NCBI GenBank assembly: GCA_022823825.1
Contig: JAJEHG010000033.1
Location: 1 to 64,000 of the forward strand
DNA length: 64,000 bases
Reading direction: 5' to 3'
Origin: Nitrosopumilaceae archaeon
GTDB taxonomy: Archaea; Thermoproteota; Nitrososphaeria; Nitrososphaerales; Nitrosopumilaceae
Part shown: piece by piece, positions 1 to 64,000 of the stretch
Layout: every line of letters starts with the position of its first letter
Position numbering within the stretch: position 1 is the stretch's first letter
Notes under the pieces: generated by a model
Databases searched by the model: none
Told to the model about the DNA's origin: nothing
The model's input: only the letters and a program-made list of their open reading frames with translations
Position numbers and translations under genes: made by a program

Positions 1-191
1 TTGAGATGCTGTGGCGCGAGATAAAGCGCGCCATCGCGGGCAGGTACTTTGAGGGCGGGTTTGAGCAGATGAAGTGGTCCATCGTGCGCATGCTCTCTGA
101 CGGCCAGGTGCGCATAGCGAGGCTGTTCGGGTACATGCTTGGCGCCATGCGTGACGGCAGGCAGGGGGCGCCCGCGCCCCGGCCTGCGTGA
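1..191 (+). CDS. C-terminal end of an unrecognised protein (partial)
   Basis: An open frame enters from the window edge and ends at the TGA at 189-191. About 60 residues are visible, rich in Arg, Met and aromatic residues, with a basic Pro/Ala tail. The codons are GC-rich like the bulk of the window. I recognise no family. It may be the end of a longer gene that starts before the window, or a short ORF starting at the ATG at position 6. Confidence 0.4.
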   Translation, partial: EMLWREIKRAIAGRYFEGGFEQMKWSIVRMLSDGQVRIARLFGYMLGAMRDGRQGAPAPRPA

Positions 192-370
192 CGCGCCGGC
201 GGCGTGCCGCAGGGGCCCGCGCGTACCCGCGGCTGCGCACAATTCCGCACGCGCGTTCCGAACCGCCGGGCGGACGCATTCCTGCCCGCCGCCAGAGGCG
301 CGGATCCCGCCTTCCTGCGTCCGTCGCTGCCGTACGGGGCCTGAAACCACACCATGTGACCATAAGAGTG

Positions 371-508
371 TCAGAAAACCATCATGTCTTTTTTCAGATT
401 ACTATGCACAAAAATTACTCGCGTTGCATGCGCCAGCGCGCAGAGCAGGGCCGCATAAACTCGGGTTTTCGGTCCCTCCACCTGTATGAGTTCGGTTCTT
501 GATTCCAT
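371..508 (-). CDS. Possible small leaderless gene, 45 aa, unknown
   Basis: On the minus strand an ATG at 508 opens 45 codons. A TTAATTAAAAG box at about 531-541 lies 25-30 bases upstream of it. This is the spacing seen before many better supported genes in this window, and it suggests a leaderless transcript. The product is mixed in character with a hydrophobic middle (Ala/Leu/Cys) and a Lys-rich end. No family is recognised, so only the promoter spacing supports it. Confidence 0.25.
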   Translation of the reverse strand: MESRTELIQVEGPKTRVYAALLCALAHATRVIFVHSNLKKDMMVF

Positions 509-814
509 GCCGTTCGCCGGATCACGGGGATTAATTAAAAGCTCATATAGATCTTTCGTTTCCGCGGCCTGACGGTTCGGGCCCACCGCGTACTGCCATC
601 CCGGCCCTGCCGCCGCATCCACACGCAGAAAAAAGCACCCGGACCAATGCAGTTGGCGCATGGGATGTCGTGTCGCGCATCCCCTAGCACCGCCACGGGT
701 GAGGGCGAGGGGGGGAGGATGCAAATCAGGCCAAGTCGGGTCTAACGGTCAAAACGCACCGGATTTCAGGCGTCAAAAATCTACTCTGCCGCTTTCTGAT
801 CTACCAACAACACC

Positions 815-825
815 CTTATTATACC
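815..825 (+). promoter_or_regulatory. TATA-like box upstream of the CBASS region
   Basis: TTATTATACCG lies about 27-37 bases before the ATG at 852, typical archaeal TATA-to-start spacing. No other clear box occurs between here and the CD-NTase start, so this could drive the whole CBASS operon. That is inference from spacing only. Confidence 0.35.
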
Positions 826-851
826 GTATTTTACAATGTTGTACGAATTAC

Positions 852-1058
852 ATGAATTTGATGGTTTGGAAAGCACTGACTCCGTTACTACACGAAAGCT
901 GCCGAACATGGGAATGTTCAACACGGATCTTGATCCACAGGCCCGTTGAGATATCCAGGATAACTGGAATAGAGTATATTGTCTCGAAGATCGTTGACAA
1001 GGCCAGAGTACCTAATCGACAGGGGCAGGCTGGGGGAGTGGAACTTTATTTTGAGTGA
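852..1058 (+). CDS. Small ORF of unknown function upstream of CBASS
   Basis: This frame of 68 codons starts at the ATG at 852, correctly spaced behind the box at 815, and ends at 1058. It overlaps the next small frame (979-1212) in another register, so the two may be remains of one frameshifted gene. The product has no recognisable motif. It belongs to the AT-rich block that carries the CBASS genes. Confidence 0.25.
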   Translation: MNLMVWKALTPLLHESCRTWECSTRILIHRPVEISRITGIEYIVSKIVDKARVPNRQGQAGGVELYFE

Positions 1059-1212
1059 GATAGGCGTGGTGGATCTCCATATAGACGCTACCAAGACTAA
1101 AAAGATGGCGAATGGTATCACCGATGGCGTTACTAACACCTCGGCAGTGACCGCAAATACAACTGTAGCTACCACAAAATCTACAGAGACTGAATGTCGG
1201 GAGGGAGTTTAA
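979..1212 (+). CDS. Small ORF abutting the CD-NTase start
   Basis: The frame opens at a TTG at 979 and ends at the TAA at 1210-1212, directly before the ATG of the CD-NTase gene. The 77-residue product begins basic and ends in a Thr/Ala/Val-rich tail. No family is recognised. The exact abutment is compatible with translational coupling, but the frame may be non-coding or the 3' half of a disrupted gene together with 852-1058. Confidence 0.25.
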   Translation: MSRRSLTRPEYLIDRGRLGEWNFILSEIGVVDLHIDATKTKKMANGITDGVTNTSAVTANTTVATTKSTETECREGV

Positions 1213-2193
1213 ATGAGCGAGCCATTTGTAACTCATGCCGGAATACTCTCCTTCGCAGAGGAGCAAGTTAATCTTTCATCACATGATAAGCGCCGATACC
1301 GAGAACAGGTAAATTCCCTACGTGAAAAACTGGCGCAGCACATTGCAAGCAACCCAGGATTCGGACTAGTCAAAATGCTACATGCGGGAAGTGTTGCCAA
1401 AGGAACTGCCCTGCGCAACATTAATGATCTTGATGCCGCCGTATACGTGAAGAAGGATCAAACTCCTACTGATGAAAGAGAGATAGTGCCATGGGTAGGA
1501 GAGCGCCTCCGCGAAGTATATCCCCAAAAGGATGCGAGTGACTTTGATACTAGCTCTCCCCACTCTGTGAAAATTCATTTCAGAGGAAGCGGGCTAGATG
1601 TTGACATTGTCCCGGTCCTCTACGAGGGAGACGAACACGACCGTGGATATTTGATAGACAAGTATACCGGCGAGAGACTGCTCACCAGCATCCCGCTTCA
1701 TCTCCAATTTATCCGTAAACGGAAGGAGGCCAACCCGAGACATTTTGCCCAAGTCGTGCGCTTAGTCAAATGGTGGGCTAAACAACGAAAAGACGAAAAC
1801 TCTGCATTCAAATGCAAATCTTTCCTATTGGAACTACTTGTGGCTCACTTGGCTGACTCCGGTGTAAAGTTGGAGGACTATCCGCAAGCCCTTGAAAAAT
1901 TCTTCAGCTATATAGTAAAGACAGGTCTTGAGAAGCGCGTTGCATTCGGCGATTATTATCCCGCTAGCACTCTTCCAAACCCTACGGGAGACGCCATCGA
2001 AGTTTTCGATCCAGTCAATGCCGAAAATAATGTTACCAACAGGTACTCAGTTAGCGATCGTGATGCACTTGTCAAGGCCGCCGAAGAAGCAGCAGACGCC
2101 ATACGAGAGGCCTTCTACGCCACCACCACAAAGCGTGCAGTAGAGTCTTGGCAAGTTATTCTCGGACCATCTTTCAGGAGTAGACATCTATGA
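1213..2193 (+). CDS. CBASS CD-NTase (cGAS/DncV-like nucleotidyltransferase)
   Basis: The product would make a cyclic oligonucleotide second messenger after phage sensing and so start the CBASS response. The 326 residues show the polymerase-beta/OAS nucleotidyltransferase signature: GSVAKGT around residues 59-65, the first acidic pair DLD at 72-74, and the third Asp in DVDIVPV at about 129-131. The helical OAS1-C-like part follows (WWAKQRK, then FKCKSFLLELL). The stop overlaps the start of the HORMA gene by four bases (ATGA). The gene is AT-richer than the genomic background here, which suggests transfer. The exact clade (CdnC, CdnD or other) and the nucleotide product cannot be read from sequence by eye. 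Confidence 0.9.
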   Translation: MSEPFVTHAGILSFAEEQVNLSSHDKRRYREQVNSLREKLAQHIASNPGFGLVKMLHAGSVAKGTALRNINDLDAAVYVKKDQTPTDEREIVPWVGERLREVYPQKDASDFDTSSPHSVKIHFRGSGLDVDIVPVLYEGDEHDRGYLIDKYTGERLLTSIPLHLQFIRKRKEANPRHFAQVVRLVKWWAKQRKDENSAFKCKSFLLELLVAHLADSGVKLEDYPQALEKFFSYIVKTGLEKRVAFGDYYPASTLPNPTGDAIEVFDPVNAENNVTNRYSVSDRDALVKAAEEAADAIREAFYATTTKRAVESWQVILGPSFRSRHL

Positions 2194-2693
2194 CATTCTC
2201 CTTTACAACAAGCTCCACGTTTACTAGAACCGGTGCAAGATACATTGCTTCCAAGGTGGCAGCAGATCTCAGGGGCATGAGAGACTACTACAAACAGCCG
2301 GACGAATCCCGGATACGGGACTATAATGAGGAACTGACCGAACTCTTGGCGGGGGGTTATCTTGCAACTGTAGAATATGGATTTGTGAAAAATGATCAAA
2401 GGATAGTTACCCTGTATTATGAGGTTCGGCCTGACGGTTCACTTTCGGACGAAAGATCTGGGAATGTTTATGCAAGAGTAGACATTTCTAATGCAAAGTG
2501 GTTCTCATTTCTAACCTACAGCGATAAATGGGAATCATTATCCCCTGCCGACAAACAGCAGATCAAGGCACGAATACACATCAAGCGCGCTCCGGGAGAA
2601 CGTCCACAGGACGGCAATGGTTACTGGGTGATGGATAAAAGTTACTCTTCTCAAGATATGGATATGCAACGGAAGACGTTCCGTCCCTACTAG
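2190..2693 (+). CDS. CBASS HORMA-domain protein (bacterial HORMA family 1)
   Basis: The 167-residue protein begins FSFTTSSTFTRTGARYIASK, the characteristic opening of the single-HORMA partners of type III CBASS. A helix follows (DYNEELTELLAGGYLATVEYGF) and then beta-rich segments to the end. In studied systems the HORMA protein binds a peptide, closes, and switches on the CD-NTase. A TRIP13-like ATPase opens it again. The gene overlaps the CD-NTase stop by four bases and is followed without a gap by the ATPase gene, so the three are probably translated in a coupled way. A closure peptide should exist in a partner; the CD-NTase C-terminal tail is one candidate (inference). Confidence 0.85.
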   Translation: MTFSFTTSSTFTRTGARYIASKVAADLRGMRDYYKQPDESRIRDYNEELTELLAGGYLATVEYGFVKNDQRIVTLYYEVRPDGSLSDERSGNVYARVDISNAKWFSFLTYSDKWESLSPADKQQIKARIHIKRAPGERPQDGNGYWVMDKSYSSQDMDMQRKTFRPY

Positions 2694-3641
2694 GTGCTCG
2701 GTATGGCTTCCGACGAACTGTTCGACGAGATTAGAGAAATGCCAAATGCTGACGCAGATAGAGAATTCAAAAAGCTTGTAGGGCTAGATCGTCTAAAGGA
2801 TATTCTATTAAAAGAAGCCAGTCTTATTCTTGTTCCGGAGCTACTGGAGCAGTGGAGCAGTAAAAAACACGGGATTGTTCTGCCGTGCGTGGAGCAGTTT
2901 CATAATCGTCCACCAGTGATGGTGTTTTCCGGAGATGTAGGTACTGGAAAGACTACACTTGCAGATAGTTTGGGCAGTCCCATAGCCCGAGAAGAAGACA
3001 TCAAAGTGACGCATATCCGCTTGAGCCTCACCACCCGTGGCGAAGGAGCCGTAGGGCAGATGACCAGTCTGATATCTAGAGCATTTGACGAAGTGGTGAA
3101 ACTGGCTAAGAGAGGGACTAAGTCAGACGGGAAGCCTACATCGGCAGTCGTTTTCGTGATCGATGAGGCCGACGCGCTTGTAGAGTCACGGGACACCGAA
3201 CAAATGCACCACGAAGATCGCGCGGGAGTCGACGCTATGATTAGTGGGATAGATCGTATCACACGAGAGCATTTACCAGTTTTAGTGATACTGTGCACCA
3301 ATCGTAGCAGAGCACTCGATCCGGCTGTTCTGCGCCGTGCGGCAATTCATCATGAGTTTATGCGCCCAGACGCAGAACAAAGAGAAGCTCTGTTTCGTAG
3401 GGCCTTTGACAGGGTTTTTGACGACGAGCAATACAGGGAATTGTCCCGTCGAACCGGTTCAAACGCGAGCGGTCGGAACTACGGCCATTCCTTTTCGGAC
3501 ATTACTCAACGTCTCATACCCAACATTCTTCTAGATGCTTTTCCAAACAGACCGGTCAGTTTTGATCTAGCCTTATCAATACTTGACCGGACTGAACCGA
3601 CTCGGCCGTTCGGCCCTACGGATGGCGAACAGAAATCATGA
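2694..3641 (+). CDS. CBASS TRIP13/Pch2-like AAA+ ATPase
   Basis: The protein has 315 residues with one AAA+ module: Walker A GDVGTGKT at 80-87, Walker B VFVIDEAD at about 153-160, and the ALDPAVLRRA region containing probable arginine fingers near 200-215. In type III CBASS this ATPase remodels closed HORMA and shuts the alarm off. The frame opens with GTG at 2694 immediately after the HORMA stop. An in-frame ATG at 2703 is the alternative start. The stop overlaps the effector start by four bases. Position between HORMA and effector is the usual one for this family. Confidence 0.88.
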   Translation: MLGMASDELFDEIREMPNADADREFKKLVGLDRLKDILLKEASLILVPELLEQWSSKKHGIVLPCVEQFHNRPPVMVFSGDVGTGKTTLADSLGSPIAREEDIKVTHIRLSLTTRGEGAVGQMTSLISRAFDEVVKLAKRGTKSDGKPTSAVVFVIDEADALVESRDTEQMHHEDRAGVDAMISGIDRITREHLPVLVILCTNRSRALDPAVLRRAAIHHEFMRPDAEQREALFRRAFDRVFDDEQYRELSRRTGSNASGRNYGHSFSDITQRLIPNILLDAFPNRPVSFDLALSILDRTEPTRPFGPTDGEQKS

Positions 3642-5089
3642 TCACCGGACTGAGCCCAAGCGGCGCTCGAATCAGAGGCGATGACTATCAGCATTTATTC
3701 ACGTGGTGGCAAGCGCTCAGAGCGGTTATTGGAGCGAGTGACATAATCAAAATAGGGATAGAAGATCCCAGTGCCAAAAACGCTGACGACGTCACCGTGT
3801 ACATGAAAAACGGAGTGCGGGAATACTATCAGGCAAAGTCTTCCGTCGACGCACGCGACCCTGTTGGAATTATGTGGCTTATGAAACCCTCGAGATCAGG
3901 AGGATCGAGTATAATCCAAAGATTCTATAATCTGTGGGAAGGCGAACAAGACGGGCACAAACCCAAGATAATCTTGGTAACAAACCGTCTCCCTCTAGCA
4001 GGGGATATACTGAGCATGAGAGACGGCCGGGACTGCACCATCGTACGCCACTTACGAAGTGCACAGCCCAGATCAAAGACAGGTTCTATTCGTCGTGAGC
4101 TTGCCAAACACCTCGGGGTCACTGAAAGTAAGGCAGTGCAGTTCTTCCATGATTTTCAGCTCTGGTTTGGAATAACCGATAATTTGCTAACAGATTCTGT
4201 GCGGGATCGTATGCACATGGCTGGCCTTCGTTATGACGAGGAGGCAATAGCTCGAGGTGTAGCGATTGTGCATGACTGGGTAACAGGAGGAAAAAGAGAG
4301 ATCATAACAGCAGAGTTGCACCAAGTGGTTGAACCATTAAAGCAGCCCGACGATCCACCAAAGGCCTCAATCCTTGTCCAAGCAATTGACCGTGACACTA
4401 TCCCGGAAGCTGCTACAGTTGTCCTTGACTGGTTATGCTTGTTTCCAGGCAACGAACCAAGAGTCAGGCGCCAAGCGTCAGACCCGACGCTGTGGAATAA
4501 CCGGTTTAGGCCAGAACTACGACAGGCAGCGCGGGAACTGCGATCGCAAGGACACACTCACATTCTAGTTAAGGGGTATATGCGCTTGTCTACGTGGTTT
4601 ACCGCTGGCGTGGAGCTGGGTAAGATGGCGGGATTTGAGGTTTCATCATTTCAGGGCCTGGCTGCATGGTCTTCGGTTGGAAACGTGCCTAGCATTGGCA
4701 TCAAGCATACTACTACAACTCTAGGATTCGGCAAAGATCTTGCAGTGGGTATCGCTTTGGCAATGGATCCCTCTGCAGACGTGTTAACATATCTTCGTGA
4801 CCAGCGAATTGATGTGGGGGAGTACGTCTGCATAAGCCCTACGAGTGGCGCCAACAACCAAACCATTGGCAACGCTGCCGAGGCTAGAGGCTGGGCTTAT
4901 AGCGTACGAGACTCGGTTCGTCGCCTCGTTCTGAAATATGAACCGGGCCAAATACATCTCTTCCTAGCAGGCCCACACGGAGCGATACTTTTGTTGGGTC
5001 ACTTGTGGGATCGCATGCCACACACACAATTATACGAGGATCTCAATTCACCTAAAGGATACGCTCCTTCGTATCTAATTCCTAGATAA
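3638..5089 (+). CDS. CBASS effector, Cap4-like DUF4297 nuclease with SAVED domain
   Basis: The 483-residue protein looks like Cap4: an N-terminal PD-(D/E)xK-type DUF4297 nuclease and a C-terminal SAVED nucleotide sensor. The first part has IRGDDYQHL near 12-20, then D51 and Q65-A-K67 as the probable catalytic D...(E/Q)xK set. The last 200 residues carry SAVED hallmarks: ISPTSGANNQT, then the LFLAGPHGAILLLGHLWDR region and a late YED. In known systems ligand binding to SAVED drives assembly and indiscriminate DNA cutting, killing the infected cell. The gene overlaps the ATPase gene by four bases and closes the operon. Identification is by motifs; ligand and cut preference are unknown. Confidence 0.85.
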   Translation: MITGLSPSGARIRGDDYQHLFTWWQALRAVIGASDIIKIGIEDPSAKNADDVTVYMKNGVREYYQAKSSVDARDPVGIMWLMKPSRSGGSSIIQRFYNLWEGEQDGHKPKIILVTNRLPLAGDILSMRDGRDCTIVRHLRSAQPRSKTGSIRRELAKHLGVTESKAVQFFHDFQLWFGITDNLLTDSVRDRMHMAGLRYDEEAIARGVAIVHDWVTGGKREIITAELHQVVEPLKQPDDPPKASILVQAIDRDTIPEAATVVLDWLCLFPGNEPRVRRQASDPTLWNNRFRPELRQAARELRSQGHTHILVKGYMRLSTWFTAGVELGKMAGFEVSSFQGLAAWSSVGNVPSIGIKHTTTTLGFGKDLAVGIALAMDPSADVLTYLRDQRIDVGEYVCISPTSGANNQTIGNAAEARGWAYSVRDSVRRLVLKYEPGQIHLFLAGPHGAILLLGHLWDRMPHTQLYEDLNSPKGYAPSYLIPR

Positions 5090-5515
5090 AGCACAGATGC
5101 ATTCGTGGTCAAAGTTTTCTCACTAACATATGGTATACGTCCTAGCAGTCTCTAGTGTACACGTCCGTGACGTTGAACAATAACACCAGCTAGACTCCCC
5201 ACACCACACGTACGACATACCGGCCTCCCAAAACTGTCCCGACTCCGCCGGCTTGGGAGCGCCTTGTTGGATCGTATTATCTGGGATTTCGTCTTTTTTG
5301 GCTCGATTCAGTTCTTCATTAGATACAGCCTTGCCTTCTTTCGGTTTACGGGTACGTCGTAGCCCCGAACAAGCTGCGCCACATCCTGCGCGTCCCGTAC
5401 GCGGGCCTAGTACCGGTGGCCTGCAGTGTCCTAGGCCACGTCAGGTCGTCATCCGGCCTACTGCGCCTCCCATCCGCGGACGGCCACTGGCAGAATTTAT
5501 CGACTCCGGATGTCA
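5090..5515. other. Intergenic stretch after the CBASS operon
   Basis: The sequence moves from AT-rich to mixed composition. On the minus strand at about 5300-5400 there is an open stretch of about 32 codons ending in a TGA (reading RGYDVPVNRKKARLYLMKN at its end), with an upstream in-frame stop. It may be the debris of an older gene. No start, promoter or family could be assigned, and no repeat matching the left side of the CBASS block was found. Confidence 0.35.
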
Positions 5516-5935
5516 CTATTTCCGTGAGCGGCGCCGTTCCTCGATCTTTCTTCTAATCTTCCGCAGGCACTTGTCGGGATCGGAGTTTATGTTGTGCTCC
5601 CAGAACCGCAGCACGGACCATCCCTCGCGTCGCAACTTTCTAGTGACGTAGCGATCACGCTTCATGTTTTTTAGAATCTTCTCCCTCCAGAACGTTTGCC
5701 TAGGAACTTTCCCATGTCGGTAGAGGTATCCATGCCAAAAGTCCCCGTCGCAGAACACGGCTATTCTCATCTGGCGGTGCGCAAAGTCCGGATTCCCCAG
5801 CATGCTCGGATACATCTCAAACCGCATGTCCGTATCGGCCAAGATTTCTCTCATCTTCAGGTCTATTCCAGTCCACTTGCCCCTGATCCTTGACATGATC
5901 CACGAACGCTTCTCCGGCGTAAACACGTCCGCCAA
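5516..5935 (-). CDS. vsr: Vsr-like very-short-patch repair endonuclease
   Basis: From a TTG at 5935 the protein reads MADVFTPEKRSWIMSRIRGK, the standard Vsr opening, and runs 139 residues. This decides the start: the open frame continues 41 codons further upstream without resemblance. The core includes NPDFAH with the probable catalytic Asp at about 50, and the FWHG motif near 67-70. Classical Vsr has Cys zinc ligands around FWH, but here the motif is DGDFWHGY, so the zinc site looks lost or different. Vsr nicks T:G mismatches made by deamination of 5-methylcytosine. No cytosine methylase gene is seen nearby. It sits among mobile and defence genes, so a restriction-linked origin is plausible. 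Confidence 0.8.
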   Translation of the reverse strand: MADVFTPEKRSWIMSRIRGKWTGIDLKMREILADTDMRFEMYPSMLGNPDFAHRQMRIAVFCDGDFWHGYLYRHGKVPRQTFWREKILKNMKRDRYVTRKLRREGWSVLRFWEHNINSDPDKCLRKIRRKIEERRRSRK

Positions 5936-6082
5936 TACAGTCACTGCTGCTACACGCCATAATAAAGAGGTGAAGGGCCAACATCCGGCGCTAGCATGGC
6001 GATCCGGCAGTTCCATCCAAGACAGGAGTGCGGCGCGGGCAACCGGATCTCGCCACATATGGTACTGTGAAGCTCCATAACA

Positions 6083-6565
6083 TCAGTCCAGCAGGCATTC
6101 TGCACTGTCAAGAAATTCAAACGCAGGTTCAAAGGGTACGCCCTTGTGACTTGCGTTTCCATACAAAAGACAACTGACATCATAACAGAACGGCATCATG
6201 CCACCGCACTTTAGAAGGGTTAGATCCATAACATTGCCATGGTTGTCGTATTGATACACTCTAAGTACGGGGGTGCCATTTGTTGTGAAACCAAACTCAT
6301 CAGTAGACTCCGGGTACATTGCCTTGAACTTTTTGTAGATTGTATGCTTTTTGTATTCACCGTACCATTCGTCACCCTCCGGCTCGGAGAATATTGAGTT
6401 TCTAATCGTAAAATAGGCCGCCTTTATACGATCGTCCACGCCCCCGCCGGTAGTCTGGTTGGGTACTGACTCAAAGTATGCAGCTACAGATATGATTGCG
6501 GCACACGCGCATACAAGTATGATTCTGTTTCTGGTAAAAAAAGAGAGGGCAGTTATGAGGTCCAT
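6083..6565 (-). CDS. Membrane-anchored protein of unknown function, 160 aa
   Basis: I place the start at the ATG at 6565, which lies inside the last codons of the upstream gene (ATGGACCTCATAA, 13-base overlap). From there the protein begins MDLITALSFFTRNR and continues with a hydrophobic stretch of about 20 residues, a probable N-terminal anchor. The rest is polar with several Cys residues (LLKCGG, FCYDVSCLL) that could form disulfides outside the cell. The open frame extends 28 codons upstream, but that part overlaps the neighbour heavily. The overlap suggests joint expression with 6553-7845. No family is recognised. Confidence 0.6.
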   Translation of the reverse strand: MDLITALSFFTRNRIILVCACAAIISVAAYFESVPNQTTGGGVDDRIKAAYFTIRNSIFSEPEGDEWYGEYKKHTIYKKFKAMYPESTDEFGFTTNGTPVLRVYQYDNHGNVMDLTLLKCGGMMPFCYDVSCLLYGNASHKGVPFEPAFEFLDSAECLLD

Positions 6566-7845
6566 GCATTTGTGGTTCCAGTTAGATACCAGACGTACGA
6601 TGGATCGTCTCTGTCGCTTGCCAGCACATTCTTTGTTAACTTCGCACACCCTAGTCCGCTTGTAGTATGTGTCTGCTCGTTTCCTCCAATTTCAAGAGTG
6701 GCAATTGCATAATTGTAGGAACCTATGTGGGAACACGAAGATATGTGTATCTTCATGTAGTTGCTCGTACCATGGCCTGCTCCTTCTCTGGCACTTGTGT
6801 CGGGAGGGCTCAGTGTCATACGATGCTCTCCGGCACTCCAAGGGATTTCTTCTTTAACCTTGCATGTCCCATATGTGCACGTGTGGGGCTCACCATACAT
6901 TATGGTATAGTGAGGAGTCTCACTCCACGCATACGCGCTGGGCAGGATTAGTGACAGCCAGTTTGATGCCACTTCCGGAGGGGGCCCAGGATCCTTTTCA
7001 TACACCTTGGTATCGAGAATCTTGCGCAACGCGTCCGCGTCACATCCCTCGCTGTACCCGCATGCGGCAATGTTGACAACGACGTTCCAGTATTTGGTGT
7101 CGTTCTCAAACAGTGCGTCTGGAACGTTTCCGTGCTGTGCAAGCGTATTGAACGCGTCTGCCACATCGGGTGCGAACGTGACAAACTCTGATTCGGAGAT
7201 TATCTCGCCCAGTCTATCGTCAATAGCATCCACGGAGTCTGGGGCGGGGTATTTTTCTGCCAGCCAGTCGTGAAATATCTTTATGGGCCCTGTGTGGTTG
7301 TACTGGCCCTGCAATTTTTGCTTTGTCACCACCAGTGACGTGATCTCGTGTCCAAAGCCGGTCTTTTCAATTATCGTATCAAAGTTGTGAATCTTTGTGT
7401 GAATCTGAACCATTGCCTCGTTCCATCCGTTCTCCTGTATGTCCATAGTTGTGTATGCGCGCAAAGCAAACATCATCTGCCGAAACTCAGCGGAACTTGC
7501 GAACTGGGCTTCCCACTCTTCACCGTATCGTTCAATCAATTCATCATCGTAAATGTCGTCTTCAACAAGGGTGTTCTGCCTCAGATCCGCCAGATCCTGT
7601 TGGTACGCTGCCAGTGCAGCTGTCTGCCGCGCAGTATCGTTGCCGCCCTCTTGATCGGCAACCGATGCGTCATCTTCATCTGCCGGGGTGTCCGCGATGC
7701 CGCCTGTCTGCGCAACAGCATCACCTTCTGATGTCGATGCCGTTGTATCTGCAAATGACATGCTACTTATGCCCGACAGGGCCACGGCCATGGCCGCCAG
7801 CATCATAAACAGCATAAGTTTTATTCGTTGTTTTTCTTTTTGCAT
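6553..7845 (-). CDS. Secreted or surface protein of unknown function, 430 aa
   Basis: The protein starts MQKEKQRIKLMLFMMLAAMA, a basic start plus hydrophobic core typical of a signal peptide, with likely processing near the SFADTT segment at about residue 30. A Thr/Asp/Glu-rich linker follows, then a helical body of about 200 residues, and a Cys- and His-containing C-terminal part of about 130 residues that looks beta-rich. A TATA-like tract (attaaatag) at 7873-7880 lies about 30 bases before the ATG. The base composition is AT-richer than the host background. Together with the overlapping downstream gene it seems to form a surface-exposed pair. I do not recognise the family. Confidence 0.7.
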   Translation of the reverse strand: MQKEKQRIKLMLFMMLAAMAVALSGISSMSFADTTASTSEGDAVAQTGGIADTPADEDDASVADQEGGNDTARQTAALAAYQQDLADLRQNTLVEDDIYDDELIERYGEEWEAQFASSAEFRQMMFALRAYTTMDIQENGWNEAMVQIHTKIHNFDTIIEKTGFGHEITSLVVTKQKLQGQYNHTGPIKIFHDWLAEKYPAPDSVDAIDDRLGEIISESEFVTFAPDVADAFNTLAQHGNVPDALFENDTKYWNVVVNIAACGYSEGCDADALRKILDTKVYEKDPGPPPEVASNWLSLILPSAYAWSETPHYTIMYGEPHTCTYGTCKVKEEIPWSAGEHRMTLSPPDTSAREGAGHGTSNYMKIHISSCSHIGSYNYAIATLEIGGNEQTHTTSGLGCAKLTKNVLASDRDDPSYVWYLTGTTNAWTS

Positions 7846-7898
7846 ATTATAGTGTCGATACGCGCCATTGCTATTTAATTGTTGTTCGTGTCGTAGCG

Positions 7899-7990
7899 GT
7901 AACTGGTTAGGTCCGCTCTGAATTTACGCCTAGCAATTACAATGTTTGATCTGTTTTGTGCCTGAAAAATCAACCGACCTAACCAGTTAC
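7899..7990. mobile_element. 92-bp MITE with 15-bp terminal inverted repeats
   Basis: GTAACTGGTTAGGTC at 7899-7913 is the exact reverse complement of GACCTAACCAGTTAC at 7976-7990. The element is flanked by an exact 8-bp direct repeat, TCGTAGCG, at 7891-7898 and 7991-7998, the expected target-site duplication. No coding capacity fits in 92 bp, so it is a miniature non-autonomous element. The right-hand copy of the duplication contains the first five bases of the inverted repeat of the adjacent IS, so this element inserted into the IS end after the IS had arrived. Confidence 0.85.
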
Positions 7991-8309
7991 TCGTAGCGTG
8001 TTGCATAATTCCCGAAGCTGTCCCACTCGAAGGTGCGGCTCTGCGGCATGGCACAGGCCGCTCGACTGCCCCGCAAACCGGACGGGAAGTGCCACCGCGC
8101 CTCCGGGCCGTGGTGCCGGCGTATGCGATCCGCCGGCAGCAGGCCGCAGGTGGGCAGCGTTTCCAAGCCTGCGGAGGGTACGGGCAGGGCACGGCGCGTT
8201 ACGCGCCTTGACGCCTTGCGGGCACCATCGTGTGCTCTCCGGATCCGTATTTAACGGGCACGCGGCGCCCGGCCGTCCGTTGCGGCGTTGTTAAATATGC
8301 ATGACGCGA

Positions 8310-8338
8310 GATCCCATCGACCAGTAAATGATGGGATC
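8310..8338. repeat. Hairpin inside the IS, upstream of the transposase
   Basis: GATCCCATC at 8310-8318 pairs perfectly with GATGGGATC at 8330-8338 around an 11-base loop. It lies between the left IS end and the transposase start and could block read-through from outside or bind the transposase. The role is a guess; only the inverted repeat is seen. Confidence 0.5.
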
Positions 8339-8425
8339 GGCGCGTCTGCAACGGCATATCACACGGCGTGAATTTAACTACAGCTGTACGCCGCACCCTC
8401 CGAGGTCGCGGGAAGCGGATGCAGG

Positions 8426-9361
8426 GTGAGCGCGGGCAGGGCCAAGAATAAGAAGAAAAAGAAGGGCCCCTACAGGTACACGCACAGCCTGATTGCGGCA
8501 ATATCCCAGATCCGCGACAAGATGTCGCTTGACTTTAGGAGCTGCGAGGGCATGCTACCGAAGGGAAGGGGCCCCGCATACACCACCATATTCAGGAGGG
8601 TCGGCGCGCAGGACGCGTCCATAAGGGAGAGCCTGTCTGACGTCTCCTGCGGGGACGTCGCAATCAGCCTGGTGCCAGACGGCACCGGGATCACGCCCGC
8701 GACGCGCAGCGAGTACGTGCGCGTGGTGCACAGGCTGAGGCGCGGGTTCCTCAGGCTCACCATAATGATCAACAAGGAGACGCTTGAGATAGTCGCGTTC
8801 CGGCTCACGGACGACTCGGTCGGCGAGTCGTCCGTGTTCGAGGCGCTCCTGCACGACGCCCTTGAAAACATGGGGGTGGACCCCGACCGGAGGCGCGCCG
8901 AGGTGAAGGCGCAGCGGGGCAGGCCGGACAAGACGTACCCCGGCATCACGCTCATGGCAGACGGCGGGTACGACGCCAGGGAGATCTTTTCGGCCTGCAA
9001 AAGGCTCGGCATTGCGACCAGCATACGCGTCCGCAGGGACGCGAACGCGCGCGCAGACGGCGTGGACAGGGCCAGGAGCGAGGCGGTGCTCGACCAGCTC
9101 GGGGGCGGGCCCGGCGCGACGCCCGCCAAACTTGCGGCCATGGGCGGGGCGGAGCGCGAGGCGAACCGCAGAAGATGGAAGGAGCGCGTCCGGTACGGCA
9201 CGCGGTGGCTCGTCGAGATAGTGATATCGGCATTCAAGAGGACGTACGGCGACGCGGCCGCGGCCAGAAAGATGGGGAACATACGGCAGGAGATCAGGCT
9301 GAAGATCTGCACGTACAACCGCATGCTGCGGATCGGCAGGGAGGCGGCCATGAGGGCCTGA
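8426..9361 (+). CDS. IS5-like DDE transposase
   Basis: The protein has 311 residues from a GTG at 8426, with a very basic start (KNKKKKKG). The three catalytic acids are visible: D85 in SLVPDGTG, D179 in TLMADGGYD, and E264 in RWLVEIVISAFKRTYG, the usual D-D-E order and spacing of the IS4/IS5 transposase superfamily. It cuts and rejoins the 18-bp ends that flank it. The frame is uninterrupted and GC-rich, like the host and unlike the neighbouring AT-rich genes. Another copy of its C-terminal region survives as a fragment at 61309-61512, so the family has been active here more than once. Confidence 0.88.
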   Translation: MSAGRAKNKKKKKGPYRYTHSLIAAISQIRDKMSLDFRSCEGMLPKGRGPAYTTIFRRVGAQDASIRESLSDVSCGDVAISLVPDGTGITPATRSEYVRVVHRLRRGFLRLTIMINKETLEIVAFRLTDDSVGESSVFEALLHDALENMGVDPDRRRAEVKAQRGRPDKTYPGITLMADGGYDAREIFSACKRLGIATSIRVRRDANARADGVDRARSEAVLDQLGGGPGATPAKLAAMGGAEREANRRRWKERVRYGTRWLVEIVISAFKRTYGDAAAARKMGNIRQEIRLKICTYNRMLRIGREAAMRA

Positions 9362-9564
9362 CAGGCGCATTCGGGACGATCCCCTGCCGTGCACCGTCCG
9401 GCGCGCGCCGGCCCTTTGGGCCCGGGGGGCGCCGCGACCGGGGGCGCGGCGTCGCGGGCCCGTCCGAAACGGCGGACGCCGCCTCAGGGCGCGGCGCCGC
9501 GGGGGCCCGTCGCCCACCCGGCACTCCATTCTGTCCGCAAGGTCGACGAATTATGCAACACGCT

Positions 9565-10038
9565 ATGTCTGCATACAAGCATTTCAAGGACAAAAACAAC
9601 GAAAGAAGAAGAGCGTCGTACAACCTGTACCTTGAACTGGGCGATACGCTGCGCAGTTTGGATTACGACAACTTTCCTGAAGAGTTTGGTTATGTGGACG
9701 TGCAAGACCGTGAGGAACGCAAGACCTTGTATTTCATGAGCAAGATACTCAATCATGACTTTTACGACAGCATGATCTCCTCTGGACAAATCAATTTTTT
9801 GGCTCCAGATCTGCAACAGCCCATGCAAAACATCTTCAAACGCATAAAGATGCACAACGAGTTTCTGGCTGCCGTTAGGCGCATGCATGATCAGCAGACT
9901 GGTGACGCGGTTCCAGAGCAAGCCTACCAATATTATGCATGGATGGACGAAAACGAGGTATACTTGAGCAGGAAGATTCCTGACATGATGAAAAAACTAC
10001 AAAAACACTTCAAGTTCGATCGTCGGGAGGAGGCCTAG
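9565..10038 (+). CDS. Unknown helical protein, 157 aa, start abutting the IS
   Basis: From the ATG at 9565 the protein begins MSAYKHFKDKNNERRRASYN and is charged and probably all-helical. It contains NFPEEFGYVDV near residue 35, many Met and Gln residues in the middle, and a KKLQKHFKFDRREEA end. The A of the start codon is also the last base of the IS right end. A second in-frame ATG at 9553 lies within the IS repeat. The insertion has separated the gene from its original upstream DNA (around 7870-7893), so expression may now depend on the IS. No family is recognised. Confidence 0.65.
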   Translation: MSAYKHFKDKNNERRRASYNLYLELGDTLRSLDYDNFPEEFGYVDVQDREERKTLYFMSKILNHDFYDSMISSGQINFLAPDLQQPMQNIFKRIKMHNEFLAAVRRMHDQQTGDAVPEQAYQYYAWMDENEVYLSRKIPDMMKKLQKHFKFDRREEA

Positions 10039-10162
10039 GCTTGCCCGTTTTTACCCCCTTGCCCAAGGGCACGGATACTGCGTACGGCCCCGGCAGCTCC
10101 TTGCCGCCATAAAACAGGTCGCTCATGTCCTTCTCGATCTCTTTTACCCGTGTATCTGACAT
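10010..10162 (-). CDS. Possible small leaderless gene, 50 aa
   Basis: A minus-strand ATG at 10162 opens 50 codons beginning MSDTRVKEIEKDMSDLFYGG and ending basic and Pro-rich. A TTTAAAT box at about 10184-10191 lies 22-29 bases upstream, the standard leaderless spacing in this window. The frame overlaps the end of the convergent gene by 29 bases. The opening looks like a coiled charged helix. The family is unknown and the support is moderate at best. Confidence 0.4.
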   Translation of the reverse strand: MSDTRVKEIEKDMSDLFYGGKELPGPYAVSVPLGKGVKTGKPRPPPDDRT

Positions 10163-10182
10163 GCCATAGGTTGTGCTTTGAT

Positions 10183-10620
10183 CTATTTAAAACAGATGAT
10201 CCGGGGTTCTCTCGCAAACGCGGTTGATGGGTGTCCATATGGCCAGATTTTTGAAATTTGAGCCCAAAACACGCCCATTTGAGAGCGATTACACTCCTTG
10301 GCATGTCCTGACGCGCGTCGAATCCGTGTCAACCGCGTTTGCAAGAGTAGTATGACGTCGCGCCTTTTGAAGTATTTCACGACATCCCCGTACATGTACC
10401 GCGGCGCCCTGTCCAGCACCAGCACCGTCTTTCCCACCGACCGGGGCGCGTGCCGGATAGCTCCTTGGGTTTTGACGATATCTCGCGCGCCGAGACTGCG
10501 CGCCCCACCCCGTACCATTTCCCGGACTCTGGACATTTCCGTGGAATTTTTACCGGCCTCCCGGCGCACGGCCTGTCCGAGAGCGCGTTTTTTATTCCGC
10601 TCATCGACCGCGTACACCAC
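10183..10620 (-). pseudogene. IS630-type transposase remnant
   Basis: The minus-strand frame contains VYAVDE (first catalytic Asp of the IS630/Tc1-mariner type) and, about 70 residues later, KTVLVLDRAPRYMYGDVVKYF, which fits the second Asp segment (usually VLDNAPxH). The final catalytic region with PPYSPxLNPIE is absent. After ILLLQ the frame runs into the inverted-repeat element at 10209-10347. The distance between the two Asp motifs is also shorter than normal. The gene is therefore dead. It belongs to a family different from the intact IS at 7994-9565. Confidence 0.6.
10209..10347. repeat. 139-bp MITE-like element with 19-bp imperfect inverted ends
   Basis: CTCTCGCAAACGCGGTTGA at 10209-10227 and TCAACCGCGTTTGCAAGAG at 10329-10347 are reverse complements except for one base. 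They enclose 101 bp without a gene, inside the decayed IS630 transposase frame. No clear target duplication is visible. It may be a non-autonomous element or a shortened derivative of an IS. Confidence 0.6.
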
Positions 10621-10738
10621 TCAACCTGCGGTGCCACCTTACAACGGTCCCCCGGTCCCACCCTGTCAGCAGGCCGGCTTCGGCAAGGCCGTGCTGGAAC
10701 GAGCGGACAAGTGAACCGAATCCACGGCAAGGGCGGGC

Positions 10739-12619
10739 CTAGTAGTAGTGGTGCATCTGGCGCTGCTCCAGGCCCTCCTGCTCCCAGTGGTTGTGGTTCC
10801 TGCCGGGATCCTTGTGGGCGTGCACGGTGCCGTCTATGTGGCAGTGCGTGTTGTCGATCAGATCCTTGACAAAGACGTCGTCCACGTTCAGGACGGCGCA
10901 TGCGGCCTCGGCGGAGCTCTTGAGAACCTGGGCCTTTACGGCATACGGCTCTATGACGCTGTGGTCCAGGCGGGAGACGTCGCATATGCTCCTGGAGGCA
11001 TGGTCGACGCCGTACCAGGCGGGGGGCGGGCCGGGGGCGGCGCCGTCGTCGTCGTTGCCCCCACCACCAGACCCGCCGGCGCGATCGCGGTTGCGGGTCG
11101 CCGCCGCGGCGCGCGATCCCCGGCGGTCGCCGTACACCCTCGAGCGCAGGAGCGGCAGCGCGTCGAGCGGCTCGATTCCGACGTTCTCGGCAAGGGTCAT
11201 CGGAACCGACTCGAGCGCGTCTGCAAACCTTGCGGCCGCGACCTGCATCTTTCCGGCCATCGCGCCCGACTCGTCCCTGACCCGCCGTGCGAGAATGGCC
11301 TCGCAGGAGCCCGCCCCGTACACCAAATACGGGCATTCGATGAAATCCCTCAGCACGTGCAGCACGTTGAGCGCGGTGCGGTGAAACTCGTCCAAGTACC
11401 TCTTTGAGTTGGCCCGCAGGAGAAGCGTCACGGACTTTGCGTCGTTGCGCCCGGACTCGACGAAGAGCATCCTGTCCCCGCCCACGCTCCTCTCGCATAC
11501 CAGGCCCGCATGCCCCAGCTCCGCGCCTGATATGTCGCGTATGTCCGTGCACGTGACGGCGCCCGTCGCCTTTTCAAGCCACCATATGTCGTTGTGCTTG
11601 ACCCGCCTCACAGAGATTATGCCGCTCCTCGCAAGCATCTCCTGGGCCTCGTCGTCAATCCCCTTGCGGGATATGACCACGTTGGCGCCGCTGCCGATCA
11701 CGCTGTCCACCACGCCGCGCACGTCGGCGGACTCCTGGCGCAGGAACTCTTTCATCTGTTTGGGGGAGTCCACCTCAATCTCCGACTCCGTCTTGGTGCG
11801 ACTGCGCTCAAGCGGCTCGCTCACAAGCAGTATCCGGGCATCGCGCACGGAGCGGGGCATGGCTGCACTGTCCACGGGCTTGTCGATTACGGTGCCCATG
11901 ACCAGCTCGGTCTGCGCCGCGCTGCCGGGCTTTTCCTCTATCTTGACATCGTCAGTAAAGGCGCGTCCGGAGGACACGTCAGACGTGCAGTATGCGGCGC
12001 GTACCAGCATGTCGACGATGCCGCCCCGGCTTCCGGCGCCGTTGTAGCGGCCGCCGCTGTCTCCGCGTCCGCCACGGCCGCCGCTACCACCCCCCCGGCC
12101 ATCCCGGGCGCGGCTCCCCTCGCATAAATCCCCGAGCGCCTTGCCCCTGATGCAGCAGCTCGCCAGGTCGTGCATGGTGCGCCGGTCCGAGGCCCTGCCC
12201 TCGAACTTTATTCGCTCCAGCTCCGCCAGCGCCGCGGCCAGTCCCGCCTCATACCCCGCAATTATGCTGGCAGTCGGGATGCGCAGGGCGCGCATCTCCC
12301 TGGCATTCCTGAGCAGCGCCCCGATCAGCACCGCCGCGGTCGTGGTCCCGTCGCCCACGTGGTTGTCCACCGAGTTTACCGCGTCGATTACTGCCTTGGC
12401 GGCCGGGTGATCCACGTCAATCTTGCGCAGAAACGCGCCCCCGTGCACGGTCACGGTATCCTCGCCGAGTATGTCGACGTACACCTTTGTCATGCCGCGC
12501 GGACCGAGCGCCGTTTTTACCGTCTGGGTTACGAGCTCGCCGGCAACCATATTGTACATCTGCGACTCCTGCACGCCGATACGCGACAGGTCGGCGTTGA
12601 ATATGTCGGGGTACTTCAT
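10739..12619 (-). CDS. Divergent thermosome (group II chaperonin) subunit
   Basis: The 626-residue protein has the group II chaperonin layout: TALGPRGMTKV near 36-46, VGDGTTTAA near 88-96, IWWLEKATGA in the apical region, the YGAGSCE segment (canonical GGGAxE), and VIEPYAVKAQVLKSSAEAA near the end. It departs from the family in important places. The usual NDGATIL reads VHGGAFL, so a conserved Asp needed for ATP hydrolysis is lost. Long Gly/Arg/Asp-rich insertions sit near residue 175 and near 510. The tail is His/Gln-rich (HNHWEQEGLEQRQMHHYY). It may be a non-hydrolysing or specialised subunit that assembles with standard thermosome subunits encoded elsewhere (inference). Confidence 0.85.
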   Translation of the reverse strand: MKYPDIFNADLSRIGVQESQMYNMVAGELVTQTVKTALGPRGMTKVYVDILGEDTVTVHGGAFLRKIDVDHPAAKAVIDAVNSVDNHVGDGTTTAAVLIGALLRNAREMRALRIPTASIIAGYEAGLAAALAELERIKFEGRASDRRTMHDLASCCIRGKALGDLCEGSRARDGRGGGSGGRGGRGDSGGRYNGAGSRGGIVDMLVRAAYCTSDVSSGRAFTDDVKIEEKPGSAAQTELVMGTVIDKPVDSAAMPRSVRDARILLVSEPLERSRTKTESEIEVDSPKQMKEFLRQESADVRGVVDSVIGSGANVVISRKGIDDEAQEMLARSGIISVRRVKHNDIWWLEKATGAVTCTDIRDISGAELGHAGLVCERSVGGDRMLFVESGRNDAKSVTLLLRANSKRYLDEFHRTALNVLHVLRDFIECPYLVYGAGSCEAILARRVRDESGAMAGKMQVAAARFADALESVPMTLAENVGIEPLDALPLLRSRVYGDRRGSRAAAATRNRDRAGGSGGGGNDDDGAAPGPPPAWYGVDHASRSICDVSRLDHSVIEPYAVKAQVLKSSAEAACAVLNVDDVFVKDLIDNTHCHIDGTVHAHKDPGRNHNHWEQEGLEQRQMHHYY

Positions 12620-12658
12620 TATCGGTATTACGACAACGGCGCGTACGGGTTAAAAACT

Positions 12659-14302
12659 TCAGGCCCCCGCGTTCGGCACGCCGCCGGGCGCGTTGCCGAC
12701 CCCTTTTGCGCCGCCGTCCTTGCCGCCTGCGCCTTCCCCGTCATCGCCGCCAGAGTCCTGCGGCACTCCCTCGAGTCCAGAGCTCATAAAGTCCTCCCTA
12801 AAGTGCCTCAGGTCCTCGCCTGCAATCACGTCCTCCTCGGGCGGCACATAGTCGCGCACGTCGTGCCGGGCCTTTCCCGGATACCGGTTCTGGGTCGCAA
12901 GGGCCACTGTGATGAACACTACGAATGAGACGACCGGCGGAATCATGGTGTCCAGCCCCGCCCACTCCGCGGGCATGGTAAAGAAGAACGACAGCCGCAG
13001 GAACGACGCTATCAGAAGGGACGCGACGGCGGCAGGCATGTTTGCCTTCTTCCAGAACAGTCCCAGGGTAAGCGGTGCAAAGGCCCCCGCAAACATGATG
13101 TCAAAGGCCAGCACCAGGTAGACCCCGGGGTTGGGCACCAGGTACCCCAGCGTGGTCCCCGCCACGATCATGGGGAAGAGCGTTACCCTGGTCATCCACA
13201 GCAGGCTCTGGTCGCTGGTGCCGGGCTTTCCAAGCCACCTCCTGCGTATTATCCTGGTTACCAGGTTGCGCGACACGACGCTTGATATGGCCAGCAGGCC
13301 CCCGCTGGCAGTGGACATGGACGCCCCGATCACCCCCATGAGGATGGCCGCGCCCACCGCAAAGGGCATGTGCATGGTGCTGAGTAGCGGGAGCGCGAAC
13401 CCGGGATCCGTGTCGCCTGGCAGGTAGTAGAGCGCCACTATGCCGAGCATGCTGGTGGGCACGACGGTGAACAGGGTGAGGGCCCCGCCCATGTATGCGC
13501 CCCGCCTCGCCGTCTTTGGATTCTTTGAGGCAAACACGCGCTCCATAAAGTCCAGGGCAACGATGTCTCCCAGCCCCAGCGCCAGTATGGCGCCCCAGTT
13601 TATCAACGCCCCGTTCCCGATGTCAAACAGTCCGGACAGGTCCAGGAACTCGGGCGGCGCGTTCGCGTATATGACGGCCCACGGGGCGTCTGCAAACCCG
13701 CCCGCAAAGTACAGGAACCCGACCCAGAACGCGGCGATCGCAAGATACACCTGGAACAGGTTGGTGTACGCTGACGCAAACAGGCCGCCCGCGCAGGTGT
13801 ACGCCACCACCACCAGGGCCGAGAATAGGATCCCCCAGAAAAAGTCAATCCCGAACACGATCTCCAGTATGAACCCGCTTGCGGCCAGGTTCCCCGCTAC
13901 CAGGACGGTAAAGCTGATTATCATGAGCACTCCGGATATGCCCTCCGCCGCGTTGCCGTACCTCCTGTAGTAAAAGTCCGGCAGCGTGATCATCTGCATC
14001 TTGTTGAGGGGCTTTGCGTAGAACGTGGCAGTGATCAGCAGGCATACGCCCAGCCCTATGGGCACGACGGCCCCGGCCCAGAATCCGAACTCAAAGACCA
14101 GCGCCACGTTGCCAAGCGACGAGTTGCCGTCCACGGCCTGCGCGGCGAGCATCGTCCCGACCATGGCAAGCGGCAGGCTCTTGCCCGCGACAATCAGCCG
14201 CTTGCCGCTCTGCTTTATGAGCCGGCCCGACAGGACGCCGACTACCAGCGTGAGTATAATGAACAGTATGATCGCGGCCCCAAAGCCGTCTATCTCCGCC
14301 AA
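12659..14302 (-). CDS. Sodium/solute symporter family (SSS) protein
   Basis: The protein has 547 residues with about 13 hydrophobic segments and SSS features such as the AAQAVDGNSSLGNV stretch and SASGGLLAISSVVSRNLV. A polar Gly/Asp/Ala-rich tail of about 60 residues follows the last membrane segment. The start is a TTG at 14302; an AT-rich box (aatatttaatag) lies about 30 bases upstream, supporting a leaderless TTG start. It is less similar to Dur3 than the two other SSS proteins in this window (26119 and 41048), so its solute is open. It follows no obvious operon partner. Confidence 0.82.
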   Translation of the reverse strand: MAEIDGFGAAIILFIILTLVVGVLSGRLIKQSGKRLIVAGKSLPLAMVGTMLAAQAVDGNSSLGNVALVFEFGFWAGAVVPIGLGVCLLITATFYAKPLNKMQMITLPDFYYRRYGNAAEGISGVLMIISFTVLVAGNLAASGFILEIVFGIDFFWGILFSALVVVAYTCAGGLFASAYTNLFQVYLAIAAFWVGFLYFAGGFADAPWAVIYANAPPEFLDLSGLFDIGNGALINWGAILALGLGDIVALDFMERVFASKNPKTARRGAYMGGALTLFTVVPTSMLGIVALYYLPGDTDPGFALPLLSTMHMPFAVGAAILMGVIGASMSTASGGLLAISSVVSRNLVTRIIRRRWLGKPGTSDQSLLWMTRVTLFPMIVAGTTLGYLVPNPGVYLVLAFDIMFAGAFAPLTLGLFWKKANMPAAVASLLIASFLRLSFFFTMPAEWAGLDTMIPPVVSFVVFITVALATQNRYPGKARHDVRDYVPPEEDVIAGEDLRHFREDFMSSGLEGVPQDSGGDDGEGAGGKDGGAKGVGNAPGGVPNAGA

Positions 14303-14644
14303 CGCATCTGTTACGGACGCAGACCTATTAAATATTGAAAAGTTGATGTAAAGTACGCATTACGCATAAAACATGATGTGTATACTACAAATTTATGTAT
14401 AAAATGTAGAAAATACAAGAAAAGATGCATTATATTCGGACGTAGCAAGGGCGGGGGGCGCCGCACGGCGGCGGATCTGCCGGTGCTCCTTTTCCTACCT
14501 CTCTCCCTCCTCTTCCTCCTCCCTCCCTCTCCCCCCCCCCCTCCCCCGCACGCGCCCCCCAAGGGGACGCCGCCAGGTGGCGCGCCGGCCTCCGGACAGG
14601 CGCAGACTGCGGCAGTTAGCAGGAAGGGACACGGGGGGGCGCCG
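14303..14644. other. Intergenic stretch with a pyrimidine tract
   Basis: It contains the promoter of the symporter (AT-rich box near 14328-14337), an AT-rich part to about 14440, and then a C/T-rich tract at about 14496-14550 including a run of 12 C. Nothing coding is supported. T-rich DNA in the minus direction before 14645 could end transcription of the small membrane gene. Confidence 0.4.
14496..14550. repeat. C/T-rich low-complexity tract
   Basis: Almost pure pyrimidine on the plus strand, with a 12-base C run around 14530-14541. Such tracts can slip during replication and are often mis-sequenced. No function is visible. Confidence 0.6.
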
Positions 14645-14860
14645 TCACCCGGCTTGCCGGCCGCGGCTTTTGATATCCGACACGATCCGCAGTATGATCC
14701 AAAACGACGCAATTGCAACGGTTCCGACCCCAAGCCCGGCCAGAAACGGCATGCCCTGGCCTGCGCCGTCCTGGGCCTGCTCCCCGCCGCCCATCTGCAT
14801 GAGTGCAAAACCGAATATCACCAGTATGACTGCCGCTGCAAATTGCTTGTCCACATACAT
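14645..14860 (-). CDS. Small membrane protein, two transmembrane segments, 71 aa
   Basis: The minus-strand ATG at 14860 begins MYVDKQFAAAVILVIFGFAL, so a first membrane segment starts near residue 8. A Gly/Gln loop (MGGGEQAQDGAGQG) and a second hydrophobic segment near 40-60 follow, then a basic tail. A TTTTAATCT box near 14877-14886 lies about 25 bases upstream, which decides this start over the much longer open frame that runs to 15679. The family is unknown. Its tail lies against the C-rich tract. Confidence 0.65.
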   Translation of the reverse strand: MYVDKQFAAAVILVIFGFALMQMGGGEQAQDGAGQGMPFLAGLGVGTVAIASFWIILRIVSDIKSRGRQAG

Positions 14861-15379
14861 GGCGCACCCCGGTAGATTAAAAGCAGTTCGCGGTACGGAT
14901 TCAAAATTCTTATCCAAGATCGCTCCCCGCATGTCACGGAGCCGGATATCAGAACCAGTCCGGCACCGGAGCAGCGAGACGCATGCCACGCCCCTGGCCC
15001 GGCTCCTGACGAAAAGGCCGGAGCACTGCGCCTCAGTACCGGCCATAACGGCCAAGATCGTACAAGGAAAAAGAGGGGTTTGTGGATTTAATCGGCTGCT
15101 GTCTAAACCGGTTGAGGTGCTTGGCCGTGTATGTTTCCGCACTGCCCTTGGCCGTTCCCGCGCCGTCGGCATAGTGGTGGTGTGGACCCCGGCGCCCCCA
15201 TGGCCTCTAGCGTTCTCCTTGAAAAGTTGACGCCGGCAGCCTCCCTGCCGCCCACCGGACGCAGTCCGCGCGCGGACGCGGGCGAGTTGGCAAACCCCTC
15301 CGAGTCCGGGCAGAACACGCGGGGCCCGATCTGCCATGCCGCGCGATGTCTTTATACCGCACATGCCGCACGCAGTATT
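14861..15379. other. Intergenic stretch between divergent genes
   Basis: It holds the promoter of the small membrane gene on the left and, on the right, the TTTATAC box at 15351-15357 for the SWIM gene. The middle is GC-rich and has open frames on both strands, none with a convincing start, promoter or motif. No repeat or RNA was recognised. Confidence 0.4.
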
Positions 15380-17113
15380 GTGAGCCTTGCTAGAAAATTC
15401 AAGGACAAGTGGGTCGTGAGGCCCGAAAGTATCGGGAACATGCTGTACGGGGACACCCTCGACTGGAGTGACGCCGCCCCCGGCGCATACGACGGGCGTG
15501 TGGAATCCTACATCGACGGCACCACCCTGTACGCCCTGGTCAACGACGGCCGCCGCAAGATGCACGTTATGGTGCAGCAGACGAACGACAACAATCTGGC
15601 GCCCCGGTGCGAGTGCAGCATATCCTTGTTCGATAGAGGCGGATACGTCTGCGATCACATCATTATGGTTCTGCGACACCTGGCAGACAACTTTGAGGAA
15701 TTGACGACAGAGGCGTACACGCGCGAGGAGCGCGTGTCGGAGGTGCTGGGCGCGATCACTGCGCAGCAGACACTAGAGTTCCTCTCCGACGTACTGGTAA
15801 AGCATCCGGACATTTACATGCAGTTCGTCGACCACTTTGGCATAAAGGACAGGCTCAGATTCGAGCCCGACTATGAGACCGAGCTTGACAGACACTACTA
15901 CACGCACCAGGGCCGCGGCGGCAGGGTGGACGAGAGCCTCTCATTTGACCGCTATTTCGAGGCGGCGCGCGCCGCGGCCGGCGGAACGAAAACGATTGCA
16001 ATACACAGGGCCGTCTCCGAGGCCATACAGCGCAACATGGGAATCGTCAACGACTCCGACGGATACTATACGGACTGCGCGATTGAGGCCGTTGAGAACA
16101 TGGCCGAGGCGGTGCTGGGGCTTCCGGACAGAAGGGAGTACATCAAATACATGGCCGGCATGGCGGCAAAGGCGTCGCGAAACATGGCGCGCCACTACCG
16201 CTCGGCGCTGGAGACCGTCTGCGCGTCGGACGGGGATCTCGACTGCCTGTATGAGGCCGCGACGGGACTGCTCGCCGAAAGGATGGAAGGGGGGGAAGAG
16301 GACGCGGGGCCATGGCAGGTCGCAGAGCTGACGCGCCTGCAGATATACGCGCTGGAAGAGGGGGGAGGATCTGCAAGGGAGGGGGCAATGGAGGCAATCC
16401 TGCGCAGGCTGGCAGGGTCCTATCGGCTGGACTCTGACCTGCGCGTGCTGTACATAAAGTGCCTGGGGCAGAGCGGCGCGGACAACGCCAAGCAGGCGGC
16501 CGTGGACGTGGCAAGCGAGTTTCCAGGCGACGCGGCCGCGCTCGGGGCCATCCTTGAAGAGGGCATCATAAGCAGCAGCGACCCCGAGTGTGCGGAACTG
16601 GCGACAAAGACGTTCGCCTCGACTGGCGACTGGAAACACTATGATATGCTCAAGGAGGCCGGGGCATGGAGCGCGCCGGATGCCGTGCGCGACCTGCTTG
16701 AGATGGGCCATGACTACAAGGCGCTCGAGGTCTGCATGAGGGAGAAGATGCACGACAAGGCCATGGACGTGATAGAGTCAAAGAAGAGCCTGGATCTGCT
16801 TGCCCGCCACGCCGCGGATCTCGGAAAGGTGTACCCGGAGCGGTACTTTGAGGCATACGCGTCGCGCATACGCGAAATGTCCGCGCGCAAGCCGGATGCC
16901 AAGGCAAGGCGCGGATTTAAGACCATCCCTGCCAAGATCTTCAAAAAACTCAGCACGCAGCAGTACGTGTCTGAAAAGTACAACGAGCAGGTGCGAGACC
17001 ACATGCTGCGCGTAAAGGAGCTTGGCGACGACCGGTACCCGGACCTTGTAAAGTACATAAGGTCAAAGCACTCGAAGAGTACGACGTTCCTAGCGGCCGT
17101 CCGCGACCTGTGA
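15380..17113 (+). CDS. SWIM zinc-finger protein
   Basis: I choose the GTG at 15380, giving 577 residues that begin MSLARKFKDKWVVRPESIGN. A TTTATA box at 15351 lies 29 bases upstream, while the frame before it is low in resemblance to protein. Near residues 70-90 the CECSISLFDRGGYVCDHI stretch fits the SWIM CxCx(n)CxH zinc motif, and the segment around it (VESYIDGTTLYALV) is usual for SWIM domains. The remainder is helical, repeat-like and tetratricopeptide-like, rich in Ala, Glu and Asp. SWIM proteins often act with SNF2 helicases, and a SNF2 gene is convergent next door, so a joint DNA-related role is likely but not proven. Confidence 0.8.
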   Translation: MSLARKFKDKWVVRPESIGNMLYGDTLDWSDAAPGAYDGRVESYIDGTTLYALVNDGRRKMHVMVQQTNDNNLAPRCECSISLFDRGGYVCDHIIMVLRHLADNFEELTTEAYTREERVSEVLGAITAQQTLEFLSDVLVKHPDIYMQFVDHFGIKDRLRFEPDYETELDRHYYTHQGRGGRVDESLSFDRYFEAARAAAGGTKTIAIHRAVSEAIQRNMGIVNDSDGYYTDCAIEAVENMAEAVLGLPDRREYIKYMAGMAAKASRNMARHYRSALETVCASDGDLDCLYEAATGLLAERMEGGEEDAGPWQVAELTRLQIYALEEGGGSAREGAMEAILRRLAGSYRLDSDLRVLYIKCLGQSGADNAKQAAVDVASEFPGDAAALGAILEEGIISSSDPECAELATKTFASTGDWKHYDMLKEAGAWSAPDAVRDLLEMGHDYKALEVCMREKMHDKAMDVIESKKSLDLLARHAADLGKVYPERYFEAYASRIREMSARKPDAKARRGFKTIPAKIFKKLSTQQYVSEKYNEQVRDHMLRVKELGDDRYPDLVKYIRSKHSKSTTFLAAVRDL

Positions 17114-17120
17114 CTGCGCG

Positions 17121-17166
17121 CTGTTGTTGCTGCTGCCACTGGTGCGGCTGTTGCTGCTGCTATTGC
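17121..17166. repeat. GTT/GCT trinucleotide tract
   Basis: Interrupted repeats of GTTGCTGCT fill the gap between the convergent SWIM and SNF2 genes. Similar triplet tracts occur inside several coding regions of the window. Confidence 0.6.
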
Positions 17167-17179
17167 CTAGCCCCGCGCT

Positions 17180-20100
17180 TCATGGCTCCGCGGCCCGCTG
17201 GCTTGAGGATGCCGCCTCCCTTATCTGGCCCATGTTAACCTCGTACAGGGGCCCCGCGCGTCGGGCATCCAAGACGCCCGCCGGATCCTGCACGCGCAGT
17301 ATTTGGCCGTCGCCTGCATCTGCGGTTACGTACAGAAAGCAGTCACCGCCGAGCATCTTTGCCCGGAACCACTCGTTTGGGGTGAGTACGATGGCGCCAT
17401 CCTCCGTGGCCCCCTTTGCCTGTATGTACATGCGGCGTCCCGTCGCCATCGCTTTCCCGTCCTGCGCACCGGCGCTGCTGCTGTCATTTTCAGAGGAGCG
17501 CAGGTCAAACCCGAGGCCTTGCCCCGCCGCCACCGTGTGGTCCCTGCCCGCGGCGCGCTCGAACCTTCTGGCCGCCTCCAGCGCCGCCTTGGATCGCGCG
17601 GTGGCCGCTCCCGACTCCGGGACCACCTCGGCCACACCCACAATCTCGGCCCTGCCGCGGCTCAGGGCCGTCTTGGCCCTCACCCTCTCCCGCAGGCTCT
17701 TGCGGCTCTGCCTGTACCTCTGGCGCTCCTGCCGCTTGTTGTATATGGCCAGGTCGGTCTTTTTTCCCCTGCGTTTTTTGTCAAGCAGCTGCATGATGTC
17801 CCGGTTTATGGATCCTATCAGCTGATCCACTGACTCCAGCCCGTACTTTTTGTCAAGCTTGGCCTCCTTGTCCCGCTCCGCCGCTATACCCGCAGCGAAC
17901 TTTTCGAGCATTTTGGAGACCGCGGCCTCGGACGCCTCCATAATGGCGCCGTCGGCGGCGGAGGCGCCGCCGCCCGGGGCGCCGATCACAAGATCCCGTA
18001 TTACCGACGGCGAGACCTGCGAGGCCGAGCCGTTCCTGTCCACATAGCACGCAAAGAGCCGCTTGGCCGTCTGCGCGCCGAGGCCGTCTGTTATGGCGCC
18101 CTCTGCAAACACGACGTGCCCGTCAAGCCGGCCTGACACGTCGGTAAACACGGCGCCCGACATGGCGGCGTCAGAATACTGCTCCTCGGCCCACCTGAGC
18201 GCGGCGTCAAAGGCGGGGTGCCCGAACGTCAAGAGTTCAGTGCCGGGGTTGGCCATGCGGATCTTCTTGTCAAACGCCGCGGAGGCGTACTCCCCGCGCA
18301 CGTCCTCCGCGTCCGCCAAGTCCGCCGGCATCCTCACTGACGCGATGCCCTCCGCACCCCTCCTCCGGCTCCACTTTACAAGCCCCCTGCCTGCAGTCAT
18401 AATCCTCTCAAACAGGTCCCTCGTGTATTCCGGCGCGAGCCGACCCTCCCTTGACTCGTCTACCTCGTTGAGCGACGAATAGTCTATGAAGCGGGAGGCC
18501 AGCCCGTCCTCCATGTAGCGCATCACCTCCCGATTCTTCAGGGAGAGGGCGTCGGCCAGCTCGCTCTTTATCTGGTTCTGGCGGCGGGCCCTGACGGTCG
18601 CGTCAAGCAGCATCTGCGAGAGGCTCTTTCCCGGCACGATCTCGCTTATCACGTCAAATATCTTGTCGCTGCCCATGGCAGCCTTTATGGCCTCAAGCTT
18701 TGCAAACAGCAGGTTCATTATCTCGCCCTCGCGCGTGTCGGCGGCGACCAGGTTGAACACGGAGACCGGGTGCAGCTGGCCGTACCTGTGTATGCGCCCC
18801 ATGCGCTGCTCGAGCCGGTTGGGGTTCCACGGAAGGTCGTAGTTTACCATCAGATGGCAGAACTGCAGGTTGATGCCCTCGCCGGCCGCCTCAGTCGCCA
18901 CCATGATCTGAGTCTCGTCCCTGAACACGGACTCGGCCCTCCTGCGCTCCCCGGCGGACATCGACCCGTGTATCGTGTTTACCGCGTATCCCCACGCATC
19001 TATGTTTGATACGAGATAGTCCAGCGTGTCCCTCGACTCTGTAAATATGAGGATCTTTTCGCCGGGGCTCCTTTTGTCAAGCCCCCTTATGGTCTCCCTG
19101 AGCTGCCTCAGCTTTGTCTCCGTCCCCGCGTCGAGCACCTTTTGGGCCTTTTCCACGAGGCCGGACACGGTGTCGATCTCAGTCTGCAGGTCCTCCTTTG
19201 TCTGCGCCGTGCTGAGCAGCTCCCACTTTGACTCCTCCTCCCACCGCTCGGCCTCGGACATCTCGTCGGCCTTTTCGACTGACGCCAGGGGCGAGCCGCC
19301 GGCTGCTACTGCTGCCGCCGCCGCTACTACTGCTGTCCGGCCCCGGATCTTGCCGGTGCTCTTCTTGAGCTCCTCAAGCCTTCCTTTGCGGCGCTTTAGC
19401 GACTTGAGCAGTGCAAACGGGCTTGACGCAAAGCGGCGCTGCAGTATCAGGAGCGCAAACGTCACGTTGTGTCCCTTTGAGGACTGCAGCGCCAAATTGT
19501 ACTGCTCCTTGACGTACTTTGACATTGCAGTGTACAGGGCGCGCTCCTTTGCGGACATGCGTATGTCCGGCGTCTCCACGCTCCTCGGCATGAAGAGCGG
19601 CCTGCCCTCAAAGTCCCTCATGTCCTCCTTTGCGCGCCTCAGGAACAACGGGTTGTCCTGCTCCCTTATCGAGGCCTCTATCATGCCCTCGCCGGCCAAG
19701 TAGCCCGGCTCTAGCAGGTCAAGTAGCAGCTGAAAGTTCTCCGCGTCCCCCTTGTGCGGAGTGGCAGTCAGAAACAGCAGGTGCTCTGTGTTTGCGGACA
19801 GTATCTCGCCGAGCCTGTAGCGGCGCGTCTTTGTGGTGGACCTGCCCGACGAGTACGCGCTCATCTTGTGCGCCTCGTCCACCACCACAATGTCGAACCT
19901 CCTGGTCCTCCGGAGCGACGCGGCTATATCCGCGCGCTTTGCAAAGTCGATCGACGTGACTAGGTGGTCCCCCTCCCAGACCGCGTCCCGGCCGTTTGCC
20001 TCAAAGTAGGCGCGGTCTATGATCTCGAACCGGTCATCAAACTTGTCCTGCAGTTCCCACCTCCACTGCTCCTTCAGCTGGCCCGGCACCACGACGAGCA

Positions 20101-20383
20101 CGCGCTTTTTCCTGCCCTCCCTCAGCTCGATCTCCTTCATCACCAAGCCCGCCATCACGGTCTTGCCCGCCCCCGGGTCGTGGGCCAGCATGTACCGTAT
20201 CCTCGACTTTTTGAGGACGTGCTTGTACACCGCCTCTATCTGGTGCGGCAGCGGATCGACCTTTGAGACGCTCATCCCCAGTATCGGGTCGTACTCAAAC
20301 GCGTACCTCATCCTCCTGGCCTCGAGGGCCAGAAACGCCCTCTCGGCGTTCATCAGTGACTGCCTGTGTTTGGCAGGGGGCAT
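17180..20383 (-). CDS. SNF2-family helicase with C-terminal DUF3883
   Basis: The protein has 1067 residues. The helicase core shows PLPHQIEAV, motif I DPGAGKTVMAG at about 68-78, motif II VVVDEAHKMS near 167, motif III FLTATPHKGD, motif V MVATEAAGEGINLQ and motif VI EQRMGRIHRYGQ, the SNF2/RapA order. A long helical region follows, and the last 120 residues include YIQAKGATEDGAIVLTPNEW and FLYVTAD, as in DUF3883. Such enzymes move on DNA without necessarily unwinding it. The ATG at 20383 has an AT-rich box (catattttatcc) about 27 bases upstream. The architecture recalls DISARM DrmD, but no other DISARM gene is here. Confidence 0.88.
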   Translation of the reverse strand: MPPAKHRQSLMNAERAFLALEARRMRYAFEYDPILGMSVSKVDPLPHQIEAVYKHVLKKSRIRYMLAHDPGAGKTVMAGLVMKEIELREGRKKRVLVVVPGQLKEQWRWELQDKFDDRFEIIDRAYFEANGRDAVWEGDHLVTSIDFAKRADIAASLRRTRRFDIVVVDEAHKMSAYSSGRSTTKTRRYRLGEILSANTEHLLFLTATPHKGDAENFQLLLDLLEPGYLAGEGMIEASIREQDNPLFLRRAKEDMRDFEGRPLFMPRSVETPDIRMSAKERALYTAMSKYVKEQYNLALQSSKGHNVTFALLILQRRFASSPFALLKSLKRRKGRLEELKKSTGKIRGRTAVVAAAAAVAAGGSPLASVEKADEMSEAERWEEESKWELLSTAQTKEDLQTEIDTVSGLVEKAQKVLDAGTETKLRQLRETIRGLDKRSPGEKILIFTESRDTLDYLVSNIDAWGYAVNTIHGSMSAGERRRAESVFRDETQIMVATEAAGEGINLQFCHLMVNYDLPWNPNRLEQRMGRIHRYGQLHPVSVFNLVAADTREGEIMNLLFAKLEAIKAAMGSDKIFDVISEIVPGKSLSQMLLDATVRARRQNQIKSELADALSLKNREVMRYMEDGLASRFIDYSSLNEVDESREGRLAPEYTRDLFERIMTAGRGLVKWSRRRGAEGIASVRMPADLADAEDVRGEYASAAFDKKIRMANPGTELLTFGHPAFDAALRWAEEQYSDAAMSGAVFTDVSGRLDGHVVFAEGAITDGLGAQTAKRLFACYVDRNGSASQVSPSVIRDLVIGAPGGGASAADGAIMEASEAAVSKMLEKFAAGIAAERDKEAKLDKKYGLESVDQLIGSINRDIMQLLDKKRRGKKTDLAIYNKRQERQRYRQSRKSLRERVRAKTALSRGRAEIVGVAEVVPESGAATARSKAALEAARRFERAAGRDHTVAAGQGLGFDLRSSENDSSSAGAQDGKAMATGRRMYIQAKGATEDGAIVLTPNEWFRAKMLGGDCFLYVTADAGDGQILRVQDPAGVLDARRAGPLYEVNMGQIREAASSSQRAAEP

Positions 20384-20465
20384 GCAACGGGGCGCGAACC
20401 GTCGGATAAAATATGTTTGCAGTTTCTCCGGGGTCGGGGCGCTCGTTTTTTATAGATTCATAAAA

Positions 20466-20475
20466 TAATATAAGC
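20466..20475 (+). promoter_or_regulatory. TATA-like box of the 20496 gene
   Basis: AATAATATAA lies about 21-30 bases before the ATG at 20496, within the short divergent region shared with the SNF2 gene. Confidence 0.5.
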
Positions 20476-20495
20476 TCCGGCGCGGTACGCACTGC

Positions 20496-21020
20496 ATGCC
20501 CGGCAGTGGTTATTCTACAATCGCCCTCAAGCCGAGCATACTGGCGCTCCTCACGAGCGTCACGGACACGTTTTATCCGGGAATGTTCCTTCCAAGCACC
20601 CTGATAATCCTGATGAACGAGGTGAGGCTGGGGCGATACACGGTGAAGATGCACATCCACAGGCTGGACCTCTCAGGCAAGTACAACACGCTGACCATAC
20701 GCAACGACATAAAGGAGTGGATTGACGGCCACCACAAGGAGCACATGGAGGAGTACGTGGCCAAATACCGCATAAAGTGCTACTCGCACTTTGTCAGCTA
20801 CTTTCTTGCAAACCTGTTCGAGTCAAAGTTCGAGTCGCAGAGCGGGGTCATACGGCTGCAGGAGTCGGACTTTGGGTGGCTTCGCTCCGAATACGAGTCG
20901 CACCGCGCCGCATCCGCGGGATCCGGGAACGGCCCGATGACCTTTGACAGGTTTGCCGACGCGTACGTAAACGACATCCTGAAAAAGATGAGGGCCGCAA
21001 AGGAGATTCTCTCTGCCTGA
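20496..21020 (+). CDS. Unknown protein, 174 aa
   Basis: The ATG at 20496 is well placed behind a TATA-like box. The protein starts MPGSGYSTIALKPSILALLT and is mixed helix/strand with no signal peptide. It contains a basic-aromatic centre (KYRIKCYSHFVSYFLANLF) and a helical end (VNDILKKMRAAKEILSA). It is convergent with the small gene 21025-21279, four bases apart. It looks like a conserved cytosolic archaeal protein, but I recognise no family. Confidence 0.65.
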   Translation: MPGSGYSTIALKPSILALLTSVTDTFYPGMFLPSTLIILMNEVRLGRYTVKMHIHRLDLSGKYNTLTIRNDIKEWIDGHHKEHMEEYVAKYRIKCYSHFVSYFLANLFESKFESQSGVIRLQESDFGWLRSEYESHRAASAGSGNGPMTFDRFADAYVNDILKKMRAAKEILSA

Positions 21021-21024
21021 GCCG

Positions 21025-21279
21025 TCACAGCGGCGTCATGGTGTCGATCAGCCTGGCGTTTGTAACCTGGCAGTCCTTCTCCTGTATCTCGAGGTCCACT
21101 GTATACTTTAGGCCGTCACGCATAAAGTTCACCTGCACGTCCCACGCCACGCGCGGCCCCTTTTCGGGTATCTGAAACGTCTCGTTGACCCTAAAGTTGG
21201 ATATCGCGTCGCCGTACAGGGACGTGATGACGCGCCTGGACTCGCGCTCTATGTCCTCCGGCGTGCTTACCGCAACCAT
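21025..21279 (-). CDS. Small conserved-looking protein, 84 aa
   Basis: Starts MVAVSTPEDIERESRRVITS, followed by alternating beta-type segments (RVAWDVQVNFMRDGLKYTVD) and a short acidic end. Size and pattern suggest one small alpha/beta domain. Its stop faces that of 20496-21020. AT-rich DNA (ttataagat) about 25 bases before the ATG supports leaderless expression. Function unknown. Confidence 0.6.
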   Translation of the reverse strand: MVAVSTPEDIERESRRVITSLYGDAISNFRVNETFQIPEKGPRVAWDVQVNFMRDGLKYTVDLEIQEKDCQVTNARLIDTMTPL

Positions 21280-21429
21280 GCATTTGGTACGGCGGGGTAT
21301 GTTATAAGATTTTTGTCACGGGTTGTTGCAAATTGCACACAATATTATCGGGCCTGCCGCCTGCGTACAGTACGAATTTCCCGTCAGGCGGGCGCGCATT
21401 CCGCGTAGTTGCGGCGGCAACGGCGACGG

Positions 21430-22689
21430 TCAGCTGCCGCCTCCGCCCCCCCTTCCTCTTTTGGCGGCCTCTTTTTGCGCCTTTGTGATTTTTTCCACTA
21501 CCTTGTCCCGGTAGTACTCGGCAGTGCGGTTGCCGGGATCAAGCGCGAGCGCCTTTTCGTACGATTCAAGGGCCTCGTCGTGCCGCCCCATCAGGTACAG
21601 CAGCTTTCCGCGATAACTGTGCGCGTACGCGTACTCCGGATCCGCGTCGATGGCCAGGTCGCAGTACTCAAGGGCTTCGGCATGCCGCTTACGGTGCTCC
21701 AAGACCCAGACCATGCTGCACAAAGCCTTGGGGTTTGAGGGGTCGGCGCGTATCGCGGCGTCGCAAAAGAACTCGGCCGCGGCATGCTGCTTTAGCGAGT
21801 GCAGCGCGATCCCCTTGCTGTACAGGGCCCTGACGTTTCTCGGGTCATACTCGAGTATCCTGTCAAGGCACGCGACTGACTTGCGGTACATGCCGGTCCG
21901 GTCATACAGGAAGCTCAGGTTGAGGTGGGCCTCGGTGCAGTGCGGGTCGACCTGTATGGCCTTCTCATAGAGCGGGACCACGTCCTTTGAGGGAAGCCCC
22001 GCATAGTCAAGTGTCCAGCCCTTTGCCACGAGGGCGTCCACGTTCTCCGGGTTCAGGCGCAGCGCCCTAGTGTACACCTCCACCGCCTTTTCGTGCTTTT
22101 TCTGCCGTGACAGCGCCTTGCCCTGCTCGTACAGGGCAGCAGACTGCCTGGCCTCGGCCTTTCTTGCGTCGTCCAGGGCCGATATGGACTCGGCATCCCT
22201 GCGCATGCGGCTCAGGACGCGGCTCCTGCAGTAGTGGGCCTGCACGTGGTCGCCGCCGCTTCTCGATATCACCCCGTCAAGCATCGCGACGGCCTCGCCG
22301 TGGCCCCCGAGCCCGCTCCTGCAGAGGGCCGAGTACACCACGGCGTCGTCATATGTGGCGTCTATCGCAAGGATCCTCTCAAAGTGCACGAGGGCCTCCG
22401 CGTACTTGTGCTGCTTTTCGAGCGAGAGCCCCAGGCCCTGCAGGGCGTCTATGTTGGAGGGGTCGGACTCTACTATCTCCTCATAGCGGCGTGCGGCGTC
22501 GCCGTACCTTCCCGCCTGGTAGTGTATGCCCGCAATGTGCATCAGGGCGGTCCCGTTGTGCGGGTTTATGCTCAAGGCCTTTGCGAATTGGGAAGCCGCC
22601 TTTGAGAGCTGCCCGTACCGCTCGCACCGCAGCCCCTCGTTTATGTGACGCCACTCGTTTACGCCGCGCCCCCTTCCTGCAAATACCAC
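21430..22689 (-). CDS. TPR-repeat protein
   Basis: About ten 34-residue tetratricopeptide repeats fill the 419 residues, each ending in a pattern such as AALSINPHN, IVESDPSNIDALQGLG, LRLNPENVDALVAKG or LALDPGNRTAEYYRD. The C-terminus is basic and Gly-rich (KRGRGGGGGS). TPR arrays are scaffolds for protein contacts, so the partner decides the role. The frame also opens at a TTG at 22695, but the ttataac box at 22711-22717 is better spaced for the GTG at 22689. No signal peptide is seen, so the protein is probably cytosolic. The neighbours give no clear pathway. Confidence 0.8.
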   Translation of the reverse strand: MVFAGRGRGVNEWRHINEGLRCERYGQLSKAASQFAKALSINPHNGTALMHIAGIHYQAGRYGDAARRYEEIVESDPSNIDALQGLGLSLEKQHKYAEALVHFERILAIDATYDDAVVYSALCRSGLGGHGEAVAMLDGVISRSGGDHVQAHYCRSRVLSRMRRDAESISALDDARKAEARQSAALYEQGKALSRQKKHEKAVEVYTRALRLNPENVDALVAKGWTLDYAGLPSKDVVPLYEKAIQVDPHCTEAHLNLSFLYDRTGMYRKSVACLDRILEYDPRNVRALYSKGIALHSLKQHAAAEFFCDAAIRADPSNPKALCSMVWVLEHRKRHAEALEYCDLAIDADPEYAYAHSYRGKLLYLMGRHDEALESYEKALALDPGNRTAEYYRDKVVEKITKAQKEAAKRGRGGGGGS

Positions 22690-22845
22690 GCGCAAACTAG
22701 ACGCACGCGCTTATAACTTTGGATATTATCGCGCGGACAGCCGTACTTGTCATACGATCCGGCGCGTCCTGTCGGCGCCACACTGCACATTCGTACTTTA
22801 CTTGGAATCTTTATTTATCCAGAATGCGTCACATGGTTGATTATC

Positions 22846-23961
22846 ATGGGGATGGAGTTTTACGGTGACGATTACCGGGGGGCCGACGTTGCGCCGTTTG
22901 TTGGAATAAACACGTTTCTGCACCTGCCCTGGATCAGGAGCCACGCCGAGCTGGTGGAGGCAAACCCCGACGTGGCGATAATAGGCGAGCCTTTTGACTT
23001 TGGTACCACGATACGGCCGGGCGCAAGGTACGGCCCGCGGGCCCTGCGCGCCGCGTCCACCATACCGTCGCCCCCGTACGAGCGGTTCAACATAGAGACC
23101 GGGGCCGACCCGTTTGGCACGTTCAGGACCGTGGACTATGGCGACGTGCATGTCTCGCCGGGCGACGTGATAGAGTCGCACAAGAGGATGACCGTAAAGG
23201 TAAAGGAGGTGCTCGAGCAAGACGGCATCCCGGTCATGCTCGGGGGGGACCACTCCATAACGTACGCCAACGTAAGGGCGTTTGCAAAAAAGTACAAGCG
23301 GATAGGCATGATACACTTTGACACGCACGCGGACTGCGCGCCGCAGGGCCTGACGGGCTACAAGTACGACCACGGGGCCCACATACGCCGCATAATGGAG
23401 ATCGGGTGCATGAAGGGGCGCAACTACTCGCTTGTGGGGCCGCGCGGATACTGGCCGGGGCCGGACCTTTACAAGTGGATGTCCGACCAGGACTTTCAGT
23501 GGTTTACGATGCTCGACGTGGAGGAGATGGGCATAGACTATATCGCAAAGGAGATTGCGGACCGCGCAAACGACGGGACGGACGCGGTATACCTGAGCTG
23601 GGACATAGACTCGTTTGACCCCGCGTACGCCCCCGGCACCGGGGAGCCGGAGCCCAACGGGCTGACATCCAGGGAGGGCATCCGCATGATCAGGCTGCTC
23701 TCAAAGTCCTTTGACCCGGACCGCTTTGCGATGGACTTGGTGGAGGTCTCGCCGGCGTACGACGTCAGCGACAACAGCTCGTACAACGGCGGAATTACAT
23801 CGGGCCTTGGCCAGCGGCTGATCGTGGAGCTGCTGGCGGGACTCTCGCTTACAAAGAGGGGGCTTGAGGGCGGCAGCCCCGTAAGGCCGAGGGACTATCG
23901 CGGTACGGGCAACACGTACAACTTTGGAAACCCGCGGGCGGAGATTCCTGATCGCGGTTGA
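22846..23961 (+). CDS. Ureohydrolase (agmatinase/arginase family; substrate open)
   Basis: The 371-residue protein has the full manganese or nickel binding set of the ureohydrolase fold: GGDHS, HFDTHAD and SWDIDSFDPAYAPGTG, in the usual order. Family members release urea from agmatine, arginine, guanidinobutyrate or guanidine. The enzyme is longer than many agmatinases. A TTTATTTAT box at 22809-22817 supports the ATG at 22846 (an alternative is 22852). The genes after it encode a UreA-like protein and a nickel permease, and urease lies 5 kb on, so the product urea could pass straight to urease. Guanidine is a serious candidate substrate because some nitrifiers use such enzymes. Confidence 0.85.
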   Translation: MGMEFYGDDYRGADVAPFVGINTFLHLPWIRSHAELVEANPDVAIIGEPFDFGTTIRPGARYGPRALRAASTIPSPPYERFNIETGADPFGTFRTVDYGDVHVSPGDVIESHKRMTVKVKEVLEQDGIPVMLGGDHSITYANVRAFAKKYKRIGMIHFDTHADCAPQGLTGYKYDHGAHIRRIMEIGCMKGRNYSLVGPRGYWPGPDLYKWMSDQDFQWFTMLDVEEMGIDYIAKEIADRANDGTDAVYLSWDIDSFDPAYAPGTGEPEPNGLTSREGIRMIRLLSKSFDPDRFAMDLVEVSPAYDVSDNSSYNGGITSGLGQRLIVELLAGLSLTKRGLEGGSPVRPRDYRGTGNTYNFGNPRAEIPDRG

Positions 23962-24038
23962 CGCGTAATACACACCGCCGCCACAGCCGCCCACTGCAGT
24001 GCACCATCCGGGTAACCGCGCGGGGAGCAGACAGGGAC

Positions 24039-24503
24039 ATGGGCCCGCTGACCAGGCGGTACGACATTGTGGATGGAAACGACGAGGAGATGCTTGCGGT
24101 GGCGGCCGACTCGATCCAGAACATGATCGCCGGCAACCGCAGGATAAACATCAACGATGTCATGCTGCTGTACGGGGCATGCGCGTACTCGTCTGCGGCA
24201 GCAGGCCTGCAGGGTTCATGTACGGCTGCAATCGAGGAGGGACTGCCGGACATGCTGTCCGACCACCAGGTGATGATTGGCGTGCCGGACATGATCAAGC
24301 GCCTTGAGATCAGCATCACGGACAGGGCGGGAGGCGGCACGGTAAATGTCGCGGTGCAGGATCCGATCAGGCCCACACCGTATATGAAGCGGGGATTGGG
24401 GCAGGGGCAGTCACCATCGCCATCGCCATCGCCATCGCCATCGTTTAGCGACAGCAGCGGGGGAGACGGCAGCGGCAGGGTGGCCCTAGGGGAGATGCCA
24501 TGA
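24039..24503 (+). CDS. Divergent urease gamma (UreA)-like protein
   Basis: From the ATG at 24039 the protein has 154 residues. Its middle aligns with UreA: LSDHQVMIGVPDMIKRLEIS and NVAVQDPI (residues 73-110) match the [18 protein letters not shown] and VTVHDPI parts of the true UreA encoded at 30643. The N-terminal third is much changed. After the homologous part comes a tail of Ser-Pro repeats made by a CCATCG hexamer repeat, then a Gly/Ser-rich stretch. It overlaps the nickel permease gene by four bases (ATGA), so both are probably made together. It may regulate or feed urease assembly, or be a repurposed subunit. The link to UreA is by my own alignment. Confidence 0.6.
   Translation: MGPLTRRYDIVDGNDEEMLAVAADSIQNMIAGNRRININDVMLLYGACAYSSAAAGLQGSCTAAIEEGLPDMLSDHQVMIGVPDMIKRLEISITDRAGGGTVNVAVQDPIRPTPYMKRGLGQGQSPSPSPSPSPSFSDSSGGDGSGRVALGEMP
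24413..24443. repeat. CCATCG hexamer microsatellite in coding DNA
   Basis: About five copies of CCATCG encode alternating Ser-Pro residues in the tail of the UreA-like protein. Change in copy number would keep the frame. Confidence 0.75.
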
Positions 24504-25360
24504 CCGTGCTGGACGGGCTGCTTGCGGGCGTGTCCCACGCGCCGCATGCAGAGGCCCCCCTGCTCTTGCTGGGGGCTGGACTGCTGATAGGGCTGTACCA
24601 CGCGTTGGAGCCGGACCACGTAACCGCGGTGATGTCGTCTGTCAGGCGGGGCCACAGGGGGGAGAAAAGACAGAGCAGAAGGACGGCGGGCATAACGGGC
24701 TCCATATCGGGCCTGCTGTGGGGGTTCGGACACGCGTCCAGCATATTCCTAGTGGCGGTGTTAGTCATCATACTGTCCGTGAACATCCCGAACGGACTGT
24801 TTGACATATTCGAGATGGGGGTGGGGGCCATGCTGATCCTGCTTGGCGTGTCGGCCGTATGCGAGGGGGGTGGCGGCACGAAAAGGTGGACGCTGCCGTT
24901 CCTGTCACGGCTCTGGACCCACTCGCACGTCCATACGCACGAGGACGGGACGACACATTCCCACCCGCACGACCACGGCGACGGACGCGAGGGGTGGAGC
25001 GACAGCAGTACGGGCCACCACGCGCACAGCCACGTCCCGTACGTCATAGGATGCGTGCACGGCCTGGCCGGAAGCGGGGGGCTGGTGGTATTGGCCCTGG
25101 CGGCCATGCCGGAGGCAATAACGTCGTCTGCGGCCGATGCCGGGGCGCTGGTGCCGTTGCCGCTGCTGCTCGCGTCAGTGTTCGGCGCGGGGTCGACGAT
25201 CGGCATGGTACTGGTGGCGGGCGCCCTGTCACTATTGTTTGCGGTATGCGGCAGCACCAACACCGCAAGAAAGATTATACGGTACGCGTCTGGGGGCGCC
25301 GCCATACTGTTTGGCGCGTATATCATTGCAGGCGGCGCGGCCGCGGCGCTGGGAATATAG
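24500..25360 (+). CDS. UreH/NicO-type nickel permease
   Basis: The 286-residue membrane protein carries the NiCoT/UreH nickel signature YHALEPDHVTAV near 33-44 and GFGHASS near 76-82. About six hydrophobic segments are present. Between the third and fourth is a His-rich loop (HSHVHTHEDGTTHSHPHDH) likely to gather nickel ions. It should bring nickel into the cell for urease. Start overlap with the UreA-like gene and closeness to the urease operon support that role. Cobalt is the alternative metal. Confidence 0.85.
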   Translation: MTVLDGLLAGVSHAPHAEAPLLLLGAGLLIGLYHALEPDHVTAVMSSVRRGHRGEKRQSRRTAGITGSISGLLWGFGHASSIFLVAVLVIILSVNIPNGLFDIFEMGVGAMLILLGVSAVCEGGGGTKRWTLPFLSRLWTHSHVHTHEDGTTHSHPHDHGDGREGWSDSSTGHHAHSHVPYVIGCVHGLAGSGGLVVLALAAMPEAITSSAADAGALVPLPLLLASVFGAGSTIGMVLVAGALSLLFAVCGSTNTARKIIRYASGGAAILFGAYIIAGGAAAALGI

Positions 25361-25536
25361 CGGCGCTAGGGCAGGAAGCAACAATCAAGAGAGCGCCGGT
25401 GCAAGAACAGGGCGGGATCGCCACAAGGGAACTGCGCATGTCGATAGCGTCCGGTGGCGGCAACGGTGGTACGGTAGCACAACTGACGACAATACCACTG
25501 CAGAGATCTGCTCTCGCGCCAGAAAGCTAAAAGTGG

Positions 25537-26112
25537 TTAGCGGGTCGTGGTCTCCGGATTGGGGGGCTCGGCCCTGCCGCTGCCGCCTCCCCCGTTTCCG
25601 CGGGCCTGGCCCAGCAGCAGGTTGCGCGACTTTAGCGTCTTTCGGATCAGGACGAACCCGAGCGCGGTCGTAATGGCCCCAAACAGGATGTGCGTCACGT
25701 TGGCGTCCTCCCCGGTGGACATCATGGTAAAGCCCAGTCCCAAAAGCATCATCAGGCCGCCCAGCCCGGCAAAGATTATCATTACGAGGGGCAGTTTCTG
25801 CGGGGGCCTCGGCAGCTCGCCTTTTGTTTTTGGCGCCGCGGGGACGGGAACGGCCCCGTTTGAGACCGCCTCGTAGCAGACATGGCAGTAGTTGTGGTGG
25901 ATGCCGCCCTTGTTGTACGGCTTCATAAAGTAATAGTCGACGCCGCACAGATCGCACTTTCTGGTAGGGCTTACAATCTTGGCGTGCTTGTCAAACTCCT
26001 TGCCGAGCTCCAGCATGCAGGGCCTGCAATAGTAGCCGGGTATGCGCCACATGCGCTGGAACTTGTACTTTTTCCATCCAAGGGTGATGCCGCACCCGCC
26101 GCAGTGTGTCAC
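25537..26112 (-). CDS. Zinc-ribbon membrane protein, unknown role
   Basis: Starts from a GTG as MTHCGGCGITLGWKKYKF. Three CxxC-type pairs appear in the first 80 residues (CGGC, CRPC, CDLC, then CHVC), making one or two zinc ribbons. Two hydrophobic segments follow at about 108-130 and 140-160, then a Gly-rich, basic tail. It begins only six bases after the Dur3-like gene ends, in the same direction, so the two are likely co-transcribed. It could be an accessory or regulator of the transporter (inference). Confidence 0.7.
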   Translation of the reverse strand: MTHCGGCGITLGWKKYKFQRMWRIPGYYCRPCMLELGKEFDKHAKIVSPTRKCDLCGVDYYFMKPYNKGGIHHNYCHVCYEAVSNGAVPVPAAPKTKGELPRPPQKLPLVMIIFAGLGGLMMLLGLGFTMMSTGEDANVTHILFGAITTALGFVLIRKTLKSRNLLLGQARGNGGGGSGRAEPPNPETTTR

Positions 26113-26118
26113 GAGGGA

Positions 26119-28329
26119 TCACGCCCCCGATTTTGCCCCGTCGTCTTTGTCGCTGTCGCCGCCGCCACTGTCGCCGTCGCCGTCATCGTCGGCCTCGTCT
26201 GCAGGATCATCCTCGACGGCCTCCTGCGCACCGGATTCCGTGACGACTGTCTTCCTGCCCCTGGCGACCTGTGCGATTCCATGTCTCGCTTCTATGATGG
26301 GCAGCCCAACTATAAAAAAGGTCGCGGCGCTCACCCACGTGACGGCTATGCCGACCCACAGCGAGTAGAATCCTATATCAAACACGTACCCGGAGAAGAA
26401 CAGCGGCATGGGCCACGCTATGATCAGCACCAGGGTCATGATCCCGCCTCCCTTTAGGCTGAACTTGAACGCGCGGTTAAGCGTCCTTTCGTCCGCGTCG
26501 AGCGCGGCCTTTTCGGCCTGGCTGATGTCCACCAGCTTTATCCTCTCCCTCATGACGGCCCAGTCGAACTTGGTCCTAGCGGCCAGGCTTCCCAGGCCCG
26601 CAATGGCTCCGCCCGTAAGTATGCCGGCTATGTTACCAAACAGCATGGAATAGTTGTGCCCCAGGCTGGCAAGCGACACCTCGCCGCCGAACTCCGGCAG
26701 CGACGCGGCCACGCCTACCCACGTGCCCAGCGCAACGAAGAGCCCCGCAATCGCGCCTATCGTGGCGGCGTACTTGTTCGTGCGCTTCCACGTGATCGTC
26801 AGGGCTATCGGTATCACGGCAGAGCCGATCAGCACGCCCATCGCTAGGTACACGAACCCCAGTGACAGCCCCATGCTCAGCAGTATCACCGCCAGGCCGC
26901 CCATGCCCAGGCCGAACCCGATTATGGTGGCGCGCGAGACCTTTAGCAGCTGCTTTCCCGTCGCCGCCGGGTTCTTGTACGTCCGGTACACGTCGTACGT
27001 GATCAGCGACGAGACGGCGATCAGTTCGGCGGATCCCGCAGACGTGACGGCCATGAACAGCATGGTCAGCACCATCACGGCGCCCACCTCGCCCATCAGG
27101 ACAGACGCGGCGGCGGGTACCGTGAGCCCGAGCTGGACCTGCTCCGGCGTCAAATCCACGCCGAGCGCGACGGCCGTAAGTCCCATGGTAGTTGCAAGCG
27201 TAAACGGAATGGCAAACCAGCAGGCGCCCCCGAGCAGGAACCCCTTTACCGTGGACTGCGGGCGGGCGGCGATCGCGCGCTGCCAGTACGCCTGGTCCAC
27301 GAACACGGTGCCAAAGTTGCCCACGATGTTGATCACGCCGAATATCAGCCCGCCGATGGACGCCATGGTAAGGTAGGCGCCCGCCGCGTTGCCCTCCACG
27401 GGGTTTATGCGCGCGGCCTCGACGAGCTTGTCGTACATCCCCTCGATGCCGCCCGTAACGGGGCTGATAAAGTAGACCGTGCTGACGAATATCAGTATCA
27501 CGATGAATATTATGATCGTATGCATATAGTCCGCCACGAACGTGGCCTTGAGCCCGCCGACCAGCGTGTATATCATCACGCCTATCGGGATCAGGAACGC
27601 GGCAAGCGAGATGTCCATGCCGGTCAGCCCGTTGACGACTGCCGCCCCGCCGAGAAGCAGCATGGCGGTTACAATCATGTTTGTCATCAGGGCGAAGACG
27701 AGAAATACCCGGTGGGCGCCGCCGCCGTACCTGGCCCTTATGATCTCCAGGAACGTGTGGGCGTTGGGCGCCTTGCGCTTGAGCTCTATTGCCAGTATGC
27801 CGAAGAGAAGGACCTGTATGGACGCGCCCGCCGCATACCAGAACGGGCCGCTTACCCCGTACTGGTAGGCGACCGTCGATGACTGCAGCAGCGTGGCGGC
27901 CCACGTCCAGGCAGATACAATGGCAGCCGCAGTAAGGCCTGTTTTGATCACCCTGCCCGCCGTGTTGAACCACTCGGAGGTCTGGGAGACGCCGAGGTAC
28001 CGTTCCTCTACCTTTGTCTCGATCGTGATTACGATCGCAAACACGGCGCCGAGTCCCACAACTATGAACCAGCCCCAGCTCTCGTCGAGCACGTCGCCTA
28101 TCGTGAATCCTTCCGCGATGGCACCGGCACCAAACGCCGGGTTTGGGACGCAGGATATAGCCAGTACGGCGACCAGCGCCACTGCCGCAGACGGCAAAAG
28201 TGCCTGCCGGGACATGATCGCCTTTTTGTTGACCGCCGCAGCAGATGCAATAGATTCAAGCGGCGCCACCACTGACGCCGTTATCGTAGAGAGGGTGGTA
28301 GTCGCAGGCTGTCCGCGCTCCATGCCCAT
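26119..28329 (-). CDS. Dur3-like urea:cation symporter (SSS family)
   Basis: The 736-residue protein has about 15 hydrophobic segments. TWAATLLQSSTVAYQYGVSG at about 140-160 is typical for the Dur3 branch of sodium/solute symporters, which take up urea at low concentration. FGVINIVGNFGTVFVDQAYW is another conserved patch. An N-terminal hydrophobic segment after MSRQALLPSAAVALVAVLAI could be a signal peptide, so the ATG at 28215 is an alternative start. The tail is acidic. A strong TATATAA-like box at 28374-28381 lies upstream. It sits between urease ureC and a zinc-ribbon gene, which fits a role as the urea importer. Confidence 0.85.
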   Translation of the reverse strand: MGMERGQPATTTLSTITASVVAPLESIASAAAVNKKAIMSRQALLPSAAVALVAVLAISCVPNPAFGAGAIAEGFTIGDVLDESWGWFIVVGLGAVFAIVITIETKVEERYLGVSQTSEWFNTAGRVIKTGLTAAAIVSAWTWAATLLQSSTVAYQYGVSGPFWYAAGASIQVLLFGILAIELKRKAPNAHTFLEIIRARYGGGAHRVFLVFALMTNMIVTAMLLLGGAAVVNGLTGMDISLAAFLIPIGVMIYTLVGGLKATFVADYMHTIIIFIVILIFVSTVYFISPVTGGIEGMYDKLVEAARINPVEGNAAGAYLTMASIGGLIFGVINIVGNFGTVFVDQAYWQRAIAARPQSTVKGFLLGGACWFAIPFTLATTMGLTAVALGVDLTPEQVQLGLTVPAAASVLMGEVGAVMVLTMLFMAVTSAGSAELIAVSSLITYDVYRTYKNPAATGKQLLKVSRATIIGFGLGMGGLAVILLSMGLSLGFVYLAMGVLIGSAVIPIALTITWKRTNKYAATIGAIAGLFVALGTWVGVAASLPEFGGEVSLASLGHNYSMLFGNIAGILTGGAIAGLGSLAARTKFDWAVMRERIKLVDISQAEKAALDADERTLNRAFKFSLKGGGIMTLVLIIAWPMPLFFSGYVFDIGFYSLWVGIAVTWVSAATFFIVGLPIIEARHGIAQVARGRKTVVTESGAQEAVEDDPADEADDDGDGDSGGGDSDKDDGAKSGA

Positions 28330-28372
28330 ATGTGTGGCCTGCTGGCCCCATATGCGTTCAAGCCGTATCCCG

Positions 28373-28383
28373 CCTTATATACA
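28373..28383 (-). promoter_or_regulatory. TATA-like box for the Dur3-like gene
   Basis: On the minus strand the sequence reads TGTATATAAGG, about 45-55 bases before the ATG at 28329. A transcript starting 25 bases on would have a leader of about 20 bases. Confidence 0.5.
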
Positions 28384-28413
28384 AAAAATCAGTCGATGTC
28401 GACTAAGCCAGGC

Positions 28414-30126
28414 CTAGTACAGGCTGTACAGCCTTCCAAGGGACAGGCGCGTCGCCGGCTCGGAGGTGGCCGGCCTGCCGTCCACCACGACCTCGTAGGT
28501 CTCAGGATTGATGCGTATCTCAGGCGTCAAATCGTTGTATACCATGTCCTTTTTGCCTATGCCGCGGCAGTTCTCGACTGGCACCAGCCTCTTTGAGGTC
28601 CCGAGGAGGTCTGGAAGCCCGCGCGATAGGGCCAGCTTTGAGGTGAACGTGACCGACGTCGAGTGCTTGGCCGAGCCTAGCGCCCCGAACATCGGGCGGT
28701 AGTACACCGGCTCGGTCGTCGGTATGCTCGCGTTGGGATCGCCCATCAGCGAGTACGCCACAAACCCGCCCTTTATGATCATCTTGGGCTTTATGCCGAA
28801 GAACTGCGGCGTCCATACCACGATGTCGGCTAGCTTGCCGGGCTCAAGCGAGCCGACGTGCGCCGATATCCCGTGCGTTATGGCCGGGTTTATGGTGATC
28901 TTGGCAAGGTACCTCTTTACGCGCACGTTGTCGTTGTCGCCGAGCTCGCCGGCAAGCCGCCCCGCGCTGCGCTTCATCTTGTCGGCGGTCTGCCAGTTCC
29001 TGGTGGTAACCTCCCCCACCCTTCCCATCGCCTGGCTGTCAGAGGACATCATGGATATGGCGCCCATGTCGTGCAGGACGTCCTCGGCCGCTATGGTCTC
29101 GCCGCGTATGCGCGACTCGGCAAACGAGAGGTCCTCAGGGACGGAGGGGTTCAGGTGGTGGCAGACCATCATCATGTCGAGGTGCTCTGCAAGCGTGTTG
29201 ACCGTAAACGGGCGCGTCGGGTTGGTGGAGGACGGCAGTATGTTCGGCTCCCCGGCCACCCTCATTATGTCGGGCGCGTGCCCCCCGCCGGCCCCTTCCG
29301 TGTGGTACGTGTGGATGGTCCGGCCCGCTATGGCCTGTATGGTGTCGTCGACAAAGCCGCACTCGTTGAGCGTGTCGGTGTGTATCGCGACCTGCGTGTC
29401 CGTCTCGTCTGCCACGCGCAGGGCCGAGTCTATGGTGGCGGGGGTGGTCCCCCAGTCCTCGTGCAGCTTCAGCCCGCAGGCGCCGGCCCCCACCTGCTCG
29501 AGGAGCGACTCGGGCCGAGAGTCGTTGCCCTTGCAGAGGAACCCAAAGTTGAGGGGGTACTCCTCGGCGGCCTCTATCATGCGGTGTATGTTCCACGAGC
29601 CCGGCGTGCAGGTCGTGGCCTTTGTGCCGTCGGCCGGCCCCGTGCCGCCGCCTATCATGGTGGTGGTGCCGTTGCATATGGCGTCGACTGCCTGCTGCGG
29701 CGAGATGAAGTGGATGTGCGTGTCTATGGTGCCCGGCGTGCATATCGTGTGCTCGCCGGCGATCACCTCCGTGTTCGACGACACGGTCATCTCTATGCCG
29801 TCCATGATGTGCGGGTTGCCGGCGTTCCCGACGCCGGCTATGAGCCCGTCCTTTATCCCGATGTCGGCCTTTACGATGCCGAGCACGGGGTCCATGACAA
29901 TGGCGTTCGTAATCAGCAGGTCAAGCGAGTCCTCCCTCAGGACGCCGCTGGCCTGGCCCATCCCGTCGCGAGCGCTCTTTCCGCCGCCGAAGACGACCTC
30001 GTCGCCGTGCACGAGCAGGTCGCGCTCGATCTCTATTATCAGGTCCGTGTCGGCAAGCCGGACCCTGTCGCCTGTAGTGGGCCCGAACAGCTCGGCGTAC
30101 CGGCGCCGCGGAATCTCGAGCGTCAC
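28414..30126 (-). CDS. ureC: Urease alpha subunit
   Basis: The 570-residue protein has the normal UreC length and carries the metal-site residues: the IDTHIHF pair of histidines, the lysine that becomes carbamylated in [10 protein letters not shown], and the mobile flap [20 protein letters not shown]. It hydrolyses urea to ammonia and carbamate with two nickel ions. It is the last gene of ureA-ureB-ureC on this strand, and its start overlaps the ureB stop by four bases. In an ammonia oxidiser this supplies ammonia and carbon dioxide from urea. Confidence 0.97.
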
Positions 30127-30497
30127 CGCGACCTGTACCCCCTCTCCGCGGCAAGGCGCAGGGCCTCGTCCCTCTTCTGGTCCAGTGGCCCGTTGACCAG
30201 CCCGCCGAAGCCGTACACCGTCCTCTCCCCGCCGTACGCCACAAGGCTGACGGTGCGCGAGTCGCCCGGCTCGAACCGGACGGACGTCCCGGCGGGAATG
30301 TTCAGGTGGAACCCGTACGCCCTTTGCCGGTCAAAGGACAGGGCCCTGTTTGCCTCAAAAAAGTGGGCATGCGATCCGACCTGCACGGGGCGGTCCCCCG
30401 TGTTCGTGACCTGCACCGACGTAACGTCCCTGCCCCGGTTGAGCGTGATGTCGCCGTCTACTATGATGTACTCGCCGGGGATCTCGCGCGCTGTCAT
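30123..30497 (-). CDS. ureB: Urease beta subunit
   Basis: From the ATG at 30497 the protein begins [20 protein letters not shown] and has 124 residues, close to the usual size. [17 protein letters not shown] and the [10 protein letters not shown] patch are standard for UreB. The open frame continues 35 codons further upstream into a low-complexity Gly/Asn/Asp-rich segment, which I regard as less likely to be translated. It overlaps ureC by four bases and follows ureA by about 145 bases. Confidence 0.93.
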
Positions 30498-30642
30498 CGT
30501 CCGGCCGCGGCCCCCGTCGTGGTCTCCATTGCGATCATGATTGCCGCCACCGTAATTATCATTGCCGCCATCACCCATCGTCATCACCATCGCCGCCGCC
30601 ATGCGCCATCACAATCTCCACCGCAAGCACGACAAGCCATCC

Positions 30643-30945
30643 TCACTTTGCTATCGGGTCGTGGACGGTCACGAGCTTTGTGCCGTCGTCAAACGTGGCC
30701 TCCACCTGTATCGAATGTATCAGATCCGGAACCTGCGGCAGCACGTCGTCCTTACATAGCACGCTTCGGCCCGAGCTCATCAGCTCGGGCACGGTCCTGC
30801 CGTCGCGCGCGCCCTCCAGTATGTGGTCCGTGATTACGGCGACAGCCTCGGGGTGGTTGAGCTTTAACCCGCGCTCCTTGCGGCGCATCGCAAGCTGGGC
30901 CGCAAGGAACACGTGCAGCTTGTCAATCTCCCGCGGCGTAAGCAT
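30643..30945 (-). CDS. ureA: Urease gamma subunit
   Basis: From the ATG at 30945 it is 100 residues, exactly the classical UreA length, starting [20 protein letters not shown]. The [20 protein letters not shown] and [10 protein letters not shown] patches are standard. The frame also offers a start at 30972, but that ATG sits inside the TATA-like TTTAATAATTAA at 30974-30985 region, whereas 30945 is about 30 bases from it. It is the first gene of ureABC and is divergent from ureE. Confidence 0.95.
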
Positions 30946-30973
30946 CAATACATGAACCTGCGTGCGTGACATA

Positions 30974-30985
30974 TTTAATAATTAA
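30974..30985 (-). promoter_or_regulatory. TATA-like promoter of ureABC
   Basis: TTAATTATTAAA on the minus strand lies 29-40 bases before the chosen ureA start. Together with the box at 31021 it makes a compact divergent promoter for the structural and accessory urease genes. Confidence 0.6.
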
Positions 30986-31020
30986 GGGGGATGTGGCGGC
31001 GGTGGAGAGGCGCAGACAAA

Positions 31021-31029
31021 GTATAATTT
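31021..31029 (+). promoter_or_regulatory. TATA-like promoter of ureEFGD
   Basis: GTATAATTT lies 22-30 bases before the ureE ATG at 31051, so the ureE transcript is probably leaderless. Confidence 0.6.
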
Positions 31030-31050
31030 GATACCCCGGCCAATCATGGC

Positions 31051-31623
31051 ATGCTGGACGTCTACACCAAGATAGCGGGCAACAAATTCAACGGCGAGGA
31101 CAAAAAACTCGGCGGTGGTGGCGGCGAAATACGCGCGGGGAGTGGTGTGGCGTCGTTTGACACCGCCGTGATGCCGAGGGCCCGCATGGCAAAGAGCAGG
31201 CAGCTCGTAAGGACAGAGTCGGGGGCCGAAGTGGGGATAGACCTGAGACGGGGCGGGACCCTGCGCCACGGGGACATACTGCAAAGCGAGAACCCGGGGA
31301 GGCTCCCACTAATTATCCAGCAGTCCCCCGAAAAGGTCATAGTGGCAAGATCCCTGGCACGGGATCCGGGGGGCAACAATGGCGTGCCGCCTGCCGACAA
31401 TTGTTTTGAATTATGCCTGATTATAGGCCATATAATCGGGAACAGGCACCGCCCCATCTCGGTCAACGAGGGGGAAAAGACCGTGTCGTTCCCGATACAG
31501 GACGATTCGGAGCTGGAGACGTTTGAGAGGCTGCTCGGCCAGGCGGGGGGCGACGTCGAACTGAGGATTGCAAGTGAGATCTTTGTGCCGCATGCGGGGG
31601 CCGACGTGCATGGGCACCAGTGA
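31051..31623 (+). CDS. ureE: Urease nickel metallochaperone
   Basis: The protein has 190 residues. The N-terminal half has LRRGGTLRHGDIL, and the second half has LCLIIGHIIGNRHRPISV, which matches the GNRH metal-binding domain of UreE. The C-terminus ends in only a few His (HAGADVHGHQ), so a long His tail is absent; the His-rich loop of the nickel permease may store nickel instead (inference). It passes nickel to UreG. Its end overlaps ureF by 14 bases. Confidence 0.9.
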   Translation: MLDVYTKIAGNKFNGEDKKLGGGGGEIRAGSGVASFDTAVMPRARMAKSRQLVRTESGAEVGIDLRRGGTLRHGDILQSENPGRLPLIIQQSPEKVIVARSLARDPGGNNGVPPADNCFELCLIIGHIIGNRHRPISVNEGEKTVSFPIQDDSELETFERLLGQAGGDVELRIASEIFVPHAGADVHGHQ

Positions 31624-32344
31624 CGCGGAAGAGGCGGCGGCGGGAAACGGCGGCGCCTGCGCACCGGACGATCTCGACGCCCTGCAGATATCAGACTCGC
31701 TGTTTCCCACCGGGATGTTTGCATCATCAGGCGGGCTGGAGCTGATGTTTGCCAGGGGGATGGTAACTGGCGCGCGGGAGCTGTCGGAGCTGTGCAGGGA
31801 TCTGATCACCCACCAGGTCGGCGTTGGAGACTGCGTGGCCCTTGCAAACGCGTACGACGCGGCGTCCCTCAAAGACACGGATGCCATCGAGGAGGTGGAC
31901 GCCGCATGCTGCTCTGCAAAGACGGTGCGGGAGGCAAGGGACGCGTACGTGCGCTCCGGAGTGCAGCTGTGCAGGTGCGTCGCAGAGTTCTGCGGCGACG
32001 AGCGCCTGGCAAGATACCGCGGCTGCATAAGGGACAAGAGGGCCAGCGGGGTCTACCCGGTCGCGCTCGGCGTATGCTGCAGCGCGCTTCGAATCGAAAA
32101 GAGGAGGGCGGCGCACATACTGCTGTACGGGTTTGCCGCAAACATGGCGGGCGCCGCGCTGCGGCTTGGAATGATACAGCACTTTGAGGCGCAAAAGATG
32201 ATCCACGAACTAAAGCCCGCCATGAGGGAGGCCGCAGAGTCGTGCATTACAAGGGACATCTCAGAGATGTGGCAGTTCTGCCCGCACGCCGAGGTGCTGC
32301 AGATGGCGCACGCAAGGGCGGATGCAAACATGTTCATTACATGA
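31610..32344 (+). CDS. ureF: Urease accessory protein UreF
   Basis: I use the ATG at 31610, giving 244 residues. UreF motifs are ISDSLFPTGMFASSGGLE near residue 20-40 and the Arg/Ala-rich helices typical of this all-helical family, ending in SEMWQFCPHAEVLQMAHA. UreF bridges UreD to UreG in the activation complex that loads nickel into urease. The gene overlaps ureE and precedes ureG by 15 bases. Confidence 0.9.
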   Translation: MGTSDAEEAAAGNGGACAPDDLDALQISDSLFPTGMFASSGGLELMFARGMVTGARELSELCRDLITHQVGVGDCVALANAYDAASLKDTDAIEEVDAACCSAKTVREARDAYVRSGVQLCRCVAEFCGDERLARYRGCIRDKRASGVYPVALGVCCSALRIEKRRAAHILLYGFAANMAGAALRLGMIQHFEAQKMIHELKPAMREAAESCITRDISEMWQFCPHAEVLQMAHARADANMFIT

Positions 32345-32359
32345 CAGGCAACAGAAGGC

Positions 32360-33049
32360 GTGGATGGCGATATGGCAGTGAATGAGAGGATACCCAGGAT
32401 CGGAATAGGCGGGCCCGTGGGCTCCGGAAAGAGCATGCTGATTGAGCGCGTGGTGCCCGTGCTGGCGGGCCGCGGATACAGCGTGAGCATAATATCAAAC
32501 GACGTCATATCAAAGGAGGACGCGGACCGCATGAGATCCAACCTGGCCACGGAGCGCGGCCTGCTGCCGGAGAACCTGGTCGTGGGGCTGGCGACCGGCG
32601 GGTGCCCGCATACGGCCGTGAGGGAGGATCCGTCAATGAACATATCGGTAATAGAGGACATGGAGGGGGAGCACCCCGAGCTGGACCTCATAATAATAGA
32701 GAGCGGCGGCGACAACATAACCACCACGTTCAGCCCGCTGCTTGCAGACTATTTCATCTATATCATAGACGTGGCCGGCGGCGACAAGTATCCAAGGAAG
32801 GGCGGGCTTGGAATAACAAGCTGCGACCTGCTTGTGATAAACAAGACTGATCTGGCGCCCATGGTGGGCGCGGACCTGGAGGTGATGAGATCAGACGCCC
32901 TGAGGATCAGGGGCCCCGAAAAGCCGTTTGTCTTTGTAAACTGCATGACGGACAGGGGCATACCGGAGGTGGCCGATTTCATAGTGAGAAACCTGCTGTT
33001 CGGGGCCCCGCCAAAGGCCGGATCCAAAAAGGCAGGCGAGCCACAATGA
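32360..33049 (+). CDS. ureG: Urease accessory GTPase UreG
   Basis: The P-loop GPVGSGKS is at about residues 19-26, the nickel-binding Cys-Pro-His in TGGCPHTA, the ESGGDN segment near 116 and the NKTD base-recognition motif near 160. These identify UreG, which uses GTP to drive nickel delivery. The frame opens with GTG at 32360; an in-frame ATG at 32372 is equally likely. The stop overlaps the ureD start by four bases. Confidence 0.95.
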   Translation: MDGDMAVNERIPRIGIGGPVGSGKSMLIERVVPVLAGRGYSVSIISNDVISKEDADRMRSNLATERGLLPENLVVGLATGGCPHTAVREDPSMNISVIEDMEGEHPELDLIIIESGGDNITTTFSPLLADYFIYIIDVAGGDKYPRKGGLGITSCDLLVINKTDLAPMVGADLEVMRSDALRIRGPEKPFVFVNCMTDRGIPEVADFIVRNLLFGAPPKAGSKKAGEPQ

Positions 33050-34053
33050 CGGATGCCGCAGCCGGGGCCGGGGGAGGGGCGACAGCAGCTGCGACAGCGA
33101 CAGCTGAAGGAGGGATCTCGTCTCGGGATGACACATACGCCATACCGCCCCACAGGACGGGCATGGAGGGGCGCCTGCACCTGTCGCTGCACCGCGATGG
33201 CGTCAGGACGGTCCTAGGATCCCAGCGTGCAGAGCCCCCCCTGTCTGTGCAGAGGGCGCTCTACTGTGAACAATCCCTGCCGGACATGGCATACGTATAC
33301 ATCACATCCACGTCAGGCGGCATGCTCCAGGGCGACAGGCACATCACAAGGTTTGACCTAGGTGCCGGTGCAAGAGCCCACATTACGACGCAGGGGGCCA
33401 CTAGGATATACGGGGACGACGAGGCGTCGCCGGGCATGAAAAAGCCGGCGGCCAGGTCGTCCCTCCGCATGTCGCTGGGCGAGGACTCGTACCTAGAGTA
33501 CATACCCGACCAGATAATCCCGTACGCGGGATCTGGTTTTCAGCAGGATGCAGACATATCGGTGCACGGGACTGCGACCCTCGCATATGTAGAGACCGTG
33601 ACGCCGGGGCGCGTTGGGATGGGCGAGTCGTTTGCCTACAAGTCGTGCAACCTCAGGATGCGCGTCACGGACCAGGACGGAAGGTTCAGGTTTGTCGACG
33701 CGGCAAGGATGGAGCCGCGCGTTGCGCAGCAGTCGTTGCGGCCGCAGTCCAAAAACAAGCCAGGGTTGGACATCAAATCATTTGGAATAATGGCAGGGTA
33801 CGACGTCGTATCCTCGCTGTATGTAATTACGCAAAAAAAGCACGTAAATCAACTGCAAAAGGACATGGACGACATCATACTGCAACACGACAAGATTGCA
33901 GGCGGCGCCACCATAATGCGCGGCAATACCGGAGTGATGGCAAGGCTGCTGGGCCCCGACACCGAGTCCGTAAAGTCCGTCATAACAGAGGCCGTGGCCC
34001 ATGCAAGAAAGACCATTCTAAACGCGCCCTTTACCGACATCAGAAAGAGCTGA
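33046..34053 (+). CDS. ureD: Urease accessory protein UreD
   Basis: The 335-residue protein has a low-complexity Ala/Thr/Gly start of about 25 residues. The UreD signature follows: YITSTSGGMLQGDRH, ITTQGATRIY and LEYIPDQIIPYAGS, then VETVTPGRVGMGESFAY. UreD is the docking platform on apo-urease for UreF and UreG. It closes the ureEFGD set. It is convergent with rad50. Confidence 0.9.
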   Translation: MTDAAAGAGGGATAAATATAEGGISSRDDTYAIPPHRTGMEGRLHLSLHRDGVRTVLGSQRAEPPLSVQRALYCEQSLPDMAYVYITSTSGGMLQGDRHITRFDLGAGARAHITTQGATRIYGDDEASPGMKKPAARSSLRMSLGEDSYLEYIPDQIIPYAGSGFQQDADISVHGTATLAYVETVTPGRVGMGESFAYKSCNLRMRVTDQDGRFRFVDAARMEPRVAQQSLRPQSKNKPGLDIKSFGIMAGYDVVSSLYVITQKKHVNQLQKDMDDIILQHDKIAGGATIMRGNTGVMARLLGPDTESVKSVITEAVAHARKTILNAPFTDIRKS

Positions 34054-34087
34054 CTGTTGCATAGAGGTGTCCGTGTTGCGCCGATGC

Positions 34088-34135
34088 GGCCGCCTTTATT
34101 TTCTCCCCCGGTTGGGATCCGGGCGACTTTTCAAC
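34088..34135. terminator. Probable terminator region between ureD and rad50
   Basis: The 83-base convergent gap contains CTTTATTTTCTCCC at about 34093-34106 and ACTTTTCAA near 34124. Short T-rich runs of this kind stop archaeal RNA polymerase. No strong hairpin is needed or seen. Confidence 0.35.
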
Positions 34136-34136
34136 C

Positions 34137-36596
34137 CTACGTACATACGACGCGCTTCCCCGGTTCCTGCCGGACCGTGGTGACCCCAGACGATTTTTCA
34201 ACCTCAAAGACGTGATCCGCGTGCGACGCCATCTCCGCGTCGTGCGAGACCAGTATGATCTGCTTTGAGTCCAGCCCCTTGAGCAGCTCCTTTACGTGCA
34301 CAAGCTGGTCCCTGGAGAGCCCGTCTGTGGGCTCGTCGAGTATCAGCAGGTTTGATTCCAGGCTCTTGGTCGTGCTCCTAACCGTAAGGTTGAGGGCCAG
34401 CCGGTAGGAGAGGGCGACGCTGGTCTTTTCTCCGCCGCTCAGGTACTCTACGCTCTGCTCGTACCCGTCCTGCTCCACTACGGGGGCAAATGCCTCGTCG
34501 ATGTACGAGTCCTTGGTCGGATCGTCTATCAGCTTGGCGTACCATTCGCGGTACGACTCGTTGAACGTACGCTGTAGCGTCAGCATAACGTCTTTCTCTA
34601 TCCTGTACACGGAGGGGACAAAAAAGTCCGACAGCCAGTTCATGTACGCGACATACCTTTTGTAGCGCCTCTCAAGGCGCTCTGCCTCTGCAATGTGCGA
34701 CTCTAGCCGCGATATGTCCTGCTCTGCATGGTCAAGGGCGGCCTGTTTGGCAGAGATGTACTCGCGCATGCGGGCACGCGACTCGGATGCCGCCTCAAGC
34801 CTTGCCTTTGCATCCGATGCGGCCGCGTCATCGCCGCCGTATGATTCGAGCAGTGCGGATATCCGGCCAAGCTCCGACTCGAGTCCACGCTTGCGCTCAA
34901 GGGATCTTGCCATCTCCTCGCGGTCTCCTGCATGCGCTGCATCCAGGCGCCCAAGCTCGCCGGCAATGTCGGCCGCGCGCCTCTGGGCGTTCTCATAGGC
35001 GACAAGGGCGTCCTTGAGCGCAGTCAAATATGCGACTGGGGCCTGCGCATTTTCGGCTGCGGGAAACCCGGGCTCAGGTGACACCATATTTTTTGCATCG
35101 TCGGATTTTAGGTCGGCCCTGAGCCGTTCGAGTTCGGAGCTCTGCGCCGCGTGATCCTCCGCGTCAGGGATCATTTTCCTTAGCGAGTCTGCGGCTCTTC
35201 TGAGCCTGTCCGCGTCGGCCTCGGCCGTCCTTAGCTGCTCGGACTCCGCCGCGTGCCTCTCATCAAGGACGAGCATCTTTGATCGTGCGGCGGCCAGCGC
35301 CTCCCGCCTCTCCTCGCCCTGCCGCGCCATGTGCTCCTTTGTAAGCTCGTGCCCGCACAGGCTGCATTTTGCTCCTAGTTTCTGTAGCGCGGCGACGCTC
35401 TCGTTTAGTATGTCTGCCTCAGTCGATGCAGCCGCCCTTGCGGCGCCGGTGGTCTCGTGTATGCGTCCCAGCTCTGTCAAGGCTTCCATGCTAGAGCCAA
35501 GCTCCGACTCGCACCTGTCGGCCTCGGCAACTATGGCCGCCACATCCACCCTGCCCTGCAGCCGTGATCTCAGCGCATCGACGCGCTGCGTTATAGAGCC
35601 AATGCTGGCGCGCGTCTTTATCATCTTCTCATTGAGGGCCTCAAACCGGGCAATCTCCCCGCTTATCTGCTGTACGGTTCGCTTGGTGGGCCTCGGAGCC
35701 CCTGCAATGGAGTCTGACTCGGATCTGATCGACTCTGCGCGGGTTCGGTTCTCTTGCATTCTCCTCCGGCATTCGGCCTGCATGTGCTCTTCGCCCTCAA
35801 GTTTTGAGCGCGCGCCGGCATGCTGGGCGTCAAGCGCGCTCTTTTCTGTCATGCGCGCCTCGTAACGAGAGACTTCGTCCCTTGCAGACTGCTCCTGTCC
35901 GGCCAGCTCCTGCTCGACTTGGGACTTTGCAGATATTTCGTCTGCAATAACACGCATGCTCTGCGTGACGTCGGCGAGCTCCGACCTCAGGCCGTCCAAT
36001 CTTTCTGACTCGGGCTGTAGCTTGGCGGCCTCAAACTGCATCTCCTTCCTGAGAAAGTCCGCGTTGTTTGCAGCAGTCTGGTACTCTTCGATGCGGAATA
36101 TCTTACGTATGGTCTCAAAGCGCTTGTTCGAATCCCACAGTATGGACTTCATCTCGTCTTGCGGGGTGAACACGGCATACCGGTATATGCGGCTCTTGGA
36201 GTTGGAGCTGGACGGCTCGTTTAGTCCCAGAATGTCCAGTATGCGGCCCTTTAGCTGTTTTGTCGTGAGTGGTTCGAGCACATCATTCACGCGCAGGTAC
36301 GAACCCTTGCTGTCCAGCGTCACGGCCTTGTTGTTCCTCTTGATCGTCCTGCCTACCTCATATCTGGTATCTCCTACAAAAAAGGCAAGCATCACCTCAC
36401 CCGAGTCGGCGCCCTTTGAGAGTAGGCTTTCCCCCTTGAAGGATCCCAGCCCGAATAGCGCAAACTCGATTCCCATCAGGATTGTGGACTTGCCGGAGCC
36501 TATGTGCCCGCTGAAGATGGTAATGCCCCTTGGGAACTTTATCGTGGTGTCGCGGTGGCTGCGGATGTTCGTCAGTGTAAGCGAGTCGAGAATCAT
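34137..36596 (-). CDS. rad50: DNA double-strand break repair ATPase Rad50
   Basis: The 819-residue protein has the ABC/SMC-like heads at both ends and a long coiled coil between them. Walker A is GHIGSGKST near 30-38. The zinc hook is CSLCGHE in the middle. The signature YLSGGEKTSVALS and Walker B NLLILDEPTDGL are near the C-terminus, followed by the SHDAEM region. It works with Mre11 to tether and process DNA ends. It is the last gene of nurA-herA-mre11-rad50, touching mre11 by one base. Confidence 0.96.
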   Translation of the reverse strand: MILDSLTLTNIRSHRDTTIKFPRGITIFSGHIGSGKSTILMGIEFALFGLGSFKGESLLSKGADSGEVMLAFFVGDTRYEVGRTIKRNNKAVTLDSKGSYLRVNDVLEPLTTKQLKGRILDILGLNEPSSSNSKSRIYRYAVFTPQDEMKSILWDSNKRFETIRKIFRIEEYQTAANNADFLRKEMQFEAAKLQPESERLDGLRSELADVTQSMRVIADEISAKSQVEQELAGQEQSARDEVSRYEARMTEKSALDAQHAGARSKLEGEEHMQAECRRRMQENRTRAESIRSESDSIAGAPRPTKRTVQQISGEIARFEALNEKMIKTRASIGSITQRVDALRSRLQGRVDVAAIVAEADRCESELGSSMEALTELGRIHETTGAARAAASTEADILNESVAALQKLGAKCSLCGHELTKEHMARQGEERREALAAARSKMLVLDERHAAESEQLRTAEADADRLRRAADSLRKMIPDAEDHAAQSSELERLRADLKSDDAKNMVSPEPGFPAAENAQAPVAYLTALKDALVAYENAQRRAADIAGELGRLDAAHAGDREEMARSLERKRGLESELGRISALLESYGGDDAAASDAKARLEAASESRARMREYISAKQAALDHAEQDISRLESHIAEAERLERRYKRYVAYMNWLSDFFVPSVYRIEKDVMLTLQRTFNESYREWYAKLIDDPTKDSYIDEAFAPVVEQDGYEQSVEYLSGGEKTSVALSYRLALNLTVRSTTKSLESNLLILDEPTDGLSRDQLVHVKELLKGLDSKQIILVSHDAEMASHADHVFEVEKSSGVTTVRQEPGKRVVCT

Positions 36597-37927
36597 TATG
36601 CAGGAGGCCTCCTCTCGATCTGTTCGTCTCTCGCGCTTTCGTCTCTCGCATCTTCCTCCCCCTCCCCCTCCTCGTCCAGTCCCAGCTCTGCCGCAACCTC
36701 GTCTGCTATACGCTTCTGGTACGCGTTGAGGGGCTCGTTCTCAAGAGCGGGCTTGCTCAGTATGTCAAGCAGCCTCTTTGCAAGCTTGGCGCCCCTCGTG
36801 CCCGTAATTTGTGGAAACCCAGATTCGACCTGGCCTATGTTCTCCACAAAGGTGTTGACTGCGATCTCTTCGGCAGTATCCCCCTGAGACTCGGTAATCT
36901 CATACTCTGCAGAGGAGAGCTGCCGCCTGCTGATCTTTACCTCGACTGTGCCTTTTTTGTGCAGGCCGTCGGATATGGCCGCAAAGTCAATGTCGGTGGT
37001 CTTGCCTTCGGACATCTTGCCTGATACGTTGAGCAGAACCACCTTGCCGTCAGGTTCCATGCCCGCAAGCTTTTCGTGTATCTCCTCGTTTACCGCGTGC
37101 GATGTCTTGTGGGTCGCGTTTATCCGTATCATGTCATACTCGCAATTTTTTACCTCGACCTGCCGCACGTCCGTAACCCCCGTGCTGTCAAACTCCACTA
37201 GCACGTACCCGCGCTTGGCGCCTCCGGCGTTCTCGGCCAGATCCGAGTGGAATCCGGCAAACAGCGTGCCGGGATACACCACGTGAGGATAATTCTCAAA
37301 TGTGTTGAGCTGATACTGATGCATGTGCCCGCCCGCGTAATAGTCAAAATTCCGTGGCAGGTACGACAGCGGCATGGCCGCGTCTACAGTCTGTGCTGCG
37401 TCACCCGCCGTGCGCATCTCAGATATAGCCCCGTGGAACATGAAGATGCGAAATCCCGGCTCGGCCTCCAGCGCGTCGCGGTCGAGCTTTTCATAGTATG
37501 TGATGTCCTTTGACGCGCCAAGACCGCTGATGCCGGCAAGCTTTGCGCCCGTCTTCTCGTCCGTGACAAACCCCAGTGACATGGTGCCGTCGTCATTGTT
37601 CGCGAGCCTCTGGACGTTCGTGATGTAGCCGGTCTCCGCAAGTAGGTCGATGACGGAGGTGGCAGACGGTGAAAAGTCGTGGCTGCCGTATATCGCGTAC
37701 ACGGGAATGCCGGCCTCGTGCACCCTGCGCAGCGCCGCGAACGCTAACTTTTGCACCCGCATCTCCGGTATGTTAGCGTGGAATGTGTCCCCACACACCA
37801 AGATAAAGTCGACTGAGCGCCTTATGCAGTCGTCCAGCGCGCGCTCAAAGACGTCCTGCTCTACGCTCTGGAGCGGCCTGGACTTTTGGAACCCCAGGTG
37901 TATGTCCGAGAAGTGCGCAAACCTCAC
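36596..37927 (-). CDS. mre11: DNA repair nuclease Mre11
   Basis: The 443-residue protein shows the metallophosphatase motifs in order: FSDIHLGF at 6-13, VCGDTFHANIPE near 45, YGSHDFS near 82, FMFHGAIS and GGHMHQYQ. The C-terminal part is a capping domain followed by an acidic, Glu/Asp-rich tail. It has 3'-to-5' exonuclease and endonuclease activity in the Rad50 complex. The usual NHD of the third motif reads SHD here. Its start overlaps the herA stop by four bases. Confidence 0.94.
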   Translation of the reverse strand: MRFAHFSDIHLGFQKSRPLQSVEQDVFERALDDCIRRSVDFILVCGDTFHANIPEMRVQKLAFAALRRVHEAGIPVYAIYGSHDFSPSATSVIDLLAETGYITNVQRLANNDDGTMSLGFVTDEKTGAKLAGISGLGASKDITYYEKLDRDALEAEPGFRIFMFHGAISEMRTAGDAAQTVDAAMPLSYLPRNFDYYAGGHMHQYQLNTFENYPHVVYPGTLFAGFHSDLAENAGGAKRGYVLVEFDSTGVTDVRQVEVKNCEYDMIRINATHKTSHAVNEEIHEKLAGMEPDGKVVLLNVSGKMSEGKTTDIDFAAISDGLHKKGTVEVKISRRQLSSAEYEITESQGDTAEEIAVNTFVENIGQVESGFPQITGTRGAKLAKRLLDILSKPALENEPLNAYQKRIADEVAAELGLDEEGEGEEDARDESARDEQIERRPPA

Positions 37928-39708
37928 TGCCCGAACACCCTCACCCGTTGGCTGGTGCCGCGCCCCGTCGCCCCTGCTGCTGCCCCCGCACCGCCCACCA
38001 GGTCCTCGAACTTTGGGACCTTGATCGGTATCGCAAACGGGACGAATATGCTGGTTATGATGGCCTCGCCCCTGTCCAGGCTCGCTATGTTCTTGTCGTC
38101 GCTTGAGAGGTCCTGGGACGCGGACGCGATGAGCGCCTCGCGCTCCTGCTTCATCTCGTTGCCCAGTATGATCTTTGTGTTCATGTTGGCCAGTATGGCC
38201 TTTGGAATCACGCTTGCAAGCTGCGTGACGGCCACGAGCCCCACCTGGAACTTGCGCCCCTCCCGCGCTATCGTGGCGTATATGTTGTCGTTCTTTGACG
38301 CAAGCACGTCCTCGCCTATCACGCGGGGCGCCTCCTCGATTATAATGGACGTGACGGGCTTCTGGTCCAGCGTGCCCCGGGTCTTGTAATACTTGTATTT
38401 TTCAAGGAGGCTCGTCGCAACTATGTTTCCGACAACGAGCTCCGCCGCGCTGTTAAGCTGCGACGTGTCAAGCACGACTATCTTGCCGGACTCCATGTCA
38501 TGCACGATGTCGTTCACGGTGCTGGTGCCCTTGGTGTCCGGATCAAACACGGCGTTCCGGGAGTGCAGCGTGCGGTTTTTTTTGCCCGTTGCGTATATGT
38601 CAAGTGTCATCTCCAGCTTGCGCCGCACGACTGACATGGTGGAGCGCGCCGGACTGTCACTGTCTCGGCCGCCTTTGCCGCCCTTGCTGCTGGCGTCATC
38701 ATTGTTGCTGCTGTCATTACTGTCGTGACTATTGGCGCCGGCCTCCCGCGAGGCGTCACCGTGATTGTCGCTGTCGTTATAGTCGTGCGAGTCTTCAGTG
38801 GCGCCGTCACCATCGGGACCAGCCCCCATTATGGCCGCGATCCAGTCCTCGCCGTGCGTGGCGTAAAACCCGTGTATGGCCCTCAGCTGCGCGTCGGAGA
38901 ACTCTACGATCCCCTCAAAGTGGCGCGGCTCCACGGCCCTGATGTTTATCGAAAACGTGCGCGCCCCGGGCAGCGTGTGGCGCTCCGTGGTATAGTACAC
39001 CAGCCTGTCCGCCGCCCTGCCGTGGTTCTTGAGGCCCCTGCCCGTCTTGCCGTAGTACTCGTCATGGGCATCAAGCACCAGGATCCCGACCCTGGTCCCC
39101 GAGTCCATCACGTTCCAGAGCATCGACTTTACCAGGTTGGACTTGCCCCTGCCCGTGGTGGCCGGAATCAGCACGTGGTGCCTGAATATGTCCCTGACTG
39201 GCAGCATGACCCTGGCGTCATCTATCACCTCCGAGCCGCTCCTTATGCTTCCGACAAAGAGGCCGTCCTGGTTTCTCTTCTCCAGAAACGCCAGATCCTC
39301 CCTCCTGACGGGCCTCAGCGTGCTGTGAAACGGGGGCAGCGCCTTGGGGGTGCTGACCGGCACGTCCCCGTCCTCGGCGGGCGTCGTCCCCACCCTGGCA
39401 AGCGGCCTTATGCTTGCGATCACATAGTTTACGATGTCCGGCTCGTAGAACGTGGATCCTTCCGGCGGCCCTTCCTCCTCGAGCGTCACGCCCGATATCA
39501 TCTCGTGCATCTTGTCGTCTATCTGAGACGCATACCTCAGGTCGAAGACGGACAGGATGAGGTTGTCTCCCGCCTCCCTCTCCTCCAGGACCAGTATGTC
39601 GCCGATCTCCAGGGTCGCGCCTGCCTTCTGCCGTACCAGGATCTGGCCGAACCCGCCCCCGATCACCTGGCCTATCACGTCAAGACTGCCGGTCCGCCCC
39701 CTCATCAC
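37924..39708 (-). CDS. herA: DNA translocase HerA
   Basis: The 594-residue protein has an N-terminal HAS-barrel-like region and the FtsK/HerA ATPase: Walker A PATTGRGKSNLVKS near 180-193, and Walker B SIIIEEAPRVI near 450. The hexamer pumps DNA to the NurA nuclease for end resection. A strange Asp/Asn/Ser/Gly-rich insertion of about 60 residues (the YNDSDNHGDAS and DSNDSSNNDDAS tracts) lies within the ATPase domain near residues 300-355, and probably forms a disordered loop. It overlaps both neighbours by four bases. Confidence 0.95.
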   Translation of the reverse strand: MMRGRTGSLDVIGQVIGGGFGQILVRQKAGATLEIGDILVLEEREAGDNLILSVFDLRYASQIDDKMHEMISGVTLEEEGPPEGSTFYEPDIVNYVIASIRPLARVGTTPAEDGDVPVSTPKALPPFHSTLRPVRREDLAFLEKRNQDGLFVGSIRSGSEVIDDARVMLPVRDIFRHHVLIPATTGRGKSNLVKSMLWNVMDSGTRVGILVLDAHDEYYGKTGRGLKNHGRAADRLVYYTTERHTLPGARTFSINIRAVEPRHFEGIVEFSDAQLRAIHGFYATHGEDWIAAIMGAGPDGDGATEDSHDYNDSDNHGDASREAGANSHDSNDSSNNDDASSKGGKGGRDSDSPARSTMSVVRRKLEMTLDIYATGKKNRTLHSRNAVFDPDTKGTSTVNDIVHDMESGKIVVLDTSQLNSAAELVVGNIVATSLLEKYKYYKTRGTLDQKPVTSIIIEEAPRVIGEDVLASKNDNIYATIAREGRKFQVGLVAVTQLASVIPKAILANMNTKIILGNEMKQEREALIASASQDLSSDDKNIASLDRGEAIITSIFVPFAIPIKVPKFEDLVGGAGAAAGATGRGTSQRVRVFGQ

Positions 39709-40919
39709 CCGGTCACCCTGTTGAGAATATCATGGAATATAATCGAATCAGGATGGCGCTCCAGCATGCGCCGCCGCTCCAGACGTCCCTCCATGCGGGA
39801 GTAGAGGGAGCGCCTGTACATTGCGGCCTCCTTTTTGCGCACCTGCGCGTGCTTGTCCGCGTCGATCAGCCCGTATGGGTACCCCAGCGCCGCGACATCG
39901 CCAGAGTTGGCCGCCAAGCTCCAGAACACGGCGTTTCTCTGGCCGTCGTCCATGTCCCGAAACTGCTTGCACAGCACGTCAATACGAAATACGAACCGTG
40001 ACCTCGGATGGAGCTTTGCCGCAAGCATCGAGGTCAGGCCGTCACCGAACATCCCCTCGGCGACTGGAACGTACCACCGGTCATGCCCCGTCTTGGCGGC
40101 GATCTCCGACGCGCGCGCCAGCAGCGGCTCGCCGGCCTCTGTAAGCAGCCGGGTGGTCTTTGCAAGCCCGCAGACTATGACGCCCCTCTTCACCGCCGCA
40201 CCGTACAGCCTGTCGGCATACTGCCTTTCTACGTCAAGCGAGGTCTGAAGCGAGCCGTCCATGACAAGGATGTCGCCTGGCCCAAGCTCGTCGGACGCTA
40301 TCCGGGTTGCGAGCCTGATCTCGGCAAGTCGCCTGGCAAGCGAGGCAAGCGGGGTGGAGCCGTCAAGGGCCGTGGTCTTGCCGTCTGAGATTGAGAGGAG
40401 GTCGTCATTGTCAGGAATGCACCCGGCGGGCTCTTGCCCGTACGGGTAGATCCGGGTGTCGAACGTCAGCGGTTCCAGGATATTTGCGCTGTAGTCGTCG
40501 CCGTTTGTGCCAACGGCGCCGCGTGCGGCAGCATCTCCCGCGTGCGGCAGCACGCACGACAGGAACGTCGCACTCTGCCTCGTCTGGCCGTCACCGTCAC
40601 GGTCGGCGATATTTCCACAGCCGCGCGGTCTGAGTTTTTCGGCTCCCCGAAATACGGAATAATACACGCGGTTAAGCACGATCAGATAGTCCGGCGCCTC
40701 GGCCAGCATCCCGTTGCCGCCGTCTACAAAGGCGGTCCTTCTGGGAGGCGACGGGTCGGGCCTTATCTCCACAAACTCCGACGGCCTCATCTCAGACCGG
40801 GTTTTTGCCGCGGCCCGCACCCTGTCGGCGTGAGCACGCGCGGTGGCATGCGCCTCAAGATCAGACAGCAGCCGCTTGAGCGGGTCGCTGCCGCTGCTGG
40901 TGTTATTGTTATTATTCAC
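39705..40919 (-). CDS. nurA: NurA-type 5'-to-3' nuclease
   Basis: The protein has 404 residues from a GTG start. The first residues are an Asn tract (MNNNNNTSSG). The NurA domain includes RTAFVDGGNGML near 60-71 with a catalytic Asp, ILVMDGSLQ in the middle with another, and a C-terminal KLHPRSRFVFRIDV segment. Position before herA and four-base overlap with it are typical of archaeal nurA. A CTTAATAG box near 40942-40950 sits about 27 bases upstream, so it likely begins the four-gene transcript. Confidence 0.9.
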   Translation of the reverse strand: MNNNNNTSSGSDPLKRLLSDLEAHATARAHADRVRAAAKTRSEMRPSEFVEIRPDPSPPRRTAFVDGGNGMLAEAPDYLIVLNRVYYSVFRGAEKLRPRGCGNIADRDGDGQTRQSATFLSCVLPHAGDAAARGAVGTNGDDYSANILEPLTFDTRIYPYGQEPAGCIPDNDDLLSISDGKTTALDGSTPLASLARRLAEIRLATRIASDELGPGDILVMDGSLQTSLDVERQYADRLYGAAVKRGVIVCGLAKTTRLLTEAGEPLLARASEIAAKTGHDRWYVPVAEGMFGDGLTSMLAAKLHPRSRFVFRIDVLCKQFRDMDDGQRNAVFWSLAANSGDVAALGYPYGLIDADKHAQVRKKEAAMYRRSLYSRMEGRLERRRMLERHPDSIIFHDILNRVTG

Positions 40920-41047
40920 AAGATGGCAGCCATGCTCGGACTATTAAGAGTGTGCAAGTGGACTCGCCCGCGGAGGGGCGCCTGCCGCGTCAATGCCAAA
41001 AAAATAACTGGCCAGAGCACGCCACGGGAAAGCCCGGCGGCACCCGG

Positions 41048-43411
41048 CTAGTCAAGCAGGACCACCGGCTTCTGGGTCAGTCCGATCACCTCCATGGTGA
41101 CGTGTCCCATTGGCTCGTCGGTGCCGCCAAGTCCGCGGCGGCCCATCGCCACGAGGTCGACGCCGAGCCTGTCGGCCGTCTCTGCAATCTTTTTTGCAGG
41201 CGTGCCAAGCTTTACGATCCGGGTGCAGCTGTGCACCTCCTGCGGGACTGACACGCTGCGGAGTACTATGCGGCCCTCCTCGCGCATCTGGCTGCTCAGC
41301 TGCTCGTCCATGTCCTCCTCGCCGCCGGCATCGTCCTCGTCGGCCCATTCCATCACATACAGGAGGTAGACCTTTAGCGCCGAGACGTCCCTCAGGAGGC
41401 GGTTCGCGTTGTTGAGCGCGCGCAGCGAGCCGATGGAGCCGTCCACGGGAACCAGCACCTTGAGGAGGGGCCCCGTAGCATCGGCGCCGCGCGCGCGGGC
41501 TGCTTCATGCGACGCCTCGCCGTGTTGCTGCCGCCGTGCATGCGCAGGGTCCTCGTGCCCGCCTGCACCAAAGATCTTGGCTACAATCTCCCTTACGCTG
41601 CGGCGGGCCTCCAGTATGGGCAGAGCAATGACTGCCATGGCCCCGGCCGCGGCCCATACCACGGCCATGGCCACCCATACGGTAAACGAGGACTCGGTGA
41701 ACACGTACTCGGTAAGGTAGAGCGAGGCGGGCCACACCACCACCAGAAAGATCGAGACCCCCAGTCCTATCCGCTTTGACAGTGCGGACATGCGCGCAAG
41801 CCTGCGCTCGTCCGCGTCGCGCCGCAGCATGGAGCGGATCCTGTCATCAACAAGGAGTATGCGCTGCTTGAGGTCCCTAAAGTCGAACCTCTCCGGAAAC
41901 ATGATGCTGCCAACGACCGTAACGATCAGCCCCGTCAGTATGGACGCGACGTTTCCGGCAAGCAGCGGCATGGAGCTGCCGGTAGACAGTATGCTGATCT
42001 CCCCGTATATGGCCGACGCGGAACCCAGCCAGGCCCCGACCCCGGCTACCAGCCCCGTCACGGCCGCCGCGGTGGCGGCGGTCCTGTTGGTGCGGCCCCA
42101 CAGTATCGACAGGGAGATTGGGGCGACGGCCGACCCTATCAGGATTCCCATCATCAGGTACACGTACTGCAGGCTGACGCCCAGCTGGAACAGCATGGAC
42201 GCCATCAGTCCCATCCCCGCCCCGAACAGCAGTATGGCGTACCTGGAGACGCGCATAAGCTCCCTGCCCGTGGCCGACGGCTTGAGGTACGTCCGGAACA
42301 CGTCGTATGTCATCAGCGACGAGACGCTGACCAGCTGCGAGGAGCCCGCCGCGGTCACGGCCGTAAACACGATTGCGAGTATCAGGATGGCGCCCACGTC
42401 CCCCATGATCTCCGCGGCCGCGGTGGGGGCGACGAGGCCCAGCCCTATCTGATCCTCGCTCAGCGTCACGCCGGTGGCGATGGCGGCCAGCCCCAGCGTG
42501 GTGGCAAGCGTGAACGGTATTGCAAACCACACCAGCCCCCCTATGATAAAGCCCCCCACCACGGAGCGGGGCCTGGCCGCGATCGCGCGCTGCCAGTACG
42601 ACTGGTCGACGAACACCGTGCCGAAGTTGCCCACGATATTGATCACGCCAAACACGAGGGCCCCGGCCGACGCGAGCGTCAGGTAGCTTCCCATCGCGTT
42701 GCCCTCCACCGGGCTCAGTATGGATGCGGCGGACAGCTTGTCGTACATGCCCGATATGCCCCCTATGTCCGGCGACACAAAGTAGATCACCGACACAAAC
42801 GCCAGTACGACCACGAAGATAAAGCCCGCGTTGATGTACTCTGCAAAGAACGTGGCCTTGAGGCCGCCGAATATGGTATACAGTATGATCCCGGCCGGCA
42901 GCAGGAACGCGGCGAGCGTGATGTCGACGCCGGTAAGCGAGTTGACGACGGCGGCCCCGCCCAGCACGAGCATGGCGGTCACAAGAGTGTTTGTCATGAG
43001 CCCGAAGAGCAGGAAGACCTTGTGCGCGTGCCTCCCGTACCTGACGTTTATCATCTCCGCGAACGTGTGGGTCATGGGGGCCCTACGCTTCAGCTCTACG
43101 GCCAGTATCGAGAACAGAATCACCTGTATGCACGCGCCAGCCGCGTACCAGAACGAGCCGGCCACGCCGAACTCGAACGTCACGGTGGAGGACTGGAGCA
43201 GCGTGGCGGCCCACGTCCAGGCCGACACTATCGAGGCCGCAATCAGCCCGGTCTTTATGGTGCGGCCCGCGGTATAGAACCACTCTGAGGTCTTGCGCGT
43301 GCCAAGCCACTTGGTCTCGGCCTTTACCATCAGCGTGACGGTCAGGGCCATCACGAGCCCCACCCCTATTATCACCAGAAACCCGACGTTCTCGTGGAGT
43401 ATTGCGGCCAA
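41048..43411 (-). CDS. Dur3-like symporter fused to a universal stress protein domain
   Basis: I place the start at a TTG at 43411 (787 residues, MAAILHENVGFLVIIGVGLV), because a TTTAATAC box at 43432-43440 lies about 25 bases before it. The first 640 residues are an SSS symporter with the Dur3 patch WAATLLQSSTVTFEFG and FGTVFVDQSYW. The last 145 residues are a UspA domain: KVLVPVDGSIGSLRAL at its start and GRRGLGG near its end (ATP-binding type). It is close to the Dur3-like protein at 26119 and presumably a duplicate. The added domain could sense ATP or energy state and gate transport (inference). Urea is the first guess for substrate. Confidence 0.85.
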   Translation of the reverse strand: MAAILHENVGFLVIIGVGLVMALTVTLMVKAETKWLGTRKTSEWFYTAGRTIKTGLIAASIVSAWTWAATLLQSSTVTFEFGVAGSFWYAAGACIQVILFSILAVELKRRAPMTHTFAEMINVRYGRHAHKVFLLFGLMTNTLVTAMLVLGGAAVVNSLTGVDITLAAFLLPAGIILYTIFGGLKATFFAEYINAGFIFVVVLAFVSVIYFVSPDIGGISGMYDKLSAASILSPVEGNAMGSYLTLASAGALVFGVINIVGNFGTVFVDQSYWQRAIAARPRSVVGGFIIGGLVWFAIPFTLATTLGLAAIATGVTLSEDQIGLGLVAPTAAAEIMGDVGAILILAIVFTAVTAAGSSQLVSVSSLMTYDVFRTYLKPSATGRELMRVSRYAILLFGAGMGLMASMLFQLGVSLQYVYLMMGILIGSAVAPISLSILWGRTNRTAATAAAVTGLVAGVGAWLGSASAIYGEISILSTGSSMPLLAGNVASILTGLIVTVVGSIMFPERFDFRDLKQRILLVDDRIRSMLRRDADERRLARMSALSKRIGLGVSIFLVVVWPASLYLTEYVFTESSFTVWVAMAVVWAAAGAMAVIALPILEARRSVREIVAKIFGAGGHEDPAHARRQQHGEASHEAARARGADATGPLLKVLVPVDGSIGSLRALNNANRLLRDVSALKVYLLYVMEWADEDDAGGEEDMDEQLSSQMREEGRIVLRSVSVPQEVHSCTRIVKLGTPAKKIAETADRLGVDLVAMGRRGLGGTDEPMGHVTMEVIGLTQKPVVLLD

Positions 43412-43431
43412 GCAGAGAATCAGGCACGCAC

Positions 43432-43441
43432 TAGTATTAAA
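43432..43441 (-). promoter_or_regulatory. TATA-like box that sets the TTG start of the symporter-Usp gene
   Basis: TTTTAATACT on the minus strand lies 21-30 bases before the TTG at 43411. The longer frame up to 43582 would start upstream of this promoter. Confidence 0.5.
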
Positions 43442-43563
43442 ATGCGGCCCGGCCCCCGGGCTGCAACAGGAGTGGCCTAGCTGCGGCCTGGCGTCTACTG
43501 CGTCCCTTCCGTCTGAAGGCGCCCATCCGGGCGGCGGCCGAGGCAGAGAATGCGCCAGATGTC

Positions 43564-43578
43564 CTACCCACGGTAGGT
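43564..43578. terminator. Small hairpin after the haloperoxidase-like gene
   Basis: CCTACC and GGTAGG pair around a 3-base loop, 70 bases after the stop of 43649-45412. Nearby, CAGCACGTCC occurs twice, at 43591-43600 and 43617-43626. The role is uncertain. Confidence 0.3.
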
Positions 43579-43648
43579 TCACCGGTTTTGCAGCACGTCC
43601 TAGGTCACTGATGTTACAGCACGTCCCACAGTCAAGCGGTTAGAATGT

Positions 43649-45412
43649 TTACCGACCGGTGAAATGGGGATCGGCAAGCAGCGGATCTGCGTCCAGCGCG
43701 CGATCAGGCCCGCCGCGCGGCGGGGCGGTTCCGTCCAGCAATGTCTGAAAGTACTCATAGGCAATGTCGCCCACGCCGGTGCACAGCTCAACTGCACTAT
43801 CCACTGCTGGCCTAAAGTGCACGCCGCTCCATATGCGGCTCTCCCCGCACTCGTTTACAAACTCGGTCCACGTTGCATAGGTGACGTTTACCGGGTTGGC
43901 AGGCGTTATGCCGCGCTCGTGCACGGACGATTTTGCATGCAGGATACCGCTGAATCCCAGCTTTCCGTTGACAAGCGGAATCACGTCATTCAGCGTACCG
44001 TTACTGCCCAGGTAATTCCGCAGTGCCTGCGCCTCGGCCGCGCAGAAGCACGCCGTCCCCGACGGGTACTCTGGATGGTTGCCCGTATCCAAGTAGGGCT
44101 TCCACTGGCTTGCAGGTATCATTTCCGGGGTATCAGGATTCTTGTCATCATATGTCGGAACCAGCTGGTCTCCATAGATGTGCTGGATTGCGGTTTCAGG
44201 ACGTACCGCATCATACCGGGTCTTTTCCTGCCATACGACTATGCCGGCGTCAAACTGTGCAATGTGCAGCAAAAAGTTAAGCTGCCTAGCCTCCATGGTG
44301 TTTCTGGGCTGCAGGGTTTCGAGGTCAACTGCCTTGACGGCAGGGAAGAAGAATATGCCTCGGGCCTTGTTGTCAAAGTATTCTGAGATTATCTTCTTCC
44401 TGTCATCGAGGTTTGCAATCTCGTGCAGTACCTCTTTTGCCTGAGTCTCGTATGCCGCCTCGTTTAGATGGTTGCTCGTGTTGGGGGGGTCTGCCCGCAT
44501 CGAGCGCGGGTCGATGTCGGTGTATGGCTTCGTGTTGGCCCACTGCGGGGTGACAAACTGCTGTGAGACATACTCGCCATTGCCCGTGCGGACGATCTGC
44601 GGCTGCCATCGCGACGGATCCACCAACACGTTGGCCGAGTTGACCGGCGTATAGCCGGTTGTATCCATAAACGGATAGCCATTCGTCTCCTCTCCAGAGT
44701 GGTTGAATCCGTCGTTTATGCGCCCCTCCCAAACGCACTTGCCTGCCAAGTTGCCGATGGCAACGGGCGAGGTCAGTTCGTGTGGCTGCTCCTGGAAGCA
44801 GTCCAGATCAAGGCCGTCGTCGTCGGTCGGATCAAGCCCATACCTCTCCATCATTTTGTCCCACTGCGGCTGCCTGTCGGGATCAAATTTCATCAAGAGT
44901 TGATAGGCGGCATAAAACGATGCAACGTTTATCCCCCTGATGTCCGAACTCCCGGACTCCAGATTCTTTATGCGCGAATATACCCCCACCGCGGTTTCGT
45001 GGTACGGGGCCGTGGCATCATAGCCCGCGTTTAGCATGAGGGTGATATAGCGGAACGCCAAGGAGGGATCTGTAAAGTGCGGCGTGACCTCCTGAGATAA
45101 CCAGCCTCCAAACATTGGGGTCGACACTAGATCGACTATGTTATCACGATCCAGGTCAAGTGGCGGGAGTTGGTCTACAAACCCCGTGGTTATGTCGTTA
45201 ACTTGCGAATTGCTGAGGTAAAGGTACTGCCCGGGCGGGAAGAGCAGGTCGCCCTCTTGCTGCCCTGCCGGCGTCGTAGGTTGTTGCGTCATCGCGGGTT
45301 CGGCGGTTGGCGCCGCACCCACGTCGTCGTCCACATATTCACCTAGTACAATAACGGATCCTGCGGCCACTACAACAAGCGCCAATAATGCATACATACT
45401 GGCCCGCTTCAT
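43649..45412 (-). CDS. Exported vanadium haloperoxidase/PAP2-like protein
   Basis: The protein has 587 residues with an N-terminal hydrophobic anchor or signal (residues 6-24). The C-terminal half shows the VHPO/PAP2 motif series: K397 with R404-P405 (KTRYDAVRPE), PSGT at 450-453, and SRIWSGVHFRPAVD at 525-538. Vanadium haloperoxidases oxidise halides with peroxide; PAP2 relatives are phosphatases. The second motif is normally PSGH, and here its catalytic His is Thr453, so activity may be changed or lost. AT-rich DNA (attattata) at about 45436-45444 lies about 28 bases upstream of the ATG. No transporter or biosynthetic partner is seen. Confidence 0.78.
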   Translation of the reverse strand: MKRASMYALLALVVVAAGSVIVLGEYVDDDVGAAPTAEPAMTQQPTTPAGQQEGDLLFPPGQYLYLSNSQVNDITTGFVDQLPPLDLDRDNIVDLVSTPMFGGWLSQEVTPHFTDPSLAFRYITLMLNAGYDATAPYHETAVGVYSRIKNLESGSSDIRGINVASFYAAYQLLMKFDPDRQPQWDKMMERYGLDPTDDDGLDLDCFQEQPHELTSPVAIGNLAGKCVWEGRINDGFNHSGEETNGYPFMDTTGYTPVNSANVLVDPSRWQPQIVRTGNGEYVSQQFVTPQWANTKPYTDIDPRSMRADPPNTSNHLNEAAYETQAKEVLHEIANLDDRKKIISEYFDNKARGIFFFPAVKAVDLETLQPRNTMEARQLNFLLHIAQFDAGIVVWQEKTRYDAVRPETAIQHIYGDQLVPTYDDKNPDTPEMIPASQWKPYLDTGNHPEYPSGTACFCAAEAQALRNYLGSNGTLNDVIPLVNGKLGFSGILHAKSSVHERGITPANPVNVTYATWTEFVNECGESRIWSGVHFRPAVDSAVELCTGVGDIAYEYFQTLLDGTAPPRGGPDRALDADPLLADPHFTGR

Positions 45413-45780
45413 CCAGCTTGGAACCTGTTGCGTTGTATAATAATGTGTAACGTTCTTGTGGGTTGCTGGCTAGGTTCCGCTCAGGGCCCTCAACAGCATG
45501 TCTGACACGTTGGGGTCCCGCTTCACGTCAGCATGCAGGTCATTATGTTCGAGAACATCCTAGCAGCAACACCCATTGTTCGTTGCGCATACGGGGGTCA
45601 CGTCCTGCCACCGCACGGCAGGCTGCTGGCTCATTCCTGCAGTCGATCGTGCCCGGTTACGCGCGTCAAGCCCAGTCTAGACACGGGACGGGAGGCGGCC
45701 GCCCGTGCCGGCAGCATGTGTGGGAGCCGTCGATCAAAAAAGTACATATGAGATGCCAAACCATACTATACAGAAAGGAC
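45413..45780. other. Intergenic stretch between divergent genes
   Basis: It contains the AT-rich promoter of the haloperoxidase-like gene near 45430-45450 and, at the other end, AT-rich DNA (tacatatg at 45743-45750 and actata at 45764-45770) for the Lrp-like gene. The GC-rich middle has no supported gene. CTGGCTAGGTTCCGCTC at about 45466-45482 is loosely similar to the end of the MITE at 7899, but no partner repeat was found. Confidence 0.4.
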
Positions 45781-46320
45781 ATGGTCGACAGGATTGACGA
45801 GCTGATAATCTCGGCGCTGAGTCAGGACGCCAGGCAGCCCACGTTCGAGCTCTGGGACCGCATAAGGGGATCCGGATACAACGTCTCAGAAGAGGAGATA
45901 GAGTCCCGCAAGCAGGCCTTGGAGGACAGCGGCGTCATAAAGGGATACACAATATCGGTGGACACCAAAAAGCTGCCCGGCCGCATCATACGCGTCGACC
46001 TGGTCACGTTCAGGACGTCCCAGGCGCTGCAAAAGAGGCTGGAGGGACTCAAGCGCTACCTGCAGGACGCGCCGTTCGTGGCGTTCTCTGGCAGGACCAG
46101 GGGCGGGTACGACTGGATCACCATAAAGTCGTTTCTTAGCACGGAGATGGCCGACGAGGAGAACGACATTTACCGGAACCTGTTCGGCGACATACTGCAG
46201 ACCTACGAGGTCTACGACTTTGTGCCGCAGTCCGAGGCGTCGCTTTATTCCATGTCGTATACCGAAAAAGAATATCAAGAATTCCTCAAAGAGTGGATCC
46301 CGCCGTTCATCGGCAAATAA
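45781..46320 (+). CDS. Lrp/AsnC-like transcription regulator
   Basis: From the ATG at 45781 it has 179 residues. An N-terminal winged helix-turn-helix (MVDRIDELIISALSQDARQP, then VSEEEIESRKQALEDSGVIK) leads into GYTISVDTKKL, the usual Lrp/AsnC linker. A ligand-binding RAM-like half follows. An in-frame ATG at 45748 is the alternative start. The last 30 residues are Tyr/Glu-rich. Such proteins respond to amino acids or related metabolites and bind as dimers. Its target may be itself or the divergent neighbour. Ligand unknown. Confidence 0.75.
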   Translation: MVDRIDELIISALSQDARQPTFELWDRIRGSGYNVSEEEIESRKQALEDSGVIKGYTISVDTKKLPGRIIRVDLVTFRTSQALQKRLEGLKRYLQDAPFVAFSGRTRGGYDWITIKSFLSTEMADEENDIYRNLFGDILQTYEVYDFVPQSEASLYSMSYTEKEYQEFLKEWIPPFIGK

Positions 46321-46381
46321 CATCGCTGCATGCAACAACGGCGAGTATCGGGCCGCGCGGAAATTATCTCGTACGCACGTC

Positions 46382-47314
46382 CTATACGGCCGCGCGGTGC
46401 TCCCGCTTGTATCTCAGCGCGTCGTCTATCATCGCGTGCGCCTGCATCCTCATCTTCATCAGGAACTGTATCAGCTCGACCTGGCTGTGCGGGCCGTCCC
46501 TGCCCGCGTCCTCTATCAGCTCGTCGATCCTTGAGAGCGTAATCCTGAGCGCAAGGATGCTGCGCTTTACGACGGCGGCCTCCCTTGTCCTGGCCGCGGC
46601 CGCGCTGTTTCTGCCGCCGGCGTCGCCGTGCGCGACGGGCCGCGTACCCTCCGACCATCCGGGGGGCGCCATTCCCGAATAGTCGTACGCCTCTGCCTGC
46701 TTTAGCTGGCCCTTGACCCGGCGTATCTGCTTGACTGTCATCTTGTTGTCTATGATCTCCTGCGCCAGCTCCGAGGCGCGGCCGCCCAGCGCGGCGTCGG
46801 TCAGCTCAAGGGCCTGGCTGATTCCCAGCACGCGGTCCCTTACCCTGTTGCGCACGTCCTCAGGCAGCCTTAGCAGCTGGATCCTGTGCGAGACGTACTC
46901 TTCGCTCTTTCCTATCCTCCTCCCAAGCTCGCTGACGCCGCCCCATCCAAAGTCATCCACATACCGCTGGTACGACATGGCCTCTTCGACGGGGTCTATG
47001 GTCCTGCGCTGGAGGTTCTCTGTAAGCTGCACCTCGTACGCCTCCTTGTCGTCAAACTCCACAATCTTGCAATGTATGAACCTCCACCTGAGCGACCTGC
47101 ATGCGGCAAACCTGCGGTGCCCCGCAACAATCTCAAAGCCACGCTCAAGCGGGCGCACTATTATGGGCTGCAGCAGCCCGTGATCCCTGATGCTGGCCTT
47201 GAGGGCCTCAAGCTCCGGGGAGTCCTTTGGGTCGGGGCTGCGGGTGGGGAACTTTGACGGCCTTACCATCCTCAACTCTATGGGTTCGACAAGCGAGTTA
47301 TCGTACGGTTCCAT
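46382..47314 (-). CDS. ParB/Spo0J-like nuclease-fold DNA-binding protein
   Basis: From the ATG at 47314 it has 310 residues. The ParB N-terminal domain is clear: SIRDHGLLQPIIVRPL, then VAGHRRFAACRSL (the GHRR CTP-binding motif) and VQLTENLQRRTIDPVEEAMS. A KorB-like helix-turn-helix follows (SELGRRIGKSEEYVSHRIQL). The end is helical with many Arg and Met. ParB proteins load at centromere sites with a ParA partner. No parA is adjacent, so it may serve chromosome organisation as a stand-alone archaeal ParB. The frame also extends to a TTG at 47326. Confidence 0.88.
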   Translation of the reverse strand: MEPYDNSLVEPIELRMVRPSKFPTRSPDPKDSPELEALKASIRDHGLLQPIIVRPLERGFEIVAGHRRFAACRSLRWRFIHCKIVEFDDKEAYEVQLTENLQRRTIDPVEEAMSYQRYVDDFGWGGVSELGRRIGKSEEYVSHRIQLLRLPEDVRNRVRDRVLGISQALELTDAALGGRASELAQEIIDNKMTVKQIRRVKGQLKQAEAYDYSGMAPPGWSEGTRPVAHGDAGGRNSAAAARTREAAVVKRSILALRITLSRIDELIEDAGRDGPHSQVELIQFLMKMRMQAHAMIDDALRYKREHRAAV

Positions 47315-47559
47315 GATTACAGCCAAACCATATACGTACGCGGAATATTTATCACTTTTATAGTCATATTATGATCGGCCGTGCCAGGATGCGTTTGTCA
47401 CAAGCACCACAACCACCGCCAAAAAGGATCATGTTGGACGTTACGCGGTCTGAATGGACACCGTAATGGCCTCTAGATGCCACGCGCCGGCACGGCGCTC
47501 CTTTTCTGGCACGGCGGGCCTTTCTCCGCGTTATTATATGGGAATTCTTCATGCCGTGT

Positions 47560-47721
47560 ATGACCGGCTATATCGAGATCTACTGCTCCAGCTGCAAAAA
47601 GACGCTTGGCAGATACAATACCAAGTTTTACAACGATGACAAGATAAGGGACCTGCTAAAGACCACCCATTCAGTGCACGTAAGGGACGGCCACACCGTA
47701 GACATGATGAGAACGGACTAG
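47560..47721 (+). CDS. Small CxxC protein, 53 aa
   Basis: An ATG at 47560 begins MTGYIEIYCSSCKKTLGRYN and ends at the TAG at 47719-47721. CSSC could bind zinc as half of a site in a dimer. A TTATTATATG box at 47531-47540 lies 20-29 bases upstream, typical leaderless spacing. An ATG nine bases earlier (47551) is the alternative. Codons are even and the sequence is balanced, which makes a real gene likely despite the length. Family unknown. Confidence 0.6.
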   Translation: MTGYIEIYCSSCKKTLGRYNTKFYNDDKIRDLLKTTHSVHVRDGHTVDMMRTD

Positions 47722-47794
47722 GATTCGGCCTATGCCGCACCACCGCCAAACCGTCGCCGCAGGCATCACGGGCGTAATCAGCAGAAACATCGCA

Positions 47795-48427
47795 CTAGCT
47801 GCCGTGGCAGCCGCTCCCAGGCGCCATGCGGGCGGCGGCCTCCGCTGCCTGCCCAAGGTTCGACACCCTGACTAGCCGCGGCGGGGAGTCTGCAACAGTG
47901 GTGTTCCACGGCTGTGTGTACAGGATCACCCGCTTGCCGTTGCGCAAAAACGCCTCCGCGTTTATGGGCGAGTCGTCTATAAACACGTCATAGTCCAAGT
48001 CGGCCTTCATGTGTCCGGCCGCCACCTGCACGTACCTCTGGTATGATACGTTGTGAAGCTTGAGCCACATCCTCACGTGCCTGTTTGTTGCCGGCGAACG
48101 GGCCGTGACTATGTCCACCGTGCCTATACGCGAGAGCCCCTCCGTCGCGCGGGCCAGATCCGGCTCCGTGGGGGGCAGGGAGTTCCATTCGTTCCAGCAC
48201 GCGTCGAGCTGGGCGTAAAAGTCACGCTTCTTGACGCCGTATCGCGACCAAAAGTCCCAGCCGGTCATGTCGGACTTGGAGAGTGGGCCAAGCCTGCCGG
48301 GGTTTGTCATGCGCAGCCACGCCTGCATCACGTCTGCCAGCACGCCGTCCACGTCCAAGGCTATCCTGCAACTGCCGTTGTTGTTGTTATTATTGCCGTC
48401 GCCGCTGTCACCGTTACCGCCGTCCAT
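47795..48427 (-). CDS. HAD-superfamily 5'(3')-deoxyribonucleotidase-like protein
   Basis: After a low-complexity Gly/Asn N-terminus (NNNNNNGS, from a triplet repeat) comes ALDVDGVLADVM with the nucleophile Asp and second Asp of the HAD fold. VDIVTARSP carries the motif II Thr, and the YDVFIDDSPIN segment the motif III/IV acids. At 210 residues it resembles the NT5C type of deoxynucleotidase. It starts six bases after the dnaJ stop, in the same direction, so co-transcription with dnaJ is possible. Substrate is an inference from the fold. Confidence 0.78.
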   Translation of the reverse strand: MDGGNGDSGDGNNNNNNGSCRIALDVDGVLADVMQAWLRMTNPGRLGPLSKSDMTGWDFWSRYGVKKRDFYAQLDACWNEWNSLPPTEPDLARATEGLSRIGTVDIVTARSPATNRHVRMWLKLHNVSYQRYVQVAAGHMKADLDYDVFIDDSPINAEAFLRNGKRVILYTQPWNTTVADSPPRLVRVSNLGQAAEAAARMAPGSGCHGS

Positions 48428-48432
48428 GGCGG

Positions 48433-49521
48433 CTAACCTTCCCTCTGAAACTCTTCGAGCAGCTTCCTCTGGGTGCGATTGAGTTTTTTTGGTATCTCGA
48501 CTGCAAGGTGCACCAGCATGTCGCCCTTGCCGCGGCTGCGGACGTGCGAGACCCCCTTACCCCTCACCTTTATGGTGTCGTTCGGCTGGCTGCCGGGATC
48601 TATCCTTATGGTCTCCATGCCGTCAAGCGTGGGAACCCTCATGGTGCATCCGAGTGCGGCGTCCACCATCGGGACGTGCAGGCGCATGTGTATGTTCTTG
48701 CCGTCGCGCTCAAAGAGCTTGTGCCTCATGACCCTCACCCTCACTATCAGGTCGCCGTTCCTGCCCTCGGGCACCTCGTCGCCCTCCCCCTGTATGGTAT
48801 AGTCCCCGTCATCGACTCCGGGGGGTATCTTGAATGCTATGGGCTTCTTTCCCTTGCGGCTGCCTTCCCCCTTGCACTTGCCGCACGGGCTCTCTATGGC
48901 GACGCCCTGGCCCCTGCATGCGGAGCAGGGCATTGCGGTTACAAAGGAGGCAAACCCCATCTGGCGCGTCTTCCTGATCTGCCCATGGCCACCGCATGCG
49001 GAGCACGTCTTCCTGCCGGTCCCGGGACGGCATCCCGTTCCGCCGCACTCCCCGCAGGTTACGCGCTTTTGGACCTCGATCTCCAGATTCTTGCCGTGCA
49101 GGACCTCCTCGAGGGTAACCGACGCCTCGACCAGGCGGTCGGCGCCCTCGCGGCCCCTGCCGAAGCCTCCGCCGCCGCGGCCCCTGCCCCCAAAGATCTG
49201 CTCAAAGATGGACTCGAACCCGCCGCCGTCACGGCCGAATATCTCGTCAAAGTTCCCACGCGCCCCGCCGAAGATATCCTCCGTGCTGTACCGCCCGTCT
49301 ACCCCCGCATGCCCGGCCCTGTCGTACAGCTGCCGCTTGGAATCGTCGGACAGCACCGCATACGCCTCGGATATCTCCTTGAAGTGCTCGGCGGCCTCGG
49401 CCGTGCTGTTGCGGTCGGGGTGGAACTTTAGCGCCAGCTTGCGGTACTGTTTCTTTATCTCGTCGGCCTGCGCGTCCTTGCCAACGCCTAGAACCTCGTA
49501 ATAGTCACGCTTCGAACTCAC
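48433..49521 (-). CDS. dnaJ: Hsp40 co-chaperone DnaJ
   Basis: The protein has 362 residues from a GTG. The J domain ([20 protein letters not shown] with HPD near 34-36) is followed by a Gly/Phe-rich part, four CxxCxG-type zinc repeats (CGECGG, CSACGG, CSACRG, CGKCKG) and the substrate-binding C-terminal part. It stimulates DnaK and hands it substrates. A TTTATACG box at about 49547-49556 is 26-35 bases upstream, so dnaJ seems to have its own promoter besides lying after dnaK. Confidence 0.97.
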
Positions 49522-49546
49522 GGCACGTCACGCTCCGAATGTTTTA

Positions 49547-49556
49547 CGTATAAACG
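49547..49556 (-). promoter_or_regulatory. TATA-like promoter of dnaJ
   Basis: CGTTTATACG on the minus strand lies in the 63-base gap after dnaK, 26-35 bases before the GTG start of dnaJ. Confidence 0.5.
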
Positions 49557-49584
49557 ATATCAAGCCGTACCGCGTGTCGCATGG

Positions 49585-51594
49585 TCATGGCGGGCTAGTC
49601 TGGTTCGGATTCTTTTGCGTCGAGTCGTCGTCGCTGCTGCTGTTGTTGTTGTCGCTACTGCTGCTGTTGTTGTTGCCGCTGCTGTTGTCGCTACTGCTGC
49701 TGTTGTTGTCCGCGTTGTCAGCGCCGCCGCTTTCTTGTGCGCCTTCCGACTGCTGCTGCTGGCCTTCCGGATCCACCTTTTCAAACACGTTCTCGTCACC
49801 CTCGGCGGCAGACTGCTGCTGCTGCTGGCCTGCCTCAGGAGCGGCATTCTTGTACAGCTCCACGGTCACCTCGTTTACCATCTTTTGAAGGGCCTCCAGC
49901 TTTGGCTTTAGCTCCTCCGGCTCCTTGTCGAGTGCCTCCTTTACCTCCTTTGCCGCGTCGGTAATCTTGATGCCCTGCTCCTGGGTTATCTTGTCCTTGA
50001 GGTCCTGGGTTACCAGCTTCTCGGTGGTGTATATGTAACTCTCCGCCTCGTTTCGGAGGTCTATCTTTTCCTTTTTCTTCTTGTCCTCCTCGGAGAACTT
50101 TTCAGCATCCTCCTTTAGCTTTTCAATCTCGTCCTCGGACAGCTTGGTGGACGACTCGATAGTGATCTTTGCCTCCTTCTGCGTCCCTAGATCCTTTGCA
50201 GTCACGTTGATTATCCCGTTGGCGTCGATGTCGAACTTGACCTCTATCTGCGGCACGCCCCTTGGCGCCGGGGGCAGGTCCGTCAGGTTGAAGCTTCCGA
50301 GCGAGACGTTGTCCGAGGCCATCGGGCGCTCCCCCTGCACCACGTGTATGGTAACGGCCGTCTGGTTGTCCGCGGCGGTGGTAAAGACCTTGGACTTTGA
50401 GGTGGGTATGGTGGTGTTGCGCTCTATGAGCGGCTCCCTGACCCCGCCCAGCGTCTCTATCCCGAGCGTCAGCGGCGTCACGTCAAGCAGCACGATGTCG
50501 CTTGTAACGTCGCCGGCTATGATGCCGGCCTGTATCGCGGCGCCCATTGCGACTGCCTCCATCGGGTCCACGCCGGACTCGGGCGTCTTGCCGACCACCT
50601 CGCCGACGAACTTTCTTACAAGCGGTATCCTGGTAGGCCCCCCGACCATCACTATCTTGCCGATGTCAGAGACCGCAACCTTTGCATCCTCGAGCGCCTT
50701 TAGTATGGACGGCTTGCAGCGCTGCACTATCGGGTCGATGAGCTCGTCGAGCTTTGCCCTGGTGATCCTGATCTCGAGGTTCTTTGCGCCCGACGAGGGG
50801 TCGTTTGCTATGAACGGCAGGTTGACGTCAGTCTCCATTACGGTGGACAGCTCGATCTTTGCCTTTTCGGCCGCCTCACGTATGCGCGTCATAGCGGTCG
50901 CGTCGGATCCAAGGTCTATGCCCTCCTTTTTGCGGAACTCGTCGGAGATATAGTCAATCAGGGCCTTGTCCATGTCGGTCCCTCCTAGCTGCGTGTCGCC
51001 GGAGGTGCTCATCACCTCAAAGACGCCGCCGCCCATCTCCATTATGGTAACGTCCAGCGTGCCGCCGCCAAAGTCAAAGACCAGTATCTTCATGTCCTCC
51101 TTTGCCTTGTCCAGCCCGAATGCAAGCGAGGCGGCAGTCGGCTCGTTGATTATCCTGACGACGTCAAGCCCCGCGATCGTGCCGGCGTCCTTTGTGGCCT
51201 GGCGCTGGTTGTCATCAAAGTATGCCGGGACCGTGATGACCGCCTTCTGGACCGGCTCGCCCACGAACGCCTCCGCGTCCTTTTTGATCTTTTGCAGGAT
51301 GAACGCCGAGATCTGCTGCGGCTTGTAGTCCTTGTCCTGTATGCGGAACGTGTGGTCGGATCCCATCTTGCGCTTTGCCGCGACTATGGTGTTTGTGGGG
51401 TTTGTGACGGCCTGCCTGCGCGCCGGCTCCCCCACCAAGAGGTCGCCCTCCTTTGTGAACGCCACGACGGAGGGAAATGCCTTACCGCCCACGGTGGCAC
51501 CCTCGGCCGCCGGAATTATGGCGGGCTTGCCGCCCATCATTACGGCAGCAGCAGAGTTGCTGGTGCCAAGATCAATGCCGATAACTTTGCTCAT
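49585..51594 (-). CDS. dnaK: Hsp70 chaperone DnaK
   Basis: The 669-residue protein begins [18 protein letters not shown]. The ATPase part has [29 protein letters not shown] and VGGPTRIP; the peptide-binding part has [13 protein letters not shown] and [15 protein letters not shown]. After about residue 600 the tail is Gln-, Ser-, Asn- and Asp-rich (QQQQSAAEG, then [12 protein letters not shown]), encoded by a long triplet-repeat tract and far from the usual EEVD-less bacterial end. It lies between grpE (11 bases upstream) and dnaJ. DnaK in archaea is a bacterial acquisition. Confidence 0.97.
49630..49716. repeat. Triplet-repeat tract encoding the DnaK Ser/Asn/Asp tail
   Basis: Interrupted GTT, GCT and GTC triplets, partly repeated in blocks (TCGCTACTGCTGCTGTTGTTGT twice or nearly so), encode the disordered C-terminal tail of DnaK on the other strand. 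Confidence 0.7.
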
Positions 51595-51605
51595 TATTTA
51601 CCGCG

Positions 51606-52337
51606 CTACTCCTTTTTTGATATGACGACCATTGAAGGCCTTATAATCGTATTTTTCATTACGTAGCCGCGGCGCAGCTCCTTTGTTATGGTATTCTCAT
51701 CAAGCATCGGGTCCACCTCCGAGGAGACGGCCTCGTGCATGTTGGGATCGAATATCTCGCCGAGCGCGTCGATGGGCCTGACGTCGTACCTTTCAAGCAC
51801 CGAGTCCACGTTGCGCAGTATGGAGTCAAGCCCCTCCGTGTCAACCTGCTCCCTGGCAAACGTGTCGCGGGCCCTGACAAAGTCGTCGCGCACGCCGAGC
51901 ACGTCGGATACGAGGCCCCCCAGCTTTGCGGCAACCCCGGCCTCGATCTCAGACGCCGTCCTCTTCGTAAGGTTCTGGTAGTCGGCAAGCGCGAGCTTTA
52001 GCTTTTGCTCGTATCTGGAGGATTTGGCCGCCTCGGCCTGCAGCATGCCGTACAGCCGCGCGGGGTCCATGTCAGGCGGCGGCGACGTGCCGTCGTGCTC
52101 GGCACCGCGTGTGAGGCTGCCGTCGTCCGGCTCCGGTTCTGAACCTGCCGCGTCCGCGGCAGTGGCCGGCTCGGGGCCCGTGGCATCGCCGCCTGAACCC
52201 CCGTTGCCGCCGTCCCCGCCGGCAACATCCTCAATTGCAATCTCCCCGTCGGCCGCGGAGTCCGTTTCGGCCGCCGCGCCGGGATCGCGGCCGCCGCCCC
52301 TGTCGCCTGTAGGCGGCCCGTCGTTTTGCGGCATCAT
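51606..52337 (-). CDS. grpE: DnaK nucleotide-exchange factor GrpE
   Basis: The 243-residue protein has a long acidic, Gly/Ala/Asp-rich N-terminal part of about 90 residues. The coiled coil YEQKLKLALADYQNLTKRT follows, and the beta domain with IDALGEIFDPNMHEAVS, the typical GrpE patch. It speeds ADP release from DnaK and opens the grpE-dnaK-dnaJ set. A TTTATAATTT box at 52362-52371 is 25-34 bases upstream. An ATG one codon later is possible. Confidence 0.95.
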   Translation of the reverse strand: MMPQNDGPPTGDRGGGRDPGAAAETDSAADGEIAIEDVAGGDGGNGGSGGDATGPEPATAADAAGSEPEPDDGSLTRGAEHDGTSPPPDMDPARLYGMLQAEAAKSSRYEQKLKLALADYQNLTKRTASEIEAGVAAKLGGLVSDVLGVRDDFVRARDTFAREQVDTEGLDSILRNVDSVLERYDVRPIDALGEIFDPNMHEAVSSEVDPMLDENTITKELRRGYVMKNTIIRPSMVVISKKE

Positions 52338-52360
52338 CTAGCGCCACCACGGCGCAGGCG

Positions 52361-52371
52361 ATTTATAATTT
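52361..52371 (-). promoter_or_regulatory. TATA-like promoter of grpE-dnaK
   Basis: AAATTATAAAT on the minus strand, 24-34 bases before the grpE start. It partly overlaps the end of the upstream gene (stop near 52363). No separate heat-shock operator was recognised. Confidence 0.5.
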
Positions 52372-53640
52372 AACAACTGGCGATCCTTCAAACTGCTCGC
52401 ACAGCGGGGTGGCCTTTACCACCACCAGATTGGGCTTTTCGGCCTTGGCGGCCGCGGCCCGCTCAAAGTCCTTCAGGGAGCACGGGATGACGGCCATTGG
52501 CTTGTCAGTTGAAAAGATGCCCGGCGGCGGCTCCGCGTACACGTCCACGTCGGCCAGCCAGTCGTGAAGCCGGCCGGCCAGCACGTTGCATATCTCGTTG
52601 CGGTCGCCGCGCATCAGGTGGTCGTCAAACGACCACAGTATGATCACCTTGGTCTTGGTGGTACGCATGTCACAGTCCCGTATGATCTGCTTCGTGTTGT
52701 CCACCAGCCGCCGGACGTACGAGTCCAGGCCCTTTGCGTACAGCGTGGGCAGCCGCTGAAGCGACTTTGCATCCTCAAGTGACAGCCCGACGGCACGCAT
52801 GTCGAGCAGTCCGCCGACCATCCCATCCAGATACGACTCCTGCATGCGGTCGTCGACTGCCATCTCCGGCACGCTCTCCCTTGGGACGAACTGCGCCACC
52901 TCGAGCATGGTGCATATGGACGCAAACCTGGACACGATCTCCATTGCGTGTATGTATTCCGACGCGGCCAGCGTCGCGAACTCAGCGGAGTTCTCGGGAT
53001 CAGGCGAGAAGATTGCGGCAAGCCGGCCGTCGACCCTCTCGGGATCGGCGGAGCCGACCATCCGGGGCGGCGGGCGGCCGCTCTCCAGCGGATAGTAGTA
53101 GTAGGACACCTCCGGGCCCACCTCAAGCCCGGTGTCGTGCTGCAGTATAGACACGTATTCGCTGCTCTCCCCGATGCCGACCGGCACGCAGAACACCACG
53201 GAGGTGCCCTCCTTGACGTGCTCTACTGCATCCTTGAAGAGCGAGTGAGTGCTTGCCTTTGTGTTGTGCAGCTGTGCGCGTATGCGCGGCGCAAAGAACA
53301 GGTAATCAGACCTTGAGACGGCCATGTGCAGCGGCTCGAGTGACATTATGGGCTCGTCATCCTGCAGGGAGGATATGTGGGGGTACGTCCTTGCGATCTC
53401 CGCGTTAAGCTCGATTGCAGTGGGGTTCGACTCGTCTATGATAAAGACGGTCGCCCCGTCTATGGCGGCCTGCCGCGCTATGTCGTAGCCCTCCGTGCTC
53501 ATGCCAAACACGGACACGGTCATGGCGCGATCGTGGGCTCCGCTGCCGGCATTGCCGCCGTCGGGGGTTTTCTTGTAGGCGCCCTTGCCGCCATCCTTCG
53601 AGCCACTGTCTTTTTTGCCACCGGTCCTTTTCGCCGTCAT
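52363..53640 (-). CDS. Rossmann-like conserved archaeal protein, 425 aa
   Basis: After a Lys/Gly-rich disordered start of about 38 residues comes MTVSVFGMSTEGYDIARQAA, which looks like the nucleotide-binding Rossmann start of the UDP-sugar dehydrogenase or 6-phosphogluconate dehydrogenase type, followed by VFIIDESNPTAIE. SYYYYPLESGRPPP in the centre and a late IILWSFDDHLMRGDRN are further marks. The normal catalytic Cys and the GxGxxG pattern are not obvious, so enzyme activity is uncertain. A TTTAAA box near 53656-53664 precedes the ATG. Confidence 0.55.
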   Translation of the reverse strand: MTAKRTGGKKDSGSKDGGKGAYKKTPDGGNAGSGAHDRAMTVSVFGMSTEGYDIARQAAIDGATVFIIDESNPTAIELNAEIARTYPHISSLQDDEPIMSLEPLHMAVSRSDYLFFAPRIRAQLHNTKASTHSLFKDAVEHVKEGTSVVFCVPVGIGESSEYVSILQHDTGLEVGPEVSYYYYPLESGRPPPRMVGSADPERVDGRLAAIFSPDPENSAEFATLAASEYIHAMEIVSRFASICTMLEVAQFVPRESVPEMAVDDRMQESYLDGMVGGLLDMRAVGLSLEDAKSLQRLPTLYAKGLDSYVRRLVDNTKQIIRDCDMRTTKTKVIILWSFDDHLMRGDRNEICNVLAGRLHDWLADVDVYAEPPPGIFSTDKPMAVIPCSLKDFERAAAAKAEKPNLVVVKATPLCEQFEGSPVVKL

Positions 53641-53741
53641 GATACACCGCAGCGGCTTCTTTAAAAAAACTTATTGCGCGAGCGGCCTAAAACGCGATCT
53701 AAAAAGTTCATTAAGGGATGTGCAGCTGCCCGTTTACTGTC

Positions 53742-53819
53742 AGCCCGGTAGTGTAGTCAGGTCAAGCATGGAGGGTTTTGGTCCCTCCGACCCCAGTTCG
53801 AATCTGGGCCGGGCTACCA
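53742..53819 (+). tRNA. tRNA-Gln (anticodon UUG) with encoded CCA
   Basis: The acceptor stem AGCCCGG pairs with CCGGGCT, followed by A and CCA (53817-53819). The anticodon stem GAGGG/CCCTC encloses the seven-base loop TTTTGGT, which puts TTG at positions 34-36. The T arm is CCCAG-TTCGAAT-CTGGG. The D stem has wobble pairs. No intron is seen. An AT-rich box (tctaaaaag) lies about 35-45 bases upstream. Confidence 0.93.
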
Positions 53820-53831
53820 TCACCATTATAG

Positions 53832-54599
53832 TCACACGTTGAGTCGCGTAAGCAGCCTGGATGCCACTGCAAACAGCGCGCACGCAAGAACCGCAAGAAC
53901 CGCCACCTCCACTGCGACAAACGCGTCGACGCTCCCGAATATGCCCGCCCTTATCACGTCCACCAGGTATGTCAGCGGATTGAGGTAAAACGCGGTCCTC
54001 AGCGGCTCCTGTACGCCCTCGGCCGGATAAAAAGCCGTGCTTACGAACGCAAAGAAGAGAAACACCGTATTGATGATGACGTTGAACCCCTCGCTTGAGC
54101 GCAGCCTGGTCGATATTATCGACGCGAGCGACCCGAACAGCACGGATCCCGCAACCGCGCCAAACACGATGATCGGTATGGTAACAAGCGAGATCTCCGC
54201 ATCCTCAAAGAAGACCGGATAGCCGACTGCCATGATGAACGCGGCGCTGACCAGGCCGACTATGGCAATCGTGCATATGTTGCTGATGATATAGTGCCCC
54301 CTGGTGAACGGTCCCGACATTATCTGCTCAAACATGCCGTGTCGTCGGTCGTTCCAGATTATTATTCCAGAGACCAGGGTGCTGTTCATTATGTTGAATC
54401 CGATCATGCCGGACGCGAGGAACGCGGGATAGTCAAGATCCTTGGCCTCGCCAAACTGTATGCCCTGGACGAGCGGCGCGTATGCAAATCCCGCGATAAA
54501 GATGTAGACCAGCGGGAAGATCACCTGCCATATGAGGAACCCCGGATTCAGCGAGATGGTAAGGTTGCGGTTTACCAGCCGGATTATGGGATGCGTCAT
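53832..54599 (-). CDS. ABC-2 type transporter permease
   Basis: The 255-residue protein has six hydrophobic segments and ABC2-membrane features: the YPAFLASGMIGFNIMNSTL stretch and FYLNPLTYLVDVIRAGIFG near the end. With the ATPase gene upstream (four-base overlap) it makes a two-gene exporter. Substrates of this family include drugs, lipids and polysaccharide; none can be chosen here. Confidence 0.9.
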   Translation of the reverse strand: MTHPIIRLVNRNLTISLNPGFLIWQVIFPLVYIFIAGFAYAPLVQGIQFGEAKDLDYPAFLASGMIGFNIMNSTLVSGIIIWNDRRHGMFEQIMSGPFTRGHYIISNICTIAIVGLVSAAFIMAVGYPVFFEDAEISLVTIPIIVFGAVAGSVLFGSLASIISTRLRSSEGFNVIINTVFLFFAFVSTAFYPAEGVQEPLRTAFYLNPLTYLVDVIRAGIFGSVDAFVAVEVAVLAVLACALFAVASRLLTRLNV

Positions 54600-55678
54600 G
54601 TCTGCCCGCCCCCGCGCCGGCCGTTCAGGCGGCCGCCGTCGGCCCCCGCGCCGGCATCCGGCCCGCCCTGCTGCTGCTGCCGCCCCCTCAGCTCTTCTGT
54701 CATGTTAAGAAATATCTCCTCCAGGCTGGTGGGAACGGCGGATAGGTCCTCTATCTCGATGCGGTTCTCGTGCAGTATCCCCAGTACCCTGAGCAGCACC
54801 AGCTCCGACTCGGAGGAGCGGATTGTAATGGTGGTGCGGCGTCCGTTGCCGCCACCGCCGGAGCGGTGATCGCCGCCAAACTCAATGCGGCATCCGTCCA
54901 TGCCAGAGAGCAGGTCGCGTATGTCGGGGGGCCTGTGCGGCAGGTGTATCTTTATGGTCTTCTCGTCCCCCAGCTTCGCCTTGAGGGCGTCAGGCGTATC
55001 CACCTCAAGCAGCCTGCCCCGGTTCATTATCGCGATCTCGTCGCACAGGTACTCGGCCTCAGTCAGGATGTGCGTCGTATAGAAGATGCTCAGCCCCGTC
55101 GCCCTTACGCGGTCCTGCAGATAGTCAAGCAGTTCGCGGCGCGCATTGGGATCAAGGCCGACCGTCGGCTCGTCCAGAAACAGCAGATCCATGTCGTGCA
55201 TGAACTCGCGGGCTACCTGCACGCGCCTGCGCTCCCCTATCGAGAGATCCTCGTTGCGCCTGCTCCGTACCCTCGCCAAGTCGAATTCCTCCAGGAGCGA
55301 CTCGGTCCTGTCGCGGCGCGTATTTCCGGGCACGCCCCACATCATCCCGTACTTGTCGAGCGCCTTTTCCACCGACAGCGTGGGCTCGTAGCTCGGCTGC
55401 TGCAGCACCACGCCTATCTTCTGGCGCACCTGGAGGGGGTGCTTCATGGCGTCGACGCCCAGTATCGATACGTCGCCGGAGGTGGGCCTGACAAGCGTGG
55501 TCAGCATCTTGATGGTGGTGGACTTGCCCGCCCCGTTGGGCCCCAGAAACCCAAAGACGCGGCCCCGCTGCACACGGAACGTGACGTCGTCGACTGCCCG
55601 GGTCCGGCCGTACACCTTTGAGATGCGCCTGGCATCGATGCACGTGTCGGCTGTATCGTCGGGCGGCATTTTCTCCAA
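54596..55678 (-). CDS. ABC transporter ATP-binding protein (drug/daunorubicin type)
   Basis: The 360-residue protein has Walker A GPNGAGKST near 47-55, a Q loop (VVLQQPSYEP), signature DLSIGERRRVQVAREF (a variant of LSGGQ), Walker B LLFLDEPTVGLD and the switch TTHILTEAEYL. A C-terminal extension of about 100 residues, as in DrrA-like ATPases, ends in a low-complexity Gly/Gln/Arg tail. The gatattattag box near 55701-55711 lies upstream, with a purine-rich AGGAGAAAGG between it and the ATG. Confidence 0.92.
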   Translation of the reverse strand: MEKMPPDDTADTCIDARRISKVYGRTRAVDDVTFRVQRGRVFGFLGPNGAGKSTTIKMLTTLVRPTSGDVSILGVDAMKHPLQVRQKIGVVLQQPSYEPTLSVEKALDKYGMMWGVPGNTRRDRTESLLEEFDLARVRSRRNEDLSIGERRRVQVAREFMHDMDLLFLDEPTVGLDPNARRELLDYLQDRVRATGLSIFYTTHILTEAEYLCDEIAIMNRGRLLEVDTPDALKAKLGDEKTIKIHLPHRPPDIRDLLSGMDGCRIEFGGDHRSGGGGNGRRTTITIRSSESELVLLRVLGILHENRIEIEDLSAVPTSLEEIFLNMTEELRGRQQQQGGPDAGAGADGGRLNGRRGGGQT

Positions 55679-55883
55679 CCTTTCTCCTGCCGGCCCCCAC
55701 TAATAATATCCACCGCGCGCGGAGTGCCCGAAAAGGGACGGCGCAGTAATTCGCGCGGACCGGGCGCATGCTGGGTGGGGGGGAGAGGGGCGCGCGCAGA
55801 TGCCACCGCAAAAATAAGATCACAAAATATTGCATTCTGGAACTTTTATTACACAGCATTCCTCCCACAAAAGGGACGGTACG

Positions 55884-57431
55884 ATGCAGAATATCGACGA
55901 GCTGATAGACGAGATCATCAGGCAGAGCCCCGGCGCAAGCAGGGAGGAGATAAAGGGCCGCATAGCGGCCAAGATAGAGGCGGTCGGCCCCGGATACCTG
56001 ACTGAGAGGGGCGCGGCGTTCCTGGTTGCCGGCGAGTACGGCGCCACCATAGCAAAGCCAATCAAGTCGGACGTCAGCATAAAGGACCTGTACGCCGGGG
56101 CAAACGAGGTGACCCTGGAGGTCAGGATGCTAAGCGTGTCGTCAGTCAGGAAGTTCACCCAGAAGGACGGCGGGCAGGGGGCCCTGAGGACCATGTCGGT
56201 GTACGACAGCCCGGACCATACGGCAAGCGTAAAGCTGTGGGGCGACAAGGCGACCCTGCCGGGAATCGGCGAGCTGAATCCGGGCGACTACATCAGGATA
56301 TCAAAGGCGTACATCAAGGAGGACAGGGACGGCTCGCTGGCAATCCACGTCGGATCGGGCACCGACATAGAGCCGGTCGCAGAGCCGCGGCGGGAGATAC
56401 CGCCCATCGAGTCCATAACGATGGACGTGAGCAGGCTGTCAGAGGTGCAGGGCGGCGGCGAAGGACAGGCGGCGGGAATGGGGGCCTCGAATCTCGCGGT
56501 GTCGGGCAAGCTGGAGGGCGACATCACGCTCATGGAGTATACCAGGCAGCAGACAGGCAAGCGCGCCACGGCGCTAAAGATGAGGATCAGCGGCGATGAC
56601 GGGGTGGCCAGGCGCGTGGTGCTGTGGGGCAAGGACATGTCATCGGTTCCAAAAAAGATAGTGTCCGTGTCGCCAAAGATCGTACTGCTCGGCGTCTCGG
56701 CCAAGGTGACGGACCAGCAACAGCAGTCCATGGAGATACACGGGAACGACTCGACGCGCATGATCATACAGGACGAGGGCGGCGCGGACGGCAGCTCCAT
56801 GGATCCAATTACGATACGCATACTGGCAAAGCCACCCCCGTCCCAGACGGGCAGGCAGGCAATCCTGGGCATAGACGCGATGGGAACGCTGTACTCTGTC
56901 ATCGACACGGACCAGATATCGGCCGCATACAACGAGGGCGAGATTGTAGAGTGCATGCCGGCCCAGCAGCACGGGGCCAACGTCACAATAGACTCCAGCT
57001 CGTTTATCAGGAACGCAGAGGGCGATGTAGCCGCATCCATTCCGACGCTGCGCGAGGCCACGACCACGATTATGGAGGCGAGGCCGGATGCCGGCCCCTC
57101 GCTCTACTGCATCGACTGCATAGTGATAAACACGCCGGACACGAGGGAGATACAGACCAAGAGCGGCGAGACGGTACAGCTTGCCGAGATGGTCGTGGCA
57201 GACGGCTCCGGCGAGGCCGTGCTAAAGGCGTGGAGAAACCACGCAAGGACGCTTGAGCGGTGCGAGATGGGGGGCAAATACGTCGTAACGGGCGTCAGGG
57301 CGCAGCGCGGCATGGGCGAGGAGACGGACCTTACACTGACCGAATACTCCGTGGTCAGGAGCGTCGAGGACAAGGGCGGCGCGGGCAGTGACGGTGATGC
57401 CCAACCCCAGTCCCAGCCAGGCGGCCAGTGA
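55884..57431 (+). CDS. RPA-like single-stranded DNA binding protein
   Basis: The 515 residues from the ATG at 55884 begin MQNIDELIDEIIRQSPGASR, a helical start seen in archaeal RPA1-type proteins. At least three OB folds follow: the first holds VRKFTQKDGGQGALRTMSVY and ASVKLWGDKA, the second KRATALKMRISGDDGVARRVVLWGKDM, the third YCIDCIVINT and GSGEAVLKAWRNHA. It would coat single-stranded DNA in replication and repair. The tail is a disordered Gly/Gln/Pro end. No C-terminal zinc finger is obvious. TTTTATTAC at 55848-55856 is the likely promoter. Confidence 0.85.
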   Translation: MQNIDELIDEIIRQSPGASREEIKGRIAAKIEAVGPGYLTERGAAFLVAGEYGATIAKPIKSDVSIKDLYAGANEVTLEVRMLSVSSVRKFTQKDGGQGALRTMSVYDSPDHTASVKLWGDKATLPGIGELNPGDYIRISKAYIKEDRDGSLAIHVGSGTDIEPVAEPRREIPPIESITMDVSRLSEVQGGGEGQAAGMGASNLAVSGKLEGDITLMEYTRQQTGKRATALKMRISGDDGVARRVVLWGKDMSSVPKKIVSVSPKIVLLGVSAKVTDQQQQSMEIHGNDSTRMIIQDEGGADGSSMDPITIRILAKPPPSQTGRQAILGIDAMGTLYSVIDTDQISAAYNEGEIVECMPAQQHGANVTIDSSSFIRNAEGDVAASIPTLREATTTIMEARPDAGPSLYCIDCIVINTPDTREIQTKSGETVQLAEMVVADGSGEAVLKAWRNHARTLERCEMGGKYVVTGVRAQRGMGEETDLTLTEYSVVRSVEDKGGAGSDGDAQPQSQPGGQ

Positions 57432-57507
57432 CCGGCACCGCCAGCCAACGCGCCGGCGCCAGCACGTACACGTGACACCGCATGCCAATGCCCGTGCGCC
57501 AGCCTTC

Positions 57508-58020
57508 TCAGGCCGGCGCCAGGCCAAACTTTCTCTTCAGGCTGGCGCGCCGGAAGTTGGGCCTCTGCGACTCGTAGATCTGGGAGATGATGTCGTAGCA
57601 GTGGAGCCTGAGCCGCAGGCGGTTTACATAGTCAAGATCGCGCGCATGCCTCGCGTCGTTTCGAACGGATCTAATTATCTCCATCTTGTACGAGAAAACG
57701 TCCTTGCGCCTAAAAACCGGCTCAAAGTGGTTCCGCCAGTTGTCCCTCCGGGTTATTATCCTCTCATACGCGTCAAAGTTGACATAGTCGAACATAGAAT
57801 GGTCGGGCTTGTTCAACACGTCGTTCATCTTTTTCTCGTGCTGGTGTCTCTGCTCCGCGGCCCTTCTGATGTCGCCGGGCAGGCAGGCGCCCTCCCAGCC
57901 CTCGACAGAGGAGAGGCGCTCCACAATGAAATTCCTCAGCAGGGGCTCGAACGCGTCGAGCACCTCCGAGCTGCTGGGGCCCGTTGCAGACTTGCCCGAC
58001 GCTCCAGACGGCGCGGCCAT
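57508..58020 (-). CDS. HEPN-domain protein (Swt1-type)
   Basis: The 170-residue protein is helical. EPLLRNFIVERLSSVEGWEG opens the domain, MFDYVNFDAYERIITRRDNW lies in the centre, and RSVRNDARHARDLDY carries the Rx4-6H motif of HEPN ribonucleases (RNDARH). HEPN proteins cut RNA or act as binding modules in stress and defence. No partner nucleotidyltransferase (MNT) is adjacent, so it stands alone. A TTTTTTTAAAGG box is upstream at 58042-58050. Confidence 0.7.
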   Translation of the reverse strand: MAAPSGASGKSATGPSSSEVLDAFEPLLRNFIVERLSSVEGWEGACLPGDIRRAAEQRHQHEKKMNDVLNKPDHSMFDYVNFDAYERIITRRDNWRNHFEPVFRRKDVFSYKMEIIRSVRNDARHARDLDYVNRLRLRLHCYDIISQIYESQRPNFRRASLKRKFGLAPA

Positions 58021-58099
58021 GCCGTAAATGCTCCAGAACCTTTAAAAAAATTCCGGCCGGCCCCTGCCGAAGGGAGTGGGCGGCCCCGTCCCATGGGCA

Positions 58100-61000
58100 T
58101 CAGTCCCAGAACCCGCGAGTTACGACATACTGCCTCTCGGCCTCGTAGATCTGCTTTATGAGGTTGTCCTCGTCGCCGCCTATCATGTTGCGCAGTATGC
58201 GCGCGGCCGTGTCGGCGCCCACCCCGTACCCGGACATCACCATGACGGCGGTGGGCCCAAACGACTCTAGCAGCGACGCGACCTTCCATGCGCGCTCAAA
58301 CTTGCGCTTCTCCTCGGCCGTAACCCTCTGGCCCGCGACCCTCTTGCGCACTATGCCGGGCAGGTCCGTATCAGAATGGAACGTCACCGCTATCTGTCTG
58401 CCCCTGCAGTGCGGGCATGCAAGCGGCCCCACAACGTCGCGCGTCTCGACCAGCCGCTCCCACTTGCCACAGCGGACGCAGACTATGCGGTGCTTTGTCT
58501 TTGCCAGCCTGGCCTTTACCAGCTCGATTATGCCGCGGTCGAGCGCGGCGGGGGACGAGTAGTATCTGGCGGTGTGGTCCAAGATGGGCGCCGCCAGTCC
58601 CGAGAACCCGTCCACCTCGGTCCACGACACGCGTATGCTGCCGCTCCGCACACCCTCCAGGACGGACCGGCACCCGTCCAGGTCGTACTTGTCATGGAAC
58701 AGCTCCCTGAGCGCCTCCTTTACGATGGGCGTGCCGACATGGCGCTCGTACAGAAAGCGGGCCGACCTTGACTCGTAGACGGCGTCGCGGCCCAGCACGC
58801 CGAACCTCTTTGCCACGCACCAGACGCGCCAGTTGACATTGTGCGTGCCCGCAAGCGAGGAGCCGACCATTCCTGCCAGGTCATCGTACCTGTCGCTGAG
58901 AACCCGCAGGAGCAGCGGCTCGGATATGCGGGCCGACGAGGACGACAGGACTATCCGGTACCCGTCAGAGCGCGAGTCTATCCTGGAGCCCGTGAGGCCG
59001 GAGAGCATGGAGGAGAGCAGCGTGGAGAGCGTCGCGTTTATCCTGCTGCCAAAGCACCCGTGCAGTACTATTATGCCGCGCGAGCGCTGCGACTCGACCG
59101 GTATGACGTCTAGGGGGGCGGCAGCTTTGTCGTCCTTGCTTTTGTTTGTGTTTTTGCCTTTGTTGCCATCGTCGCTGCTTCTGCGATCATCGTCATCGTT
59201 GACGTCCTCTGACGCGGCCACCTCGAAGGTCAGCCCCCCCATTACCTTGTTCTGGACCTCCATCCTGCCGCTCCTTATCATGCTGCGAAACAGGCCGACC
59301 CTGCGGGCCGTCTCATAATCCACCGGAATGCTCTCGCCCTCCCAGTACGGGACGGTCCTTGTGGCGGGGTCGGCTGCACTTCCGCCGCCGCCGCCGGACC
59401 GCAGCGGCTCTACGTTCACCGCAAACGACTTTTCATCCACGTTGAGGATGCGCCACTGCGAGCCCCTGAGCACGAAGATGTTTCCCTGCTCACCGTGGTC
59501 CCCCACGAACCTCTGGTCGAGCGTCCCTATTATGCGGCGGTTCGTGCTGTCAAACACCTTGAACCTCAGCATGTCCGGAATGGTCGACAGGTTCTCAAAG
59601 TGGTAGCGCATGTACCGGCCCGACTTTTCAAACGTCATGCCGTCCCGGTCATACATGATCAGACGGCTTGCGTCCAGCTGCTCGAGGACCTGCGTAAACT
59701 CCTCAATCGTAATGTCGCGGTACGGATAGGCCCGCCTTACCACGTCTAGCGCGGCGTCCACCCTGATGCCGTGGGGACCCGCCTGCATGGAGAGCCCCAC
59801 CATGTGGTGGGCCAGGACGTCAAGCGGGGCCACGTGTATCCGCTGCTGCTCTATCGACCCCGCGCCGACGCGCTCCATTATGGCGCGCGCCTCCAGCTCG
59901 TCGTCCGCGCTGTTCGTAATTATCAGGCCCCGCGCCGACGCGTCGCGCACGTGCCTGCTGCGGCCTATCCTCTGGACGAACTTTGAGACCTGCCGGGGAG
60001 AGCCGTAGTGCACCACCAGCTCGACTGAGCCGATGTCGATTCCCAGTTCAAGCGACGACGTGCACGCTATGATACGGAGGCCGCTCCCCTCGCGGAGCAG
60101 CTGCTCGGTCTCCTCCCTGACCGACTTGGAGAGGGAACCGTGGTGCATCTCGACGGGCGTCTTGCCGATCTCCTTCAGCACGGATGCCAGAAACTCCGCC
60201 TCGCCGCGCGTGTTTGCAAACAGCAGGACGGGCGAGTCCAGCCCGGACTGCGCAATCCTCGCGTGTATGGCGCGGGCCGCGTCCGATATGGTGCCCTCCA
60301 CGTACTCGATGTCAACGTCGTACTTTCTCAGGGACCTGTCCTGGACTATGCGGCAGCGCCGCCGCGCGCCGGAGACGAACTTTGCCGCGTCCGACACGTT
60401 TCCGACCGTGGCGGAGAGCCCGATGCGGGTAAGGGGCCTCTTGGAGTTGAGCTCGAGCCTCTCCAAGCTCAGCGAGAGCTGCGAGCCCCGCTCGCTTGCA
60501 AGCAGCTCGTGCACCTCGTCTATCACGACCCATTCCAGACTGGCAAGGGCGGCGAGCATCTTCTCCTGGCTCAGCAGCACGACGAGCGTCTCGGGCGTGG
60601 TGATCATGACGTCAGGGGGGTTTTCGGCCATCTTCCGCCGGCGGCTCTGCGGGGTGTCCCCGTGCCTGACGCCGATCTCAAGCCCGCAGAGCTCCGCGTA
60701 TCTTGAGATGCGCCGGAACACGTCGCGGTTGAGCGCCCGCAACGGGGTGATATACAGGGCGCGGATTCCCCCGCGGCCGTCACTGCCGGAATTACCAGAC
60801 CTGAGAATGGAGAATATCGGTATCACCGAGCACTCCGTCTTGCCGGAGCCGGTGGGCGCGACTGCCAGGCAGTCGCGCTTTTGCAGTATGACCGGAGAGG
60901 CCTTTGACTGTATCTCAGTCAGGCTCTCGAACCCGAATTTTGCAAACGTCTCCTCAAGAAGAGCGTCGCGATCTCCTTCTTGCCCTGCCGGCCTTTGATT

Positions 61001-61201
61001 TTGGCTTGGTGGTGGTGGTGGTGGTTGCGGTTGTTGTTGTGGCGTCGGCGGCGGTGGCGTCGGCGGTTTCTGCCGCGTCCCCGGTGGCGCCTGTCTTCTC
61101 TGCCTTGGTTTCTGCGGCGGGGGGCGCAGCGGCGGCTGCTGTTGCTGCTTTTCTGCCCCTCCCTGCCGAGCCATCAATGGGACTGGAGCGCGCCCGCTCA
61201 T
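58100..61201 (-). CDS. Lhr-like large helicase
   Basis: The 1033-residue frame has a Pro/Gln-rich, low-complexity N-terminus of about 75 residues. The superfamily 2 helicase follows: Q-type FESLTEIQSKASPVIL, motif I APTGSGKTECS, motif II VVIDEVHELLASERG, GLSATVG, CTSSLELGIDIGS and QRIGRSRHV. The Lhr core and C-terminal domain follow, with a four-Cys zinc ribbon (CVRCGKW and CPHCRGR). Lhr acts in DNA repair. The first 82 codons overlap the gene 60954-61277 in another frame. No ATG, GTG or TTG exists between the low-complexity part and the helicase start, so the overlap seems real; ATG 61174 is an alternative. Confidence 0.9.
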   Translation of the reverse strand: MSGRAPVPLMARQGGAEKQQQQPPLRPPPQKPRQRRQAPPGTRQKPPTPPPPTPQQQPQPPPPPPSQNQRPAGQEGDRDALLEETFAKFGFESLTEIQSKASPVILQKRDCLAVAPTGSGKTECSVIPIFSILRSGNSGSDGRGGIRALYITPLRALNRDVFRRISRYAELCGLEIGVRHGDTPQSRRRKMAENPPDVMITTPETLVVLLSQEKMLAALASLEWVVIDEVHELLASERGSQLSLSLERLELNSKRPLTRIGLSATVGNVSDAAKFVSGARRRCRIVQDRSLRKYDVDIEYVEGTISDAARAIHARIAQSGLDSPVLLFANTRGEAEFLASVLKEIGKTPVEMHHGSLSKSVREETEQLLREGSGLRIIACTSSLELGIDIGSVELVVHYGSPRQVSKFVQRIGRSRHVRDASARGLIITNSADDELEARAIMERVGAGSIEQQRIHVAPLDVLAHHMVGLSMQAGPHGIRVDAALDVVRRAYPYRDITIEEFTQVLEQLDASRLIMYDRDGMTFEKSGRYMRYHFENLSTIPDMLRFKVFDSTNRRIIGTLDQRFVGDHGEQGNIFVLRGSQWRILNVDEKSFAVNVEPLRSGGGGGSAADPATRTVPYWEGESIPVDYETARRVGLFRSMIRSGRMEVQNKVMGGLTFEVAASEDVNDDDDRRSSDDGNKGKNTNKSKDDKAAAPLDVIPVESQRSRGIIVLHGCFGSRINATLSTLLSSMLSGLTGSRIDSRSDGYRIVLSSSSARISEPLLLRVLSDRYDDLAGMVGSSLAGTHNVNWRVWCVAKRFGVLGRDAVYESRSARFLYERHVGTPIVKEALRELFHDKYDLDGCRSVLEGVRSGSIRVSWTEVDGFSGLAAPILDHTARYYSSPAALDRGIIELVKARLAKTKHRIVCVRCGKWERLVETRDVVGPLACPHCRGRQIAVTFHSDTDLPGIVRKRVAGQRVTAEEKRKFERAWKVASLLESFGPTAVMVMSGYGVGADTAARILRNMIGGDEDNLIKQIYEAERQYVVTRGFWD

Positions 61202-61277
61202 ATAGGATTGCCCCCACTATCCCGGCGGCAAACAGCACGATGCAGATAATCGGGATGTAATCAAATATGCCTGCCAT
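60954..61277 (-). CDS. Single-pass membrane protein with Thr/Ala-rich tail, 107 aa
   Basis: From the ATG at 61277 it begins MAGIFDYIPIICIVLFAAGI, one membrane segment, then YERARSSP and a long low-complexity tail of Ala and Thr (DATTTTATTTTTTKPKSK), ending in Arg/Ser. A TTTTTAAC box at 61299-61306 is 22-30 bases upstream, supporting this start. About 248 bases of the tail are read in another frame as the N-terminus of the Lhr gene. The tail triplets read Thr in this frame and Pro/Gln in the other. Function unknown. Confidence 0.6.
   Translation of the reverse strand: MAGIFDYIPIICIVLFAAGIVGAILYERARSSPIDGSAGRGRKAATAAAAAPPAAETKAEKTGATGDAAETADATAADATTTTATTTTTTKPKSKAGRARRRSRRSS
61006..61060. repeat. 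Triplet-rich tract read in two frames
   Basis: GGTGGTGGTGGTGGTGGTT and GGTTGTTGTTGT blocks, then GGCGTCGGCGG, form a triplet repeat. It encodes Thr in one minus-strand frame and Pro or Gln in the other. Confidence 0.7.
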
Positions 61278-61308
61278 GCCGTGCAGGCCGTGCCTACCGT
61301 TAAAAATC

Positions 61309-61512
61309 TTAAGCCCGCATGGTTTGGTGATTCCCACCACGGCCCGTACGCCTGTCTATTGTCCCCCTCTGCACTCTGGGCATCCTGCTGTAAATGTACA
61401 CCGTGGGACTCGTCTCCTGCACGGCGCTCTCCCAGCGTATCACGTGTATGGAGTCCCCAAACGGTATCTTGAACGACGAGATCGCTACCTCGACCAGCCA
61501 CCTCATGCGCAA
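61309..61512 (-). pseudogene. C-terminal fragment of an IS5-like transposase
   Basis: RWLVEVAISSFKIPFGD and VYIYSRMPRVQ correspond to RWLVEIVISAFKRTYGD and ICTYNRMLRIG of the transposase at 8426-9361. They contain the last catalytic Glu of the DDE set. About 45 residues of similarity remain; the rest of the gene and both 18-bp ends are absent. It marks an old, eroded insertion between the small membrane gene and hicB. Confidence 0.7.
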
Positions 61513-61565
61513 CCTAGCCTGTTGCTACGGATGTCACATGAAGACTAAAATTTGAACGGCCTTTG

Positions 61566-61784
61566 ATGGCCTTGATGAAGGCGCATACCGTATTTTGGAA
61601 AGAAGATGACGCGTATGTGATAAAAGAGGTGTCCACAGGAGTCACCACACAGGGCGATACGATGGAAGAAGCGGTATCCAACATCAAAGAGGCCATAAGT
61701 CTTTATCTTGAAGAAAAGCCCGACGCAAGAAAATCTCTGGCCGGTATGAGCCTGGTTGGTGACATAAATGTCGAAATTCCCTAG
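61566..61784 (+). CDS. hicB: HicB-like antitoxin
   Basis: The 72-residue protein has the HicB core fold: HTVFWKEDDAYVIKEVSTGV, then TQGDTMEEAVSNIKEAISLYLEE, the typical pattern with a helix ending in YLEE. HicB neutralises the HicA ribonuclease and may bind its own promoter. The frame opens at a TTG at 61563; ATGs at 61566 and 61575 are alternatives. A decayed hicA overlaps its 3' end, so this may be an orphan. Confidence 0.75.
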   Translation: MALMKAHTVFWKEDDAYVIKEVSTGVTTQGDTMEEAVSNIKEAISLYLEEKPDARKSLAGMSLVGDINVEIP

Positions 61785-61970
61785 ATTGTCAGGGGCTGAC
61801 CTGAGGCGGAAAACAAAAGGGTTTTCAAACGTATGAAATTGATCCGTAGTTAATAATGGGCTCTCGTGAATGTGGCCTTGGGAGGGAACAGCCGCCATGA
61901 TACTATCACAATATACCTTGCTAACCTTACTGCGCGAGGGGCGCCGTCCGACTGCAACCGTTCAACCCCT
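61768..61970 (+). pseudogene. Decayed hicA toxin gene
   Basis: The ATG at 61768 lies inside the end of hicB (17-base overlap) and begins MSKFPRLSGADLRRKTKGF, which fits the HicA start (K-x-P-x-x-S-G-x-x-L). The frame stops after 22 codons at 61836. Further on, other frames give VNNGSREC near 61850 and SRHDTITIYL near 61893, which could match the GSH and the strand regions of HicA. At least two frameshifts would be needed, so the toxin seems inactive. The later matches are weak. Confidence 0.45.
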
Positions 61971-62027
61971 CCAGACTGGCCCGCCTAGATCCGTCTTATC
62001 AGGTGTCAGAATTTTAGAATCCGTGTA

Positions 62028-64000
62028 TGGTACGCAGGGGGGAGTGAGCGGTTGTTAATAGAAGACAGGATACAGCCCTCAGAGGAGCAGCGACAGATAA
62101 TCGAGTCCAAGGGCAACTCCATCGTGGTGTCCAACCCCGGAACAGGAAAGACCACAACGCTGGCGCTCAAGGTCGTGCAGCTGCTGGAGGAGGGAGCCGA
62201 CCCCGACGACATTGTATGCATTACGTTCACCAAAAAGGCAAAGAAAGAGATGTACGACGCGATCAACAGGCAGGGCAGGGACAAGTTTTCCGCCCATGTG
62301 AAAAAGGTCCACATACACACGTTTCACAGCTTCGCCTACGAGCGCCTTCTTGACTCGGGCCAGATAGACGAGATGGCAGTCGACGAGAACCGCATAAGAT
62401 ACTCGATATACAAGAGCTTCAAGGACAACAAGGCGTTCAATTATAGCAAAAAGTACGTAATAGACGAGATTGTGCCGGCCGCCACCAACGCAATCCAGTA
62501 CATCAAGAGCTTTGGGGTGACGCCCGACAGGATAAGCATCCCGGAGGTGTCGGCGCGGCTAGAGCAGGACCACAAGGACTACATCGAAAAAAGCTCGTAT
62601 ACGATGGAAGAGATGCAGGCGCTTCTGAAGTACTTTGCTGCCGCATACAAGGACTACGAGGAGTCAAAGCAGGACGCGATAGACTATACCGACATGCTGA
62701 ACAAGTTCCTCGAAAGGTTCGACGGGCCGCTGTTTAAGCACGCGCTGATCGACGAGATGCAGGACATGAACAAGATGGAGGCCGAGATTGCAAGGCGGGT
62801 GGCGGAGAACGTATTTCTCGTAGGCGATGAAAAGCAGGCCATATTCGGGTTTCAGGGGGGCTCGACAGAATACCTGAAGGGCTTTCAAAGGATATGCAAA
62901 AAGCTGCTGCTCTCGACCAACAGGCGCAGCACGAACCAGATCCTGGACTATGCAAAACAGTACTACCTTGACAGGGCGGGCCCCGACGAGGAGGCCAAGG
63001 GGGACCTTGAAAAGTTCAGATCCAACAAGTCGGGAGGGATGCCGCTGGTGATCTCAACCAAGGCACCCCACTTGAACATGCTAAGGCTGGTAAGGGAGAA
63101 CCCCGGAAAAAGGATAGGGATACTGACGAGAAGCAACTACCAGATCGTGCGAATTTCCGAGCTTCTGGATGCGGAGAAGATACCGCACAAGACCACCGCG
63201 TCAAAAATCACTGCCGGCAAGGCAAAGGGGCACATCGTCAGCTTTCTTGAGGGGATGCTGTACGACGACGTGAAATACAAGATTCAGGCTGCCCTCACCG
63301 TCCTGTCCCCGTATCCGCTTGACGAGGCCCTTGAGCTTGCCAAGACCCTGGATGCGGACAGGGGGGAGGAGGGAAGGGACGGCCCCGGACTTGAAAAGCT
63401 GAAGAAGTGGGGGTGCGGTATGACGGCCGACGAGCTGGACGATCTCTTTGATAATACCATACTTCCCATATGCGTGGCGCACGGCCCCGGATGGTTCTCC
63501 ACCGCGGTCTCGATAAAACAGAACATCGACCAGTACCTAACGTCTGACTTCCCCACGCGCGAGGGGCTGTTTGAATACCTTACCATAGGCGCTGAGCCGG
63601 GAGCCGGTGCGGAGGAGGAGGAGGAGGAGGAGGGCGGGAGATGGGAAGACAACAAGGCTGGCGCGGACAAGAAGGCAGGAGAGGGTGGCATAACGGTCAG
63701 CACGGTCCACAAGGCAAAGGGCCAAGAGTATGACGTGGTGATATACCTGCCAAGGGAGATCAGGGGCGGCAGGACAAAGTTCATCGACATAGTAAAGACG
63801 GCCATAATGCAGTCAGTAGGGATCGACATCAGCGGCGAGCTGGAGGGGGAGCAATCCAGGCTCCATTTTGTCGCGTTCACAAGAGCAAGGGAGAGGCTTG
63901 CAGTCATAACTAGCGACGGGGAGGACTTTGGCATAAAGGGCCTGTGCGAGCTGGTGGAGGATGAATCAACGGAGGAAGGAGAGACTGGTCCGACGGCGGC
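62028..64000 (+). CDS. UvrD/Rep-type superfamily 1 helicase (partial at 3' end)
   Basis: From the ATG at 62028 the frame stays open for 657 codons to the window edge. All SF1 motifs are seen: EEQRQII with SNPGTGKTTTLAL (I), CITFTKKAKKEM (Ia), HTFHSFAYERL, LIDEMQDMN (II), FLVGDEKQAIFGFQGGS (III), LSTNRRS (IV), TVSTVHKAKGQEYDVVIYLP (V) and HFVAFTRARERLAVI (VI). It would unwind DNA in repair, moving 3' to 5'. Inserted subdomains are shorter than in bacterial UvrD, and an acidic run of Glu is present near residue 525. A TTG at 62052 is an alternative start. No stop is reached. Confidence 0.9.

Follow-up and report, generated by a model that had tools for sequence, protein, structure and literature searches.

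A 92-bp MITE with IS66-type ends in an ammonia-oxidizing archaeon

Which transposase could have moved a small element that carries no gene of its own? The question is posed by a 92-bp element at positions 7899–7990 of the window, the 64-kb stretch of Nitrosopumilaceae DNA analysed here, which the original prediction described as a MITE of unknown source family that must depend on a transposase encoded elsewhere. Its assembly comprises 1,696,603 bases in 68 contigs (89.6% complete) and includes one gene for archaeal AmoA (E 8.5e-117; 0 of 14 control genomes positive), which identifies the host as an ammonia-oxidizing archaeon.

Anatomy and setting of the element

Reading of the window sequence confirmed that the terminal repeats and the target duplication are exact, as originally described. 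The left terminal inverted repeat, GTAACTGGTTAGGTC (7899–7913, forward strand), is matched by its exact reverse complement GACCTAACCAGTTAC on the right (7976–7990, reverse strand), and the 8-bp sequence TCGTAGCG flanks the element identically on both sides (7891–7898 and 7991–7998). The inverted match stops at 15 bp, position 16 being C on one side and G on the other. Between the repeats lies a 62-bp non-coding core (7914–7975). One of the six frames through the 92 bp is free of stops over 30 codons, with nothing that points to a protein; the proposed lack of coding capacity and need for an external transposase are supported. The G+C content of the element is 41%, compared with 60% for the window. 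It is short and non-coding, with terminal inverted repeats and a target-site duplication, as MITEs are; the usual presence of multiple copies in the genome is not seen, as the assembly holds one. MITEs tend to be multicopy according to the portions of a recent review that bear on this (PMC10969869), and we treat multiplicity as a usual rather than a defining trait.

The contig that carries the element is 79 kb long and begins about 7.9 kb before it. On its left is an open reading frame on the reverse strand (6553–7845) with a signal-peptide-like N-terminus and no Pfam family, whose start codon is separated from the MITE by 53 bp. A TATA-like sequence, AATTAAATAG, was picked out by eye between the two (around 7871–7880); as it sits on the gene side of the MITE, the predicted core promoter of this gene was probably left untouched. 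Further left, four adjacent forward-strand genes (1213–5089) of this ammonia-oxidizing archaeon have matches to the components of a CBASS-like defence operon of type III: an oligonucleotide cyclase (PDLC00808, E 6.7e-122), a HORMA protein (E 2.4e-53), a TRIP13-type ATPase (E 3.4e-105) and a SAVED endonuclease (E 8.5e-131). They are adjoined by a Vsr-type mismatch endonuclease gene on the reverse strand (5516–6058).

Insertion order and distribution

On the right, the MITE abuts an IS5-like element (7996–9563, forward strand; terminal inverted repeat GCGTGTTGCATAATTC) whose transposase gene (8426–9361, forward strand) matches PF01609 (E 1.4e-14) and, below cut-off, NF033579 (E 3.1e-35). TA is found at 7994–7995 and 9564–9565, and the span given takes it as the duplication, although it could equally be end sequence; the relevant entries in PMC3281130 record a 2-bp duplication for IS5/IS427 elements. 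The ends of this element, TAGCGTGTTGCATAATTC, are shared by a 77% identical relative on contig C28 of the same genome, and TAGCG is present on all four ends seen. The 8-bp duplication of the MITE is composed of TCGTA, the older host flank, and GCG (7996–7998), with which the IS5-like element begins. If that element had arrived second, TAGCG would be predicted to its right; the bases there are TATGTCTG. The MITE is thus the younger of the two: it landed where host DNA meets the left end of the IS5-like element, which it kept intact. It does not appear to derive from its neighbour, as the terminal repeats of the two agree at 4 of 15 positions, no better than shuffles, which upholds the earlier statement that they differ. 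The accompanying claim that the MITE moved recently goes beyond the data. With 0 mismatches in 23 compared pairs (15 + 8), divergence is bounded below about 12% (95%); these are too few pairs to prove absolute recency, and while recent movement is plausible, it is the order relative to the IS5-like element that the sequence establishes.

Could the structure be something other than an inserted element? The 92 bp fold strongly (z −5.34; 0 of 200 shuffles as stable), as a functional RNA or a transcription terminator hairpin would, but the stability derives from the 15-bp inverted ends, and no Rfam family matched positions 6000–10500 at E values up to 1. A hairpin would also leave unexplained both the exact direct repeat at the borders of the inverted repeat and its inclusion of GCG from the IS5-like element, and we regard this reading as very improbable. 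A chance inverted repeat or an assembly artefact is scarcely credible, even in an assembly as fragmented and incomplete as this one. Scanning for perfect 12-bp inverted ends 50–400 bp apart, flanked by a perfect 8-bp duplication, returned the MITE as the only such place in the window, whereas 20 first-order Markov simulations of the window returned none, with the same outcome when the ends were relaxed to 8 bp; the MITE is also interior to its contig. Similarly, the end 15-mer with up to 3 mismatches has two matches in the window, the two MITE ends (shuffle mean 0.65).

The full element is present once in the 1.70-Mb assembly. A scan of the genome for the end sequence with up to 3 mismatches gave 11 places, compared with 26 for a reversed control, so weak sites carry no meaning unless transposase pieces adjoin them; the exact matches were the two ends of the element itself. 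BLAST of the 92 bp against 61 genomes recovered the full element in its own genome only. A further 48 genomes gave hits (best E 0.0023), but these are short, and those inspected fall in the core and do not bring the pair of ends, so they were discarded. Of 200 genomes of the family, one has the paired-end pattern, and of 400 genomes of the order, one has the exact 15-mer; each time it is the genome studied here, and the 15-mer is absent from the 399 others. Viral contigs yielded 0 instances and a phage collection nothing relevant. No unoccupied orthologous site was readable in relatives: the flanking gene (6553–7845) has matches in 5 of 95 genomes of the genus, its own among them, and the others are distant (best 39% identity). 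The original prediction was to fall if there were neither a further copy nor a transposon with similar ends in related genomes. Further copies were found neither in this genome nor in its relatives; transposons with similar ends are present in both.

IS66 elements and MITEs with related ends

IS66 ends typically begin GTAA. In the same genome, three sites match the MITE end at 13 of 15 positions, two on contig C42 (127, reverse strand, and 13727, forward strand) and one on contig C34 (33487, forward strand). Each is at most about 520 bp from a contig edge, where repeats that break an assembly would be expected, and each adjoins a piece of IS66 transposase (shuffled-end P ≤ 5e-5). Both C42 sites open into a common sequence (99% identity over 141 bp) and into a frame reading MSNPSEVKLLRDEL. 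The N-terminal piece that it encodes resembles IS66 transposases of archaea (E 5e-16 and 4e-13); in Pfam it matches DUF6444 only, below cut-off. The C34 edge encodes an IS66-type C-terminus (E 1e-11 to the transposase at locus L060) with its stop codon inside the inverted end, and its 53 residues have no Pfam match. The copy with the closest ends is thus incomplete in the assembly: a Pfam search of the genome hit four places, two above cut-off, and none is an IS66 catalytic core carrying C42/C34-type ends. Open transposase frames are present on contigs C25 and C45, with ends that are less similar to the MITE (C25) or different (C45). On C25 the IS66 element is complete, at 1,671 bp; its ends, GTATGTACTCAGGTC, match the MITE at 10 of 15 positions, and AGGTTGGA flanks it on both sides.

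In loci retrieved with the C42 protein, which matched 12 of 200 genomes, or with a Pfam search, matching ends with exact 8-bp duplications were found at C25 and in the genomes G070, G061, G076 (two) and G083 (three). They include archaeal examples 1.4–1.9 kb long, with a single PF03050 transposase and GT...AGG ends; the end in G070, GTATATGGTCAGGTC, agrees with the MITE at 12 of 15 positions. PF03050 was detected in 7 of 9 scanned proteins (L016, L058, L060, L061, L062, L070 and the Bacteroidetes L126), L061 being the G083 copy included in the scan. At L064 and L078 the 8-bp duplications are exact, yet the longest frame has no Pfam match, and neither locus was counted as IS66; L056 (ends with 4 mismatches, exact 8-bp flanks) was likewise left out, and L123 was set aside for 1 mismatch in its repeat. 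The three G083 copies (L061, L069, L052) are each 1.9 kb with their own exact 8-bp duplication, and their ends, GTATGAGGTCAGCA (in one copy GTACGAGG), run directly into a run of C. In the congeneric genome G030 (L120, L121), IS66 is found at contig edges, with a frame that apparently passes from the zinc-finger region directly to the C-terminus, as an internal deletion would leave it. A GCACAA motif occurs near the ends of the MITE and of some IS66 elements, in too few ends for a claim.

The 92-bp MITE resembles this short, single-gene type of IS66, which we take to be the ISBst12-like subgroup, in its GT...AGG-type terminal inverted repeats and 8-bp duplications; it differs in having no gene and a core without homology. 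An 8-bp target duplication is also listed for the IS66 members ISPpa5a and ISPpa7 in the corresponding part of PMC3281130.

Comparable small elements occur elsewhere. The congeneric genome G026 has a MITE of 131 bp; its ends, GTAATCGGTTAAGTC, have 14 of 15 bases in common with the IS66 ends GTAATCGGTTAAGTT beside which it is found. Its ends agree with those of the 92-bp MITE at 12 of 15 positions, both finish GTC, and both MITEs are associated with resident IS66; it differs in its length, copy number and unrelated core. Within the genus it was found in 1 of 95 genomes with at least 9 matches, a lower bound since 9 of 174 first-look candidates were scored, and we count at least 12 copies (L140–L148, L059, L073, including further copies in L141, L059 and L073). 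Across 10 copies, the 8-bp flanks are exact in 3, carry one mismatch in 2 and show no duplication in 5. By eye, a diverged copy at L073 is nested between two parts of an IS66 gene.

Scanning one genome per species across 84,980 species for GTAAYYGGTTAG...CTAACCRRTTAC yielded 41 stretches, of which 40 lie in the Bacteroidetes MAG CAIZLM01 and 1 in a Lewinellaceae MAG (G243). CAIZLM01 (L079, L081–L119) holds 44 distinct copies of a 78–80-bp MITE with ends GTAACTGGTTAG, the first 12 bases of which are identical to those of the 92-bp MITE. Direct 8-bp repeats with at most one mismatch flank 27 of the 43 copies with enough flank (14 exact, 13 with one mismatch; one copy was dropped), compared with 0 of 43 at offset positions. 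This family thus shares its first 12 end bases and 8-bp duplications with the 92-bp MITE, and differs in its high copy number, core and bacterial host. A helper IS66 was not found for it in that MAG, whose one complete IS66 element (L126) has different ends, GTAAGCCTCCCAC (4 of 15 to the 92-bp MITE). The Lewinellaceae MAG also contains a 1,050-bp element (L132, 350–1399) that has perfect 14-bp ends, GTAACTGGTTAGCC, on both sides and no clear duplication. Its product is a shortened IS66 transposase (PF03050, E 4.8e-21; NF033517, E 2.9e-41, below cut-off), the frame of which is missing the beginning of the catalytic domain. Taken together, the two MAGs indicate that the first 12 end bases of the 92-bp MITE also terminate an IS66 element and other MITEs.

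Source of the element and its meaning

The ends, the duplication length and the companion elements point to IS66 as the family that the original prediction had left unnamed, and the element is very probably a non-autonomous IS66-family MITE whose ends would be recognised in trans by a short, single-gene-type archaeal IS66 transposase. Such a transposase would make an 8-bp staggered cut, giving rise to the TCGTAGCG duplication as the MITE inserted at the junction between host DNA and the older IS5-like element. We infer that the best candidate for its helper is the IS66 element bounded by GTAACCGGTTAGGTT / GTTACTGGTTAGGTT, pieces of which lie at the contig edges of C42 and C34. Several observations weigh against an IS66 origin: with a single copy, its mobility is read from its anatomy; 2 of 15 bases differ from the nearest helper ends; the core shows no likeness to IS66 subterminal DNA; the catalytic core of the closest-ended helper is missing from the assembly; and half of the G026 copies examined lack an 8-bp duplication.

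Two other histories were weighed against mobilisation by IS66. IS256, ISL3, IS6 and IS1595 also make 8-bp duplications, and a transposase of one of these or another such family could be responsible, since the tie to IS66 consists of end sequence and duplication length, with a core that has no homology. We think this quite unlikely, as the GTA...GGTTAGGT end adjoins IS66 transposases in four settings (this genome, G030, G026 and the Lewinellaceae MAG), related GT...AGG ends are carried by complete archaeal IS66 elements, and such ends were met on no other family among the elements encountered here. The element might instead be the decayed relic of one IS66 copy that lost its middle after insertion and never moved in its small form. 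Its single copy and the internally deleted IS66 in G030 are compatible with this, and the ends and duplication would look no different if the middle had been lost after insertion. Yet the 62-bp core has no part that is similar to the subterminal regions of the IS66 elements compared. When it was aligned in both orientations with seven sequences (G026 MITEs, the Bacteroidetes MITE and IS66 ends), at least 30 of 300 shuffles scored as high in every case, and no subterminal or core alignment to a parent IS66 was better than shuffles. Both ends moreover depart from the resident IS66 ends at 2 of 15 positions while remaining identical to each other, and the multicopy MITEs of 131 and 78–80 bp show that small elements do move. 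We consider a deletion relic unlikely. In view of the core, descent from an IS66 parent is at most putative; core homology is not needed for an IS66-family MITE moved in trans.

A parallel is offered by MITEPsy1 of Pseudomonas syringae, which, in the sections of PMC3189936 that describe it, is 100 nt long with 18-nt ends, occurs also inside or beside other transposons and is thought to be moved in trans; it has IS5-type ends and a 4-nt duplication, and its transposition was observed, whereas the 92-bp MITE is known from sequence. In its available text, a 2024 review lists archaeal MITEs from Sulfolobus, Halobacterium, Haloquadratum, a Desulfurococcus-type archaeon and others, with neither “IS66” nor “Thaumarch” appearing (PMC10969869), and “IS66” is absent from the main text, as available, of a survey using archaeal genomes (PMC3852290). 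Within the openly available portions of the literature on IS66/ISBst12 and MITEs and on thaumarchaeal or ammonia-oxidizer MITEs, a scope exclusive of subscription papers and ISfinder, no IS66-derived MITE was found.

IS66-type MITEs are documented here in archaea, with one copy in this genome and at least 12 in a congener, where the literature searched showed none. It is tempting, if rather doubtful, to see in them a recurring, undescribed class in ammonia-oxidizing archaea, in which independent families (92 bp and the 131 bp of G026) converged on GTC ends against the GTT of resident IS66, as if selection had favoured MITE ends that make better use of the transposase than those of the parent. 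For the genome itself, an orphan mobile element can now be assigned to a likely transposase family, and its insertion after the IS5-like element adds a small piece of mobile-element history to what is otherwise ordinary genome plasticity.

Follow-up and report, generated by a model that had tools for sequence, protein, structure and literature searches.

The UreA-like protein (UL) encoded in the 64,000-nucleotide stretch of DNA that we analysed (hereafter the window) shares ancestry and fold with the urease gamma subunit, and we consider it rather probable, judging from gene order, gene distribution and selection, that UL no longer belongs to urease and now serves as a dedicated subunit partnering UH, an arginase-family ureohydrolase encoded directly in front of it. 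An earlier note on this DNA had recognised the paralogue and linked it to the nickel permease gene (NicO) that follows. The paralogue is real, but the key partner appears to be UH, which that note did not mention: UH lies immediately upstream of UL on the same strand at 54 of the 54 UL loci that were fetched, whereas NicO lies downstream of UL at only 27 of the 54 (counted by hand from the listing). We know of urease gamma only as a component of urease. No published account of the UH-UL pair was found in the open-access literature; we regard the pairing as novel, and the function that we assign to UL as a prediction. The features of the locus are listed in Table 1.

Table 1. Genes and sequence elements of the UH-UL locus and the urease cluster in the window.
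Feature	Position	Strand	Basis
SSS-family transporter, member of the conserved UH island	12659..14302	-	PF00474 E=9e-23
Candidate TATA-like element tttatttat, ~30 bases 5' of the UH start	22810..22818	+	Read from sequence
UH, arginase-family ureohydrolase, 371 aa	22846..23961	+	PF00491 E=5.5e-81
UL, UreA-like protein, 181 aa, urease-gamma fold plus N-terminal beta-hairpin	23958..24503	+	Profile, fold; probable start codon TTG
TTGA overlap of UH stop and UL start	23958..23961	+	Sequence; like overlap in 53/66 loci
Ser-Pro tail repeat, five perfect CCATCG copies	24414..24443	+	Sequence; low model confidence
NicO/HupE-type nickel permease, His-rich loop, ATGA overlap with UL	24500..25360	+	PF03824 E=7.9e-5; conserved operon place
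ureC	28414..30126	-	PF00449 match 29761-30117
ureB	30123..30602	-	Sequence; position beside ureA and ureC; conserved cluster
ureA, true urease gamma subunit	30643..30972	-	PF00547 146.8 bits, E=2.7e-43
ureE, ureF, ureG, ureD (urease nickel-insertion genes)	31051..34053	+	Sequence and order
ureG	32396..32998	+	TIGR00101

The relationship of UL to UreA is visible only at the level of profiles. A BLASTP comparison of UL with the window's own UreA gave nothing, and as a single sequence UL stayed below the curated cut-offs of both PF00547 (15.5 bits, cut-off 23.9) and TIGR00193 (20.1 bits, cut-off 82.3; E=5.6e-4, C-terminal half only). A profile built from six members of the UL family, on the other hand, matched K. 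aerogenes UreA (1a5k) over its full length (94 residues, E=1.4e-16), and all significant matches of this profile were to urease gamma. The AlphaFold2 model of UL, built with 63 family members, pointed the same way. It had a mean pLDDT of 81.7, with values of about 90 or more over most of residues 11-140, and comprised a pair of N-terminal strands, followed by the three gamma helices and, at the C-terminus, a hairpin. When this model was compared with the PDB using Foldseek, the top 12 matches were all urease gamma and were followed by noise, with TM-scores of 0.68-0.77 on the target (UreA) side for separate gamma chains. Profile and predicted fold thus agree on the recognisable urease-gamma core described in the earlier note, and the true ureA that it had placed elsewhere in the window was also found (Table 1).

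In the tree, the UL family is split from UreA by one branch (99/98 support), and its least changed member, that of genome G038, stands next to UreA. UL retains the LNxxE and GVPE motifs and the final P-I of UreA. It differs by an extra N-terminal hairpin with a GEPD motif, by the loss of 24 of the 34 positions conserved in UreA (only 6 of the 34 survive in 80% or more of the family) and by its linkage to an arginase-family gene, whereas ureA is linked to ureB and ureC. A search of 397 genomes of the phylum for UL gave, beyond the order, only what appear to be ordinary UreA proteins or UreAB fusions (one locus read).

With regard to the limits of the gene, the start previously given for UL, ATG 24039, lies about 27 codons too late. 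The relatives share a conserved N-terminus, MxIxVxGEPDxxPFTKxF, which aligns with window codons 5' of this ATG, and the true start is probably the TTG at 23958, within the UH stop codon. Among 66 loci, the UL start overlapped the UH stop in 53 (a four-base overlap in 39, a one-base overlap in 14) and followed it immediately in a further 3, giving 56 starts in or against the stop codon; the script took the start nearest the UH stop, which biases these counts towards overlap, yet this is also where the conserved stretch sets in. Such an arrangement suggests that UH and UL are translationally coupled. The ATGA overlap of UL with NicO is also confirmed, but the coupling to the permease proposed earlier is only half right, given the 27 of 54 loci in which NicO follows. 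The TATA-like element in front of UH is a possible single promoter for all three genes. The permease of the window matches PF03824 weakly (22.6 bits, cut-off 27.7); its orthologue in G038 and the neighbours of that sequence pass the cut-off, and the window protein has the conserved place in the operon and the His-rich loop. A plasmid comparison gave no match. The Ser-Pro tail that had been noticed on UL is present, but is probably without general importance, as only close relatives of the window carry it and it was modelled with low confidence.

The association of UL with UH was maintained throughout the order. Among 250 genomes, UL occurred in 53 and UH in 64, and all 53 UL genomes had UH (Fisher test, p ~1e-43); an intact UL without UH was found in none of the 250. 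In a second, named collection, 75 loci, among them that of the window, had sufficient sequence, and the pair was present at 68 of these; the named loci all belonged to ammonia-oxidising archaea or their relatives. At 43 larger loci the UH-UL spacing was almost constant while the other neighbours shifted. Several lineages have retained UH after losing UL (G198, G226, L133, L176 and three g8 genomes), indicating that UH can work without UL. The exceptions in the named collection include four loci, L117, L118, L133 and L176, that have lost UL and in which NicO directly follows UH. Genome G201 no longer has UH; its NicO and urease are intact, but only 66 codons of UL are left, a case that amounts to one deletion and is weak evidence by itself. 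At locus L205, in a genome without UH, a cut-down UreA-like remnant (4512-4709) lies just 5' of an intact NicO.

Both genes are under selection, though to very different degrees. In the window's clade, UL gave dN/dS values of 0.27-0.43, while those of UH did not exceed 0.04; in genus g56 the corresponding values were 0.17-0.31 and at most 0.03. For UL of the window, comparison with two close relatives gave 0.27-0.41. Compared with L106, UH of the window showed zero amino-acid changes over 370 codons at a dS of 0.18. The ratios for UL (0.17-0.43) indicate purifying selection and hence a functional gene, and those for UH an unusually strong constraint. UL thus evolves far faster than UH, which is unusual for a tight catalytic subunit.

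UH has an arginase domain and, by alignment, all six metal ligands of the family, and its nearest solved structures are 3nio, a guanidinobutyrase (E=1.3e-51), and 7esr, a guanidine hydrolase (E=1.6e-47). It would be annotated as an agmatinase, and shares the arginase family with archaeal SpeB. However, its score against the agmatinase model TIGR01230 (156.6 bits) falls below the curated cut-off (174.3), it forms its own clade on a long branch (100/100 support), and the genome of the window carries, on contig C4, a separate arginase-family gene encoding the usual kind of archaeal agmatinase, which is present in nearly all relatives; the ordinary SpeB orthologue in G016 is nearest to the archaeal agmatine ureohydrolase 3pzl. 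These comparisons identify UH as a second ureohydrolase, distinct from the ordinary agmatinase of the genome. An AlphaFold model of UH (mean pLDDT 60.8) was set aside, its poor quality probably being due to a too uniform alignment (76-95% identity).

The guanidine hydrolase GdmH (7esr, 9fek) resembles UH in family, length class and the six metal ligands; GdmH depends on nickel, and a gene for a nickel permease frequently lies near UH. UH was nevertheless ruled out as a GdmH, both by its separate clade and by the missing active-site tryptophan, which is replaced by glutamate (GTGEPEPNG in UH, GTGWPEPGG in GdmH). Genes for guanidine degradation were not found in these archaea by published surveys (PMC11410670; likewise PMC12625717). 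A further parallel is the metformin hydrolase MefH, a ureohydrolase that requires a second subunit and is encoded together with a nickel permease (hupE); both this enzyme and GdmH need nickel chaperones of the HypA/HypB type (PMC11399263). The second subunit of MefH is arginase-like and its operon encodes HypA/HypB, whereas the putative partner of UH is urease-gamma-like. In a soil clade, a 'SpeB' beside an SSS transporter has been described as conserved and expressed (PMC11131427), and this gene may be UH.

UH occurs almost only in genomes that bear urease. Using PF00449 (E<1e-40), a model limited to the N-terminal portion of UreC, ureC was detected in 97 of the 250 genomes, 59 of them among the 64 with UH. 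With G150 and G185 counted in, ureC is present in 61 of the 64 genomes with UH (p ~6e-28, a value that overstates the number of independent events because the genomes are related); the remaining three (G158, G176 and G238), not counted as ureC-bearing, are draft genomes. Urease was present without UH in 38 genomes and without UL in 49. In G038 the genes form a single operon, UH-UL-NicO-ureA-B-C-E-F-G-D. Genus g56, in which PF00449 detected no ureC in any of five UL-bearing genomes, at first sight seemed urease-free, but this proved to be an assembly artefact: contigs of G150 and G185 begin or end inside a truncated ureC beside ureE/F/G and G269 has ureF-G-D, so that in three of the five genomes the edges of contigs show a truncated ureC or urease accessory genes. 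Two drafts of this genus break inside ureC itself (L207 1-1289 and L209 3926-4306), perhaps at a repeat or at one of several copies. UH and urease may occur together because they serve one pathway, and not because they are in contact.

Contact is nevertheless what one of the two main rivals to a UH-UL partnership supposes, namely that UL anchors UH on urease, urea being handed straight to the urease active site. UL does derive from a urease subunit, the pair is nested in urease-bearing genomes and G038 has one common operon, but the residues conserved in UreA are mostly gone from UL, UL has been lost in several UH genomes having urease, and the benefit of tethering is doubtful, as urea diffuses freely. 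We consider this unlikely. The other main rival holds that UL regulates UH or the operon, for instance by sensing nickel or nitrogen status. The UL family lacks a conserved set of Cys or His residues that could bind metal, and UL has no DNA-binding fold; this makes regulation improbable as well, even if translational coupling would give a fixed dosage, half of the operons include a nickel permease and the rapid evolution of UL would fit. That UL serves as an alternative gamma subunit of an unusual urease, an option raised in the earlier note, is very improbable in spite of the common fold and ancestry, given that so few of the conserved UreA positions are kept, that the urease operon carries its own ureA, that 49 urease-positive genomes do without UL, that UL is always tied to UH, and that G201 keeps urease and NicO despite its loss of UH and reduction of UL. 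A decaying ureA duplicate without function, already disfavoured, is hardly credible at all. The fast divergence and repeat-born tail in the window's clade and the losses in several lineages would fit it, but two separate clades show purifying selection, the origin is single and the coupling has been preserved across the order.

The reading of UL as a partner subunit of UH accounts for the fixed adjacency, the overlapping codons, the purifying selection and the near restriction of the pair to urease genomes; against it stand the lineages that keep UH after losing UL, the much faster evolution of UL and the absence of NicO from half of the operons. According to this reading, UH would split urea off a guanidino compound, and the native urease would then turn the urea into ammonia, which would provide energy and nitrogen. 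UL would bind UH in a fixed ratio and aid its assembly or activation. Within such a partnership, we judge the likeliest role of UL, though still less likely than not, to be that of an adaptor delivering nickel to UH, perhaps from UreDFG, with NicO supplying the nickel. A possible link to nickel would run through UH, a relative of the nickel-using GdmH and metformin hydrolase, and is favoured by the 27 of 54 loci with NicO next and by the four at which it directly follows UH. That UL lets UH draw on UreDFG is plausible because these relatives need nickel chaperones, because no HypB above the cut-off was found in 14 genomes (the best matches were mostly UreG), and because, in the complex that activates urease, UreD contacts the gamma domain (PMC10121161). 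It is conceivable, if somewhat doubtful, that UL as an adaptor for using UreDFG or for docking on urease has opened guanidino compounds to these organisms as a source of nitrogen and energy. That ammonia oxidisers from the sea, from sponges and from soil alike retain the pair points to a urea-releasing pathway that has been missed, its enzyme passing as an agmatinase. Whether ammonia-oxidising archaea use guanidino compounds thereby becomes testable, and UL would illustrate a way in which a subunit of a metalloenzyme may be reused.

Other genes recur near UH, most of them at varying distance. The SSS transporter of Table 1 was near UH in 41 of the 43 larger loci and would be a candidate importer of the UH substrate; it differs from the urea-transporter-like protein at 26119-28329. 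Two small proteins gave no Pfam or NCBIfam match: an 84-residue protein with a conserved NARLIDTMTPL-like end (21025-21279, minus strand; 40/43 loci, at varying distance) and a 174-residue protein (20496-21020, plus strand; 35/43, also at varying distance), for which a regulatory function is a guess. A TPR protein (21430-22695, minus strand) was near UH, again at varying distance, in 34 loci, and a chaperonin of the Cpn60/TCP-1 type (10739-12619, minus strand) in 33.
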